From contig JARGNZ010000025.1 in NCBI GenBank assembly GCA_029209985.1, forward strand, positions 1 through 50,771: a DNA stretch of 50,771 nucleotides. The letters run 5' to 3'. Every line of letters starts with the position of its first letter. Position 1 is the first letter of the stretch. A program made the translations under genes and the position numbers. The DNA is from Parvibaculaceae bacterium (GTDB lineage Bacteria; Pseudomonadota; Alphaproteobacteria; Parvibaculales; Parvibaculaceae). This document shows positions 1-50,771 of the stretch, one piece after another. The notes beneath the pieces were generated by a model. That model ran no database searches, was not told where the DNA came from, and was given only the letters and a program-made list of their open reading frames with translations.

Positions 1-136
1 TCATTGCCGGGCTTGTTCCGGCAATCCATGTCTCCTCAAAGGTATGCAAATGGGTCGCGATGCGCGGCGGATTGTTGTGCAGCACGAGATTTATTTTTTG
101 CGGATCGCTGGATTACCGGAACAAATCCGGTAATGG
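1..136. repeat. Composite palindromic intergenic repeat, cut by window start
   Basis: Two related arms face each other. The left arm, at about 1-29, is itself a palindrome (TTGCCGG...CCGGCAA). The right arm, at about 109-136, is its inverted, diverged copy (TTACCGG...CCGGTAA), and roughly 80 bases lie between them. The same architecture recurs at 39454-39608, 39747-39901, 45914-46055, 46115-46257 and 46317-46459. The arms translate to the 'VIAGLVPAIH' peptide that is frequently mis-annotated in alphaproteobacteria. The core here does not obviously match the other copies, so only the arms define it. The left end may be missing a few bases. Confidence 0.75.
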
Positions 137-270
137 CGGGGCGAGGAGAGTGAGATCGCAGGGGTTCTTGTTGTGGAAAAATGTTTTCTCCACCCTAATT
201 TAAGCTGATGTTCATATTCCTTAAAGGCTAATGGGGGAGGACCTTAACACCCTAAAATTAGGATGCTTCC

Positions 271-1191
271 ATGACCTTAAAAACACGTGCTCGGCTCGGT
301 TTAGGCATTGCTCAACAATCCTTTGGGGTTTTGGGACGCCATAAATGGTTGGCTGTTTTTCCTTTTCTCAGTTTGGTTTTTACGTGTTTCTTTGCCGCCG
401 TGGTGGCTTTCGGTGTGTTCGAGGTTGCTATCAACACGGATATTCTTTCGGCTGAAACAGACTTTGTGTCGTCTGTCGCCTCTCAATCGGGTGCTGTAGA
501 CAGTTCGGGCGCTGTAGGCAATGAGGCGACCCCGCTTTTGAGTGCGGTTGGCTTAGGGGTTGTGTTTGCCCTGTATCTTTTCATCGCGTGTATTTTTACG
601 TTCTGCAATGTGGCGCTGGCCGCGTGTGTGTTGAGCATTTTTAATGGCAAGGCAACAGGGGTCGGGGCGGGGCTGTCGCTTGCAGCGGCTCGGCTGCCGT
701 CTATTCTGGGGTGGTCGGTATTGGTCGCCCTTGCGGGGACTGTGCTACAGGCGATTGAATCACGTGGGTCGACGTTGACGAGTGTCTTGTCACTATTTGC
801 CGGACTTGCATGGCGGGTGGCCACGTTCTTTGTTGTGCCGATTATTGCCGCACAAAATACCGGGCCGGTATCGAGCGTTAAAGAGTCGGTTCATATTATG
901 CGGGACGTGTGGGGAGAAACAGCGACGACGAACCTCGGCGTAAAAGGCGTTAAACTGTTGATCTTGGTGATCGTCGTTGGTGGCTTGGCTCTCACTCATT
1001 TTCTCTTTGGTGTGGATGGTCTTTTGTTGGCAATTCCTGTCATGGCGCCCTTTGTTTTGGTGGCAGGATTGTTTTTGTCCGCCATTGGGACCATTGCCCG
1101 CACCGCGCTTTACTATTACGCCACGGAACGAAAAGCGCCGCCGCAATTTGATGAGGCGGCGCTTGGGGATGCCATTACGCTTAAAAGCTGA
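271..1191 (+). CDS. DUF6159-like integral membrane protein
   Basis: A 306-residue multi-pass membrane protein with hydrophobic segments near residues 27-50, 97-125, 145-160, 170-195, 228-250 and 255-280. The N-terminus (RARLGLGIAQQSFGVL..HKWLAVFP) and the overall layout resemble the DUF6159 family, whose function is unknown. The start is supported by AGGA about 8 bases upstream. The gene stands alone: it follows a repeat and converges on the tpm gene with a gap of only 11 bases. Family assignment is from recalled pattern, and no catalytic motif is visible. A transport or membrane-organising role would be a guess. Confidence 0.75.
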   Translation: MTLKTRARLGLGIAQQSFGVLGRHKWLAVFPFLSLVFTCFFAAVVAFGVFEVAINTDILSAETDFVSSVASQSGAVDSSGAVGNEATPLLSAVGLGVVFALYLFIACIFTFCNVALAACVLSIFNGKATGVGAGLSLAAARLPSILGWSVLVALAGTVLQAIESRGSTLTSVLSLFAGLAWRVATFFVVPIIAAQNTGPVSSVKESVHIMRDVWGETATTNLGVKGVKLLILVIVVGGLALTHFLFGVDGLLLAIPVMAPFVLVAGLFLSAIGTIARTALYYYATERKAPPQFDEAALGDAITLKS

Positions 1192-1202
1192 GGGGCAGGG
1201 GT

Positions 1203-1838
1203 TTAAGTGAGGTGCCAAACGCTGCCCATCGCTTCAACTTTCCCCTTTATGCGTTGGGGCAGGGGGGCGCGTTCTAAGAGGATGGTTTCATAGACCGCTC
1301 CGTAATGCGCTTCGACTTCCTTTTGCGTGATGGAAAAGGGCGGGCCAGCCATGCGGCTTTGATCATACTCAAAGCAGAGAAGAAGTTGGGGGGCTTTGTT
1401 TGTTATTGCTGTGAGGTGGCGCGTGTATTTCTTGCGGGTTTCTTCAGGCAGGGCGACAAGGGCTGCGCGGTCGTACACGGCGTTGACGGGTCCCAGCTCT
1501 TCTTGAGTAAGGTCAAAAATATCCCCCACAAAAATATCGATGCGGTCGCTGCTGTAGCGTTTCAGCGGTCCTAGTTCTGTAATGTTTGGGGTGAGGTTGA
1601 GGCCGTCAAAGAGTTGCTTGATGGCAATTTCACTGAGTTCGGCACCGGCGACGCGGTAGCCTTGATCCAGCACCATCCAAGCGATGTCGAGGGTTTTACC
1701 GCATAGGGGAATGAACACGCGGCTGTCTTTGGGCAGGTGCAGTTGGGGGAAATACTTTACCAATTGCGCATCGGCTTCGCTTTGATGAAACCCGATCTCA
1801 TTCTTTTGCCATTTTTGATGCCAAAACGTCGCTTCCAT
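1203..1838 (-). CDS. tpm: Thiopurine S-methyltransferase family protein
   Basis: A 211-residue SAM-dependent methyltransferase of the TPMT family, which is near the usual bacterial length of about 215. The N-terminal FWHQKW..EIGFHQ signature and the SAM-binding stretch around residues 40-75 (RVFIPLCGKTLDIAWM, then GAELSEIAI) are clear. Bacterial members methylate thiopurines and selenium or tellurium compounds to volatile or less toxic forms. The gene is transcribed away from the MerR regulator that begins at 1959. The intervening DNA holds a MerR-style promoter aimed at tpm, so induction by that regulator is likely. The natural substrate here is unknown. Confidence 0.9.
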   Translation of the reverse strand: MEATFWHQKWQKNEIGFHQSEADAQLVKYFPQLHLPKDSRVFIPLCGKTLDIAWMVLDQGYRVAGAELSEIAIKQLFDGLNLTPNITELGPLKRYSSDRIDIFVGDIFDLTQEELGPVNAVYDRAALVALPEETRKKYTRHLTAITNKAPQLLLCFEYDQSRMAGPPFSITQKEVEAHYGAVYETILLERAPLPQRIKGKVEAMGSVWHLT

Positions 1839-1922
1839 AAGGCCTCCAATATTTAATCAAAATTACAGTGCGCCGAAATGCTCAGAGTGTAGCTGAAGAT
1901 ATTTGGCGGTTACAATTTGTGT

Positions 1923-1953
1923 ACCCTACAAGTTCAAGTTAACTTGAGGTCAA
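1923..1953 (-). promoter_or_regulatory. MerR-type promoter for tpm with SoxR-box-like operator
   Basis: Read on the minus strand, TTGACC (1953-1948) is followed by a 19-base spacer and TAGGGT (1928-1923). A 19-base spacer is the hallmark of promoters activated by MerR-family proteins through DNA distortion. The spacer contains a perfect 12-base palindrome, CAAGTTAACTTG (1935-1946). The surrounding 18 bases (1932-1949) match the SoxR-box consensus at 16 positions. This would drive tpm with a leader of about 75 bases. The same DNA carries the ribosome-binding site of the divergent merR gene, so autoregulation is plausible. Confidence 0.7.
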
Positions 1954-1958
1954 GCGAA

Positions 1959-2378
1959 ATGTTGGGAAAAGATATGGATATTGGTGAAGTTGTTGAGCGT
2001 TCTGGATTGCCCGCATCGACGTTGCGGTATTACGAAGAGAAGGGGCTTATTCGTTCTACTGGTCGCCAAGGCATACGTCGCTTGTTCGATCCAGATGTGG
2101 TGGATCAGTTGGCCTTGATATCTTTGGGGCGCCTGGCGGGATTCTCGCTTGATGAAATTGGTAAGATGTTTACCCCCTCTGGGCCACATGTTGACAGAGA
2201 ATTGCTTTTGGAAAAAGCCGGTGAGGTTGAGCAAACCATTCGGCAGCTCAAAGTGATTGCGAAGGGCTTGCTTCATGCAGCCCAATGCCCGGCACCGTCG
2301 CATTTGGAATGCCCAAAGTTTCAACGAATGATGCGGGGGGCTGTTAAAATTCAAAGTGAGATGCGGGAGCGGCGTTAA
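1959..2378 (+). CDS. MerR family transcriptional regulator
   Basis: A 139-residue regulator. The winged helix-turn-helix lies at about residues 6-75 (DIGEVVERSGLPASTLRYYEEKGLI, with a wing at GRQGIRRLF), followed by a dimerisation helix and a C-terminal CPAPSHLEC..F segment. Only two cysteines are present there, not the four-cysteine iron-sulfur cluster motif of SoxR, so it is not SoxR despite its SoxR-box-like operator. The start at 1959 has GAGGT eight bases upstream; an in-frame ATG at 1974 is an alternative and is where many relatives begin. It is divergent from tpm and probably controls it. The inducer is unknown. Confidence 0.88.
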   Translation: MLGKDMDIGEVVERSGLPASTLRYYEEKGLIRSTGRQGIRRLFDPDVVDQLALISLGRLAGFSLDEIGKMFTPSGPHVDRELLLEKAGEVEQTIRQLKVIAKGLLHAAQCPAPSHLECPKFQRMMRGAVKIQSEMRERR

Positions 2379-2384
2379 GGGCTG

Positions 2385-2426
2385 AGAGGAGAGCGGTGAA
2401 GACGGGGTTAATCACCACTCTCCTCT
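2385..2426 (+). terminator. Hairpin after merR
   Basis: A 14-base stem (2385-2398 against 2413-2426) with one mismatch and a 14-base loop begins six bases after the merR stop. There is no clear T-tract, so it may protect a 3' end or attenuate transcription, not terminate on its own. Confidence 0.5.
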
Positions 2427-2429
2427 AGT

Positions 2430-2610
2430 CATTTCTGTGCGGCTGCTTAATTGGGGGAAAGTGCGTCGCAACAGAAATGAGTTCTAATCCCTTGAGCTAT
2501 TGAGTTTCAACCGAGGGGCGTTTCAATAGCGTTGGTCTTTAGAGAGCAATGATTGGGCCAGTTTTAAGTGGCTTGTGAAAACAGAAAAACCCGCAGAGTT
2601 GCGGGTTTTT
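2430..2610 (+). ncRNA. Candidate structured RNA ending in an intrinsic terminator
   Basis: A 350-base gap between merR and the zinc-finger gene holds a run of stem-loops. They are 2430-2438 with 2471-2479 (nine bases, extendable past a bulge), 2496-2503 with 2523-2530 (eight bases, perfect), and 2585-2594 with 2601-2610 (ten bases, A-rich on one side and T-rich on the other). The last is a classic bidirectional Rho-independent terminator. No ORF with a ribosome-binding site was seen. The arrangement could be a small RNA or the processed tail of merR mRNA. No promoter was identified, so the RNA call is tentative. Confidence 0.35.
2585..2610. terminator. Bidirectional intrinsic terminator
   Basis: A perfect ten-base stem (2585-2594 with 2601-2610) and a six-base loop, with five As leading in and five Ts closing. 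It could end transcription from the merR side on plus, and from the zinc-finger gene (ending at 2729) on minus. Confidence 0.85.
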
Positions 2611-2728
2611 CTTGAACTGTATGGAAGCTTCTGACTGCGAGCCTTTGCAAACTGCTTATTTCAGTGTGTGGAGGTTGCAAAGTGGGAATGCTTTCGCAAA
2701 ATGCGAGCCTGTGCGGGACCTCAAGGTC

Positions 2729-2995
2729 TTAGGCGGCATTCTCTTCATGGCGGTACGCTGAAGCAGGAATAGATTCGTTTGCCTTTAGGCTCGTATCTTT
2801 CACATACACGGTAGAGCAGTAGGGACAGATGATTTCGTTCTCGTTGCCCATGTCCAGAAAAATGTGGGGGTGATCGTAAGGAGGCTTTGCGCCCATGCAT
2901 TCAAATTCGCTCACGCCAATGCGGATTTTCTCAACGCCGTCGTCATTGCTGAATTTTGGATTTGTGCCGGTATCGCCTGCCATGATTTTGCTCAT
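2729..2995 (-). CDS. Zinc-finger (zf-CHCC, NDUFS6-like) protein
   Basis: An 88-residue protein with the zf-CHCC pattern: C33, H42, C57 and C60 (FECMG..DHPHIFLDMG..CPYC). The family is related to the C-terminal domain of the mitochondrial complex I subunit NDUFS6, and the four residues bind zinc. Alphaproteobacterial copies are usually short stand-alone genes like this one and are presumed to help NADH dehydrogenase assembly. M1 at 2995 is used; M5 at 2983 is possible. The gene is divergent from the first GPH transporter across 256 bases in which no clear operator was found. Confidence 0.88.
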   Translation of the reverse strand: MSKIMAGDTGTNPKFSNDDGVEKIRIGVSEFECMGAKPPYDHPHIFLDMGNENEIICPYCSTVYVKDTSLKANESIPASAYRHEENAA

Positions 2996-3251
2996 CTATT
3001 AAGTGTCGGGTTGGAAAGAGTCTGCTCGACTGTAACGGTGAGGTCAGTTTTTGATCGCTGACTCGGTTGCTAATCTAGCGGGTCAGTTGCCTAAATCCCA
3101 GTCTAAATTTGAAGACGGCGTAGATCGTGGTGTGATGCCTTTATGCTGGGCTGACATATGGTACAGGGATGGCTTGCTGATTATATGTCAGACGTGCATA
3201 GTTGTTCAAAGCACGCCACAAAGAGCGTGACCAGTCGGGAGGAGACTGTAT

Positions 3252-4724
3252 ATGAGCGGTACCGGTCAGTCTGGCTTGGGTGAAAATCCAAGCCTGCAAA
3301 ATTCTACGTCAAAAGATAGGCTGTCATGGGGAAGGCTTGTTGCATTTGCCCTTCCGGCAGCGCCGATATCGGCTCTTGGGTTGCCGCTGGTGGTCCACCT
3401 CCCTCATTTTTATGATCGCCATACAACGCTCACGGCAGCAGCCGTTGGGCTTATCTTTATGATCGCACGGTTTTGGGACGTGTTTACCGACCCTGTGCTG
3501 GGTTTGCTTTCTGATAAATTTGAAACGCGTTGGGGCCGACGTAGACATTGGATTGTGGCTTCCGTTCCCATCATGCTGATCTCGGTTTTCATGGTCTTCA
3601 TGCCGCCTGAAGGGGCTGGTGCGCTTTACCTGACGTTCTGGATGTTCTTCCTTTACGTTGGATGGACCTTGCTCACAGTCTCGCACATGTCATGGGGTGC
3701 TGAATTGACGCCGGATTATCATGAGCGTAGTCGCGTGCAGGGTGTGCGTGAAATGCTTCTGATTTTTGGCATGGTGTTCGTTTTGGTTCTGCCTGTGCTC
3801 AGCGCGTATTTGGTGCCTGCCGAAAGCCGCCCGGAGGCCGTTACGCTGATGGGCTGGTTTGTGATTATCTTTCTACCCATTACCGTGTGCATTGCTGTCT
3901 CGTCTGTGGGCGAAGTTAAAACACCGCAACCAGACCACTTTACATGGGGTGAAGCGGTTGCCTTGGTTAAACGTAACCGTCCGTTGCAAATTCTGCTGTC
4001 GGCTGACCTGTTTTCAGGCATTGGTAATGGCATTGTTTCCTCTCTCTTCCTCTACCTAGCGCTGGATGTCTTGATGCTGGGGAATTTCTCCAATGTCTTG
4101 CTGTTGGTGTATTTCATTTCCGGCTTATCGTTTGTTGGGCCGGCTATATGGCTGAGTAACCGGGTGGGCAAACATAAAGCGGCGATTTTTTCTTCGCTCT
4201 TTAGTGGCCTGACGGTCCCGCTCATCTTCCTTCTGCCAGAAGGGAACTATGTCCTCTCCGCATTGTGTTGGACAGTCTTGGGCGTGAATATGGGCGCTGG
4301 GCCTTTTCTTTTCCGGTCGATCATGGCTGATGTTGTGGATCATGATGCGGTTGAAAGTGGGCACCAACGTACCGGGCTGTTTTATGCGTTGCTCACGTCT
4401 ACCAATAAAATTGGCTATGCCATAGCGATTGGTATTTCGATGGCGTCGCTTGATTGGCTAGGCATTGAAACAGGTAAAGAGAATACAGAGGAGGCCCTTT
4501 TTGGGTTGCAGCTTATCTATATTCTGCCTTCGTTCACGATTTCACTCATTGTTGCATGGTTGCTCTCCTATTTCCCACTTGGGGAAGTACAGCAGCGGGC
4601 AAACAGAGAGATATTGGCGAAACGTACCTTAGATGCGGCGGCTGAAGCTATTGCCGTGCGTACAATTGAGCCGGTTAATGTGAATAGTGCTGTTTCTGAG
4701 GGTGCTCCGAGAACAGATCCTTAA
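3252..4724 (+). CDS. GPH-family sugar:cation symporter (MFS), copy 1
   Basis: A 490-residue twelve-helix transporter of the glycoside-pentoside-hexuronide:cation symporter family (MelB/XylP-like). Family signs are the N-terminal LPAAPISALGLPLVVHLP segment, RFWDVFTDPVLGLLSDKF in helix 2-loop, RWGRRRHWI in the loop 2-3, and MSWGAELTPDYHERSR between helices 4 and 5. GGAGGAG lies seven bases before the start. A close paralog follows 101 bases downstream. Substrate cannot be read from sequence; family members carry sugars or glycosides with H+ or Na+. The C-terminal tail of about 40 residues is polar and probably cytoplasmic. Confidence 0.9.
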   Translation: MSGTGQSGLGENPSLQNSTSKDRLSWGRLVAFALPAAPISALGLPLVVHLPHFYDRHTTLTAAAVGLIFMIARFWDVFTDPVLGLLSDKFETRWGRRRHWIVASVPIMLISVFMVFMPPEGAGALYLTFWMFFLYVGWTLLTVSHMSWGAELTPDYHERSRVQGVREMLLIFGMVFVLVLPVLSAYLVPAESRPEAVTLMGWFVIIFLPITVCIAVSSVGEVKTPQPDHFTWGEAVALVKRNRPLQILLSADLFSGIGNGIVSSLFLYLALDVLMLGNFSNVLLLVYFISGLSFVGPAIWLSNRVGKHKAAIFSSLFSGLTVPLIFLLPEGNYVLSALCWTVLGVNMGAGPFLFRSIMADVVDHDAVESGHQRTGLFYALLTSTNKIGYAIAIGISMASLDWLGIETGKENTEEALFGLQLIYILPSFTISLIVAWLLSYFPLGEVQQRANREILAKRTLDAAAEAIAVRTIEPVNVNSAVSEGAPRTDP

Positions 4725-4740
4725 AACTATCTCCCATATC

Positions 4741-4777
4741 CTGCGTATGGCTTGGTGCTTGCCGCACCAATACGCAG
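4741..4777 (+). terminator. Imperfect hairpin between the two transporters
   Basis: Stems CTGCGTA (4741-4747) and TTGGTGC (4752-4758) pair with GCACCAA (4764-4770) and TACGCAG (4771-4777) around a four-base bulge and a five-base loop. There is no T-tract. It is likely an intercistronic structure that limits read-through or protects the first message, not a full terminator. Confidence 0.5.
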
Positions 4778-4825
4778 AGATACTGGGCTGTGCATTTGTG
4801 AATTCCACATCAGGGAAATACCGAC

Positions 4826-6253
4826 ATGAGTTATCAGCGACTTTCTAATTGGAAGCTTATCTTCTTTTCAGGTCCTGCTATTCCGATCGCTTCTCTTGGG
4901 TTGCCGCTAACCGTTTTTTTGCCCCAATATTATGAAGGGTCTATGGGGCTTAGTCTGGCAACGGTTGGTACTGTATTTCTGTTGGCGCGCCTTTGGGATG
5001 TTGTGACAGATCCCTTGATGGGGGTTTTGTCCGACCGGTTTCCCACGCGTTGGGGGCGGCGGCGTCACTGGATTGTCATGTCTGTTCCGCTTCTTATGTT
5101 GTCGGGCTATATGATTTATTTCCCGAGTGGGGAGATAACAGCTCTCTACCTCTTCGGCTGGCTTTTCGTTTTATATGTCGGGTGGACGATGCTGACTTTG
5201 TCTCACATGTCGTGGGGCGCTGAGTTGGATATGGACTATAATGAGCGTTCACGCATTCAAGGCTTTCGTGAAGGTTTTCAGGTCGCAGGTACGCCGCTCA
5301 TCATGATGGCTGCTATCTTTGCGGTGTCTCCTGAGGCTTCGAAAATTTTGCAGGCTGAGCAGAGCATTCAGGCGATTGGTGCGTTTTTTCTTATTCTGCT
5401 GCCTATCGCGGTGGGGCTTGCTGTGTCCCAAGTGGGAGAACCGTTTAAGCATGATCTAAAGTTTGTTGAGGCCTCTCAAGAAACTTTGTGGCAACGGATT
5501 AAGGGGGGGATTACGCCCCTGCGCAAGAACCGGGCTTTGTTGCTGCTTGTCACGTGTGACTTTTTCTCTGGCTTTTCCAGCGCGGCACTGGGCACTTTGT
5601 ATCTCTATGAAGTTGAATTTATATGGCAGTTGGGCGATCTGAAATATGCGCTTCTGCTTGTGTATTTTGTTGCGGGTGTCCTTTTTGTGCCGGTCATTTT
5701 GAAACTGGCTAAGGCATTGGGTAAAAACAAAGCAGCGTTTTATGCCGCTGTTTTTAATGTGGTGCTGACCCCCTTCATTTTGCTTTTACCGCCAGGTGTT
5801 CTATGGATTCATGTGATCGCGCTGATTGTTATGGGAGTGAATGTTGGCTCTATGGCGGTGCTCTATCGCGGTATGATGGGCGATGTGTGCGATGTGGATG
5901 AATTGGAAACGGGCGAGCGACGGACTGGTCTGTTTTTCTCCATGCTCACATTGAGCCAGAAGGTTGGCGCGGCGATGGCGGTCGGGGTCATGTTCTGGAT
6001 TTTGGATGCCGTGGGCTTTAGCTCAAAAGGGGAAAATTCAGAAACTGCCTTAACTGGTTTGGCGCTTCTTTTTGTTATTGCCCCTGTCGTGTGCAATTTC
6101 ATTGTGGCGTTCTTCATGTGGCGGTTTCCGATTGATAAAGCCCGCCAAGAAGAAATGCGCGCCGAGATTGATGCTCGACGCGCAGATGTTCTCTCTTCAG
6201 AGGTGCATTTGGTTGAGGCGTTGGAAACCGAACAGCGTGTACCGGAGGTTTAA
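4826..6253 (+). CDS. GPH-family sugar:cation symporter (MFS), copy 2
   Basis: A 475-residue paralog of the preceding transporter, with the same landmarks: AIPIASLGLPLTVFLPQYY at the N-terminus, ARLWDVVTDPLMGVLSDRF, RWGRRRHWIV, and MSWGAELDMDYNERSR. Twelve hydrophobic segments are expected. The pair looks like an old tandem duplication, since identity is scattered and concentrated in motifs. Its own weak ribosome-binding site (AGGGAAA) and the hairpin upstream suggest partly independent expression. It converges on the M20 gene with a gap of 22 bases. The substrate is unknown and may differ from copy 1. Confidence 0.9.
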   Translation: MSYQRLSNWKLIFFSGPAIPIASLGLPLTVFLPQYYEGSMGLSLATVGTVFLLARLWDVVTDPLMGVLSDRFPTRWGRRRHWIVMSVPLLMLSGYMIYFPSGEITALYLFGWLFVLYVGWTMLTLSHMSWGAELDMDYNERSRIQGFREGFQVAGTPLIMMAAIFAVSPEASKILQAEQSIQAIGAFFLILLPIAVGLAVSQVGEPFKHDLKFVEASQETLWQRIKGGITPLRKNRALLLLVTCDFFSGFSSAALGTLYLYEVEFIWQLGDLKYALLLVYFVAGVLFVPVILKLAKALGKNKAAFYAAVFNVVLTPFILLLPPGVLWIHVIALIVMGVNVGSMAVLYRGMMGDVCDVDELETGERRTGLFFSMLTLSQKVGAAMAVGVMFWILDAVGFSSKGENSETALTGLALLFVIAPVVCNFIVAFFMWRFPIDKARQEEMRAEIDARRADVLSSEVHLVEALETEQRVPEV

Positions 6254-6275
6254 GAGCGGTTGATGTGGGGGCGGC

Positions 6276-7532
6276 TTAGCAGCACCCACATCCACCTATC
6301 TCACGCACACCGTCTGGGTTGAATGCCCGCGCGACGAAATCCTGCGATTGCGCGCCCGTTTCAGTAAATTGCGCTTTGGCGGCTTCTTGCATGTCCGTGT
6401 CCAACATGAAATCGATGGCTGTCATGGCGAGCGCTTTTGCGCCGTCCAGACAGGCCGCGTCGCCTTTGTCTGAAGCTGCCCATTTTGCAAACTCAGGATT
6501 GTGGATCACTACATGGGGCGGTGCGCACGACAGCATTGGATGGATCGATGGTACACGGTGGCTAACATTGCCCATGTCGGTGCTGCCTTGCGAGCTTGAG
6601 GGAAGTTTTTCGAGCGGGAAAAACTCACGGCCCAATTGTTTGGCATTGGTTTCAAAGGCATCAGCAATTGGCCAACTGGTTTTCATTTCTAAATAGTCTG
6701 CTTGGGCCCAAGTTAGCTCTACCTGGCAACCTGTTGCTAAAGCGCCTGCTTCAAAGCAAGCAATCACACGCGTTTTTAGTGCGGCCAGTTCAATGGCGTT
6801 GGCGGCGCGGATGTAGAACAAGCCCTCTGCGAGGCCGGGTACGATGTTGGGGGCGCTGCCGCCTTTAGTGATGATGCCGTGAATGCGCTCGGTCTGTTGG
6901 ATATGTTGGCGCAGTTGGGCAATTGATTGATAGGCTGTGACCAAGCCATCCAGCGCATTACGACCTGCGTGGGGCATGGCGGAGGCATGCGCTGTTTTGC
7001 CGTGGTAGGTGGCTTGCACTTCAGAGATGCAAATGCAGGGCATGGTTTTGAGGTCAATCCCAGCAGGGTGCATCATCATTGCAGCGTCAAGGTCGTCGAA
7101 AGCCCCTTGTTGGGCCATAATTTCTTTGCCGCCGCCTTTTTCCTCTGCTGGGGTGCCTAGATATCGCACGCGGCCCGGCAGGTTGCCATTCAATGTGGCG
7201 AGGGCGAGGGTGGCACCAAGGCCGGTGGTGGCGATGATGTTGTGGCCGCAGGCATGGCCGATCCCCGGCAATGCATCGTATTCTGAGAGAATGCCGACTT
7301 CCGGGCCTTTGGTGCCGAAATGTGTCGCAAAGCCGGTTTCTAGGCCAAATGCGGCGCGGGTGACGGGCAGGTCAGCTTCTTCTAATTTGCGTGTTAGAAG
7401 TGCGGCGGCCTTTACCTCATGAAAAGCCAATTCCGGGTTAGCGTGTATTTCATGACTTACAGAAATGAGTTCCGGTGCGAGTGCATCAATCACACTGGTG
7501 ACTTGTGCTTTAAGCTCTTCTTTTTTGTTCAT
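6276..7532 (-). CDS. M20 family amidohydrolase/peptidase
   Basis: A 418-residue zinc hydrolase of the M20D type (AbgB/PM20D2/IAA-amino acid hydrolase relatives), which split amide bonds of N-acylated or conjugated amino acids. Visible active-site segments are SEYDALPGIGHACGHN (about 83-98), TPAEEKGGGK (about 127-136) and MMHPAG (about 153-158), with the dimerisation lid in between. The start at 7532 is chosen because GGGAGG precedes it; an upstream in-frame start would add 27 non-conserved residues. Oddly, the protein ends GGCGCC, a glycine-cysteine tail that could bind metal or be modified. It is divergent from the alpha/beta hydrolase that starts at 7648. Confidence 0.9.
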   Translation of the reverse strand: MNKKEELKAQVTSVIDALAPELISVSHEIHANPELAFHEVKAAALLTRKLEEADLPVTRAAFGLETGFATHFGTKGPEVGILSEYDALPGIGHACGHNIIATTGLGATLALATLNGNLPGRVRYLGTPAEEKGGGKEIMAQQGAFDDLDAAMMMHPAGIDLKTMPCICISEVQATYHGKTAHASAMPHAGRNALDGLVTAYQSIAQLRQHIQQTERIHGIITKGGSAPNIVPGLAEGLFYIRAANAIELAALKTRVIACFEAGALATGCQVELTWAQADYLEMKTSWPIADAFETNAKQLGREFFPLEKLPSSSQGSTDMGNVSHRVPSIHPMLSCAPPHVVIHNPEFAKWAASDKGDAACLDGAKALAMTAIDFMLDTDMQEAAKAQFTETGAQSQDFVARAFNPDGVREIGGCGCC

Positions 7533-7647
7533 TCTACGTCCTCCCTCGTTTGAAGTGATGCTAGAACAGGATGGGCAGGATTTCCAGTTTGGTGGATGGG
7601 GGCGGATATGCATAATCCCTCCCGTTCAGCGTTTAATGAGGTGCAGC

Positions 7648-8391
7648 ATGGAAAAGTTTCGATCAGATGGTGTGGATATTGCCTATCAGGTTGAAGGTGA
7701 GGGCGCGCCGATTGTGCTGGTGCATGGGTTTGCGTCCACTCATGCTGCAAATTGGATTAATCCGGGGTGGGTGGCTCAATTACGCGATATGGGGCGTCAA
7801 GTTGTGATGTTTGATTTGCGCGGTCATGGCGAAAGCGGATTGCTTTATGACCCAGAGGCGTATCGACTGACACAGTTAGCGCAAGACTTGAAAAACCTCA
7901 TTGCCCACCTTGGGCTTCAGCGCCCAGATGTGATGGGCTATTCGCTGGGGGCCATGATTGCACTGCGCCTCGGCGTGGATGCCCCGGATGTGCCGGGTTC
8001 GATTGTGGCGGCGGGTATTGGTGACACGCTTTATCGCCCGCCTGAACACATTGCCCCGGTTGTCGAGGCTTTGTTGACTGATGAGCCGGATAGCATCACG
8101 GATATGGCGGCGAAAGCTTTTCGGATTTTTGCAGATCAGAACAAGCAAGATCGCCGTGCGCTTGCCACGTGCTTTCAGCGCGCGCGTGAACCTTTCACCC
8201 CAGACGTGCTGGCCCAAATCAAATGTCGGGTGTTGGTTGTGGCGGGTGAAAAAGATGTGCTTGCTGGAGATCCCTACGCATTGGCGTCGTCGATCCCTTT
8301 GGGGGAGGCGGCACTTATCCCCCGACGTGACCATATGCGGGCTGTGGGGGATAAGGTATTTTTTGAAATTGTGCGAAACTATTACGCTTAG
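7648..8391 (+). CDS. Alpha/beta hydrolase
   Basis: A 247-residue alpha/beta-hydrolase fold enzyme. The oxyanion region is VLVHGFAST (about 24-31), the nucleophile elbow is GYSLG with Ser99, the acid is probably in VVAGEKDVLAGD, and the histidine lies in RRDHMRAVG near the C-terminus. The substrate is an unknown ester or amide. The start at 7648 has a GAGG-like site; an ATG at 7636 lacks one. The 3' end overlaps the convergent dehydrogenase gene by four bases. The short helical cap suggests a small substrate, but this is inference. Confidence 0.87.
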   Translation: MEKFRSDGVDIAYQVEGEGAPIVLVHGFASTHAANWINPGWVAQLRDMGRQVVMFDLRGHGESGLLYDPEAYRLTQLAQDLKNLIAHLGLQRPDVMGYSLGAMIALRLGVDAPDVPGSIVAAGIGDTLYRPPEHIAPVVEALLTDEPDSITDMAAKAFRIFADQNKQDRRALATCFQRAREPFTPDVLAQIKCRVLVVAGEKDVLAGDPYALASSIPLGEAALIPRRDHMRAVGDKVFFEIVRNYYA

Positions 8392-9176
8392 CGTTGGCTG
8401 AAAGACGAAAAGCCTAAGTGCATCCCAGCGTCTGTGATCAATGTTTCGCCGGTGATGTGTTGCCCGCCTTCTGTGGCAAAGAACACCGCAGAGTCGGCAA
8501 CATCGTCTGGGGTGCCTGCGCGTTTGAGGGGGGTGGTTTCTTCTTGGTCTTTGACAATCGCGTTGAAGGTTTCTTGGCCAAAGCGGTCGAGGAACCAACC
8601 GGTGCCGATGAAGCCGGGGCAAATGGCATTGACGCGAATTTCTGGTGCCAGAGAGCGGGCAAGAGATAAGGTCATTGTATTCAGCGCGCCCTTGGTGGAT
8701 GCATAGGCGACTGAAGATCCAATGCCGGTGACGGCGGCAATGGAGGACACATTGACGACAGAGCCATAGCCTTGCTTCTTCATGGCCGGTGCACAGGCGC
8801 GGATCATTTGATAAGGGGCGACGACATTGAGTTCGTAGAGCCACAGGAAATCATCTTTTTGGAGCGCATCCAAATCTGCATGGTCGGCGAATTTTGTGGT
8901 GCCGGCATTGTTCACTAAAATATCGACACGCCCCCAAGTGTCCAATGCGGCTTGCACGAGACTTTTACAGTCTTCGTCTTTGCTCACATCGGCTTGCACG
9001 GCAATCGCGTCAGCGCCCTTTAGCTCGCAGGCTTCTTTGACCGCCAGCGCTTCGCCTTCACTTTTTGTGTAATTGATCACGACGTTGATGCCGCGCGCGG
9101 CCAATTTCATGGCAATGGCTGCGCCTAAGCCCATAGACGAGCCTGTGATGATGGCAACTTTTCCTTTGAGGTCCAT
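8388..9176 (-). CDS. SDR family NAD(P)-dependent oxidoreductase
   Basis: A 262-residue classical short-chain dehydrogenase (FabG-like). The cofactor loop is TGSSMGLG (11-18), NNAG lies at 89-92, the catalytic serine is Ser144 or Ser145, and the catalytic pair is Tyr158 and Lys162 in YASTK. The PG motif follows at ICPGF. The C-terminus carries the usual ITGETLITDAG segment. It reduces or oxidises a carbonyl or alcohol; the substrate is not deducible. It overlaps the alpha/beta hydrolase stop by four bases on the opposite strand and is probably monocistronic. Confidence 0.9.
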   Translation of the reverse strand: MDLKGKVAIITGSSMGLGAAIAMKLAARGINVVINYTKSEGEALAVKEACELKGADAIAVQADVSKDEDCKSLVQAALDTWGRVDILVNNAGTTKFADHADLDALQKDDFLWLYELNVVAPYQMIRACAPAMKKQGYGSVVNVSSIAAVTGIGSSVAYASTKGALNTMTLSLARSLAPEIRVNAICPGFIGTGWFLDRFGQETFNAIVKDQEETTPLKRAGTPDDVADSAVFFATEGGQHITGETLITDAGMHLGFSSFSQR

Positions 9177-9292
9177 TTTCTTCTCCCGAATGGTTCGCCC
9201 GCTTGGGGCTGTATTCGGGGAAAGCCTAGCTGTATCGCAAGGGGGCGGCCAGTCTTAACTCACGCTTGAAAGGGAATGGGGTCTGCTTAGGA

Positions 9293-9619
9293 TTATTTTT
9301 CTGGGGGGTAGAACCGTTTGGCCGGATCGCTGAGGCGTGTGGCAATGCGGTTTTTGGTATGGGCGGATGTGTGCAATTTGATGCGCACGCCGTCGGTAAA
9401 GTGCCCGACAACTTCACCTCGTGAAAACCCAATGCCGGGCGCATCGAGTGCAATTTCGTCGCCTAAGTCGGGAAGGGGAAGCACTTCAACCACTGCACCG
9501 CTCGCGGACATTTCATGGATGATGCAGTCTGTGTCGGTGCTGGCAAATACAATGCGGCCCTCAATAAATGTGTCTATCCGAGGGCATTCTCGGCGTTCGA
9601 TTGGGGGCCAATCTTGCAT
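9293..9619 (-). CDS. PilZ domain protein, single domain
   Basis: A 108-residue protein that is almost entirely a PilZ domain. The N-terminal RxxxR arginine motif is present (RECPR, about residues 9-13). The second motif is ExSxxG (EMSASG), where the consensus has Asp or Asn at the first position, so c-di-GMP binding may be weakened. PilZ proteins relay c-di-GMP levels to motility, polysaccharide or adhesion machinery. A two-domain PilZ protein lies at 32010-32642. The partner of this one is unknown. Confidence 0.82.
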   Translation of the reverse strand: MQDWPPIERRECPRIDTFIEGRIVFASTDTDCIIHEMSASGAVVEVLPLPDLGDEIALDAPGIGFSRGEVVGHFTDGVRIKLHTSAHTKNRIATRLSDPAKRFYPPEK

Positions 9620-9885
9620 CTGCTTATCCTCAATCCTGTTGGAGCTGTTTTAAGTTAACGTGATCTTGCCTTGTGGAAGTTGCCAAAGCGTTTCTAAAAA
9701 CGAACAATTTGAAATGATGGAAAATGGAGAAACAGAGTGATTTATAAGGGCAAGTCGAAGGCTCTAATTCGAAGGTTTTGGTTTTAAGGTATCTCTTCAA
9801 ATCCTTCAATTCTGTGTATTTGAATGGGAAATATGCCATTTTATCTATATTGCCTTTAGAGGGAATAACTATATAAGTTCCGCCC

Positions 9886-10320
9886 ATGAGACAGGCAGGC
9901 ACCATCAGATCTTTTTCATTTCTGACATTCGTTGCGTTCTTGATGAGCGTGACGCTGCCTTTCTATGTCGGCTACACGACACCACAAGCGGCGGCTGCTC
10001 AGACAGAGGTTTCGTCGAGCACCGACGGAACTTTGCCTTTTGGTGATGAAATTCTGATCTGTACTGCGGACGGATTTAAGTGGGTAAGCTGGCAAGATCT
10101 TCAAAGCGGAAAAGAGCAACAAGAGCCGCATACGCAATATGAATGCCCGCTTTGTTATGTTTCGACCCATGGTGCTAAGTACACTGTTTCCGCCCAAACG
10201 ATAGCGATCACCTATCATCAAAATGTTGAGCATACTTCATTTGATGTGCCGAACATTACGATGATGAGCCAGTTTACGGGCCGTGGGTTCCGTACGCGTG
10301 CGCCGCCTCACATAGCCTGA
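9886..10320 (+). CDS. DUF2946-like secreted protein
   Basis: A 144-residue protein with an N-terminal signal or membrane segment (about residues 8-30), then ICTADGFKWVSW and a CPLC motif (C59, C87, C90), and a C-terminal TRAPP segment. This pattern fits DUF2946 proteins, which are often encoded beside TonB receptors or PCuAC copper chaperones and are suspected to handle copper. Here it directly precedes a TonB-dependent receptor and a PepSY protein, and a PCuAC gene lies ten kilobases away. No strong ribosome-binding site was found before the ATG. Metal specificity is not shown by sequence. Confidence 0.75.
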   Translation: MRQAGTIRSFSFLTFVAFLMSVTLPFYVGYTTPQAAAAQTEVSSSTDGTLPFGDEILICTADGFKWVSWQDLQSGKEQQEPHTQYECPLCYVSTHGAKYTVSAQTIAITYHQNVEHTSFDVPNITMMSQFTGRGFRTRAPPHIA

Positions 10321-10404
10321 CTTTCATTGCATTTTTATTTTGTAGGCAACCCATCCTTGGGGGTGTTGGCGTGTCTACAGTGTTCATTCATGAATGAGGC
10401 TACC

Positions 10405-12564
10405 ATGCATAATTCTAGATTATGGCTAGGCGCATTGTGCGCTAGCACCATGCTGAGCGGAACTGCGCAAGCTGAAGAAACAATCGTGCTCGATCCTGTC
10501 ATTGTGACAACGACAAAAGACACATCCAAATTAAACCAGAAAACAGAGGTTGGCAGTTCGCTGGGCCTCACACTAAAAGAAACACCGGCAACGGTTAATA
10601 TCGTTACGCAGGATGAAATGCAGGCACAGGGGCTGTCTGATCTGATCGAAGTCTATAATGCGATCCCCGGCGTGATGTCGGGTAACAATCCGGGCGAGCC
10701 GGGCATGTTGTCGATGCGGGGTTTTGGGCGCAACAGCACCGGGTATTTGATGGATGGGGTCAGAACAATTGATCCGGTTCTCATGGTGCGCAATTACGAC
10801 TCGTATCATTTCGAGCGGGTGGAAGCCTTGAAAGGCCCGGCCTCTGTTGTCAGTGGCACGGGGGCCTTGGCAGGGTCCATCAATGTGGTCACACGCAAAC
10901 CGACACTCGGCGAGGCCTCACGAGAGGCATTTATGAGCTACGGTAGTTACGATAGCTTCCGGGTTGGGGGCAGTGTTAATCAGCCCATTAATGACAAAAC
11001 GGCCGTTAATGCTACGCTCACTTACGGTCAAACTGGTGGCTATATTGATGATACAGATTCAGAGAAGCTTGGGTTTACTTCCGGTGTCGTCACTCAGGCG
11101 ACCGAGCGTTTGAAGCTTTCTGCATCTCTTGATTATTTCCAGGATCGTTTTGAAACAGCTTACTACGGGACGCCGTTGATCCCGCTGGCTTTTGCGCAAG
11201 ATCCAAGTGGTGAAGTATCGTCAGCCAATGGCTACGTATTAGATAAGGCGATCAAGTATAACAACTACAATGCCACGGATGGATTGATGAAATCCTCATC
11301 CATTTGGTTGCGGACCAATGCTGAATATGCACTGTCAGATAGTTGGACAGTGAACAATGAGCTTAGCTACTTTAGCGCGGATCGTTCTTGGGAGGATGTG
11401 GATTATTATACTTTCGATGTGAATACAGGGCTGCTTAATCGGGATGCTACGATCATTACCCATGACCATCAATTTTGGGCAGACCGCTTTACCATTTCCA
11501 ATGACAGCACCCTTGCAGGAAAGCGCAACCGCTTTACAGCTGGGTTAGAATACATCGCCACCGACTTTTCTTCGAAGCGTCGGTTCGGCACGACCACAGC
11601 GGTGGACCCGTTTAATCCAGTGCGCGGTGTGATGCCGACGGTCAACAATGTGAATTATTACTATCTCCAAAATTACGATAGCAAGGTCGAAACCTTTGCT
11701 GTTTTTGCTGAAGACGCCTTCAATCTGACGCCTAATTGGTTGACGGTTGTTGGGCTGCGTTATGAAGACATTGACCTGACCCGTGATGTTGCCAATTTGG
11801 TTGCGAGTACGACGAGCACGTTTAAGCGTAACTACGATAGTCTCTCGTGGCGTGTCGGGACGGTGTATGACGTGAATGAAAATGTTTCTTTATTCGCGCA
11901 GTATAACCAAGCGACCATGCCGCTTGCGACCCTTTTGCTCAGCAACAGCTCAAACTCATCTTTTGATCTGTCGACGGGCACGTCGGTTGAAGTGGGGACG
12001 AAGTCTTCTTTCTGGGACAACCGCGGCGTCATCACCGTTTCCCTCTTCCAAATTGAGCAGGATGACATTCTGACACGCGACCCCAATAACCCGGCGTTGA
12101 CGGTTCAAGGGGGCAGTCAACGGTCCCGAGGCATTGAGTTTGATGTCACTCTTGATATCACAGAACAATGGACCGTGGGAGCCAATGCAGCATTCCAGAA
12201 GTCGGAATACACGGACTTGCTAGATGGGGGCGGCAACTCCTTAAAGGGCAACCGTCCTTATAATGTGCCGAGCCGCACGTTTAACCTCAACACGGCCTAC
12301 ACATTGGAATCTATTCCTCTGACAATCGGCGGCGGTATGCGCCATGCGGGTTCGTTTTATACAAACACTGCGAACACCATCGAAGTGGCAGGACATACAT
12401 TGTTTGACGCTTCATTGGCCTATCAAGTGGGCAACGGGACTCTCACGTTGCGCGGCAAAAACCTGACTGACGAGTTTTATGCTGATTGGTCTGGGTACAG
12501 CAGCACTCAAGTGTATGTGGGTGAACCGCGTACGTTCGAGATGACTTACAACCTTATATTTTAA
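10405..12564 (+). CDS. TonB-dependent siderophore receptor
   Basis: A 719-residue outer-membrane receptor. A signal peptide (about 1-23, ending TAQA) is followed by a TonB-box-like acidic start (EETIVLDPVIV), the plug domain (ETPATVNIVTQDEM ... MRGFGRNSTGYLMDGVR ... GPASVVSGTGALAGSINVVTRKP) and a 22-strand barrel ending in phenylalanine. This is the TIGR01783-like siderophore group. The start at 10405 has GAGG five bases upstream; the longer ATG at 10390 lacks a site. The gene sits between the DUF2946 gene and a PepSY protein 11 bases downstream, so receptor and reductase-like protein are probably co-expressed. No STN domain is present, so it is not a FecA-type signalling receptor. Confidence 0.92.
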   Translation: MHNSRLWLGALCASTMLSGTAQAEETIVLDPVIVTTTKDTSKLNQKTEVGSSLGLTLKETPATVNIVTQDEMQAQGLSDLIEVYNAIPGVMSGNNPGEPGMLSMRGFGRNSTGYLMDGVRTIDPVLMVRNYDSYHFERVEALKGPASVVSGTGALAGSINVVTRKPTLGEASREAFMSYGSYDSFRVGGSVNQPINDKTAVNATLTYGQTGGYIDDTDSEKLGFTSGVVTQATERLKLSASLDYFQDRFETAYYGTPLIPLAFAQDPSGEVSSANGYVLDKAIKYNNYNATDGLMKSSSIWLRTNAEYALSDSWTVNNELSYFSADRSWEDVDYYTFDVNTGLLNRDATIITHDHQFWADRFTISNDSTLAGKRNRFTAGLEYIATDFSSKRRFGTTTAVDPFNPVRGVMPTVNNVNYYYLQNYDSKVETFAVFAEDAFNLTPNWLTVVGLRYEDIDLTRDVANLVASTTSTFKRNYDSLSWRVGTVYDVNENVSLFAQYNQATMPLATLLLSNSSNSSFDLSTGTSVEVGTKSSFWDNRGVITVSLFQIEQDDILTRDPNNPALTVQGGSQRSRGIEFDVTLDITEQWTVGANAAFQKSEYTDLLDGGGNSLKGNRPYNVPSRTFNLNTAYTLESIPLTIGGGMRHAGSFYTNTANTIEVAGHTLFDASLAYQVGNGTLTLRGKNLTDEFYADWSGYSSTQVYVGEPRTFEMTYNLIF

Positions 12565-12575
12565 GGGGTCTGAAA

Positions 12576-13916
12576 ATGACGGTGCAACGCAAACAAAGTA
12601 CCTATTATAACTTGATCTGGCGCTGGCATTTTTATGCCGGACTATGTGTTGCGCCGTTTCTGCTTATCTTGTCATTGACGGGGTCTATCTACCTTTTCAA
12701 TGATGAAATAAATGACGCTCTATACCCGGAGCTGCGCTTTGCGGAGCAAGCAGGGGCATCGCTGCCGATGAGCCAGCTTGTTGATGCGGTTCAAACCGCT
12801 TATCCGGGAAGCACGGTCACGCGGATTTATTCAGCAACCGCGCCCGACCGGACTACAGAGCTGTTTGTCACGACGGCGGCGGGTGAAAGCTTACGGGCCT
12901 TTGTTGACCAGGTTTCGGCTACTTTTCTAGGCTCATATGTGTATGAGACCACGCTGATTGGATTATCCGACCAAATCCATGGTTCGCTTTTGTTGGGCGA
13001 CTTTGGCGACGCCATTGTGGAACTGGCAGCGTGCTGGACTTTGGTGATGATTATTTCCGGGCTTTACCTTTGGTTTCCACGTACTCAAACACGTACTCAA
13101 AAAAGTGGGAATTGGTGGCCTCGTTTACAGTTGCGGGGGCGGGCATGGTGGAAAGATATTCACAAGATCACAGGCCTTTATACTGCGGTTCTGATTGTCT
13201 TTCTCGTCATTACAGGTTTGCCTTGGGCGACGGTATGGGGGTCTAAAATATTGACGCCGCTGACCAATGCGGTTGGGCTGGGCTATCCTGATGGCACCCG
13301 GCGCCCGCTTGGGGTGGCACGCAGCGCACACCATCATAATTTACCTTGGACGTTGCAACAGGCACCTGTGCCTGAGTCTGATGACACATCGTCTATCGCG
13401 CCGCTCCCCCTTGATCAGATTATCGATATTGTTCACGCTCAGGGGATGCCGGTTTATCGCCTTTCGATGCCGCAAGAATCCAAAAGCGTGTATATGGCTT
13501 ACACCTATCCCAACCAGCCGGAAGGGCAGCGCACGTTGCATATTGACCGTTACAGCGGGGAGGTATTGGGGGACATTCGATTTGAAGACTATGGCGGTGT
13601 GGCAAAGGCTGTGGAGTGGGGGGTGGCCATTCATATGGGGAATTACTTCGGACGTAGCAATCAGATCCTTATGTTGGTTCCGTGCCTTGCCAGCATCCTC
13701 TTGGTGATTAGCGGGATTGTTATGTGGTGGCGGCGCAAGCCTGAAAAAGGTCTTGGGGCGCCAGCGTATTTACAGCATGCACCGCTTTCAGTATCGCTTG
13801 CTTTGACCCTTGTTGTGTTGATGGTACTTTTTCCGCTGTTTGGCGGTTCGGTCATTCTGATCCTGCTTGTTGAAAAGATAGCTGCATGGGGAAGACGGCG
13901 TTATGCTGCGGGGTAG
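12576..13916 (+). CDS. PepSY-associated TM helix protein (siderophore-reductase type)
   Basis: A 446-residue inner-membrane protein of the PepSY_TM family (FsqB/PiuB-like). The first helix begins with WRWHFYAGLCVAPFLLIL, further helices lie at about 150-170, 195-220, 365-385 and 405-435, and the conserved histidines WKDIHKITG and AIHMGNYFG are on either side of periplasmic PepSY segments. Such proteins next to TonB siderophore receptors are thought to reduce ferric siderophores in the periplasm to release iron. It lies 11 bases after the receptor, clearly the same operon. Confidence 0.9.
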   Translation: MTVQRKQSTYYNLIWRWHFYAGLCVAPFLLILSLTGSIYLFNDEINDALYPELRFAEQAGASLPMSQLVDAVQTAYPGSTVTRIYSATAPDRTTELFVTTAAGESLRAFVDQVSATFLGSYVYETTLIGLSDQIHGSLLLGDFGDAIVELAACWTLVMIISGLYLWFPRTQTRTQKSGNWWPRLQLRGRAWWKDIHKITGLYTAVLIVFLVITGLPWATVWGSKILTPLTNAVGLGYPDGTRRPLGVARSAHHHNLPWTLQQAPVPESDDTSSIAPLPLDQIIDIVHAQGMPVYRLSMPQESKSVYMAYTYPNQPEGQRTLHIDRYSGEVLGDIRFEDYGGVAKAVEWGVAIHMGNYFGRSNQILMLVPCLASILLVISGIVMWWRRKPEKGLGAPAYLQHAPLSVSLALTLVVLMVLFPLFGGSVILILLVEKIAAWGRRRYAAG

Positions 13917-13985
13917 CAGCGCTCTATCTGTGGCGTTGAAGGGGCCTATCGGTAAGGTGGTGGGCAATGGAAGGGATGAACATTT

Positions 13986-14579
13986 ATGACGTTTTTTGAT
14001 TTTCGGGCTGTTCTTCTGGTGGGTGGTTTTCTGGGGGCCGGATTGATGTTCGGTTTTTTTACCGGTGCGGCGGCCGATGAGGTGAGCAGCAGCTATTCCA
14101 GTTTGGACTTGGATACGTGTGAGACCATTGAACAAGAGCCTGAATTTGGCACCACGACATGGCGGTGTGAAGGCCAGGCGGGTTACACGGTTTATCCCAC
14201 AGAAGCAGACCTTCGATTCTACTTGGCATTTGGCAAAGGTGAGGCGATGGCGACCACTGGTGGTGCCACTGTGCCGCCCTTTAATCATTTAGGCGGCATG
14301 TTGGAGTGGCGAGTGGAAAACCTGAAAGGGGCGTGGACGCCGTTCGCAACCATTGTGCGGTATCATTACAGTGGCGGTGCAGAAGAGCCGAAGGGCCAAG
14401 TTCTCGTTGTGTCAAAGTTTGATGATGGCGAAACCTGCACTGTTGGATACGTCAATGCGCTTGCAGAAAAAAATGCCAATTCTTTGGCACGCCGTCTTGC
14501 TGATGATGTTGCTCGGACGTTTGTGTGTTCTCGAGATCAAGCGCACTACGTGGGGAAAGGAGCCAGCGAGCTTTGGTAA
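13986..14579 (+). CDS. Conserved secreted protein of unknown function
   Basis: A 197-residue protein with an N-terminal hydrophobic segment (about 8-30, ending AAADE), likely a signal peptide. The mature part has four cysteines (LDTCETIE, TWRCEG, GETCTVG and FVCSRD), consistent with disulfides in the periplasm. I do not recognise a named family, although the pattern D-x-C-E..TTWRC..YVsExDLRF seems to recur in alphaproteobacterial hypotheticals. It starts 69 bases after the PepSY gene and may be the last gene of the metal operon. No ligand or function can be inferred. Confidence 0.7.
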   Translation: MTFFDFRAVLLVGGFLGAGLMFGFFTGAAADEVSSSYSSLDLDTCETIEQEPEFGTTTWRCEGQAGYTVYPTEADLRFYLAFGKGEAMATTGGATVPPFNHLGGMLEWRVENLKGAWTPFATIVRYHYSGGAEEPKGQVLVVSKFDDGETCTVGYVNALAEKNANSLARRLADDVARTFVCSRDQAHYVGKGASELW

Positions 14580-14589
14580 GCTCGCTGGC
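14562..14589. terminator. Perfect 12-base hairpin overlapping a stop codon
   Basis: Bases 14562-14573 pair perfectly with 14578-14589 around a four-base loop. The TAA stop of the preceding gene (14577-14579) lies in the loop and the first base pairs. No T-tract follows, so it may serve as a shared barrier between convergent genes and not as a textbook terminator. Confidence 0.6.
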
Positions 14590-14603
14590 ACTTGGCACGT
14601 GCT

Positions 14604-15398
14604 TTACTTGCCTTTGAAAACTGGTTTGCGTTTTTCCATAAAGGCCGTGCGGCCTTCCGCATAGTCTTCGCTTGCAAAACACTCGTTGATGAGGGCATTG
14701 CATTTGTCTTCATCAAAGTTGCTTGGTGTGATGCAGGACTCGTCTACAACTGTTTTTGCGGTCATGACAGTTAAAGGGGCGTTCTCAGAAATCATGCTGC
14801 AATAGGATTGCACGTATTCAGCCAAGGCCTCTTTGGTTGTTACGCGATTGATGAGCCCCATGCCCATCGCTTCTTCATGGGTGAAGCGGCGCGCGGTGAA
14901 GAAGATTTCTTTTGCATAGGACGGGCCTACAGTATCGACCAAGCGTTTGGTTCCCTCGTGTCCGTAAGCTAGGCCAAGCTTTGCAGCAGGAATACCGAAC
15001 GTCGAGCCTTCACTGGCAATGCGCATGTCGCAGGATAGGGCAATGCCAAGGCCACCGCCAATGCAGTAGCCATCGACCATCGCAATGGTTGGTCGTTTTG
15101 CGGCAGCAATGCGGTTGAACGCAAATGTTGAGACATCTTCATAGTGTTGGATGCGTTCTGGTGAGGAGCGTGTTTCTTCAAACTGTGAAATGTCAGCGCC
15201 TGCCACAAAGGCTCGGTCGCCCGCACCGGTCAGGACAATGGTGCGAATTTCTGGGTCTGCTTCAAATTCTTCCAACACGATGGGAACAGCTTCCCACATG
15301 TCTAAGCTGACTGCATTGAGGCGGTCGGGATTGTTGAAAATGATCCAACCAATGCTGCCTTCTTTGCGGGCGATCAACTTGTCTGTTGGTGAGGGCAT
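14604..15398 (-). CDS. Crotonase superfamily protein lacking both catalytic Glu
   Basis: A 264-residue crotonase-fold protein usually annotated as enoyl-CoA hydratase. The CoA-binding and oxyanion regions are intact (AFVAGADISQF at about 63-73 and the GGG turn at 114-116). The positions of the two catalytic glutamates are changed: GGGLGIAL has Gly118 and IPAAKLG has Ala138, where hydratases such as the other crotonase in this window carry Glu. A GIPAAKLG variant subgroup exists, so this is probably natural and not an error. Simple hydration of enoyl-CoA is unlikely; another CoA chemistry or a binding role is possible. It is followed by a convergent hairpin. Confidence 0.87.
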   Translation of the reverse strand: MPSPTDKLIARKEGSIGWIIFNNPDRLNAVSLDMWEAVPIVLEEFEADPEIRTIVLTGAGDRAFVAGADISQFEETRSSPERIQHYEDVSTFAFNRIAAAKRPTIAMVDGYCIGGGLGIALSCDMRIASEGSTFGIPAAKLGLAYGHEGTKRLVDTVGPSYAKEIFFTARRFTHEEAMGMGLINRVTTKEALAEYVQSYCSMISENAPLTVMTAKTVVDESCITPSNFDEDKCNALINECFASEDYAEGRTAFMEKRKPVFKGK

Positions 15399-15505
15399 GA
15401 TGGTTCCTTAAGCTAGAGGTGTTGGGCACACGTCGAATTGAGTGGCATATATAGCCGGACTGTACCCCTTTTGCCAGCACGCCGCGCGGTGCCAAAAGGG
15501 ATGTT

Positions 15506-16315
15506 TTAGGCGTTGTTTTGGAAAAAGGATGTGATGTCTTTGTAAGCTTGCGCGTCCTGCATTAAAAAGAGGTGGCCCCCTTCGTAAAGCTTCAATTCTG
15601 CATTGGGCAGACGGGATAGCATTGCGTGCTGGGTTTCGGGCCGTGCCACGGCATCAAACTTTCCTGCTGCGAGAAGCACAGGACATGCAATCTGGCTCAG
15701 CTCATCCCAACAATCATGCAAGCTGCGGGCTTTGAGTTGTTTGAGTGCGCCTTCTTGTCTGTTTTCTTCATCCCTATACGGATCGTCCGTCATGAATTTT
15801 ATCATCATTTGATAAACGTCTGGGTTCTCTTTAATCCATTCGGGGGTTTGTCGCGTGTCGTAAAGGGGCAGCATTTTTTCCGCGCGGGCGCGTGGTTCCA
15901 TGTCTGCGACCTCATGCAAGGGATAGGATGCGCCTCCCGCGCCGCCGGGGGAGGTGCAGGCAAGCACAAGGTTTTTAACTTTGTTCGGGTGCTGCACGGC
16001 TAAATGCTGGGCCACCATGCCGCCAAAGGAAACGCCCATGACGTTGACGTTGTCCCAGCCCAATTTATCTAACATGGCGGCAGCATCATCGCCGTATTGG
16101 GCCATCGTATATTCTGCATCTGGTTTGTCTGACTGGCCTAGTCCGCGTTGGTCATAGGAAACAACATCAAAATTATTGACCAACGGGCTGTCAAAAAAGT
16201 TTGGCTTGCGACGGAGGTCGCTGCCTGTGCCAGAAATAACGAGAAGAGGGGTGCCGTCTTGTTTTTGTGAGCGTTCCCAATAAAGGTTAAGGGAGCCAAT
16301 TTTTTCTTTAGGCAT
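15506..16315 (-). CDS. Alpha/beta hydrolase
   Basis: A 269-residue alpha/beta hydrolase. The strand-3 oxyanion segment is VISGTGSD, followed by YDQRGLGQSDKP (about 54-65), the nucleophile elbow GVSFGG with Ser96, a late acid in AAGKFDAVA and the histidine in GGHLFLM. It resembles the epoxide-hydrolase/lactonase-like branch, such as 3-oxoadipate enol-lactonases, but the substrate is not certain. The start at 16315 has AGGA five bases upstream; an in-frame extension to 16486 would add 57 residues without family support. It lies upstream of the crotonase gene on the same strand with a gap of 107 bases. Confidence 0.87.
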   Translation of the reverse strand: MPKEKIGSLNLYWERSQKQDGTPLLVISGTGSDLRRKPNFFDSPLVNNFDVVSYDQRGLGQSDKPDAEYTMAQYGDDAAAMLDKLGWDNVNVMGVSFGGMVAQHLAVQHPNKVKNLVLACTSPGGAGGASYPLHEVADMEPRARAEKMLPLYDTRQTPEWIKENPDVYQMMIKFMTDDPYRDEENRQEGALKQLKARSLHDCWDELSQIACPVLLAAGKFDAVARPETQHAMLSRLPNAELKLYEGGHLFLMQDAQAYKDITSFFQNNA

Positions 16316-16613
16316 AAATATCCTGATTTTTGGAAGGCTAGAATGAGCAGTGTGGGATGAAAATAACAAGAATCCTAGCATAAGAGGGGGCGCATGGGTT
16401 GAAATTGGGACGTTTGGCAGGTTTACAGTATTTGGCTGTCTTATTATGGGGCAGAGCTTGTTTTGCCATTGAATTCCTATCCCCATAACTTATGTGTTAA
16501 ACTCGTGCAGATCATCGGATTAAGCTTGTGGATGGTCCCAGCAATTTGTTAGAGAATTGCCTATATGCAAGACGTGCTGCTGGTTTTGGCGGGCGTTGGT
16601 TGGAGGAGGCTCT

Positions 16614-17435
16614 ATGTCGAAAGTCGTTGAGAACATCAAGTCATGTGATCCTGTGTGGGACCGTTTGTGCGATGAAGCGCGCGACATCGCGGCGCAGGAA
16701 CCTGTCATGTCGAGCTATGTTTATTCGACGGTTCTCAACCACGATTCATTCGACGAAATGATGAGCTTTCACCTTGCGCGCAAATTGGCCAATGAAGACC
16801 TGAATGCGATGGTGTTGCGCGAAGTATTTGAAGATGCTTTTAACGCCGATCCTGAAATTTCAAACGCAGTGCGTGCCGACATTGTTGCCGTGTTTGACCG
16901 GGACCCGGCATGCCTTTCTTATATTCAACCTTTGCTCTTCTTTAAGGGGTTTAATGCCGTGCAATCGCACCGCCTTGCCCATTGGCTGTGGCAGGAAAAA
17001 CGGGCAACGATGGCGTTTTACATTCAAAGCCGGGTATCGGAATTGTTTGGTGTTGATATCCACCCAGCAGCGGTTTTGGGCAAAGGTCTGATGATGGACC
17101 ATGCAACCGGTGTTGTCATCGGTGAGACGGCTGTTGTGGGTGATGATGTCTCCATGCTGCACGGGGTCAACCTTGGTGGAACGGGTAAAGTTGACGGCGA
17201 CCGTCACCCGAAAGTTGGCAACGGCGTTCTGCTTGGTGCGGATAGCAAAATTCTCGGCAATCTGGTTATTGGCGATTGCGCACGGGTTGGTGCGGGCAGT
17301 GTGGTGCTGGCTGATGTGCCTGCCAATTGCACTGTTGCGGGTGTGCCCGCCAAGGTGGTTGGATGTGCAGGCTGCGAACAACCGGCTCGTGCAATGGATC
17401 ATATGATCCGCGATGACGAAAAGTCGGCAGACTAA
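16614..17435 (+). CDS. cysE: Serine O-acetyltransferase
   Basis: A 273-residue enzyme, the same length as E. coli CysE. It transfers acetyl from acetyl-CoA to L-serine, the first step of cysteine synthesis. The N-terminal helical domain covers about 1-140 (DPVWDRLCDEARDIA ... FNAVQSHRLAHWLW), followed by left-handed beta-helix hexapeptide repeats with the catalytic segment MMDHATGVVIGE and the substrate loop MLHGVNLGGTGK. A strong GGAGGAGG site four bases before 16614 fixes the start; an earlier ATG at 16557 is not needed. No T-box or other riboswitch was seen in the 298-base upstream gap. Confidence 0.95.
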   Translation: MSKVVENIKSCDPVWDRLCDEARDIAAQEPVMSSYVYSTVLNHDSFDEMMSFHLARKLANEDLNAMVLREVFEDAFNADPEISNAVRADIVAVFDRDPACLSYIQPLLFFKGFNAVQSHRLAHWLWQEKRATMAFYIQSRVSELFGVDIHPAAVLGKGLMMDHATGVVIGETAVVGDDVSMLHGVNLGGTGKVDGDRHPKVGNGVLLGADSKILGNLVIGDCARVGAGSVVLADVPANCTVAGVPAKVVGCAGCEQPARAMDHMIRDDEKSAD

Positions 17436-17456
17436 TTTCCCAATCTTTTCTTTGTG

Positions 17457-18782
17457 TTAAGGCAGCCTGTCTTGAAGGGCGTAGAAGAGCATGCCTGCCA
17501 TCATGCCGGGGTAGCGCAACAAGGTGCCGCCTGGGAACTTGTGGATGGGCACATTTGCCATCATATCAAAGCGTTCTGCGGTTCCTGAAATGGCTTCGGC
17601 GGCTAATTTGCCTCCCAATGTCGCCATGTTGATGCCTTGGCCTGAATAGCCGTGGGCATAAACAATATTTGGCTTGAGATGCCCGAAGTGCGGCATGCGG
17701 TTGAGGGTGAGGGCCAGTGTGCCGCCCCATGCATAGTCAATCTTTGTGTCTTTGAGCTGTGGGAAAACACGCAGCATTGGTTTTCTGACGAAGTTTGCAA
17801 TGTCTTTGGGGAAGCGGTGTGAATAGTTCTCACCGCCGCCAAAGAGCAGGCGATTGTCTGTAGACAGATGATAGTAATCAATCACAAACTTTGTATCGGC
17901 AATCGCGACGTTATCTCGGATGAGGGCGCGGGCTTGCTCTTTACCTAAAGGCTCGGTTGCGATGATGAAGTTGTTGATGGGCATGATGAAACCATTCACA
18001 CGCTTTTCCAAGTTCCCTAAATAGCCATTGCAGGCAAGAAGAACGTGGGACGCGGTGACGGTGCCGGTTGCTGTTTTTACGGTGGCTGGGTCTGTGTGCG
18101 TGATTTCGGTGACTGCACTGTTTTCGTATATCTGCGCCCCGTGGCTTTGGGCTGCACGTGCGAGGCCGAGCGCATAGTTGAGGGGGTGCAGGTGCGCACT
18201 GCCTTTATCGAGCAAGCCTGCCCAATAGCGAGTGCTGTCAACTTGCTCGCGCATGTGCGAGCGATCAAGCATTTCGAGTTGATCGTAACCATAGCGGTTG
18301 GTGAGGCTGTCAAACTCCTCTTCCAGTTCCTCTATGTCGCCTTTTTTCCATGCGGCATGGATGATGCCGGGTGTGAGGTCGCACTCTATTTTGTAGGTGT
18401 CGATAATGTCTTTTACTGTGGCAATGGACTCTTTTGCCAATTCCCACATGCCTTGGGCGGCTTCTTTGCCCAGCATGTGTTCCAGCTCGTGCTGGGTTTT
18501 GCGGTGGGTGCTGCCCAGTTGGCCACCATTGCGCCCTGATGCGCCCCAACCAACGCGCTGGCTTTCCAGCACAACCACACGGTAGCCTTTTTTTGCCAGA
18601 TGCAGAGCGGCTGAAAGACCCGTATAGCCTGCGCCCACAATACATACGTCGCATTTTGTCTCAGTGGTGAGTTGCGGGTGCGCCTGCATTCCGACGGCTG
18701 TGTCAGCATAGTAGGAGGGCGGGTAGGTGCTGGGTGTGCTTGGGTTCTGGGTCATGGGCTGATGATAGGGGCTTGGAGGCAT
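17457..18782 (-). CDS. FAD-dependent amine oxidase (PuuB/OrdL-like)
   Basis: A 441-residue flavoenzyme of the DAO family. The dinucleotide-binding GAGYTG lies at 50-55, followed by the flavin-linked GWGASGRNGGQLG segment (about 78-90) and the C-terminal YAHGYSGQGINMA motif. This arrangement matches gamma-glutamylputrescine oxidase and relatives, which oxidise amines or N-substituted amino acids and release hydrogen peroxide. The start at 18782 is uncertain: M10 at 18755 is an alternative, and neither has a good ribosome-binding site. No putrescine pathway partners flank it, so the substrate is open. It converges with cysE at a gap of 21 bases. Confidence 0.88.
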   Translation of the reverse strand: MPPSPYHQPMTQNPSTPSTYPPSYYADTAVGMQAHPQLTTETKCDVCIVGAGYTGLSAALHLAKKGYRVVVLESQRVGWGASGRNGGQLGSTHRKTQHELEHMLGKEAAQGMWELAKESIATVKDIIDTYKIECDLTPGIIHAAWKKGDIEELEEEFDSLTNRYGYDQLEMLDRSHMREQVDSTRYWAGLLDKGSAHLHPLNYALGLARAAQSHGAQIYENSAVTEITHTDPATVKTATGTVTASHVLLACNGYLGNLEKRVNGFIMPINNFIIATEPLGKEQARALIRDNVAIADTKFVIDYYHLSTDNRLLFGGGENYSHRFPKDIANFVRKPMLRVFPQLKDTKIDYAWGGTLALTLNRMPHFGHLKPNIVYAHGYSGQGINMATLGGKLAAEAISGTAERFDMMANVPIHKFPGGTLLRYPGMMAGMLFYALQDRLP

Positions 18783-18936
18783 TTACGTAAAGAGGCAGGA
18801 GGGCGGGGAGCTGGGTACAGGTTATCATTTTAAACAGCTTGCTTTCCGTAAAGTTTACGATGGATGGCAGGTTCTGCTTGGCATGTGTGGACGGGCGGGC
18901 CAAACTGGTGCCAACAAAAGAAAGAAAGGGAGAGTT

Positions 18937-19725
18937 ATGACACGGTTGGCAGGTAAAGTTGCGTTGGTCACAGGTGCTGGTATGGGACTTGGGGCCGCGA
19001 TTTCAGAGGCGATGGTGCGCGAAGGAGCAAGCGTCATTTGTGCAGACATTGACCGGGATGCGACAGAAGCGGTTGCAGACAAGCTTCAAAACGCTGGCGG
19101 CAAAGCGGCATTCCAAGAATTGAATGTGACCGATGAGGCTGCGTGGGAAGCTGTGGTGCAGCGGACGCAGGATGTTTTTGGGGGGCTTGATATTGTCGTT
19201 AATAATGCGGGTGTCGCGCCAGTTGGTAAAATGCTCGAAGATCTGACGCTGGATGAATGGCGTCGCACACTTTCGATTGATTTGGATTCCGTTTTTCTGG
19301 GATGTAAACACGCCATTCGCGCTATGAAAACAAAGGGCGGCTCGATCATTAATGTGTCGTCCGTTTTGGGCATGGTTGCCACGGATAAAGGGGCTGACTA
19401 TTGCGCGGCTAAAGGGGGTGTGCGCCAGCTTACTAAGGCGGCTGCGGTTGAGTGCGCGTCGGCGGGCTATAATATTCGTGTGAATTCAATTCATCCCGGC
19501 TTCATTGATACCCCTCTTGTGAAGGGTGCTATTGCGCGCGGTGTGGAAGCAGGCACCATGGGCAGTGACAATGAAGCATATGAATTATTGGCGATGCTTC
19601 ATCCGTTGGGCCGCTTGGGGTATCCAAAAGAAATTGCTGATGCGGCAGTGTTCCTTGCAAGTGGCGAAAGCAGCTTTATGACGGGGACGGAAGTCGTGGT
19701 CGATGGCGGTTATACCGCGCGCTAA
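18937..19725 (+). CDS. SDR family NAD(P)-dependent oxidoreductase
   Basis: A 262-residue classical short-chain dehydrogenase. TGAGMGLG (12-19) binds the cofactor, NNAG lies at 89-92, Ser142 is the catalytic serine, and Tyr155/Lys159 form YCAAK. An Asp in the CADIDRD segment after strand 2 suggests NAD(H) preference. The C-terminal FMTGTEVVVDGGYT resembles glucose dehydrogenase, cyclohexanol-type and 3-alpha-hydroxysteroid-type enzymes. The start at 18937 is preceded by AAGGGAGAG; a longer reading frame adds 18 unlikely residues. The substrate is unknown. It is followed by a strong terminator. Confidence 0.9.
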   Translation: MTRLAGKVALVTGAGMGLGAAISEAMVREGASVICADIDRDATEAVADKLQNAGGKAAFQELNVTDEAAWEAVVQRTQDVFGGLDIVVNNAGVAPVGKMLEDLTLDEWRRTLSIDLDSVFLGCKHAIRAMKTKGGSIINVSSVLGMVATDKGADYCAAKGGVRQLTKAAAVECASAGYNIRVNSIHPGFIDTPLVKGAIARGVEAGTMGSDNEAYELLAMLHPLGRLGYPKEIADAAVFLASGESSFMTGTEVVVDGGYTAR

Positions 19726-19749
19726 TTTTTGCAGTCGACTTAAAAAGAA

Positions 19750-19783
19750 AACGAGCGGCACTTGGGTGCCGCTCGTTTTTTTT
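19750..19783. terminator. Strong bidirectional terminator
   Basis: A perfect 12-base stem (19750-19761 with 19766-19777), a TTGG loop and a T-tract through 19783 on plus, with A-rich sequence on the other side. It separates the convergent dehydrogenase and PCuAC genes. Confidence 0.93.
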
Positions 19784-19812
19784 GACCTTATGAAAGGTGC
19801 TGCGTCTATTTT

Positions 19813-20415
19813 CTATTCAGCGTCGTGCTTCATCATGTCGTGCATGGAGTGATCCATTTTGTCTTCCATTTCTGTTTCCATGGAAGATGCAGGCATTTTG
19901 TGTTCGCCTGTTGGAGCTGCTGACGGTGCTTTTTTCATCGCTTTCAGGGTGACTTCTTTTTCGCCAGCCTTCTCAAATACGAAAGTGAGAGGGACTTCAT
20001 CGCCCGCTTCGACCTTAGTAGTGAGGCCAATGAGCATGAGGTGCATTCCGCCCGGTTGGAAAACTAATTTCTCTCCATTGGGGAGGGGAGCTGTTTCCAT
20101 CTGGCGCATACGCATGATGTCGCCGTCCATGGTCATTGTGTGGATTTCGGTAGCTTTGGCCACAGGGGTGCTGACAGACAGGAGGGTGTCAGAAGGGCCG
20201 TGGCTGTTATCCAAGGTGATATAGGCGGCGGTTGTTTTGCCAGCACCTAGGCTTGCTCTCACCCATCCATCGGAGATTACGAGGCCGACATCTTCATGGG
20301 CTTGTGCTGCGCTGAACGGTGCTGCGGCCAGTGGTAGCGTGACCGTGCTTGCTAACAGAAGGGCGGTGCATACTTTCGTGAAAGTAGCACGCGAGGAAGA
20401 AACCAGCGATTTCAT
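19813..20415 (-). CDS. PCuAC-family periplasmic copper chaperone
   Basis: A 200-residue secreted protein with signal peptide (about 1-39, ending AAQA). The copper site is exact: His92, Met103, His125 and Met127 give the H-X10-M-X21-H-X-M pattern of PCuAC proteins, which deliver Cu(I) to cytochrome c oxidase. The last 30 residues add an unusually Met/His/acid-rich tail (DHSMHDMMKH at the end), a plausible second copper-binding region. The start at 20415 has GAGG upstream; a longer frame to 20454 is disfavoured. No Sco or oxidase genes are nearby, but a DUF2946 protein lies at 9886. Confidence 0.92.
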   Translation of the reverse strand: MKSLVSSSRATFTKVCTALLLASTVTLPLAAAPFSAAQAHEDVGLVISDGWVRASLGAGKTTAAYITLDNSHGPSDTLLSVSTPVAKATEIHTMTMDGDIMRMRQMETAPLPNGEKLVFQPGGMHLMLIGLTTKVEAGDEVPLTFVFEKAGEKEVTLKAMKKAPSAAPTGEHKMPASSMETEMEDKMDHSMHDMMKHDAE

Positions 20416-20610
20416 TTTGTAAGACCTCGAAGTGGTGTATCGGACAAATTTCATTTAATTCTACAGTAGGACAATTTCTTTTAGCACATATTATTCAAAC
20501 ATATATGGACGAAGAGACGCAGGTGGCGTTGCGCCGGGCGCTTGTTGTGTTTACAAAGGAGGGGCTCGGAGGACGGGATTGAAAACAACCATTAATGAGA
20601 CGGAGTTACC

Positions 20611-20823
20611 GTGGATAAATCTGAAATCCGCCGATTGCAGCAGTACTTGCGTGGTCTATTCAAACTAGATGCTTTGATTTTGCACGAACGTGCGAACAAA
20701 GACGATTCTGTTGAAGTGAATGTCGGCGACGAATTCATCGGCGTCATCTTTAAGGACGAAGATGAAGGCGAAACCTCATATCAGTTTCAAATGGCTATCT
20801 TGGATATTGACCTGCCAGATTGA
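20611..20823 (+). CDS. DUF3126 family protein
   Basis: A 70-residue acidic protein matching DUF3126, a small family typical of alphaproteobacteria. It begins with a GTG codon at 20611 preceded by GGAG. The sequence has a helical N-terminus (IRRLQQYLRGLF) and beta-strands ending in QFQMAILDIDL. The function is unknown. It is a monocistronic gene followed by a strong terminator. Confidence 0.9.
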   Translation: MDKSEIRRLQQYLRGLFKLDALILHERANKDDSVEVNVGDEFIGVIFKDEDEGETSYQFQMAILDIDLPD

Positions 20824-20866
20824 TAGGACTGCCTGCGGTGCCTAGCACAGCACAGTGGAAAATTGG

Positions 20867-20899
20867 AAAACGGACGTCCGGGGGGCGTCCGTTTTCTTT
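20867..20899 (+). terminator. Intrinsic terminator after DUF3126 gene
   Basis: A ten-base stem AAAACGGACG (20867-20876) with CGTCCGTTTT (20886-20895) around a G-rich loop, followed by CTTTT. Confidence 0.88.
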
Positions 20900-20960
20900 T
20901 GGGTGTACGCATAAAGAACTATCAGCCTGACGCCTCTACTGCTGCTGGTCGTGTTGAGAG

Positions 20961-21806
20961 TTATTTAGGGGCGCTGGTCAGTATCACAGGGCTGTTGAGG
21001 CTGGCGTCTTTCGAACCGACGTCTTCCAAACTATTCTCATCTAAGTCGAGGGCTGTGTCGTCTAGGCTGCCCATTTGGCCAATTGCTTTGTTCGCCTTGG
21101 CTTCCCAGCTGCGCACGAGGGCAACCAACATGTTGTCTATCTCCCGCCATTTGGTTTGGTAGGGGCGTTTGTAGCGATAGGTCAGCATGGTGCCATCGGA
21201 GAGAGACAGGGTGCGGGAACAAGAAGGGTTCACGATGACGCCGGTTTCGCGAAAACACATTAAGAGCAAGGGTTCGCCGGCTTCGGGCCAGAAAACAAAG
21301 AGGTCTTGATCGCGGTAGCCGGACGTATCAACAAATGTGTAGTGCTCTAAAGGGTTTTCTGGTGTGGCCTGAGTGGCAGATTCAAAGTAACGCACATAAA
21401 TTGAATCGAGCCTGCGGGTTGCCGGTAGGGTTTTGCCGCGCTCATGAATTCTAAAGTGCACGACATTGGCATCGGCTTCATTGCTATCAAAGAGATGTTT
21501 TTTCTCTGCGGTGAAGGGGGTGAGATCCATTAAGAGCGCGTGAAGTGCAATCTCTTTTTGTTTGCCGCCGGAACGCTGGGCGGGAATGCGGGTGTAATTT
21601 ACCGGCACGTTAAACGTCAGGTCGCCAATCGTGGTCTCTATTGTGTGGGTGCTGGTGCTTGCTTCTGGGTCTGTTCCCAAAATTTCACCCGTTGTCGGGC
21701 CAAAATAGTAATACAGAAAAAAAACAGAGAGAATGAGCACGGCCCCCCCAACGATGGCAGGCAATAGCCATGCGGGTCTTTCATGCACGTCATCAGTGTT
21801 GCTCAT
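20961..21806 (-). CDS. Unknown protein with one N-terminal membrane anchor
   Basis: A 281-residue protein with a single hydrophobic helix at about residues 13-33 and a long, presumably periplasmic, soluble part. Two cysteines (MCFRETG and NPSCSRT) lie close enough for a disulfide. The C-terminus is acidic and low in complexity. I recognise no family. It is first in a group of unknown membrane proteins that extends to 24731, but strand and spacing do not make it an operon with them. Confidence 0.72.
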   Translation of the reverse strand: MSNTDDVHERPAWLLPAIVGGAVLILSVFFLYYYFGPTTGEILGTDPEASTSTHTIETTIGDLTFNVPVNYTRIPAQRSGGKQKEIALHALLMDLTPFTAEKKHLFDSNEADANVVHFRIHERGKTLPATRRLDSIYVRYFESATQATPENPLEHYTFVDTSGYRDQDLFVFWPEAGEPLLLMCFRETGVIVNPSCSRTLSLSDGTMLTYRYKRPYQTKWREIDNMLVALVRSWEAKANKAIGQMGSLDDTALDLDENSLEDVGSKDASLNSPVILTSAPK

Positions 21807-22144
21807 GCCTGTTTTTGCTCCTGCGTATCTTGTGTGGCAAACGAGTCGGGGTGTCTCTATTTGGCATTATAGACGCAATCAGTGTTGTACCAATGGAGAA
21901 GCAACAAAGGGGAAGTCTTTTATTTGTTTCTAATCGAAGGTGCGGGTGTGTCAGGCCACAAGGCTGGCCTTAAAGTGTTTGCTTTTGAGACAGCGCCATG
22001 AAATGGGACAAATAAAGTGAGACAAACCTCGCGTTGTCATTTGCACGAGTTTTTCTAACCATTTGAAAGATATGGAATATTTTCTCTGGCCTCACTTTTT
22101 ATGTAGCCGGTTGTGTTTGGTATGGCCCTTGCGATTGGGGGTGC
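21807..22144. other. 338-base gap without a convincing gene
   Basis: Between two divergent reading frames. It holds short inverted repeats (for example AAGGC-TG-GCCTT near 21959-21970) but no clear terminator, promoter or RNA gene that I can support. Confidence 0.4.
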
Positions 22145-22534
22145 ATGGAAATGTTCGTATTAAAAACAATTATGACGTTTGGGTTGGTGCTGCACTTAGG
22201 TGGGCCTGTGGATGCGGTGATGGTGTTGTTGGGGTTTCAAGAGCCACCAGCCCAGGTCGTGCGATGCGCTGACCGACCTGCGTTGTGCCAAATGGAAGTG
22301 GCCTCTCTTTCTATCGCTTCTTCTGAATGGTCTGTGTCGGGTGAGCAGGGCGCAGCGGCCCAAAAACTGGGGCTGCGCTCCTCAACGGTTGATGCGGTGC
22401 CACATCGTACTGGTGTGACCTTGAGTACGGGGAACGGTTCCGCAATCGCTCGGCCTATCAGAATGCCAATAGGGCTGGATGTGAAAGTGGACACGCGGTC
22501 ACACGCGGCACGTGTATCAAATGAAGACATGTAG
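22145..22534 (+). CDS. Doubtful small secreted protein
   Basis: A 129-residue reading frame with a plausible signal-like N-terminus (VLKTIMTFGLVLHLGGPVDA) and a G-rich stretch before two adjacent ATGs at 22145 and 22151. The remainder lacks recognisable domains, and the opposite strand is also open over much of the region. Neighbours before and after are unknown proteins. It fills a gap on the same strand as the 22639 gene, which is the main argument for it. Confidence 0.35.
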   Translation: MEMFVLKTIMTFGLVLHLGGPVDAVMVLLGFQEPPAQVVRCADRPALCQMEVASLSIASSEWSVSGEQGAAAQKLGLRSSTVDAVPHRTGVTLSTGNGSAIARPIRMPIGLDVKVDTRSHAARVSNEDM

Positions 22535-22638
22535 GCTAAAAATTGACTAAAGTGGTGGCTGGGGTCACTGAAAACAAGTTGTGCAAAATGCGCAGATGCT
22601 GATGTGCCAGAGGGCACCAAAGACAGAGAGTATGGGGT

Positions 22639-22947
22639 ATGAGCGAGCTAATGGTTCTATTTATGACAATCGCGGTGGGGTTTGTGGCCGCAGGTTTGGT
22701 TGGCAGCATCTATCAAGTCGCGACCCAAAAACAAATCTCCTTTCAAATGTGGGAGGAAAACACGACTGGTTTGGCGGTGGGGGTTCTGGCGCTCGTGGTG
22801 GCGGGGCCAAATGTGATTTTACGCAATGCTTTACGGGCGCAAGTTATTGAAAACCGCCCCCCTATGTGGTTGGGGTTAAGCGCGATGATTTCCTCTATGT
22901 GGAGTTTTTTGGTCGGATTATTTATTCTGAATTTGTTTCTACTCTGA
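22639..22947 (+). CDS. Small conserved membrane protein
   Basis: A 102-residue protein with about three hydrophobic segments (4-25, 44-62 and 76-101). The pattern of a short QVATQKQISF loop and a central ALVVAGPNVILRNA segment resembles a small alphaproteobacterial family (perhaps DUF6949), but I am not certain of the name. It is followed by a 12-pair hairpin at 23022. No enzymatic residues are visible. Confidence 0.72.
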   Translation: MSELMVLFMTIAVGFVAAGLVGSIYQVATQKQISFQMWEENTTGLAVGVLALVVAGPNVILRNALRAQVIENRPPMWLGLSAMISSMWSFLVGLFILNLFLL

Positions 22948-23021
22948 ATTAATCGCTTAACCTGTTGGGTGAAAACCCTAGGCTTTTCGCCGGAAATATT
23001 TAATGCATTTACAAAAAATTG

Positions 23022-23051
23022 ACGCGCTGCGGGAAAACCCCCGTGGCGCGT
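23022..23051 (+). terminator. GC-rich hairpin between two membrane-protein genes
   Basis: Bases 23022-23033 pair with 23040-23051 with two G-T wobbles. The following AAATTCTTTT is a weak T-tract. It probably terminates the 22639 gene. Confidence 0.55.
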
Positions 23052-23168
23052 AAATTCTTTTGAAACTATAGCGTTATCGATACCTTGACATATTGTCAGC
23101 TCGATCCTATCTATTATGTGTGCAGTGCAGCAATGTGTACTGCGATAGAATTTGAGAAGGATTTTGAT

Positions 23169-23459
23169 ATGAAAGACGTGATCTGGAACGCTGTCTCCTT
23201 TGTTGCTGTGGTTGCCTTGGCGATTGCATATGAAACGGGTGCTGTAGCTGCTGGAAACGCTTTTTTCGGTCTATTCGCGGTTTTGGTGCTCTACACAGCC
23301 AAGCAACTTCTTACCCATGAGAACGAGCAGGTAAGTGACGCTATTAAGGGCCTCTTCATGCGCCCGCAGTCACACGGCACGACGGCAAGCTATGTGTCTT
23401 ACCTTGGTATGACAGCGCTTGGTTCAGTTGTTATGGCCCAAATGGTTTTGGTTTCTTAA
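23169..23459 (+). CDS. Small membrane protein of unknown function
   Basis: A 96-residue protein with hydrophobic segments near residues 5-22, 26-45 and 75-94. The start at 23169 is preceded by AAGGA; a longer frame to 23085 would add 28 residues that include no conserved feature. I do not recognise a family. It is followed by a structured stretch and a terminator. Confidence 0.65.
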   Translation: MKDVIWNAVSFVAVVALAIAYETGAVAAGNAFFGLFAVLVLYTAKQLLTHENEQVSDAIKGLFMRPQSHGTTASYVSYLGMTALGSVVMAQMVLVS

Positions 23460-23462
23460 AGA

Positions 23463-23625
23463 AACCTTCTGAAAGTCGGGACGGCTCCCGGTGCCACATC
23501 CGCGATCTTTCGTGATCTGATGGTGGGGTCTGGTGTAGCTCCGTTCAACCTTGCTTCGGCGGGGTTGGCAGATAGGTCCCCAAAAATATCCGCCCCTCAT
23601 TCAAGCCGAATGGGGGGCGGTTTTG
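23463..23625 (+). terminator. Structured 3' region ending in an intrinsic terminator
   Basis: Bases 23590-23602 pair with 23608-23620 (13 pairs, one wobble) and are followed by TTTTG, a good terminator. The preceding 120 bases contain further inverted pieces, such as GATC-TTTCGT-GATC near 23502 and CAACC...GGTTG near 23548-23569. A small RNA or an mRNA tail are both possible; it resembles no tRNA. Confidence 0.7.
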
Positions 23626-23675
23626 TTTGAGCTGAGGCCCTAGGGCGCATAGGTGCTGGGTAATGGGGGGAGAAG

Positions 23676-24731
23676 CTAGGCCCTGACTTTGCGCGCTATG
23701 CCCTTAAAACCCATGCGCCCGAGCCAAAGCGCGACCACGCCACCGGCCCATAAAACCCAATCTAAAGCCCATAGAAATAGATTTTTGACGGTTTTGAAGG
23801 CACGCAAGCTGGTTTTACCTGTGACTTCAATAATGCCGCGTGTTTTGGTGCCCAATTTTCCGGTCATTTTGCCAAGGCGGGCCAAATCTTGCGGCGTGTC
23901 CACATATTTCATCATCCGCACCGCTTCTGATGGATTCGTGGTGCTTTCCAAATAGGTGATGTTTTTGAAAATCGGGTCTAGCTTGCCGGTGGATACTGAT
24001 TTGGCATAATCGTCTACAGCGCGCCGGGTTGCGCTGATGTCGCTGAGGTCAATTTTTGTCAGGGTTCGGCGTAGGGCAGGGAAGTTGACGGCTTCTTTGA
24101 CCAAGCGCCCCATTGTTTTGCTGAATTTCTTGGTGAGTGTTCCTGCTTTTTTGGCGACTTTCATCAGTGAAACGCCCACGCGGGCCGGTAAGGCGCCACC
24201 GCCTGTCGCCACCGTTGCTGTGGTGGCTGCAAGTCCGACCACAGATAAGCCTAGAACGAAGCTGGAATATTCTTCCCCTTGGACGAGTTTGGTGCCCTCG
24301 CGGCCAATGTCGCGCACGTCGCCAATCACGGTGAGGTCCGAGCTGATTGCCCCTACGAAGCCCGCCGTGTCACTGCCTTCTCCATAGATAAAACCCTCAA
24401 AAAAGCTCCCGGTTGTGCGGCCGACTTGTGCCAGCAGGGTGCTTTCAGCGGCCAATAGGTCTTGGGTTGCTTGGGTGAGGGGAATGTCAGCGTAGTTTGC
24501 AATATCTGCATACATGACGGCATCACTGTACGCATCGTTCTCTAAGGCGGTGGTGATGATGGAATTCATTTGGGCTGGGGGAATGCGTTCGCGCAGTTCA
24601 GCTTGTACGAAGGGGGCGTCGGGGATCCAAGCGTCTATTGCTTCACCTGAGATCCAGCCTTCCTGATAGGCGTACATAAAGCCCACGGGCGCCAGAATGA
24701 ATAGTACAAACACTGAGTTGAAAAAACGCAT
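23676..24731 (-). CDS. Unknown membrane-associated protein
   Basis: A 351-residue protein. An N-terminal hydrophobic segment (about 2-20) looks like a signal anchor. A conserved-looking block of about 100-165 (VGAISSDLTVIGDVRDIGREGTKL..GEEYSSFVLGLSVVGLA) is followed by an alanine/threonine/glycine-rich hydrophobic stretch, a basic amphipathic region, and a C-terminal tryptophan-rich helix (about 315-340). I believe related hypotheticals occur in other alphaproteobacteria but know no function. The start at 24731 has AAAGGGG upstream; a GTG at 24746 is an alternative. Confidence 0.72.
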   Translation of the reverse strand: MRFFNSVFVLFILAPVGFMYAYQEGWISGEAIDAWIPDAPFVQAELRERIPPAQMNSIITTALENDAYSDAVMYADIANYADIPLTQATQDLLAAESTLLAQVGRTTGSFFEGFIYGEGSDTAGFVGAISSDLTVIGDVRDIGREGTKLVQGEEYSSFVLGLSVVGLAATTATVATGGGALPARVGVSLMKVAKKAGTLTKKFSKTMGRLVKEAVNFPALRRTLTKIDLSDISATRRAVDDYAKSVSTGKLDPIFKNITYLESTTNPSEAVRMMKYVDTPQDLARLGKMTGKLGTKTRGIIEVTGKTSLRAFKTVKNLFLWALDWVLWAGGVVALWLGRMGFKGIARKVRA

Positions 24732-24849
24732 CGAAACCCCTTTCACCCTGTCCCGCGCTTAGGGGTGCTCAACCTTATGGCACCGCCTTTTGCCGGGCAG
24801 TCTATTCTCTCCAACAGACATTGAACGTTGGATGAACTGTTTTTTGAGC

Positions 24850-26904
24850 CTAGCCGACTTGTCCGCCTCCATCACGTGAAATGACGACAAGAGAGGGTCT
24901 TGGCGGGGTTTTTGGCTCGAAATCGGGCCAACGTGTTGCTGGATCGTCATAGGTGGACGCGCGTGCGAACGGTTTCCAATCTCCCGTGCCGTCTGAACCG
25001 GGGTGTTGGACGGCGACAAAAAGGGCCTCACCAGAGGGGGAAAAGCAGGGGCCACACATTTCAGCACCTATCGGCACTCTGAAAAACATGCGGGCTAAAC
25101 CGCGCAATTCACCTTCTGTTTCTAATGCCCAGATGCCGTCTGCGGTGCCTGATTTTTTGGCCCATGCGTGGCCTTGGTCGGTTGCCACCCAAAGCCTACC
25201 TTTTGGATCAACCGCCAAATTGTCGGGGCAGGCGAACCAGCCATTGGGTGATGTGTCGGGGTGCCAATCGGCCTGTACGGCGTCGTCGGTTGGGTCGCCA
25301 CAGGTGACGATAAGGTCCCAGGTGAATGCGGTGTTTGCAGCATCTTTGTTGGCATAGGTTAGTTCGACAATCTGTCCCCACAGGTTGGCCGCGCGTGGGT
25401 TTGGCCCGTCTTGCTGATCTTGAGTTCGGTTTTTGTTGTTGGTCAAGGAGACGTAGACTTTGCCGGTATGGGGGTTGGGCTGCACATCTTCTGGGCGGTC
25501 TAGTGGTGTGGCGTTTACAAGGTCGGCGGCATACCGGCATTCGATCATGACGTCAGCTTGGCTGGAAAATCCGTTCTTTTCGGTCAACTCTCCTGTGCCA
25601 TAAACCAGTGGTATCCATTCCCCGGTGCCATCTTCTGCAAAGCGAGCCGTGTAGAGGGTGCCGTCGCTGAGTAGCTGCATATTTGCAGCACGGTCGTCAG
25701 GGTTGAATTTCTTTGTACTGATGAATTTGTAAAGATACTCAAACCTTTGATCATCTCCTGAATAGACCACGACGCGGCCATCCTCTGTGAGCGATGTTTC
25801 GCAGCCTTCATGTTTGAAGCGACCGAGGGCTGTGTGTTTGACAGGTGTTGAGGTGGGGTCGTAGGGGTCGACTTCAACAATCCAACCAAAGCGATTGGCT
25901 TCGTTGGGTTCTTGTTCAATGTGAAAGCGTTTGTCGAACGCTCCCCATGGATAGATCCCGCGCGGGATGCCTAAGCGTTTGTAGTTGCGCTCTTCTGTAT
26001 GGCCGTCCACGTTGCCGGAAAAATACATGTGGAAGTTTTCTTCCGCCATTAAATAGGTGCCCCATGGGGTCATGCCGCCCGCGCAATTGTTGAGCGTGCC
26101 AATGACTATGGTGCCGCTTGGGTCTACATTGGTTTGTAGGCGTGGGTGGCCACTGGCGGGGCCATCGATGGTCATTTGTGTGGCCAGTGTGGAGATGCGG
26201 CGATTGTAAGGGCTGTTGGGCACGGCCTTCCATGCGCCGCTTGTCCGCGTAATTTCGACGATGCTGCCGCCGTGCGCTGCCATGGAAATTTCGGCAATCT
26301 CTTTGGTGTAGGCCGCACGTGGGTCTTTTGCTGTTGCCAAGCCGGGATGCATCAGCCGGTCTGTTGTGTATTCATGATTGACGCAGAGCAGGGCGCGGTC
26401 GCTGTTGGGGCGCTCAAAGGGGAGAGGGGTGAACCCGACATAATCGTTGTTGTAACCGAATTGCTTTAACTGTGCAGCGGCTGTTTGGTTTTTTGGATCA
26501 AATTCTGGGGCATCTTCAAACAAAGGATCCCCCCAGCGGATCAATATGTCGGCCTTGTGGTCGGGGGCAACATGGTGGGTTTCATCTACCCCGTGGGCAA
26601 TTTCGATGAAGTCAAAGCTTGAGGCTTGAGCCGCGTCACATGCAGCCAATGCAAATGCGCTGGTTGAGAGGGACAGGGCAAGGCCGGTTTTCCCAAACCC
26701 GCGCAGGGCATCGCGTCGGCTGATCCGTTTTTGCCAAACCTGACCTAAGGTCGGCGGGTTCGGGGCGCCGGCTGCCCGCTTAACGGGGTGGTCGTCATCT
26801 TCTTCAATGGCTTGCTCGAGGGTTGTGTTTGCGGGCAGCGGATGCAATTGGTTTGGCTCTAGGCCAGATTTTGGCGCGAGATCTGATTTTGGGTCGGTGG
26901 GCAT
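24850..26904 (-). CDS. phoX: PhoX family phosphatase, Tat-exported
   Basis: A 684-residue member of the PhoX (DUF839) family, calcium/iron-dependent alkaline phosphatases acting in the periplasm. A polar N-terminal extension precedes the twin-arginine signal SRRDALRGF (Arg63-Arg64), followed by a hydrophobic stretch ending LAAC at Cys89, which might also make it a lipoprotein. The NSDRALLCVNHEYT block (about 167-180) and the later GTLNNCAGGMTPWGTYL and ETSLTEDGRVVVYSGDD motifs are typical. It is divergent from gamma carbonic anhydrase. A perfect Pho half-box lies upstream on its strand, so phosphate control is possible. Confidence 0.92.
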   Translation of the reverse strand: MPTDPKSDLAPKSGLEPNQLHPLPANTTLEQAIEEDDDHPVKRAAGAPNPPTLGQVWQKRISRRDALRGFGKTGLALSLSTSAFALAACDAAQASSFDFIEIAHGVDETHHVAPDHKADILIRWGDPLFEDAPEFDPKNQTAAAQLKQFGYNNDYVGFTPLPFERPNSDRALLCVNHEYTTDRLMHPGLATAKDPRAAYTKEIAEISMAAHGGSIVEITRTSGAWKAVPNSPYNRRISTLATQMTIDGPASGHPRLQTNVDPSGTIVIGTLNNCAGGMTPWGTYLMAEENFHMYFSGNVDGHTEERNYKRLGIPRGIYPWGAFDKRFHIEQEPNEANRFGWIVEVDPYDPTSTPVKHTALGRFKHEGCETSLTEDGRVVVYSGDDQRFEYLYKFISTKKFNPDDRAANMQLLSDGTLYTARFAEDGTGEWIPLVYGTGELTEKNGFSSQADVMIECRYAADLVNATPLDRPEDVQPNPHTGKVYVSLTNNKNRTQDQQDGPNPRAANLWGQIVELTYANKDAANTAFTWDLIVTCGDPTDDAVQADWHPDTSPNGWFACPDNLAVDPKGRLWVATDQGHAWAKKSGTADGIWALETEGELRGLARMFFRVPIGAEMCGPCFSPSGEALFVAVQHPGSDGTGDWKPFARASTYDDPATRWPDFEPKTPPRPSLVVISRDGGGQVG

Positions 26905-26966
26905 GTCGGTGTCCCTCTTTGATGGCTCAACCTAGCAGAATTTTTCTCAGTCTAGCGGGTGGGCGC

Positions 26967-26982
26967 GTCATGTAAATGACAG
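26967..26982 (-). promoter_or_regulatory. Possible PhoB half-site upstream of phoX
   Basis: CTGTCAT on the minus strand (26982-26976) is a perfect Pho-box half-site, part of the palindrome GTCAT-gtaa-ATGAC (26967-26980), 72 bases upstream of phoX. The expected second repeat eleven bases on is poor, so the assignment is weak. Confidence 0.3.
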
Positions 26983-27027
26983 CCGCACGTGGGCGTGTCA
27001 TAGTGCGCAAAATATTGGGAGAATAAT

Positions 27028-27558
27028 ATGTCAATTTATGCACTGGGCGACGTCCGTCCGATCTTGCCAGCCAAAGGGTCCTATTGGGTTGCCCCGGATG
27101 CGCAGGTCATGGGTAATGTCGAATTAAAAAAGAATGCCAGCGTCTGGTTCAATGTCACCATTCGCGGCGACAACGAGCGCATTACCATTGGTGAAAACTC
27201 CAATGTGCAAGACGGTTCTGTATTGCACACGGATGTTGGCTCCCCGATGACATTGGGCAAGAACGTCACGATTGGCCATATGGTGATGCTGCATGGGTGC
27301 ACCATTGGCGATAATTCTTTGGTTGGTATCGGTTCTATCATTCTCAACAATGCCAAAATCGGTAAAAATTGTTTGATCGGTGCGAATGCCTTGATCACCG
27401 AAGGGAAAGAGATTCCAGACAATTCAATGGTGTTGGGATCACCGGGTAAAGTCGTCAAAACCTTTAGCCAAGAAGAGGGTGAAGCCTTGCGGTTGTCGGC
27501 AGACCATTATGTCGAAAACTGGCAGCGGTATGCTCAAGAATTGGTTGCGATTGATTAG
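27028..27558 (+). CDS. Gamma carbonic anhydrase family protein
   Basis: A 176-residue left-handed beta-helix protein. Three zinc-ligand histidines are at His67 (SVLHTD), His84 and His89 (IGHMVMLHG). The N-terminal [10 protein letters not shown] segment and C-terminal GSPGKVVK are typical of YrdA/CaiE-like proteins, a trimer with the zinc at subunit interfaces. Many such bacterial proteins have low or unproven carbonic anhydrase activity. GGGAGA precedes the start. It is divergent from phoX. Confidence 0.93.
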
Positions 27559-27629
27559 GCATCTTGGGTGGCCCATTTGAGCTGGCCCGTTGAATGGGCA
27601 TCGATATTTGCCAATAGGCTAGAGGTTTT

Positions 27630-28823
27630 ATGAGCATATTCCCGACATTGCTGTGCCCTTTTTTCATGCTCCGGTTTTGGGGCGTGTTGGCTCTGCTAGT
27701 GGCGGGGATGCTCAGCCTTTCTTCTTATGCGCATGGGCAAGCGCCCTCGTTCTCTGGTCGTTATGATGGGCTGGGGATCGGGGCGGACGCCGTGCTGAGT
27801 TTAGAAGAGTTGGAGGGGCGCGTTGTCGGGCGCCTCACGTTGAAAGACAATCAGTCATTCTCACTTAATGGTCGGCGCAGTGGAGATGTGGCGCAAGGCT
27901 CATTAATGCGCAATGCCCTCAAGCAATTTTTCTACATTGAGCCTCGGGCATTGGGGGTGCAACTTCTCATCATTCCAGCGGGGGAGGACGGAACGCCATT
28001 GCTTGCGAAAGGCCAAGAGCTGTCCTTTATTCGCCAAGGTGTGCAACTGCCAAAGCCTGTCTCTTTCCAAAAAGCCCCCACCTCTAGCCCATTGGCTTTG
28101 CCTCGTTTTTTGGATGAGTTTCGGAATTGGTCCCCGCAAGATTTGGCCCGTGTCTATGTCGGCTTGGAGGCCAAAGACCAAGGACTGATCAGCCTATTTG
28201 ATTATGCCAGTGCGGAGATATTATGGCGGATATGTGTGTCAACGCCTCCGCATGAAGACCTCTCAGCGGTGCAGCTTAATCGTCTGCTGACGCGCCAAGC
28301 AACCGATTGCCGTGCGTATCTTAAGATGATTGCGAAGGTGCGGGACAGCGGCCAAATTGATCTCTTTATCCGGCGGGCTAATTTTCAGTTTGAATTGATC
28401 CGTAAGACTTATGAGTGCAATCGCGCTCAGAAAAGTAAAAGTATGTGTCATGAGGTGAATGCGTTAAGCGCGCCGCTCATTAGTGAATGGCGTCCTGCTA
28501 TTGCAATTATGGAGGGGTTGGTGACACCGCACCCCGCGATTGGGATAACTGAGGCAAGTGGGGTAAATGGGGCAAGTGGGGCAAGTGGGGTCACTGAGAA
28601 CACACCCTTGTCTAAACCGCGTGTGATCTCAAAACGCGCGCCGTCTCACGTGCCAAGCCCGGCTGTTGTTGAAGATAAGGGAGAGACTGTTAGGGGCCTG
28701 CGGTCCACGCTTGAGACTTTTGCCCCTCTGCCCCAAGAACGTCCAACCTTTGTCGAGGTGGCGGACGTGGTCGCTCAGGGTGCCTCATCGGTGCGGCTGC
28801 CGATGCGAAGGCCGCACCGTTAG
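27630..28823 (+). CDS. Unknown secreted protein with a 9-base-repeat segment
   Basis: A 397-residue protein with an N-terminal signal peptide (hydrophobic core at about 14-32, ending AHGQA). A beta-rich front domain (about 36-125; GRYDGLGIGADAVLSLEELEGRVVGRL) is followed by a helical domain with four cysteines (about 190-280). Residues from about 309 on are low in complexity, with an ASG/VNG repeat encoded by tandem 9-base units (28553-28588). I know no family. AGAGG before 27630 supports this start. Confidence 0.7.
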   Translation: MSIFPTLLCPFFMLRFWGVLALLVAGMLSLSSYAHGQAPSFSGRYDGLGIGADAVLSLEELEGRVVGRLTLKDNQSFSLNGRRSGDVAQGSLMRNALKQFFYIEPRALGVQLLIIPAGEDGTPLLAKGQELSFIRQGVQLPKPVSFQKAPTSSPLALPRFLDEFRNWSPQDLARVYVGLEAKDQGLISLFDYASAEILWRICVSTPPHEDLSAVQLNRLLTRQATDCRAYLKMIAKVRDSGQIDLFIRRANFQFELIRKTYECNRAQKSKSMCHEVNALSAPLISEWRPAIAIMEGLVTPHPAIGITEASGVNGASGASGVTENTPLSKPRVISKRAPSHVPSPAVVEDKGETVRGLRSTLETFAPLPQERPTFVEVADVVAQGASSVRLPMRRPHR

Positions 28824-28831
28824 GCATGATT

Positions 28832-29494
28832 TTAAGCTGCGTTTTCGTTTTTCTCGTCGTGTTCTGTGGTGGTTGACATGGCCCCACGTGGGCGACGCCA
28901 GACGCGGCGAATTTTTGCATCTGTTTCTGGGCCGTAGTTGATCCACGCGGTTCTATCTGCCGTGGCATCTACCACAAAAAGCGCATCCCCATTCGCGATC
29001 AATTGGCTGAGGTGGTTCAAAATGCCCGGTGCTGTGGTTTTGGCATTAACGATCCAGATGTTGGGCGCAATTTTGAGCGCAGGCCCTAAAGACATGATCG
29101 CTTGTTCTACCGCTGCGCCGTGGCGTGAGCGGATGTCTGTTGTGACAATGAAGTTGCTGGTTTCAGCTTTTTTGCGGCGATCGATTTGCCCCTTACCCGT
29201 GCCGTAGACGGGACGGCTGTCTTCCACGGTTGCGGGGGTTGATGACATGTTGCCTGAGCGTTTGTCGTCGAAGTAGGCCGCAAAAACGCTTACCTCACGC
29301 GCGGCTTTCCATGCCTGAGACCCTTCGGGCGCAATTTGGCTGTCTGCAACCACGCGGCCCTCTGAGATATATTTTTCCATGGCCACATAGGTGTAGGGGC
29401 CATAGGTTTGCTCGCCATATTTCAGGACCCAATGGTTGGTTTGTGTTCCGTCGTCATTGGTCGGGGTTTGACCTTTTTCAGATTTTGCACTCAT
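28832..29494 (-). CDS. GYF_2 (DUF4339) domain protein
   Basis: A 220-residue protein with a GYF_2 domain at about 22-65 (WVLKYGEQTYGPYTYVAMEKYISEGRV..DSQI..GSQAWKAA), a fold that binds proline-rich peptides. The rest (about 100-205) has an unfamiliar alpha/beta segment with NFIVTTDIRSRHGAAVEQAI. No membrane helix is visible, so it may be a soluble or peripheral protein. The start at 29494 follows a weak site; a longer frame reaches 29722 but is not supported. It is divergent from a crotonase gene. Confidence 0.75.
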   Translation of the reverse strand: MSAKSEKGQTPTNDDGTQTNHWVLKYGEQTYGPYTYVAMEKYISEGRVVADSQIAPEGSQAWKAAREVSVFAAYFDDKRSGNMSSTPATVEDSRPVYGTGKGQIDRRKKAETSNFIVTTDIRSRHGAAVEQAIMSLGPALKIAPNIWIVNAKTTAPGILNHLSQLIANGDALFVVDATADRTAWINYGPETDAKIRRVWRRPRGAMSTTTEHDEKNENAA

Positions 29495-29724
29495 CGTTCG
29501 TTCCATTCGTGATTCGACTGATCGCCTCAATTTTCCGACAAAAGACCCGCTATGCCGGTTCTTACTGAAACTCCCTAAAAGTGAGGTGTGTGGGTGCCAA
29601 TGGGACGCTGCGTCAAAACCGAAGCGCTTGCTCCAGTTGATTTGACGCGGCACATTAGCTGCCAAACGGGTCTCACTCCTTTGGGATCTCCTAAAGTAAA
29701 CATCAAAATAACAGGGAGGCATTA

Positions 29725-30504
29725 ATGGCTGATTATGATTTTTGCCAAGTTGAGCGCGACGGGCATCTTTTTATTGTGACAATTAATCGTCCACAGGCGA
29801 TGAATTCACTCCACCCACCGGCAAATTTTGAGCTGGAAAAGGCTTTTAACGAGTTTGCGGCCGATCCAGATCTTTGGGTTGCCATCATCACGGGGGCCGG
29901 AGACCGGGCATTTAGTGCGGGGAATGACCTGAAATGGACGGCTGAAGGCAAAAAAATGGAAGTGCCGGAGACCGGTTTCGCGGGGCTGACCTCTCGATAT
30001 GACCTTAATAAGCCAGTAATCGCGGCTGTGAATGGCGTGGCCATGGGCGGTGGCTTTGAAATCGCTTTGGCGTGCGACCTGATTATTGCCTCAGATAATG
30101 CGACCTTTGCGTTGCCAGAGCCGAAAGTTGGCTTGGCAGCTTTGGCGGGCGGCTTGCACCGTTTGCCGCGTCAAATCCCTGTGAAACAAGCCATGGGTAT
30201 GATTTTGACCGGTCGCCGGGTGGGTGCTGAGGAAGGCCAGAGCCTTGGCTTCGTCAATGAAGTGGTGCCTGCGGCTGAGCTGTTGGACGCCGCCAAGCGG
30301 TGGGCCGCTCAAATTATTGAGTGTTCGCCCATGTCCATTCGCGCTTCCAAAGAAGCTGTTTATCAGGGGCTTGATGAAGCTGACTTGGCAAAAGCTATTA
30401 CGGCTCATTATCCAGCCGTTGGTGCTCTTTTCAAAAGTGAAGATTTGATCGAAGGGCCAACAGCTTTTGCGCAGAAGCGGAAGCCTGTTTGGAAAGGGCG
30501 CTAA
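29725..30504 (+). CDS. Enoyl-CoA hydratase/isomerase, CaiD-like
   Basis: A 259-residue crotonase-fold enzyme with both catalytic glutamates present: Glu112 in GGGFEIALACD and Glu132 in LPEPKVG. The oxyanion segment AFSAGNDLK lies at 62-70. The combination FEIALACD and FALPEPKVGL resembles carnitinyl-CoA dehydratase CaiD more than short-chain enoyl-CoA hydratase, though substrate choice is not proven. GGGAGG precedes the ATG. It is followed by an intrinsic terminator and has no caiABC-type neighbours, so a general acyl-CoA dehydration role is as likely. Confidence 0.9.
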   Translation: MADYDFCQVERDGHLFIVTINRPQAMNSLHPPANFELEKAFNEFAADPDLWVAIITGAGDRAFSAGNDLKWTAEGKKMEVPETGFAGLTSRYDLNKPVIAAVNGVAMGGGFEIALACDLIIASDNATFALPEPKVGLAALAGGLHRLPRQIPVKQAMGMILTGRRVGAEEGQSLGFVNEVVPAAELLDAAKRWAAQIIECSPMSIRASKEAVYQGLDEADLAKAITAHYPAVGALFKSEDLIEGPTAFAQKRKPVWKGR

Positions 30505-30528
30505 GCGCTTTTAGTTTTATGATGACGC

Positions 30529-30559
30529 AAAGGCCTCGCTTGTTAGCGGGGCCTTTTTT
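30529..30559 (+). terminator. Intrinsic terminator after crotonase
   Basis: Bases 30529-30540 pair with 30545-30556 (one wobble) around a TGTT loop and are followed by TTT. Confidence 0.9.
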
Positions 30560-30619
30560 GTGACGGTGCATCTCAATACGTTCTTAAAATCTTGCTTGAA
30601 ACATCCCCTTAAACTGCCA

Positions 30620-30682
30620 CCGGCTCCGATGCTGGGTGCAACGGAGCCGGCTTCGACAGGACCAGACCTTGGGGGAAGGTCT
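30620..30682 (-). terminator. Two tandem hairpins behind the BTLCP gene
   Basis: CCGGCTCCG (30620-30628) pairs with CGGAGCCGG (30642-30650). AGACCTT (30664-30670) pairs with AAGGTCT (30676-30682). They lie just after the minus-strand BTLCP gene, which ends at 30697, and probably stabilise or end its message. No T-tract is present. Confidence 0.55.
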
Positions 30683-30696
30683 AGTCGGGGGGTCTC

Positions 30697-31563
30697 TTAG
30701 TCTCTTAACGCGCCTGACGTGTCACGATAGAGACGGAGCGGAATGGCTGCTGATACGTCAGCCACGCGCTTTTTCTTAATGGTATCCCCTGCACGATTGC
30801 TCAGTTTGGCTGGACGCGCTTGGGGCGCTGCGGCCACAGTATCGGCTGGTTTTTTACCGGGAAAGAGGCGGTCCTTCATGCCTGTAGGAGGCAATTCGGC
30901 GGTGCGCATAGATCCCTTTGCTTGACGGTCGGCGTCTAGGTTTACCCAGACATAAGGGTGGTGACGTGATTGGCGTTTCACCCAAGAGTAGGGAGCGTCT
31001 GCCCACAGGCTTACTTCCCAGTTTTGGTTGTCGAGCACGTATTCGCCTTGCTGCGTTACCGCAAGAAGTACGGCGTGACCGGCACCATCCCATTGCTTCA
31101 CCACGCTGAGCAGCAATGAACTTGCAGGCCAGCCGCGTTCAATCAGAAGCTTGCGTTTAAGCAGCGCATAATCTTCGCAGTCTCCGCCATTAGAGGTCGG
31201 GTAGGACCACCATTCTGCACGGTCGTGCAGGGCGAGGTCTTCTACCGGACGTACTGTGCGGTTCACGTAATCATTGACGTGATTAAGCTCAAGCCATTTC
31301 TCGGTCGATAGGTGTACCGGTGGCGCCAAGGCAGTTTCAAACGCTGCATTCTGCACGCTTGCTGTTTGGCTTTGGCATTCTTCGGGGTTTCGCAAGCAAA
31401 ACCCGATGTAGCCAAATGGCGGTACAACTTCTTGCCCGACTGGCATGGCGGCACTTCGACCTTGCGAAGGCAGCCCTTTAATTGACCCCGTAATTGTTGT
31501 TGTCTGACATCCACCCAGATACAGAACAAACCCAACTGCGAGTAGTAATCGCAATGTAAACAT
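30697..31563 (-). CDS. Transglutaminase-like cysteine protease (BTLCP/LapG-like) lipoprotein
   Basis: A 288-residue protein with a lipobox YLGGC (Cys19). The catalytic triad of bacterial transglutaminase-like cysteine proteases is visible: Cys129 in GGDCEDYA, His163 in GAGHAVLL and Asp178 in VLDNQNW. LapG, a family member, clips surface adhesins in response to c-di-GMP, but no LapD partner or LapA-type adhesin is seen here. The C-terminal 60 residues are basic and low in complexity. The start at 31563 lies just before the signal peptide; a frame start at 31608 is less likely. Confidence 0.87.
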   Translation of the reverse strand: MFTLRLLLAVGFVLYLGGCQTTTITGSIKGLPSQGRSAAMPVGQEVVPPFGYIGFCLRNPEECQSQTASVQNAAFETALAPPVHLSTEKWLELNHVNDYVNRTVRPVEDLALHDRAEWWSYPTSNGGDCEDYALLKRKLLIERGWPASSLLLSVVKQWDGAGHAVLLAVTQQGEYVLDNQNWEVSLWADAPYSWVKRQSRHHPYVWVNLDADRQAKGSMRTAELPPTGMKDRLFPGKKPADTVAAAPQARPAKLSNRAGDTIKKKRVADVSAAIPLRLYRDTSGALRD

Positions 31564-32009
31564 AATATCTAACCCCAGATTTATGATCCTGTGGCTCGAT
31601 ACTGTCACTTACGTCTTCACTAACATGTAATTGTGGTTGCGTTACTTTATGTAATGTTGAGTATATTTTATATATAGTTTGACTATATTTCGTGTAAAAC
31701 AAGTTTCTTGTTTTAATTGCAGTTGAAACGAATTTTAGTTGAATTTTGGGGAATGCAATTTCAGGCGGTTCTGGGCCGGTTTTATGGTTTCTCATTTCTT
31801 AACGGCTTGGTATTGGGAAATGTCTATCGACTATTTGGGCAAGAAGGTGCCTGCATCCGTTGCAACCTTGGGCGCATTGTTGGCATGTATTTTTGTTGAA
31901 AATTTCTGCAATTTTGCTGCAGCAACAGGTTCAGTCTCAGCTTCTTTGGGAAGGGAAGCTGAACTTTGACTTGTTTTAAGTTTGTGTAAGCGGGGGCTGT
32001 GCGGCTGGT
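31564..32009. other. 446-base gap, AT-rich
   Basis: An AT-rich stretch at about 31640-31700 (runs such as ATATATAG) lies upstream of the BTLCP gene and may hold its promoter, though no clear -35/-10 pair was fixed. Short open frames at 31717-31969 lack ribosome-binding sites and conserved character. No repeat or RNA gene was seen. Confidence 0.4.
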
Positions 32010-32642
32010 TTAGAGCTTACCGAATGGGCGCGAGGCGGCCATTGGGTGGTTGGGTACATTGTCAAATTGAATGCCCAGCCCTTCAGGTGCATGGCGGACA
32101 ACGTGGCCTTTCATGCGGCCAATTGTGACAGGGCTTCCAATTGGGAGGCGCAAATGGGTGCCCACTAAAACGCCGCTTAAAGACATGTCGAGCACCTTGC
32201 AATCAATTTGCTCGCCGTTTTCCAAAATGATTTTGGAGGTCGTGCCTAATGAACGGCTGTCGGGCATGTGTCGGGGGAATTGACGTAAGTTTTCTGCCTT
32301 CTCCCCTTTACCTGCTTGCATTTTAGATAACCATTGAATGCGCTCTTCCACTTTTGCGCGGTGGGTATCTGGTAGTTTTAATTCTATGGCAAAGCCTTCG
32401 TTGAGGAACCGGCGCACGGGGCCTTCAAAGCGGCCCAGGTCATCTAGATAGATGATGAGGTGGTCGTTGATCAGCACTTTTGCGTCTGATTGTAGGGCGA
32501 TGCCGACCAACGAAATATCTGTAACTTTGCAACTAAACTCTTGGCCATCAGGCACCATCAAGCGTCCATTGACGCTGACGTGGAACCGCTCGTTGCGGCG
32601 GCGATCTGTGTCGCTTGCTTGGTCAGCAGATGTCCCGTGCAT
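32010..32642 (-). CDS. Double PilZ domain protein
   Basis: A 210-residue protein with two PilZ-like domains. The first (about 14-90) has RRRNERF and DISLVG, matching the RxxxR and DxSxxG motifs closely. The second (about 110-200) has FPRHMPDSR and DMSLSG. Each could bind c-di-GMP, or one may serve in dimerisation. It is unlinked to obvious c-di-GMP enzymes. It is divergent from an OmpA-family lipoprotein across 227 bases, suggesting, without proof, a link to surface or envelope functions. Confidence 0.87.
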   Translation of the reverse strand: MHGTSADQASDTDRRRNERFHVSVNGRLMVPDGQEFSCKVTDISLVGIALQSDAKVLINDHLIIYLDDLGRFEGPVRRFLNEGFAIELKLPDTHRAKVEERIQWLSKMQAGKGEKAENLRQFPRHMPDSRSLGTTSKIILENGEQIDCKVLDMSLSGVLVGTHLRLPIGSPVTIGRMKGHVVRHAPEGLGIQFDNVPNHPMAASRPFGKL

Positions 32643-32869
32643 AAGTCAGACTCGTCATAAAGTTGTCGATCAATTATTTAAAGTTTGGACCGGGTTGGTT
32701 AATAACTTCCTATCGACTGGCAAAAATGTGCATTCTTGCGGTATAAGTTTGGGGAAACCCTCTCTTGGTGGCTCTGAGGCATGAAACCTGCCGAGGGGAG
32801 GCGTGTGTAATGCGAGCTTTGGAGGCCTCTTGGTCGGGGGTGTTTGAAGCGGCGGAAGGAATTTGAACA

Positions 32870-33769
32870 ATGTGGCAAGTGAGAAACGGGGCGGGGTACG
32901 CACTGATGAATATCCAAGGGCAAGGATCTATTAACCATAACCGATCCCGGTTTTCTGCCGTGCGCGCTTTGTTAGGGCTGATGCTTGTGCTGCCGCTTCT
33001 GTCGGCTTGTACGTCTTTGTTAAAAGAGGCTGAGGGGACGGCTGCGATTGGAACTGTGTTTCAGAAAACGCTCTACAGCAGCAATATGTCTTTGGCTCAG
33101 ATGCGGTCAACGCAAGGGGCTGATCAAGCGGCTGAATTTTATGCCTCGCGGGCTCTTTCCGCAGCACCGGGGTCGGACTTGGCCCCTCTGGCGGCCCAAA
33201 GTGCAGAGCAAGTGGATGCCAAGCGGCGTTTAGATGCTGCCTTTGCATTGGGCGGGCGTGATAAAGTGGCTGAGTTGATGGCGACGACGCAAACGGCTTA
33301 TGATTGCTGGGTTTATGAAACCAGTGTTGATGTGGCTTCAGCAGCAGGGCTTGCGTGCCGGAATGATTTTGTTGCGCGTATGGTGCGATTGGAAGAGCAG
33401 CTTGCCCCCAAATTGGTTCAGCCCGTTGGTCCGAGCAAAGCAACTTATACGGTTTACTTTAGCTTTGACGAAAGTTTGATTTCGGCTGAGGCGCTGGAGG
33501 TGCTGACGGCTGCGATTGACCAAGCACGCAGAGAAGGCCATTCCCGCATTCATATCGGTGGTTATACGGATACCGCTGGCAGTGCGGAGTATAATGATGG
33601 TCTTTCTGTGCGCCGGGCTCAAATGGTGGAAACTGTGCTGATTGAATTGGGTGCGCTGGAAGAAGCGATTGAGATTATGGGGTACGGCGAAACATTTCCG
33701 CAGGTGCAGACTGGTGATGGGGTGCGTGAGCCGTTGAACCGTCGTGGGGTGGTGACATTACTCCCTTGA
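32870..33769 (+). CDS. OmpA-family lipoprotein
   Basis: A 299-residue outer-membrane lipoprotein. A hydrophobic segment ends in LLSAC with Cys47 as lipidation site. A helical middle part is followed by an OmpA-like peptidoglycan-binding domain at about 195-299 (VYFSFDES ... IHIGGYTDTAGSAEYNDGLSVRRAQMV ... GYGETFP). The start at 32870 has GGAAGGA nine bases upstream; M13 at 32906 would give a more usual signal length. Two cysteines in the middle domain (AYDCWVYE and GLACRND) may form a disulfide. Confidence 0.88.
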   Translation: MWQVRNGAGYALMNIQGQGSINHNRSRFSAVRALLGLMLVLPLLSACTSLLKEAEGTAAIGTVFQKTLYSSNMSLAQMRSTQGADQAAEFYASRALSAAPGSDLAPLAAQSAEQVDAKRRLDAAFALGGRDKVAELMATTQTAYDCWVYETSVDVASAAGLACRNDFVARMVRLEEQLAPKLVQPVGPSKATYTVYFSFDESLISAEALEVLTAAIDQARREGHSRIHIGGYTDTAGSAEYNDGLSVRRAQMVETVLIELGALEEAIEIMGYGETFPQVQTGDGVREPLNRRGVVTLLP

Positions 33770-33934
33770 GTGTGTACACCCTAAGTTAGAAATATGTGAT
33801 GAGAAGTGCCATTTTGCGCGACATTTACTCAGAAATTTAGTTTCTTTTTTGTCAGTAGGCGCTATCGTCCAAATAAATGTCGCTTCAAGCGGCGTATCAT
33901 AAAGGCTGCTCAAAAGCTGTTCGGGGAGAAGTTC

Positions 33935-35578
33935 ATGGAACATTTTGATTATATTATTGTTGGCGCGGGTAGTGCTGGCTGTGTGTTGGCAAACCGCTTG
34001 TCTGCGGACCCGACCAAAAAGGTTTTATTGCTGGAAGCTGGCAGCAAAGACACGGATATGATGATCCATATGCCTGCAGGTGTTGGCAAATTGATCAGCA
34101 CTGACAAAGTGAACTGGTACTACAATACCGAAGAGCAAGAGCACATGAATAACCGCAGCCTGTTTTGGCCACGCGGTAAAGTGTTGGGCGGGTCTTCTTC
34201 CATTAACGGCATGATCTACATTCGCGGCCATGGACGTGACTACGATATGTGGCGCCAAATGGGATTGAGTGGCTGGGGCTTCAAAGATGTTTTGCCTTAC
34301 TTCCGTCGTGCTGAAGGCAATGAAAATGGCAATGATGATTTCCATGGTGGCGATGGTCCTCTTGGGGTGACAAACCACCAAAATACCAATGTTCTTTTTG
34401 ATGCGTTTATTGAGGCGGGCAAGCAAGCTGGCCATCCGTACACATCAGACTTTAACGGTGCCCAACAAGAAGGCGTTGGGAACTACCAGTTGACGATTAA
34501 AAATGGTCAACGGTGTAGTGCGGCTAAAGGGTATTTGGTGCCAGCTTTGAAGCGTCCAAACCTTGAAGTGATTACCGAAGCCATGACCTCGCGCATTTTG
34601 TTCAAAGACAAGCGGGCGATTGGTGTTGAGTACATTCAGCAACAAAAAATCAAACAAGTTTATGCCGATGTTGAAGTTCTGCTTTGCGGTGGTGCGGTCA
34701 ATTCACCGCAAACCCTTATGCTGTCAGGCATTGGTGATGGCGAGTATTTGAAGAAATTCGGCATTGATGTCGTTTCGGATTTGCCAGGCGTTGGCCAGAA
34801 CATGCAAGACCACTTGGATGTGATGATCCATACCGAGTGTTTGCAGCCGGTGACCTTGCACAGCCAGATGAACCCGCTACGGGCGTTGAAAACGGGCTTG
34901 CAATATATCCTCACTAAAAAGGGTCTTGGCACGTCGAATGGGTTGGAAGCAGGGGCTTTCTTGAAAACCCGTCCTGAACTCGAAATGCCGGATATTCAAA
35001 TCCACTTCCTTGCTGCGATCATGAAAGACCATGCGCGCGGCGAGTCTGGTGGGCATGGGTTTACGACCCACGTATGTCAGCTGCGTCCAGAAAGCAAAGG
35101 CTTCATTGGGCTGCACAGCACCGACCCTTTCCAGCACGCTCTTATTCAGCCTAACTATCTTGAATCCCAAACGGACCGGGATGTGATGCGTGAAGGGCTA
35201 CGGATTGGCCGGGAAATTCTGGAGCAGCCAGCGATGGCCGCTTATACGGGCAAAGAGCAAGCGCCGGGGTCTCACATTCAAAGTGATGATGATATCGATG
35301 CGTGGATCCGTGACAATGCAGAAACCATTTATCACCCTGTTGGCACAGCCAAAATGGGCAACGACAGCAAAGCGGTTGTGGATGAACGCTGCCGGGTGCG
35401 CGGTGTAGAGGGCCTTCGTGTTGTTGATGCGTCTGTGATGCCGACATTGATTGGCGGTAATACCAATGCGCCAACCATCATGATTGCTGAGAAAATCTCA
35501 GACGATATTTTGGGTAAAGCGCCCTTGCCGTCCGTAGACGTTTCAATTGCAGAAGATCGTGCTTTGGCCTCTGCATAA
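33935..35578 (+). CDS. GMC oxidoreductase, choline dehydrogenase-like
   Basis: A 547-residue FAD enzyme of the GMC family. GAGSAG (10-15) binds FAD, the flavin loop GKVLGGSSSINGMIYIRG follows, and the catalytic His467 (HPVGTAKMG) and Asn509 (GGNTNAPT) are in place. It is close in layout to choline and alkanol dehydrogenases, which oxidise primary alcohols to aldehydes and pass electrons to the respiratory chain. No betaine aldehyde dehydrogenase gene or BetI lies beside it, so choline is not assured. The start at 33935 has GGGGAGAA upstream. A strong terminator follows. Confidence 0.9.
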   Translation: MEHFDYIIVGAGSAGCVLANRLSADPTKKVLLLEAGSKDTDMMIHMPAGVGKLISTDKVNWYYNTEEQEHMNNRSLFWPRGKVLGGSSSINGMIYIRGHGRDYDMWRQMGLSGWGFKDVLPYFRRAEGNENGNDDFHGGDGPLGVTNHQNTNVLFDAFIEAGKQAGHPYTSDFNGAQQEGVGNYQLTIKNGQRCSAAKGYLVPALKRPNLEVITEAMTSRILFKDKRAIGVEYIQQQKIKQVYADVEVLLCGGAVNSPQTLMLSGIGDGEYLKKFGIDVVSDLPGVGQNMQDHLDVMIHTECLQPVTLHSQMNPLRALKTGLQYILTKKGLGTSNGLEAGAFLKTRPELEMPDIQIHFLAAIMKDHARGESGGHGFTTHVCQLRPESKGFIGLHSTDPFQHALIQPNYLESQTDRDVMREGLRIGREILEQPAMAAYTGKEQAPGSHIQSDDDIDAWIRDNAETIYHPVGTAKMGNDSKAVVDERCRVRGVEGLRVVDASVMPTLIGGNTNAPTIMIAEKISDDILGKAPLPSVDVSIAEDRALASA

Positions 35579-35600
35579 CATCGCATTTATGACGAATTTT

Positions 35601-35628
35601 AACGGGTCCCTTCGGGGGCCCGTTTTTT
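35601..35628 (+). terminator. Intrinsic terminator with TTCG loop
   Basis: Bases 35601-35610 pair with 35615-35624 with one wobble, capped by a TTCG tetraloop and followed by a T-tract. Confidence 0.93.
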
Positions 35629-35684
35629 GTGTTTTACGTTTCCTAAATCCAAATATGGTCATCTAAAGGATGAAGGGAGCCTCC

Positions 35685-37052
35685 GTGGCCGGAAAATCAT
35701 CAAAAAGACGCATCAGTCAATCCAGTCTTTGGCAATCTCTTGACGACCATAAAAGGTTTGTACAAAGAGAAGCTGGTGGTAAACGACTGATTTTGTCTTA
35801 CCAAAAAGCTGAAAACTTGGACTTTGCTCAAAGCGATTTGAGTGAAGCTGAACTGGTTGGCATGGAGGCTGTGGGCGCTCATTTTTTTGGTGCGAAAATG
35901 GTGCAGGCCAATTTGTTCGGGGCCAACCTTCAACGGGCCAACTTGGTTGGTGCAGATTTGAGCCGGGCAGATTTGCGTGGATGTAGTTTGTACCGCGCTG
36001 ATTTGCGTGAGGTAGATCTGACGGACGCTGATCTGCGCGATGGTTCCATCATGGAGCAAAGCGATGATGGGGAGTTGAGTTATATTGATCGGGGAGACCC
36101 ATCGGCGCGGTTAGATGAAGCTAATTTGAGCAGTGCCAATTTGGCAAATGCTCGGTTGGGACGTTTGGTCGGGCATGGTGCCGATTTGAGCCAAGCCAAC
36201 TTGGAGGGTGCACGTCTCAAAGGCTGTGATTTATCGGGTGCTAATTTGAGCGGTGCGGTGCTCACTGGGGCTGATCTCAGCAACGCAAATCTGACGAACT
36301 GTGATTTGCGAGGGGCGAGCCTGACAGGATCGGTTTTAGATGGATGTAATCTGGACGGGGCAAACCTCACATCCGCACAATTCTCTCGCGGGGCGTTAGA
36401 CGATGTTGCGTCTATGGAAGGGGTGTCTTTACCGGCTGGACGTGAGACTTTGGGGCAGACGATCAGCGAAATAGTTGAGCTTCACCGTAAGTGGATTGTG
36501 ACCGCCGGGCGGGAAGGGAAACAAGCTAAGTTTGAAGGGATTGACCTGACTGGACTGGATGCTGCCGAAGTTGAATTGTCGGCGGCTAATCTTACCGGGT
36601 GTTTGCTGGCGGAATCGCGATTGATTGATGGCAATTTTTCCATGACAGACTTTAGCAATGCGATGCTTGCCAATGTCGATTTTGAGGGGTCGGATTTGCG
36701 CGGGGCTTGTTTTGTGGGTGCTATTATGCACGGCGCACGTATGGCCTATGTGGATCTGTCTTCCATGCCGATTGCAGGGGGGCACGGGCGTATATGGCCC
36801 AGCAATTTTACGGGCGCAAACCTGTCTGCCAGTGAATTTACCGAGGCAAATTTGACCGGTGTTAATTTTGAAGGGGCGACGCTGATTGGCGCAGACCTAC
36901 GCGGGGCGATTGTCAAAGGGGCAAGCTTCGTGGATGCAGATTTAACCGGTGCAGATTTGCGCGAGATAGATTTGTCTGTATGCGATTTACGCGGCGCTAT
37001 TGGTGTGCGCGACCGATTGGCAGAAGCCATCAACCGGATTACGGGTCACTAA
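35685..37052 (+). CDS. Pentapeptide-repeat protein
   Basis: About 455 residues, with two blocks of A(D/N)LxG-type pentapeptides, at about 70-240 and 285-440, joined by a repeat-free helical stretch (about 250-280, SLPAGRETLGQTISEIVELHRKW). Such repeats fold as right-handed quadrilateral beta-helices. Some protect DNA gyrase, others have no known role. The likely start is the GTG at 35685, with AAGGGAG five bases upstream; an ATG at 35670 would add five residues. It lies after the GMC terminator and before a PAS gene on the opposite strand. No binding partner can be named. Confidence 0.85.
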   Translation: MAGKSSKRRISQSSLWQSLDDHKRFVQREAGGKRLILSYQKAENLDFAQSDLSEAELVGMEAVGAHFFGAKMVQANLFGANLQRANLVGADLSRADLRGCSLYRADLREVDLTDADLRDGSIMEQSDDGELSYIDRGDPSARLDEANLSSANLANARLGRLVGHGADLSQANLEGARLKGCDLSGANLSGAVLTGADLSNANLTNCDLRGASLTGSVLDGCNLDGANLTSAQFSRGALDDVASMEGVSLPAGRETLGQTISEIVELHRKWIVTAGREGKQAKFEGIDLTGLDAAEVELSAANLTGCLLAESRLIDGNFSMTDFSNAMLANVDFEGSDLRGACFVGAIMHGARMAYVDLSSMPIAGGHGRIWPSNFTGANLSASEFTEANLTGVNFEGATLIGADLRGAIVKGASFVDADLTGADLREIDLSVCDLRGAIGVRDRLAEAINRITGH

Positions 37053-37103
37053 TTTTCGGTCACTCATGTCCCCAACCATTCATTTTTTTGTCGCGCTATT
37101 AAA

Positions 37104-37138
37104 AACGCCCCGCCGACGTTTTGTCGAAGCGGGGCGTT
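37104..37138 (-). terminator. Terminator for the PAS gene
   Basis: AACGCCCCGC (37104-37113) pairs with GCGGGGCGTT (37129-37138), with an inner CGAC/GTCG pairing. The A-run before it (37101-37105) becomes a T-tract on the minus strand, so it mainly serves the PAS gene that ends at 37176. Confidence 0.85.
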
Positions 37139-37175
37139 GAAATAAATGGGGGACAGAGCATCCCATCAAATTTTT

Positions 37176-37844
37176 CTAGTGGGCATCATCGGCAGTTGGT
37201 GCTTCTGATTTGATCAGTCTCAAATAGGGACGTTCTGACTTTAAGCGCGCGCGGCGTGTGGTTAAAGAACTCACCATTGAAATAGGGCGCGGTGGTGCTT
37301 CTCTTGAAATGCGGCTGGCAATTGCGGCAACGGCTGGGGCAACTGGCATTTGTGCAGGATCAAGCAATTGCATACGGTCAATCCATTGGCGGGTGAGGAC
37401 GTGTTCGCCCAGCCATGGTAGATCGTTCATGGGAACGGCCGCGCCTAGAATGCGCGTGATTTCGCCGTTCTCTTGGGCCAAAGGCAGCAGCATCATTTCC
37501 ATATTTACTTGGCGTTCGTCAGCGGTCTGAGCGGTGTATTCCACCAACCCTACTGTTGCGCTACTTGTCACATCATTGAGGAGGTGCGTCATGTTTTCGA
37601 GGCACTCATCTTGCCACATGGAAAGCAGGTTATGACGCCGAAATTCCATGCCGTATGCATTGCACAAGCCTGTGCCTGCAAGGCGGAAACGATAGGACCA
37701 TTTGTCTGACCGTTCCAAAATGAAAACGTAAGGTAGGAGGCGTTTGATTTCGCGCGGTTCAATTTCGCTGCGGCGAGGTGCAATCCGTTCTGATCGAATT
37801 GAATTCCAATATTCAAACAGTGCTTTTGTCGTTTTGTGTTTCAT
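37176..37844 (-). CDS. PAS_5-type PAS domain protein
   Basis: A 222-residue protein with the PAS_5 pattern common in alphaproteobacteria: FEYWNSIRSERIAPRRSEIEPREIKRLLPYVFILER at the N-terminus, then YRFRLAGTGLCNAYGMEFRRHNLLSMW (about 50-77) and LPLAQENGEITRILGAAVPM. No output domain is attached; the C-terminal 60 residues are basic and unstructured in appearance. Ligand and partner are unknown. It is divergent from the secreted protein at 38453 across 608 bases. Confidence 0.88.
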   Translation of the reverse strand: MKHKTTKALFEYWNSIRSERIAPRRSEIEPREIKRLLPYVFILERSDKWSYRFRLAGTGLCNAYGMEFRRHNLLSMWQDECLENMTHLLNDVTSSATVGLVEYTAQTADERQVNMEMMLLPLAQENGEITRILGAAVPMNDLPWLGEHVLTRQWIDRMQLLDPAQMPVAPAVAAIASRISREAPPRPISMVSSLTTRRARLKSERPYLRLIKSEAPTADDAH

Positions 37845-38452
37845 TGATCTTGCTCTGTCCCAATTCCGTCCTCTCTATAGGCGATGCGTATCGGCATCCT
37901 TCTAAAGAGAGTAAGGCGTCGGGAGTCCCCGATGTCTGTTTCACTTGGCTGTCTGGCCGTTTCGAATTGATACATTTTCCGAAACAATCAAACTGATGGG
38001 CTAGGAAGAGCAGAAAGCGTGCCAAGCATTAACATTTGAGCGGGGATTGTGGGGGCGAAAATCTCACTCATACTAAAAACTCTCATAAAAACAATTAGTT
38101 ACACTTTAGGTTTGTTTGGGGTGATGAGTTGTAAAACTTAATGCGGTTTGTAAAGTTTCTCTGTTTTTCCCTCATTTTCGCTCATCGGTTCTCAATGAAA
38201 TACACTTGGGTGTGTCTTGAATGGACGTGTTTAAGTGGAATCTTAGGAAGATGTTAGCGATGTCTTTCAGGAAGTGCTAGCGCTACTTGATACTTCCTCT
38301 TGCGCGAAGTTAAAAAAGATAGGGGTGGGGTGTTGGATCAAATTTGACGTAATATTGAACGATCAAATGAGCGATCCAAAAGCGGCACGGGATATGCATT
38401 TTCTCCAGCAAACAATGAAAATATATGCTTTCAGCGCAATTGGAGTACCAAA
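37845..38452. other. 608-base intergenic region upstream of secreted protein
   Basis: No gene was found. It contains an inverted repeat AGGAAGT...ACTTCCT (38269-38275 with 38292-38298, with GCTAGC inside) and a direct repeat GATCAAAT (38336-38343 and 38361-38368), both within 190 bases of the 38453 start. They could be regulator sites or leader structure. No -35/-10 pair was fixed. Confidence 0.4.
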
Positions 38453-39325
38453 ATGGAACAGAAATTCGATATTCGTGGTGTTGTCCTTGCCGGTGTTGTC
38501 TCGGTTTCAGCCATTGCTTTGATGTCCCTTGTTGACGCACGTTATGGACCAGTGTCTGCGTGGGAAGATGATGGGTGTAATTCAGGCTGTGAGCCGGAGC
38601 CAGAACCAGAAGATTGTGGTTGTGATGACGGTGGCGGCCATGGGCATGGCGACAAGACGAAAGTGAAAGTTGATATCGACATGGACCTTGAGGTGAACGT
38701 CGATATTGAGAACAACATCACAGTTGATGCGTCTTCAAATGCAAACGCAAATGCGGGGGCACGAGCTGCTGCACGTGGTATTGGCCAAGCATCTGCGGTT
38801 GCAAATGCACGGGCAAAATCGGGTCGTCGCCGGACTGGTGGGGGCGGCGGTACGTCAATCGTATATGCGCCCAACATTGCTGGCCCTATCGGTAATTTGA
38901 ATGTCGTGGTTGAAAAAGACGTGCGCGAATTGAAACCGGTTCAAGCCTATTGCTTGGATGCCAAAGGTTTGCAGGAAGCCGCGATCACCAAAACAAGTGG
39001 CCAGACCATTGATGTAGGCACCTATCAAGGGGAAGTCTTTCAATGTGTCGCAGGCACTATGATGGTGGCCACTATCGGTAAAATGAGCGAAGGCTCTATG
39101 GCTGATTATACTCGTGGTTACCAAATTGAATGCCAGGACGGGGAAGCCCTTTCTGTTAATGGAACAGGACGCCTTGCTTGTACCGCAGCGTCTGGTCCGA
39201 TCTATACAGCCAATGCATCAAGTGCCCGGTTTGCGCAGGTTATTTTGCGCAAAGGCGGCCGGTCACGCCAATCTGTTGCCGCCGGCGGTGGCATGACCCA
39301 CTTTAGCGGTGGCGTGGGCTACTAA
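38453..39325 (+). CDS. Unrecognised secreted Cys/Asp/Asn-Ala-rich protein, possible surface fibre or adhesin
   Basis: A 290-residue protein with an N-terminal hydrophobic signal (about 10-28). The mature region has distinct parts. Residues 41-62 form an acidic cysteine cluster (C42, C46, C55, C57, with PEPEPE). A short HGHGDK follows. Residues 69-92 alternate charged and hydrophobic residues (KVKVDIDMDLEVNVD), suiting a beta-strand. Residues 94-125 are Asn/Ala-rich (ANANAGARAAARG). Residues 126-135 are Arg/Gly. A probable globular domain (about 136-265) has four more cysteines. I recognise no family. GGAG precedes the ATG. The gene is convergent with an HfaB/CsgG-like lipoprotein, which hints at secretion to the surface. 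Confidence 0.75.
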   Translation: MEQKFDIRGVVLAGVVSVSAIALMSLVDARYGPVSAWEDDGCNSGCEPEPEPEDCGCDDGGGHGHGDKTKVKVDIDMDLEVNVDIENNITVDASSNANANAGARAAARGIGQASAVANARAKSGRRRTGGGGGTSIVYAPNIAGPIGNLNVVVEKDVRELKPVQAYCLDAKGLQEAAITKTSGQTIDVGTYQGEVFQCVAGTMMVATIGKMSEGSMADYTRGYQIECQDGEALSVNGTGRLACTAASGPIYTANASSARFAQVILRKGGRSRQSVAAGGGMTHFSGGVGY

Positions 39326-39354
39326 GCTCCAGCACTGGCACTTATCGGTTGATA

Positions 39355-39388
39355 AAAACCCCTGAAGCTGAATGGCTTCAGGGGTTTT
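39355..39388 (+). terminator. Intrinsic terminator after secreted protein
   Basis: Bases 39355-39368 pair perfectly with 39375-39388 (14 pairs), capped by a six-base loop and ending in Ts. Confidence 0.93.
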
Positions 39389-39453
39389 TCGTGGGTATTT
39401 TCTTTTATATATAAATGTCTCCCATACCGCACAAATGCTTCCCCTCACACCCA

Positions 39454-39608
39454 CGTCATTGCCGGACTTGTTCCGGCAATCCATCTTTCCTCAGGGATGG
39501 CCTATCTGGTGTCGGCGGGACTGTCGTTTGGTAGGGCGGAGAGGGCGTGGAAACGTGACTATTGTCCCTGCGGCTTCTTGGATCTCCGGGACAAGCCCGA
39601 AGATGACG
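39454..39608. repeat. Composite palindromic repeat, unit 1 of 2
   Basis: The left arm (CGTCATTGCCGGAC...) and right arm (...GAAGATGACG) are inverted copies of about 30 bases around a core of about 95. The core matches that of unit 2 almost base for base over its length. Part of the repeat family also found near 1 and 45914-46459. Confidence 0.85.
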
Positions 39609-39746
39609 CTTTGGGGCGTGGGGATGAGGGAGGTGGTTGTCTAGGTGTGTACAGTTTTGCGGGGGGTACATTGGTGGAGGCCCGTTGTCCACCAGCAACC
39701 ACGATCATTCCACAAACATCTCCCACCTCTCGTCTCCCAGCACCCA

Positions 39747-39901
39747 CGTCATTGCCGGACTTGTTCCGGCAATCCATCCCTCCTCAGGGATGGCCTATCT
39801 GGTGTCGGCGGTACTGTCGTTTGGTAGGGCGGAGAGGGCGTGGAAACGTGACTATTGTTCCTGTGGCTTATTGGATCTCCGGGACAAGCCCGAAGATGAC
39901 G
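39747..39901. repeat. Composite palindromic repeat, unit 2 of 2
   Basis: Same length and orientation as the unit 293 bases upstream, with only scattered substitutions. Arms and core both match, suggesting tandem duplication. Reading frames running through it are artefacts of the palindrome. Confidence 0.85.
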
Positions 39902-39991
39902 CTTTGGGGTGTGGGGGAAGCGATGATGCGGTCTATTGAGCCTTGGCGTTGGGTTTCTTCACGCACTGGCGCTCTCAAATAGGCACAAAAA

Positions 39992-40015
39992 AAAGGAGGG
40001 TCGAAACCCTCCTTT
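39992..40015 (-). terminator. Terminator for the HfaB-like gene
   Basis: AAAGGAGGGT (39992-40001) pairs with ACCCTCCTTT (40006-40015). The long A-run at 39987-39994 becomes a T-tract on minus. A further stem (40044-40052 with 40057-40065) lies between this and the stop at 40077. Confidence 0.88.
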
Positions 40016-40076
40016 GAAGTTGGCTCTCAGGCTATCAGGAAGTGAAAACCTCTGAAGAGGTTTTCGTCCCCCCAGA

Positions 40077-41123
40077 TTAGTTTACACCGCCACGCAGACC
40101 TGAGTTGAAGGTCGGCTCAGCGTAGTAGTTGTAAGGGCTGGAGACAGCGCGTTCTGGTGTGGTGGTGGCAACACGGGCTGTGTAAGGGGCCGGGGCTGCT
40201 TGTGCAGAACGCGTGTTCGCAGTGTTTGGGGCTTTGAAATCGATTTTACCCATTGGGTCGTTCTTGTTGATTTCGCGGCATGTTGCAGGGCGCACGTTGT
40301 GCAAAGGTACCATCATTTCCAGTACGGCGCGTTCGATGACAGAGCGGACGGCAAGTTGAAGTGGCTCAACTGAATATTCGTCGACCCCGATGTCAAAGAT
40401 GTTGCCGCCGAAGAAGTCAAACACACCTGCGCCGATTTCTTGGCCGATGATTTGTTTCTGGTAAGACACAACGTCCACCACTTCGAGGGTTTTTGAATTT
40501 ACCAAGCGCAGGTCAAGACCGATGTTCATTACGAACAGGTTCATGCTGCCAGAGGCTTGCAAGGGTGTTGCGCCGGTTTCAGAGAACAAACCATCTACAC
40601 GACCGTTGCGAATGTCGTAGTTCAATTCTGTGATCCCACCAACAAGGTAGTAATCAGAACCAGGCATGACACCTGCGTTGATGCGGCGATAGTCACCGTC
40701 TGACGCGCCGATCAATTTGTTGTTGGCGTATTTCAATTCCAATTCGGTGATGGCTGTATCGAAGCGTTCGACCAAACGGATGCCGGATTTGTTCAATGCG
40801 GACATGGCCATCAAAGCAGCGCCTTGGGTGACCTTGTGGCCGCCCTCGTCTTCTACTTTACCAGTGTAATCGCGGATGTTGCCAACAGCAACGCGCAAGG
40901 GGCTGCTTGTTTGGCGAATTTGTGTGCCAATGCAACGCAGTGCGCTTGAATAAGGTGTTTCATTGTCGATAACTGGTGCGTCACCGATGGGGGTGGTGTA
41001 GCGCCCGTCTTCGCGTGCGTTGGGGGAGATGCAGCCTGTAAGCGCTAGGGCAAGGCCGACAACGCCGAGAACTTTTTTGGGTGCTGACAGTGTCGTCATC
41101 AAAGACGTAACTTCCGTAAACAT
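40077..41123 (-). CDS. hfaB: HfaB/CsgG-family outer-membrane lipoprotein
   Basis: A 348-residue lipoprotein with lipobox LTGC (Cys31). The conserved blocks RVAVGNIRDYTGKVE, KVTQGAALMAMSAL, LVERFDT and ELKYANNKLI (about 77-138) match the HfaB branch of CsgG-like proteins. In Caulobacter, HfaB anchors the holdfast together with HfaA and HfaD; CsgG forms a nonameric pore that exports curli subunits. Here neither hfaA nor hfaD is adjacent. AGGAG eight bases before 41123 supports the start. The C-terminal 60 residues are disordered-looking. A pore or anchor role is inferred from family. Confidence 0.85.
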   Translation of the reverse strand: MFTEVTSLMTTLSAPKKVLGVVGLALALTGCISPNAREDGRYTTPIGDAPVIDNETPYSSALRCIGTQIRQTSSPLRVAVGNIRDYTGKVEDEGGHKVTQGAALMAMSALNKSGIRLVERFDTAITELELKYANNKLIGASDGDYRRINAGVMPGSDYYLVGGITELNYDIRNGRVDGLFSETGATPLQASGSMNLFVMNIGLDLRLVNSKTLEVVDVVSYQKQIIGQEIGAGVFDFFGGNIFDIGVDEYSVEPLQLAVRSVIERAVLEMMVPLHNVRPATCREINKNDPMGKIDFKAPNTANTRSAQAAPAPYTARVATTTPERAVSSPYNYYAEPTFNSGLRGGVN

Positions 41124-41488
41124 AGTTGAACTCCTGAGTGCCTGATATGCGCCATTTTTGGCTGCGTATTTATTGTTGTGAACCTAAGAGAGCAACAGGC
41201 ATGCCAACACGGGTGGTTGCAGGCTGGGGGCGGAATTCTGCGGTTTTCATAGTTAACAGCGTTTAAGGAAATCTCTTGCGTGTCCCAGTTCGTGTCACAA
41301 TTCGGGACAAAGGGCGCTTTTTGTTAAATGTTGAACGACCGCTTTGAGGCGACGTTTCAAATTGGAACAAATGCCGTGTTTCGTTTGGGGCGCGGCGGTC
41401 ATTATTGGATATTCAGCGCCAATCGTTTGCGTAGAACCTAGGGCGTTGGGGGCACTTATGTTACCTTTTCCAAAAATGGGAGGTGAAG
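41124..41488. other. 365-base gap upstream of hfaB-like gene
   Basis: Divergent spacer between the hfaB-like gene and the HCCA isomerase. It contains a possible stem GTCCC...GGGAC near 41282-41308. No gene, repeat or clear promoter box was supported. Confidence 0.35.
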
Positions 41489-42091
41489 ATGGCGACGTTG
41501 GAATTTTATTTTGATTGTTCAAGCCCTTGGACTTATTTGGCCTTTAGTCAGATTGAAGCGGTGGTAGAGCGCACGGGGGCTGAAATCCTTTGGAAGCCGA
41601 TCCTTGTGGGCGGTGTTTTTAATGCGGTGAATAAGGATGTGTATGAGACACGGGCAAACCCACATCCGGTGAAGAGCCGCCATTATGTAAAGGACCTGCG
41701 CGATTGGGCGCGATTTTGCGGCATTAAAATCGGCAATCCGCCTGTTTTTCCGGTGAATTCTGTAAAGGCCATGCGGGGGGCTTTTGTGGCGATGGACGAG
41801 GGGAAATTGCCTGCCTATGTCGGGGATGTCTTTAAGACTTATTGGGAAGATCTCGAAGATATTTCGCAAGATAGCGTGCTAGAGACGATTTGTGGCCGGG
41901 TTGGTTTGGATTGGGCGTTGTTTTCGGCACGTATAAAAGAACAAGACATCAAGGACCGTTTGCGGCACAACACGGATGACGTGATTGCACGGGGTGGCTT
42001 TGGCTCTCCGACGATGTTTGTAAACACGGATGATATGTATTTTGGCAATGATCGGTTGCCTTTAGTGGAGGCTGCGCTGCGGAATGTCTGA
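41489..42091 (+). CDS. 2-hydroxychromene-2-carboxylate isomerase (DsbA/GST-kappa family)
   Basis: A 200-residue protein of the GST-kappa/HCCA isomerase group. The N-terminus LEFYFDCSSPWTYLAFSQI carries the active-site serines just after Cys10, and WKPILVGGVFNAVN and VFPVNSVKAMRGA are typical. HCCA isomerases act in naphthalene breakdown and use glutathione, but general homologs are common and the natural substrate is not known. The start at 41489 has GGGAGG upstream; a GTG at 41483 overlaps that site. It overlaps the next gene by eight bases. Confidence 0.88.
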   Translation: MATLEFYFDCSSPWTYLAFSQIEAVVERTGAEILWKPILVGGVFNAVNKDVYETRANPHPVKSRHYVKDLRDWARFCGIKIGNPPVFPVNSVKAMRGAFVAMDEGKLPAYVGDVFKTYWEDLEDISQDSVLETICGRVGLDWALFSARIKEQDIKDRLRHNTDDVIARGGFGSPTMFVNTDDMYFGNDRLPLVEAALRNV

Positions 42092-42884
42092 ATTTGATCC
42101 AACTCAAGGTGTTCGAAAAGAACCCCCCGCCTTTAATGTGCCGTCCGTTATACTCGGGCTCTTGTCCGCCATGTGGCTGGTTTATGCCTTGGTGAGCTTT
42201 GAGGACATGCAGACGCAGATTAACGTGATGGCGCAGTATGGATTTATGCCTGCTCGCTACACGGGCACCGAGGGCGTTGTTTACGGGAATTTCCCCGGTG
42301 GCCTGTTGTCTGACATTTTGGGCTTTGTGTCTTATGCGTTCTTGCACGGTAGCCTGACACATATTCTGCTTAACTCTGTCTGGTTGGTGGTGTTTGGTAC
42401 GCCAGTTGCGCGCCGTATTGGTGTTGTGCGTTTTCTCAGCTTTTATTTAGTGTGTGCGGCATTGGCAGCTATTTTCCACATGATGCTCCATGTCGGCAGT
42501 ACCGGCGTTGTGATTGGCGCCTCTGGTGCGGTGTCGGGTCTTATGGGCGGGGCGGCACGCTTTATCTTTTTGACACCGGGGCCGTTGGGCGCTTTGCAGG
42601 GGGGCACACCCAATGGGCAAGCCCCGCGTGCGCAAGCCACGCTGTTCCAGTCTTTGAGCGATCGCCGTACGCTCATTTTTGTTGGTCTATGGGTTGGCTT
42701 AAATTTCCTCTTTGGTGTGTCTGGGCTTTCTCCAAACGGGGCGACGGTCTCCATTGCGTGGGAAGCGCATTTGGGAGGCTTTTTGGCTGGCCTTTTATTG
42801 TTCGGCTTTTTTGATCCCTTGCAACGGTCTGCTTCAGGCGGGCCGGGCAATGTCGGCTATGGCGAGTGGCGCGATAAGAAGTAG
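42084..42884 (+). CDS. Rhomboid family intramembrane serine protease
   Basis: A 266-residue membrane protease with about six helices. The catalytic serine is Ser147 in GASGAVSG and the catalytic histidine is His229 in AWEAHLGGF. The upstream signature HGSLTHILLNS (His88, His93, Asn97) supports the fold. Rhomboids cleave within transmembrane segments. It overlaps the isomerase by eight bases and is probably translationally coupled. The substrate is unknown. Confidence 0.92.
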   Translation: MSEFDPTQGVRKEPPAFNVPSVILGLLSAMWLVYALVSFEDMQTQINVMAQYGFMPARYTGTEGVVYGNFPGGLLSDILGFVSYAFLHGSLTHILLNSVWLVVFGTPVARRIGVVRFLSFYLVCAALAAIFHMMLHVGSTGVVIGASGAVSGLMGGAARFIFLTPGPLGALQGGTPNGQAPRAQATLFQSLSDRRTLIFVGLWVGLNFLFGVSGLSPNGATVSIAWEAHLGGFLAGLLLFGFFDPLQRSASGGPGNVGYGEWRDKK

Positions 42885-43047
42885 ACCCCTCGTTTACGGG
42901 CAGGGGACAGGTTGGGGATTGAAAGGGGCGCAGTAGCTCCCCATATCTACAGAGTGCCTTGGTGCTCCCCCCGGCCCTTGGCACGGCCCCTATGCTGGGT
43001 CTTGCGATGTGCGCTTTGCAGGGCCTGCGTTAATCATGGAGATGAAT

Positions 43048-43377
43048 ATGAGTGACATGTCTGCCTCTAGTGATCCGTCTGCGGAAGGTGAGCCTTCGCC
43101 TAAGGACGACGTAAATGAGCCGCTTTGGCAGCGCCTGCTTTACATGCTCGGCTTTTGGTTCCTCGGCAATATCGCTTTTTCAGTTGCGATCTTGTTGGGA
43201 GGTGTGCAGTTCATTGTTGTCTTGCTGAAGGGTGAGAAAAACGAAGAATTGGCACGGTTTAGTCGCAACCTCATACAATATGTTTGGGGATGCTTGGCCT
43301 TTGTTGTTTTTGTCAAAGAAGACAAGCCTTTTCCGTTTTCACCCTTTCCCAGTATAGATGAGGAAGGCGAGGCGTAA
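43048..43377 (+). CDS. DUF4389 family membrane protein
   Basis: A 109-residue protein with a polar N-terminus, PLWQRLLYMLGFWFLGNIAFSV (the first helix), a second helix through GVQFIVVLL, and a C-terminal VWGCLAFVVFVKEDKPFPFSPFP segment. This is the DUF4389 layout. The function is unknown. The start at 43048 has GGAG six bases upstream; nearby ATGs at 43036 and earlier are less likely. Confidence 0.87.
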   Translation: MSDMSASSDPSAEGEPSPKDDVNEPLWQRLLYMLGFWFLGNIAFSVAILLGGVQFIVVLLKGEKNEELARFSRNLIQYVWGCLAFVVFVKEDKPFPFSPFPSIDEEGEA

Positions 43378-43417
43378 GACGCCGTCTTCTTTCTCGTTTC
43401 CGTTCCTTGCGTTCAGG

Positions 43418-43442
43418 CACCCACGGTTTTCCGTGGGTGTTT
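43418..43442 (+). terminator. Intrinsic terminator after DUF4389 gene
   Basis: CACCCACGG (43418-43426) pairs with CCGTGGGTG (43431-43439) around TTTT, followed by TTT. It also separates the convergent tetR gene. Confidence 0.85.
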
Positions 43443-43446
43443 GCGT

Positions 43447-44163
43447 TTAAGGAGACAGATTTTGTTCTTGTAAGATGCGATAGTTTTTGCTGAAAAAGCC
43501 TTCGATGAGAATCCCCGCTGTGAGAGCAAAGCGGTTCTCTGCATCTTCTACGGTGCTGTAATATCCAGCCATTTCTAAACTTGTTAATCCGTTGACCACG
43601 GCCCAAAGAGCATCGGCAATCTCTTGGGTGGGTACATCTGTGCGTAAAATATCAGCTTCTTGGCAGGCGGTAATCGCGCTCAAGAGCGATTGGAACGAAC
43701 GCTGTGCAGCAATTTCGCGGGCGGGTGTGGGCTGTTGGGGATTGCCCTGCTGTGCATCGGCGGCTTGGGGTTCGGTAATACGGATGATAAGGGCAAAATA
43801 GGCTGGGTTTTCTAGGGCAAAGGCGCGGTAGGCGCGGCCCAAGGACCGCAGCCAGATGAGCGGGTCGCCGTCGTTGGGCACGGCTTCTTGTTTGAGAGCA
43901 AGGCGCAGGAACGCCTCTTCATATAGCGCATGGAGCAATCCATCTTTGCCGCCATACTGGGTGTAGATCGCCATTGTCGTCAGCCCAGCTTCTTTGGCCA
44001 GTTTGCGCAGTGAAATACCGTCTGGTCCTGACGTCAGTAGCATTTGAGTGGCCGCATCCAAAAGTGCGCGTCGTTGCTCTTCGGCGGGGCGGCGCTTTTG
44101 GCGGTTTTCTTTTGGTTTGTCTTTGGACACTGCCGGGCCTGCCGCTGATTTTGTATCACTCAT
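43447..44163 (-). CDS. TetR/AcrR family transcriptional regulator
   Basis: A 238-residue regulator. After a basic N-terminal tail, the TetR helix-turn-helix lies at about 25-75 (RALLDAATQMLLTSGPDGISLRKLAKEAGLTTMAIYTQYGGKDGLLHALYEEAF). The ligand domain has the WHG-type pattern with a later ALWAVVNGLTSLEMAGYY. Divergent from the carotenoid oxygenase gene and likely its regulator, with a palindromic candidate operator between them (44341-44355). The start at 44163 is ATG with a weak site; a TTG at 44175 is an alternative. Confidence 0.9.
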   Translation of the reverse strand: MSDTKSAAGPAVSKDKPKENRQKRRPAEEQRRALLDAATQMLLTSGPDGISLRKLAKEAGLTTMAIYTQYGGKDGLLHALYEEAFLRLALKQEAVPNDGDPLIWLRSLGRAYRAFALENPAYFALIIRITEPQAADAQQGNPQQPTPAREIAAQRSFQSLLSAITACQEADILRTDVPTQEIADALWAVVNGLTSLEMAGYYSTVEDAENRFALTAGILIEGFFSKNYRILQEQNLSP

Positions 44164-44340
44164 GCTGGATCTCAATTTGGTGCGCGTTTCCTGATAGGGC
44201 GCATATTGCTTTGTTTAACATACATATTTGAGGTTTCGTCGGCCTGTTCATAAAACTTGTGCTCCTGCTTTTGCAAATTTGATTGTCGGCTGGACATAAA
44301 TGAAGAGGCGGTGTGCTTGATGTTGACAGGGGATAATCTA

Positions 44341-44355
44341 TATAACAGTGTTATA
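44341..44355. promoter_or_regulatory. Candidate TetR operator
   Basis: A perfect inverted repeat TATAACA-G-TGTTATA sits 57 bases upstream of the carotenoid oxygenase start. A TTGACA is at 44323-44328, so the palindrome overlaps the core promoter region. The length and symmetry suit a TetR-type dimer. No exact -10 was fixed. Confidence 0.6.
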
Positions 44356-44411
44356 AATAGAACGTAACCCGACATGCTGAATCGCGTAAGCTTTTGGCGG
44401 AGGAGACATTG

Positions 44412-45833
44412 ATGACAAAACCATTTCCTAATATCGCTGTTTTGCAGGAAAACTTTGCGCCTGTAATGGCTGAATGCACTGCGCCAGACCTCATTATTGA
44501 AGGCGAGCTGCCTGCTGGGCTGTCCGGCACGTTGTACCGTACTGGGCCGAACCCGATGTTTCCCCCTTTGGGCGATAAGCATCATTGGTTTTTAGGGGAA
44601 GGCATGGTGCATGCTATTCGCATTGAAGATGGCAAGGCGTCCTACCGTAACCGTTGGGTAGAGACTGACCTATATTTGGCGCAACGCAAAGAAGGGCGGC
44701 GTCTCAAAGACACGACCTTTGAAGGGGCAGGGGTTCCTGGTTTTGATCACATCAGCCGGAATGTTGCGAATACAAACATCGTTTGGCATGGAGATAAATT
44801 GCTCGCCATTGATGAAGGAAGCTCTCCGGTGGCTATGGACCCGTTCACACTGGAAACTAACGGCCCGTGGGACTTTGATGGTAAATATAGCGGTCCCATG
44901 ACGGCACACCCGAAGATTGATCCTGAAACAGGGGAGATGCTTTTCTTTGGATATATGGCCAGTGGGCCGGGCAGCAAAGACTACGCCTATAATGTGATTG
45001 ATGCGTCGGGCAAGCTCACAAAATCTGAAATGTTTGAAGGGCCTTATGCCTGTATGATGCATGATTTCATCACCACAGATGAACATGTCATTTTCCCGCT
45101 TTTCCCTGCCACCATTGATGTTGAGCGCATTATGAATGGGGGGCCTACGATCGCATGGGACCCAGAAGAACGCTCCTATATGGGGGTGATGGCGCGCAAT
45201 GAGGGCGTTGACAAAATCCGGTGGTTTGAAGGTGAGCCTTGCTATGTGTACCACCCGATGAATGCGTACACCGTCAAAGAAGGGGGCAAAACCAAGATTG
45301 TCGCGGACATGATGAAGTATGACCGTGTGCCTTTGTTCCCGAATGCAGACGGCACAAAGGCGAGCCAAATTGGGTTGGATACAGGCAAGCTTGTGCGATG
45401 GGTTATGGACCTTGACGGGAATACCAACAGTTACACAGAAACCCAATTAAGTGAGATTGCTGGCGAGTTCCCGCGTCTTGATGAGCGTCGTACTGGTTTG
45501 TCCTATCGGCACGGATTTCACGCCGCCCTGTTTGGGAAAAAAGAAGTTGGGTCTCCGTTTGATACGATTGTGCATGTTGATGTTGAAACTGGACAATCGG
45601 TTACCTACACGCCGGGACCGGGCAAATATGTGCATGAACCCGTGTTTGTTCCGCGTTCCCCAACTGCTGTTGAAGGTGATGGATACGTTGTGACGTTGGT
45701 TTACGACAAAGAAACTAATCTGTCGGATTTCATTGTGTTGGATACCGGAGATATTTCTAAAGGCCCCATCGCAACCGTGCATCTGCCCATACGCGTGCCC
45801 TTTGGCTTCCACGGTAATTGGCGTTCTGATTGA
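44412..45833 (+). CDS. Carotenoid oxygenase family protein (lignostilbene/RPE65-like)
   Basis: A 473-residue non-heme iron enzyme of the carotenoid cleavage family. The four iron-binding histidines are in place: His166 (TAHPKI), His217 (MMHDFI), His281 (VYHPMN) and His467 (GFHGNW). The N-terminal GTLYRTGPNP and later HWFLGEGMVH segments are typical. Members cleave carotenoids, lignostilbenes or other stilbenes with oxygen. No carotenoid gene is nearby, so an aromatic substrate is also possible. GGAGGAG precedes the ATG at 44412. Confidence 0.92.
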   Translation: MTKPFPNIAVLQENFAPVMAECTAPDLIIEGELPAGLSGTLYRTGPNPMFPPLGDKHHWFLGEGMVHAIRIEDGKASYRNRWVETDLYLAQRKEGRRLKDTTFEGAGVPGFDHISRNVANTNIVWHGDKLLAIDEGSSPVAMDPFTLETNGPWDFDGKYSGPMTAHPKIDPETGEMLFFGYMASGPGSKDYAYNVIDASGKLTKSEMFEGPYACMMHDFITTDEHVIFPLFPATIDVERIMNGGPTIAWDPEERSYMGVMARNEGVDKIRWFEGEPCYVYHPMNAYTVKEGGKTKIVADMMKYDRVPLFPNADGTKASQIGLDTGKLVRWVMDLDGNTNSYTETQLSEIAGEFPRLDERRTGLSYRHGFHAALFGKKEVGSPFDTIVHVDVETGQSVTYTPGPGKYVHEPVFVPRSPTAVEGDGYVVTLVYDKETNLSDFIVLDTGDISKGPIATVHLPIRVPFGFHGNWRSD

Positions 45834-45913
45834 TTATTAGACCACAGTCTTTGTGAGGGAGCGCCTATTTTGAATATGCGCTCCCTTCTCATTTCCTCCC
45901 ACGTCTCCTCTCG

Positions 45914-46055
45914 CGTTATTGCCGGACTCGTTCCGGCAATCCATTTTCCGGCAGGGGAGCCTATCGGTTGGTGCTTTGTTGTTGCTACCTGATTGCGCTT
46001 TTTCCACCTCTCGTTGGTTGATAGCTGGATCCCCGGGACAAGCCCGAGGATGACG
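45914..46055. repeat. Composite palindromic repeat, unit A of 3
   Basis: Arms CGTTATTGCCGGAC... and ...GAGGATGACG face each other around a core of about 85 bases. It begins a triplicated block with a period of about 202 bases. Confidence 0.87.
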
Positions 46056-46114
46056 CTTTGGGGTAGGGTAGGCGCTGGGGTTCAATTTCGCGCCTCAGCT
46101 CACGCCTCCTCCTA

Positions 46115-46257
46115 CGTCATTGCCGGACTTGTTCCGGCAATCCATTTTCCGGCAGGGAGACCCTATCGACTGGCGCTCGGTCGTCGCTACCCGGTTGCGC
46201 TTTTTCCACCTCTCGTTGGTTGATAGCTGGATCCCCGGGACAAGCCCGAGGATGACG
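46115..46257. repeat. Composite palindromic repeat, unit B of 3
   Basis: Same architecture as unit A with few changes. The 59-base linker after it (46258-46316) is identical to the linker before it (46056-46114), showing tandem duplication of unit plus linker. Confidence 0.9.
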
Positions 46258-46316
46258 CTTTGGGGTAGGGTAGGCGCTGGGGTTCAATTTCGCGCCTCAG
46301 CTCACGCCTCCTCCTA

Positions 46317-46459
46317 CGTCATTGCCGGACTCGTTCCGGCAATCCATTTTCCGGCAGGGAGACCCTATCGGCTGGCGCTCTGTCGTCGCTACCCGGTTAT
46401 GCTTTTTCCACCTCTCGTTGGTTGTTAGATGGATCCCCGGGACAAACCCGAGGGTGACG
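46317..46459. repeat. Composite palindromic repeat, unit C of 3
   Basis: Third copy, slightly more diverged on its right arm (GGGTGACG instead of GGATGACG). It ends 144 bases before the sigma-factor gene. Reading frames across the three units are artefacts. Confidence 0.87.
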
Positions 46460-46521
46460 CTTGGGGTGGGGCGGGTGGTTTTAAATTATTGTTGCCAAAT
46501 GACGACGGCCTCGATAAATAT

Positions 46522-46549
46522 GATAATGCTTCTTATTAGTAATAATGAG
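46522..46549. promoter_or_regulatory. Possible Fur-type site before the sigma gene
   Basis: GATAATGCTTCTTATTAGT (46522-46540) matches the 19-base E. coli Fur consensus at 13 positions. It overlaps a perfect AT-rich palindrome, TATTAGTAATA, and lies about 60 bases before the FecI-type gene. Iron control would fit, but alphaproteobacteria may use Irr, so this is weak. Confidence 0.35.
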
Positions 46550-46603
46550 GGCGTATTTAAGCTCGTAATGCCGTTTAAGTAAGGACTGTAGGCTCGCCGC
46601 GTC

Positions 46604-47122
46604 ATGACCAATGTACTCGCGATATATGTCGCCCATCGTGGGGCGCTAGTGAATTATGCGAGTGGCATTCTTGGGGATTCAGCGCGGGCAGAAGATGTTG
46701 TTCAAGAAGCGTTCTTGCGATTTCGCGCGGCAGCCAGTGGGCGGGCTGCTACCGGGGGTTTGCTTGATGAGCCGGTTGCTTACCTTTACCGCATCGTGCG
46801 TAATTTAGCTTTAGATGGCTATCGCCGTAAAACCATTGAAGAGCAGTATGTTGATCCGCATGCGGGCGACGAAATAGAGGCCATTGCTGAAAATAGGTCT
46901 ACGCCTGAAGAGAGTTTGATGGCGCGGCAGGAATTGAAAAATGTTCTTGCGGCTATGGAGGAGTTGCCTGAACGTACACGTATCGCCTTAGAAATGAGGC
47001 GGTTCGGGGGCTATAAGCTCAAGGAAATAGCTGAACACTTAAACCTGTCTATTCCCCAAACACATGAAATCATCGCGCAAGGCATTGCTCATTGTCGGCG
47101 TAAAGTACGGCCGGGATCCTGA
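46604..47122 (+). CDS. FecI-type ECF sigma factor
   Basis: A 172-residue extracytoplasmic-function sigma factor. Region 2 is at about 10-75 (RGALVNYASGILGDSARAEDVVQEAFLRF ... YLYRIVRNLALDGYRR) and region 4 at about 115-165 (LEELPERTRIALEMRRFGGYKLKEIAEHL). It belongs to the FecI group, which is activated by a FecR-type protein when an outer-membrane TonB receptor binds its ligand. FecR and the receptor follow. The 153-base gap to fecR suggests an operon with processing or a second promoter. Confidence 0.92.
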   Translation: MTNVLAIYVAHRGALVNYASGILGDSARAEDVVQEAFLRFRAAASGRAATGGLLDEPVAYLYRIVRNLALDGYRRKTIEEQYVDPHAGDEIEAIAENRSTPEESLMARQELKNVLAAMEELPERTRIALEMRRFGGYKLKEIAEHLNLSIPQTHEIIAQGIAHCRRKVRPGS

Positions 47123-47281
47123 TGATGCGCACAATAATTCACCGAAAAATACAGAGCCAAATGCGTTTACTTGTTAGGACGGCACGCGAATTACCGATCA
47201 ATGACGCGTGCGCGGCTCGTTCACTCCTGAGGCCCTATAAAACAGGCGGGCTCAGGGGGCTGTCGGCTCGAAGGAATGAGT

Positions 47282-48286
47282 ATGATGGGATCTGAAAAAA
47301 TAGAAGCGGATGCCACTCTAGAGGCTGCGCGCTGGCTGGTCGCATTGGAAGACGCTTCTGATGACAAAGATCTGCATGCAGATTTTAATCTCTGGTTGCA
47401 GGCAAGCCCGGAGAATGCAGCTGCATGGGCTGATACGTCTGCTGTTTATGACGTGATGGGGTACGCAGATCCTACTTATGAGGACCAGTGGCCAGAGAAG
47501 GCGGCACAACAGGGCAGCCGCAGTTGGCCGCTTAAGTTGCCGGTTCTTACGGTGGTCCCAGCTCAGAACCGCCGCTTTGTGTCTGTTCTGGTTGGGGCCT
47601 TGGCAGCTTGCCTTGTCTTGCTTATGGGGCCGACTGTCCTTGTGAGGTTAGAGGCGGACCACATGACAGACACGGCGGAAGTGCGCTCCCTGCAGCTAGA
47701 GGATGGCAGCCTTCTGTCGATGGGACCTGAAACTGCAATTGCTCTTGATTATACCGCTGCAGAACGTCGGCTGCACTTGCTTGCTGGAGAGGTTTTTCTC
47801 CATGTGAAGCCGAACAAGCAGCGTCCTTTTCGCGTTATTGCACGCAATGTCACCACCACAGTGTTGGGGACGGCTTTTAATGTGCATTTAGGTGATGAGG
47901 GAGCCACCGTAAGTGTTCGTCAGGGGCTTGTTGGCGTCGGGTATGGCAATGAGCCATCTGGCGGGGAACAGCTGACGCCGGGTGATTGGGCGCAGGTAGA
48001 TGAGGATGGCGCATTCCAGCGTGGTCATGGACCGGGCGAAGAGGTTGGGGTGTGGACTGATGGACAAATTGTTGTGCGTGACCGGCCTTTATCAGAGGTG
48101 GCGGATGATTTGCGACGCTATTACCCGGGCTTGATTGTGTTGCGGGGGAGCGGCCTTTCTGAACAGCGTGTATCGGGTGTTTATAATTTGAGCGACCCTG
48201 TCGCCGCACTGCGGGCTGTTGTCAGCGTGCACGGGGGGGTGGTGCATCAGGTGACCCCTTGGGTGTTGCTCGTGACAAGGGGTTGA
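47282..48286 (+). CDS. FecR-type anti-sigma/signal transducer
   Basis: A 334-residue inner-membrane protein. The N-terminal cytoplasmic part (about 1-95) carries the DUF4880-like AARWLVALED..LHADFNLWLQASPENAAAW motif, one membrane helix lies at about 99-120, and the periplasmic FecR domain follows (RSLQLEDGSLLSMGPETAIALDY ... RPFRVIA ... TTVLGTAFNVH). A C-terminal STN-like or secretin-like segment ends the protein. AAGGA sits six bases before 47282; the ATG at 47276 directly abuts it. It passes the receptor signal to the sigma factor. Confidence 0.9.
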   Translation: MMGSEKIEADATLEAARWLVALEDASDDKDLHADFNLWLQASPENAAAWADTSAVYDVMGYADPTYEDQWPEKAAQQGSRSWPLKLPVLTVVPAQNRRFVSVLVGALAACLVLLMGPTVLVRLEADHMTDTAEVRSLQLEDGSLLSMGPETAIALDYTAAERRLHLLAGEVFLHVKPNKQRPFRVIARNVTTTVLGTAFNVHLGDEGATVSVRQGLVGVGYGNEPSGGEQLTPGDWAQVDEDGAFQRGHGPGEEVGVWTDGQIVVRDRPLSEVADDLRRYYPGLIVLRGSGLSEQRVSGVYNLSDPVAALRAVVSVHGGVVHQVTPWVLLVTRG

Positions 48287-48485
48287 GTACTGTTTCTGCT
48301 GGTTTTGAACCTTCAAAAATGGCCACCTTCAGCGCAAATATCGCAGCGGTTGTCTCATTTGAATTATTTTCCGAAAAATCTAATCCAGTCATCGTTACCT
48401 AATTACAAAGCTCGCAACTAAGACGCACTTGCATTTGTGCGGGGCGTGGGGCTGTAAATAGTTGGCAATGATCGGGGACACGGTA

Positions 48486-50771
48486 GTGGAAGTTGTAACG
48501 AGTAGACGAAACGTGCGGGGGGTCGTGCGATATGGGTTGTTGATGACAACAACCGCTTTGATGACGGTTGGGGGTGCCTTTTTCGCGCAAGCCCAAGATG
48601 CAAAGTTGGCTGATGGAACAGTGCACGCAGCATTGTTAAGTTTTAATATTTCTCCTCAATCGTTGACAGATGCCTTAGCCCAATTTGGGCTTCAGTCCGG
48701 TATGCAGGTGTCCGCAAATGCTGACCTACTTCGTGGTAAATCTTCCCCAGGAGTTTCAGGGGCCATGAAGCCTGAGGATGCGTTGGCTCAAATTCTCAAG
48801 GGGACCAATATTGCGTACAGTTTGTCAGACGGTAAAACTGCATTGCTTTATGTGGCGGGTTCAGCGGAAGATGGTGCTGTTCAATTAGAACCCATCCATG
48901 TGCTGGCGACCAACTCAAGTGGTCATGGTGTTGGGTTTAATGGGGCACCTGATGATGTATATACCGCGTCTAAATCGATCAGTGTTATTTCGCGCGAAGC
49001 GGTGCAGAAGGCAGCTGTTCGAGACACGCGGCAACTGTTTAATACAGTGGCGGGCGTTTATTCTGGTGATGGGCAGGGCAGCTTCCCAACAGTATCTCCC
49101 AATATTCGCGGACTTCAGGATTCTGGACGTGTCATTGTGTCGATTGATGGGGCACGCCAAAATGCTCAAGACGGTGGCCGGTACGGTGCAGCAGGTATCG
49201 GTAGCTTTGGCATGGCCATGGTTGATACCGCCTTTATTCGATCTGTTGAAGTGGATCGCAGTGTTGATGCCACGAGTAATATGGTGGGTTCTTTAGGTGG
49301 GGGTGTTGAGTTCCGCACTGTTGAGGCCGATGACATTATTTCTGATGGTAATACTTGGGGCTTTGAAGTCAGCGGGACTGGCGGGACGAATGCGTATAAT
49401 TTAGATGCCTTTGCGCTTGGAGCTATGCATATTGACGAGCACTTCTCTTTGACTGTTGGGGGAAGTCGTCAAAAATTTGGTGCATATGAGGCCGGCCAAA
49501 ACGGTCCCCCTGTTAGTGGCCGATCTGACCTTGTCGATCGCGACAACACGGGTCAATTCGTGAAAGTCGAAATGGCCTATGACGACTTTGATGCGTCATT
49601 GGCTTGGGTGCGTCAGGAAAAGAATTTTGCTTACTATGTCAATATTATTGATGAGATTGGGAGTTCGTTCGATACAACCAATAATACCCTTGTGGGGGAT
49701 GTGCACTGGAACCCTGATAACCCTTTGATTGACCTTAAAAGTAAGGTCTGGTTCAACCGATTTGACTCCCTTGAAGATCGCGATGAGCGACCTCTTTTTA
49801 CGGTGCAAACAGACATCGATAAATCTTTAAGCAGCATTGGTTTCTCTGTCGAGAATACATCTATGTGGGACATAGGGGCGGGTGCCTTGAGGTTTAATTA
49901 TGGCCTTGAGGGGTATCGTGACGAGGGTAAAAAGAGTGCCTCTAGTTCTGTCATTGATACAGATCCGCGTATCGCATCAAGTTATGGGGCGTTTAGCCCT
50001 GCTGGGAGACGTGATAATGCCAGTAGTTTTCTGAACGCCACTTATGAACCTGTTGAATGGGTGAGTGTGACGGGTGGCCTTCGGTATGACTGGTATCGCT
50101 TAAAAGGCAGCCCTACATTTTATAATTTTTATACGGACGTTACTACGGTAACGGCCCAACATGTTTTGACGCAATATGATGCTAATGTGCAGCTGATGGG
50201 ACAACCGGCAGTAGATGCCATTTTGGGGGCTATTCCTCCCTTGGAGTTTATTTGGAAAAACACTTGGGGTGAAATCCTTAATGGCCGATTTGTCCAAGAA
50301 GGTAATACTGATAGTACTTTAACCCCTGTTGAGAATGAACATACGCTTCATATCGACCGTTCTGAAGGTGCATGGCTTCCTTCGGCCACCATTTCTTTTC
50401 AACCGTTTGATTGGTTGGAGCCTTATGTAAGTTATTCTAAAAGCTTGCGCCCCCCAACTTTGACAGAAGCCTTTATGTCAGGGAATTTTACACCCTTTGA
50501 TGGGGTGGGTGAGAACTCTGCTCCAAATGTCAATTTGCGGCCTGAACGGGCGGAGACCTTTGAAGCAGGTCTTAACATTCTAAAAGATGATCTGTTTTTG
50601 AAAGACGATCATCTGCGTCTGAAGCTCTCTGCTTTTCGGCGTGTCATTGATGACTATATTGTTATGGGGCAGATCATTACAGCACAGGAACCTGACCGGC
50701 CATACACCGCTTTTGTAAATCTTGCTGGTGCCTCTGTGATGCGTGGTTTGGAGTTTGAAGGCAGTTATGAT
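48486..50771 (+). CDS. TonB-dependent receptor with STN domain, HasR-like, truncated at window end
   Basis: An open frame of at least 762 codons, running off the window without a stop. An N-terminal signal region leads to AQAQD, then an STN signalling domain (about 45-115; LSFNISPQSLTDALAQFGLQ), a plug with DGARQN and FIRSVEVDRS, and much of a barrel, ending GLEFEGSYD. The S-L-R-P-P and N-V-N-L-R-P-E-R motifs are close to the FRAP/NPNL features of heme receptors. The start is likely GTG at 48486 with GGGGACA upstream; ATG at 48468 is an alternative. Together with FecI/FecR it forms a surface-signalling unit, likely for heme or heme-protein, though the ligand is unproven. Confidence 0.9.
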   Translation, partial: MEVVTSRRNVRGVVRYGLLMTTTALMTVGGAFFAQAQDAKLADGTVHAALLSFNISPQSLTDALAQFGLQSGMQVSANADLLRGKSSPGVSGAMKPEDALAQILKGTNIAYSLSDGKTALLYVAGSAEDGAVQLEPIHVLATNSSGHGVGFNGAPDDVYTASKSISVISREAVQKAAVRDTRQLFNTVAGVYSGDGQGSFPTVSPNIRGLQDSGRVIVSIDGARQNAQDGGRYGAAGIGSFGMAMVDTAFIRSVEVDRSVDATSNMVGSLGGGVEFRTVEADDIISDGNTWGFEVSGTGGTNAYNLDAFALGAMHIDEHFSLTVGGSRQKFGAYEAGQNGPPVSGRSDLVDRDNTGQFVKVEMAYDDFDASLAWVRQEKNFAYYVNIIDEIGSSFDTTNNTLVGDVHWNPDNPLIDLKSKVWFNRFDSLEDRDERPLFTVQTDIDKSLSSIGFSVENTSMWDIGAGALRFNYGLEGYRDEGKKSASSSVIDTDPRIASSYGAFSPAGRRDNASSFLNATYEPVEWVSVTGGLRYDWYRLKGSPTFYNFYTDVTTVTAQHVLTQYDANVQLMGQPAVDAILGAIPPLEFIWKNTWGEILNGRFVQEGNTDSTLTPVENEHTLHIDRSEGAWLPSATISFQPFDWLEPYVSYSKSLRPPTLTEAFMSGNFTPFDGVGENSAPNVNLRPERAETFEAGLNILKDDLFLKDDHLRLKLSAFRRVIDDYIVMGQIITAQEPDRPYTAFVNLAGASVMRGLEFEGSYD

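Follow-up and report, generated by a model that had tools for sequence, protein, structure and literature searches.

The window is the whole 50,771-nucleotide stretch of Parvibaculaceae DNA that was analysed. Two convergent genes were found in it, one on the plus strand at 38453-39325, encoding a secreted protein of 290 aa, and one on the minus strand at 40077-41123, encoding a lipoprotein of 348 aa. This agrees with the preliminary description, in which the pair was presented as an HfaB/CsgG-like exporter facing an unrecognised secreted protein. The features of the locus are the following.

37176-37844, minus strand: PAS_5 protein, divergent neighbour of hfaE (PF07310, E 4.5e-39).
38453-39325, plus strand: HfaE-like secreted protein, 290 aa (open reading frame; no Pfam/NCBIfam family; match to a Caulobacteraceae-only C-terminal HMM).
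38453-38548, plus strand: signal-like N-terminus, about residues 1-32 (reading of the sequence; predicted helix 7-30).
38576-38623, plus strand: acidic/Gly cysteine cluster C42, C46, C55 and C57 (conservation against 45 Caulobacteraceae homologues).
38660-38710, plus strand: alternating polar/hydrophobic run KVKVDIDMDLEVNVDIE, residues 70-86 (shuffle test; alignment A1).
38732-38761, plus strand: Asn/Ala block SSNANANAGA, residues 94-103 (sequence; alignment A1).
38933-39202, plus strand: predicted all-beta C-terminal domain, residues 161-250 (AlphaFold; invariant C167, C198, C227 and C243).
39308-39322, plus strand: GGVGY motif at the C-terminus, residues 286-290 (its GGVG is invariant in alignments A1, A5 and A7).
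39992-40015, minus strand: terminator-like hairpin 3' of hfaB (consensus scan only; count within the chance range).
40077-41123, minus strand: hfaB, outer-membrane lipoprotein of the CsgG/HfaB family, 348 aa (NF037935, PF03783, CsgG structures, lipobox).
42084-42884, plus strand: rhomboid protease, conserved neighbour on the hfaB side (PF01694).

The minus-strand protein matched the NCBIfam equivalog model for HfaB (NF037935) over its full length with 351.4 bits, passing the curated cut-off of 300. The Pfam CsgG domain (PF03783) was recognised with an E value of 1.2e-16, and CsgG structures were the closest solved relatives in sequence (E 1e-4 to 4uv2). All the HfaB-family blocks quoted previously were present, as was the claimed lipobox, which was read as LALALTG-C with Cys31. 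The gene is a true hfaB and gave the single match to the HfaB model in the whole host genome. A search of plasmids for HfaB yielded distant CsgG/HfaB proteins only. In Caulobacter crescentus, HfaB is a periplasmic-side component of the outer membrane, and HfaA and HfaD depend on the presence of HfaB to reach the surface (PMC6707917).

The arrangement of the HfaABD operon, with hfaA upstream and hfaD downstream of hfaB, was not found in the window. The lack of both genes, which had been reported for the sequence at hand, holds for the whole 3.09-Mb host genome (99.8% complete), where the HfaA (NF037934) and HfaD (NF037936) models gave no match at E values up to 10. A tblastn search with the HfaA and HfaD proteins of relatives, excluding the Brevundimonas-like HfaD query, also detected nothing in the window. 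The HfaA model was passed in two of the 31 host-family genomes tested, in genus g4 only, and there directly upstream of hfaB. The HfaD model was passed in none of the 51 genomes searched; weak matches occur, including one in G043 immediately downstream of hfaB. The absence of HfaD is less certain than that of HfaA because HfaD is repetitive, and both proteins, being short or repetitive, may have diverged beyond their models. A DUF2147 gene that lies between hfaE and hfaB in some relatives is not HfaD.

The signal, the acidic four-cysteine cluster, the alternating strand, the Asn/Ala block and the globular tail previously claimed for the secreted protein were all found in the 290-aa sequence. 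In comparison with 45 Caulobacteraceae homologues, six of its eight cysteines are invariant, C42 and C46 among them, and C55 and C57 are nearly so. The run KVKVDIDMDLEVNVDIE occupies the position at which relatives carry Asn-rich repeats (alignment A1). Its strict alternation is beyond chance, as none of 20,000 shuffles reached 17 with VILMFYW taken as hydrophobic, while 24 of 20,000 did when A and C were also counted. AlphaFold predicted a confident all-beta domain at residues 161-250 (pLDDT about 90 over most of it) and a disordered low-complexity arm, and a similar prediction of a confident all-beta C-terminal domain with a disordered arm was obtained for the C. vibrioides homologue. Both models were built from a 46-sequence alignment. 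The fold searches of these models gave no usable match: with Foldseek the window model reached a best E value of 0.7 and the Caulobacter model one of 0.02 at a TM-score of 0.12, and a VIA fold search reached a best Z of 2.7 with no useful solved structure.

Neither Pfam nor NCBIfam gave any match to the secreted protein of the window at E values up to 1. The models NF037934 and NF037936 also failed to match it at E up to 1, and HfaA, HfaD and curlin were rejected as its identity since none of their models matched. No unrelated known family was found in Pfam or NCBIfam for the members from the window, from Caulobacter or from family f5. A chance open reading frame was ruled out, and the gene is real, because another 34 genomes of the host's family, and genomes well beyond it, carry homologues.

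Homology of the window protein to the Caulobacter protein was evaluated with C-terminal profiles, each made from a single clade and without the low-complexity part, and with Z set to 100,000. The Caulobacteraceae-only HMM matched the window protein with E 7e-10, and the HMM made from the window's family only matched the Caulobacter protein with E 6e-9. The two C-terminal profiles were aligned by hhalign with a probability of 99.0, and the window protein shares about 32% identity with the Caulobacter homologue. In a scan of named genomes with the Caulobacteraceae-only alignment, the best match was Caulobacter vibrioides DSM 9893 (98% to the query); HfaB was carried by all 19 named genomes tested.

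The C. vibrioides homologue (L235:10001-10912) is convergent to hfaABD and is the eleventh gene after hfaA, in the order hfaA, hfaB, hfaD, ABC-F, sensor, 334-aa protein, ABC ATPase, permease, 204-aa protein, 374-aa protein, M16 peptidase, homologue, where the ABC ATPase and the separate hfaA and hfaB were taken from a close relative (L224, G638). A similar layout was observed in a genus of family f64 with 4-6 Mb genomes, in which hfaA-hfaB-hfaD are followed by eight genes and then by the convergent homologue. In the published numbering, CC2628 is hfaA and CC2639 is a conserved hypothetical gene limited to Caulobacter and its relatives (PMC2241609). Its place eleven genes after hfaA therefore makes the homologue CC_2639, whose number corresponds to that of CCNA_02722, the gene named hfaE; the last link is made by gene count. 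The C. crescentus strain deleted in CCNA_02722 leaves holdfast on glass without cells, which gave the gene its name (PMC6372794). Based on the reciprocal C-terminal profile matches and the shared gene arrangement, the secreted protein is a divergent HfaE, a member of a known family and not a new kind of subunit as had been suggested. Membership of an unrelated known family had been named in the preliminary description as an outcome that would speak against its proposal; a known protein was indeed found, but a related one, and one needed for holdfast anchoring in C. crescentus. Deletion of hfaE makes C. crescentus cells shed their holdfast (PMC6372794).

The neighbourhood of hfaE is conserved. 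Among 80 named loci, a PAS_5 gene lies divergently upstream of hfaE at 66 of the 67 Caulobacteraceae loci with enough flank, hfaB is convergent downstream wherever it falls inside the flank, and an M16 gene is convergent to hfaE at 58 of 66. The PAS_5 gene is a more constant neighbour of hfaE than hfaB itself. The rhomboid gene is found beside hfaA/hfaB in families f1, f4, f64 and f115 and in C. vibrioides. Of these genes, the window keeps PAS_5, hfaE, hfaB and the rhomboid gene, together with a DsbA-like gene, and is without hfaA, hfaD and M16.

Some further observations were made at these loci. The M16 gene encodes a secreted peptidase of about 980 aa (L235:10980-13958, minus strand), and it follows hfaD in Brevundimonas-like genomes. 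The rhomboid protease (42084-42884) has a weak similarity to rhombosortase, below the cut-off (E 5e-6). A 460-aa pentapeptide-repeat protein (35670-37052, plus strand) adjoins the PAS_5 gene, with relatives placed likewise in some other genomes. Between hfaE and hfaB there are two direct repeats of 176 bp (39448-39623 and 39741-39916), which are 96% identical. Their palindromic core, TCATTGCCGGACTTGTTCCGGCAATCCATC, is present in six copies in the window, where none is expected, the others being at 1-30, 45916-45945, 46117-46146 and 46319-46348, and it resembles a dispersed REP-type element.

The distribution of the protein was determined in a class-wide sample of 387 alphaproteobacterial genomes, each at least 90% complete, with HfaB scored over its cut-off. 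As the preliminary description had anticipated, the secreted protein is tied to HfaB: an HfaE homologue was present in 18 of the 21 genomes with HfaB and in none of the 366 without it. One match, in G046, was set aside from the counts, being borderline (E 0.005), repeat-only and confined to the first 78 model positions. By family, the protein occurs in five of the six families with HfaB and in no other, for a nominal P of about 1e-8 if 120-150 families are taken as sampled, individual genomes not being independent. Genomes with HfaB and no homologue, which had been listed as a possible objection, do exist but speak only weakly against the proposal, being three of 21 (G440, G307 and G211). Their hfaB context is a different one.

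A search of 98 genomes found the protein in 35 of the 40 of the host's family, a count that includes the host itself, and in one member each of two further families. HfaB was detected by its model in 36 of the 40, and 35 of these 36 have the secreted protein. The five genomes without it are two of genus g2, G027 and G039, all four also without HfaB, and G001, a 70%-complete genome in which the contig ends at hfaB. In the Caulobacteraceae-like family f64, the homologue was found in 145 of 199 genomes. In family f5, the gene and hfaB lie on different contigs (G043), yet both are present.

The homologues follow a common plan, in which a signal-like N-terminus is followed by paired cysteines, a low-complexity arm and a stretch rich in Ala and Gly; the C-terminal domain has four invariant cysteines and ends in GGVG. 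In genera g3 and g5 the arm consists of NYNKNYNKN and NTNTNTNNN arrays and in family f5 of KPVTINKNINI repeats, whereas in the window protein it is short, acidic and alternating. Asn makes up as much as 17% of the Asn-rich arms of relatives and 4.5% of the window protein. The f5 homologues (L106, L115 and others) carry tandem KPVTINKNINIY-like repeats. Because the f5 repeat matches models of the LpxD-type left-handed beta-helix (hexapeptide), weakly and far under the cut-off (E 0.001), the f5 arm may form a beta-solenoid. As the arm differs strongly between lineages, the function of HfaE may also have shifted among them.

With HfaA and HfaD missing, HfaE is the only recognisable anchor partner of HfaB in the host. 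We consider it probable that the two proteins form a reduced holdfast-anchor system, in which HfaE is exported via HfaB and tethers the holdfast polysaccharide. HfaB would serve as the pore, a lipoprotein that resembles CsgG and sits at the outer membrane. HfaE would cross the inner membrane by its signal peptide and then pass the outer membrane, most likely through HfaB; no paper showing this export was found in a literature search. Once at the surface, the disulphide-capable all-beta C-terminal domain and the flexible arm would hold the polysaccharide at the cell pole, and the host would itself be a holdfast producer. The loss of hfaA and hfaD in the lineage would have left HfaE as the only recognisable client and anchor to HfaB. 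The secreted protein, earlier taken for a possible new exported subunit or anchor, is best explained as an exported anchor component that belongs to the HfaE family. A stricter version, a minimal two-protein anchor in which HfaE alone replaces HfaA and HfaD as client of HfaB and its arm takes over the cohesive role of their curlin-like repeats, is proposed only tentatively and seems to us somewhat doubtful.

Other explanations have to be weighed against the reduced holdfast anchor. HfaB and the HfaE homologue could work together and still anchor or export something other than a Caulobacter-type holdfast, such as another polysaccharide or a protein coat. The absence of the other known anchor parts and the replacement of the arm by acidic alternating and Asn-rich sequence would fit such a cargo, but conservation extends to HfaB, to the C-terminal domain and to the ancestral gene order, and HfaE is kept also where HfaA and HfaD are present, which makes this explanation unlikely. 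Even less probable is a role of the protein as the building block of a new amyloid or adhesin fibre, with HfaB as its exporter. Amyloid-subunit export by CsgG-type pores is established for curli, and the long NYNKNYNKN, NTNTNTNNN or KPVTINKNINI arrays of relatives would suit a fibre. Against this, no curlin-type family was matched, the low-complexity half is disordered in the AlphaFold model, the Asn content of the window protein is low, and, in Caulobacter, the homologue combines a short arm containing Asn with the genetic behaviour of an anchor. The amyloid suggestion of the preliminary description is therefore unsupported beyond composition.

The linkage could also reflect neighbourhood inertia, the secreted protein being a partner of the PAS_5 protein or part of some other envelope process, and HfaB a mere neighbour. 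The greater constancy of PAS_5 as a neighbour and the separate contigs in f5 point in this direction. However, both genes co-occur even where unlinked, no HfaE homologue without HfaB was found in 387 genomes, and the hfaE mutant sheds its holdfast (PMC6372794), so that we regard this as the most improbable of the explanations, with hardly any credit left to it.

HfaE, which was recognised in a single species by a genetic screen and for which Pfam and NCBIfam have no model, now extends to at least five alphaproteobacterial families. In the host's family it tracks HfaB more faithfully than HfaA does. This leads to the testable idea that HfaE is the core HfaB client and holdfast tether, HfaA and HfaD being additions that are dispensable in some lineages. 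A natural system of HfaB and HfaE would represent a simpler model of the way in which bacterial glue is kept on the cell.

In comparison with known systems, the hfaB of the window resembles other members of NF037935 in its full-length match, lipobox and CsgG domain, and differs in that hfaA does not precede it and hfaD does not follow it. Its product is also like the curli pore CsgG in sequence (E 1e-4 to 4uv2), whereas the secreted protein gave no curlin family match that would liken it to the curli subunit CsgA (Pfam, E up to 1). HfaA and HfaD, like the window protein, are secreted proteins of small size or proteins rich in repeats, and the same pore is thought to serve all of them, but the window protein matches neither model. 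The closest likeness is to HfaE of C. crescentus, represented by L235:10001-10912. Both proteins have a signal-like N-terminus, paired N-terminal cysteines, a low-complexity middle, a predicted four-cysteine all-beta C-terminal domain and a C-terminal GGVG, and both loci have a divergent PAS_5 neighbour and a convergent hfaB. The two proteins differ in the arm, which is rich in Pro and Cys in the Caulobacter protein and acidic and alternating in that of the window; the Asn/Ala block belongs to the window protein, and an additional helix-strand piece at the C-terminus (CNERSLLRR) to the Caulobacter one. Caulobacter keeps hfaA, hfaD and the intervening M16 peptidase gene, which the window does not have. 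An anchor of HfaB and HfaE without HfaA and HfaD would be a new variant of a known system; what is new here is the breadth of the HfaE family, for which there is no model, and an anchor set apparently reduced to HfaB and HfaE.
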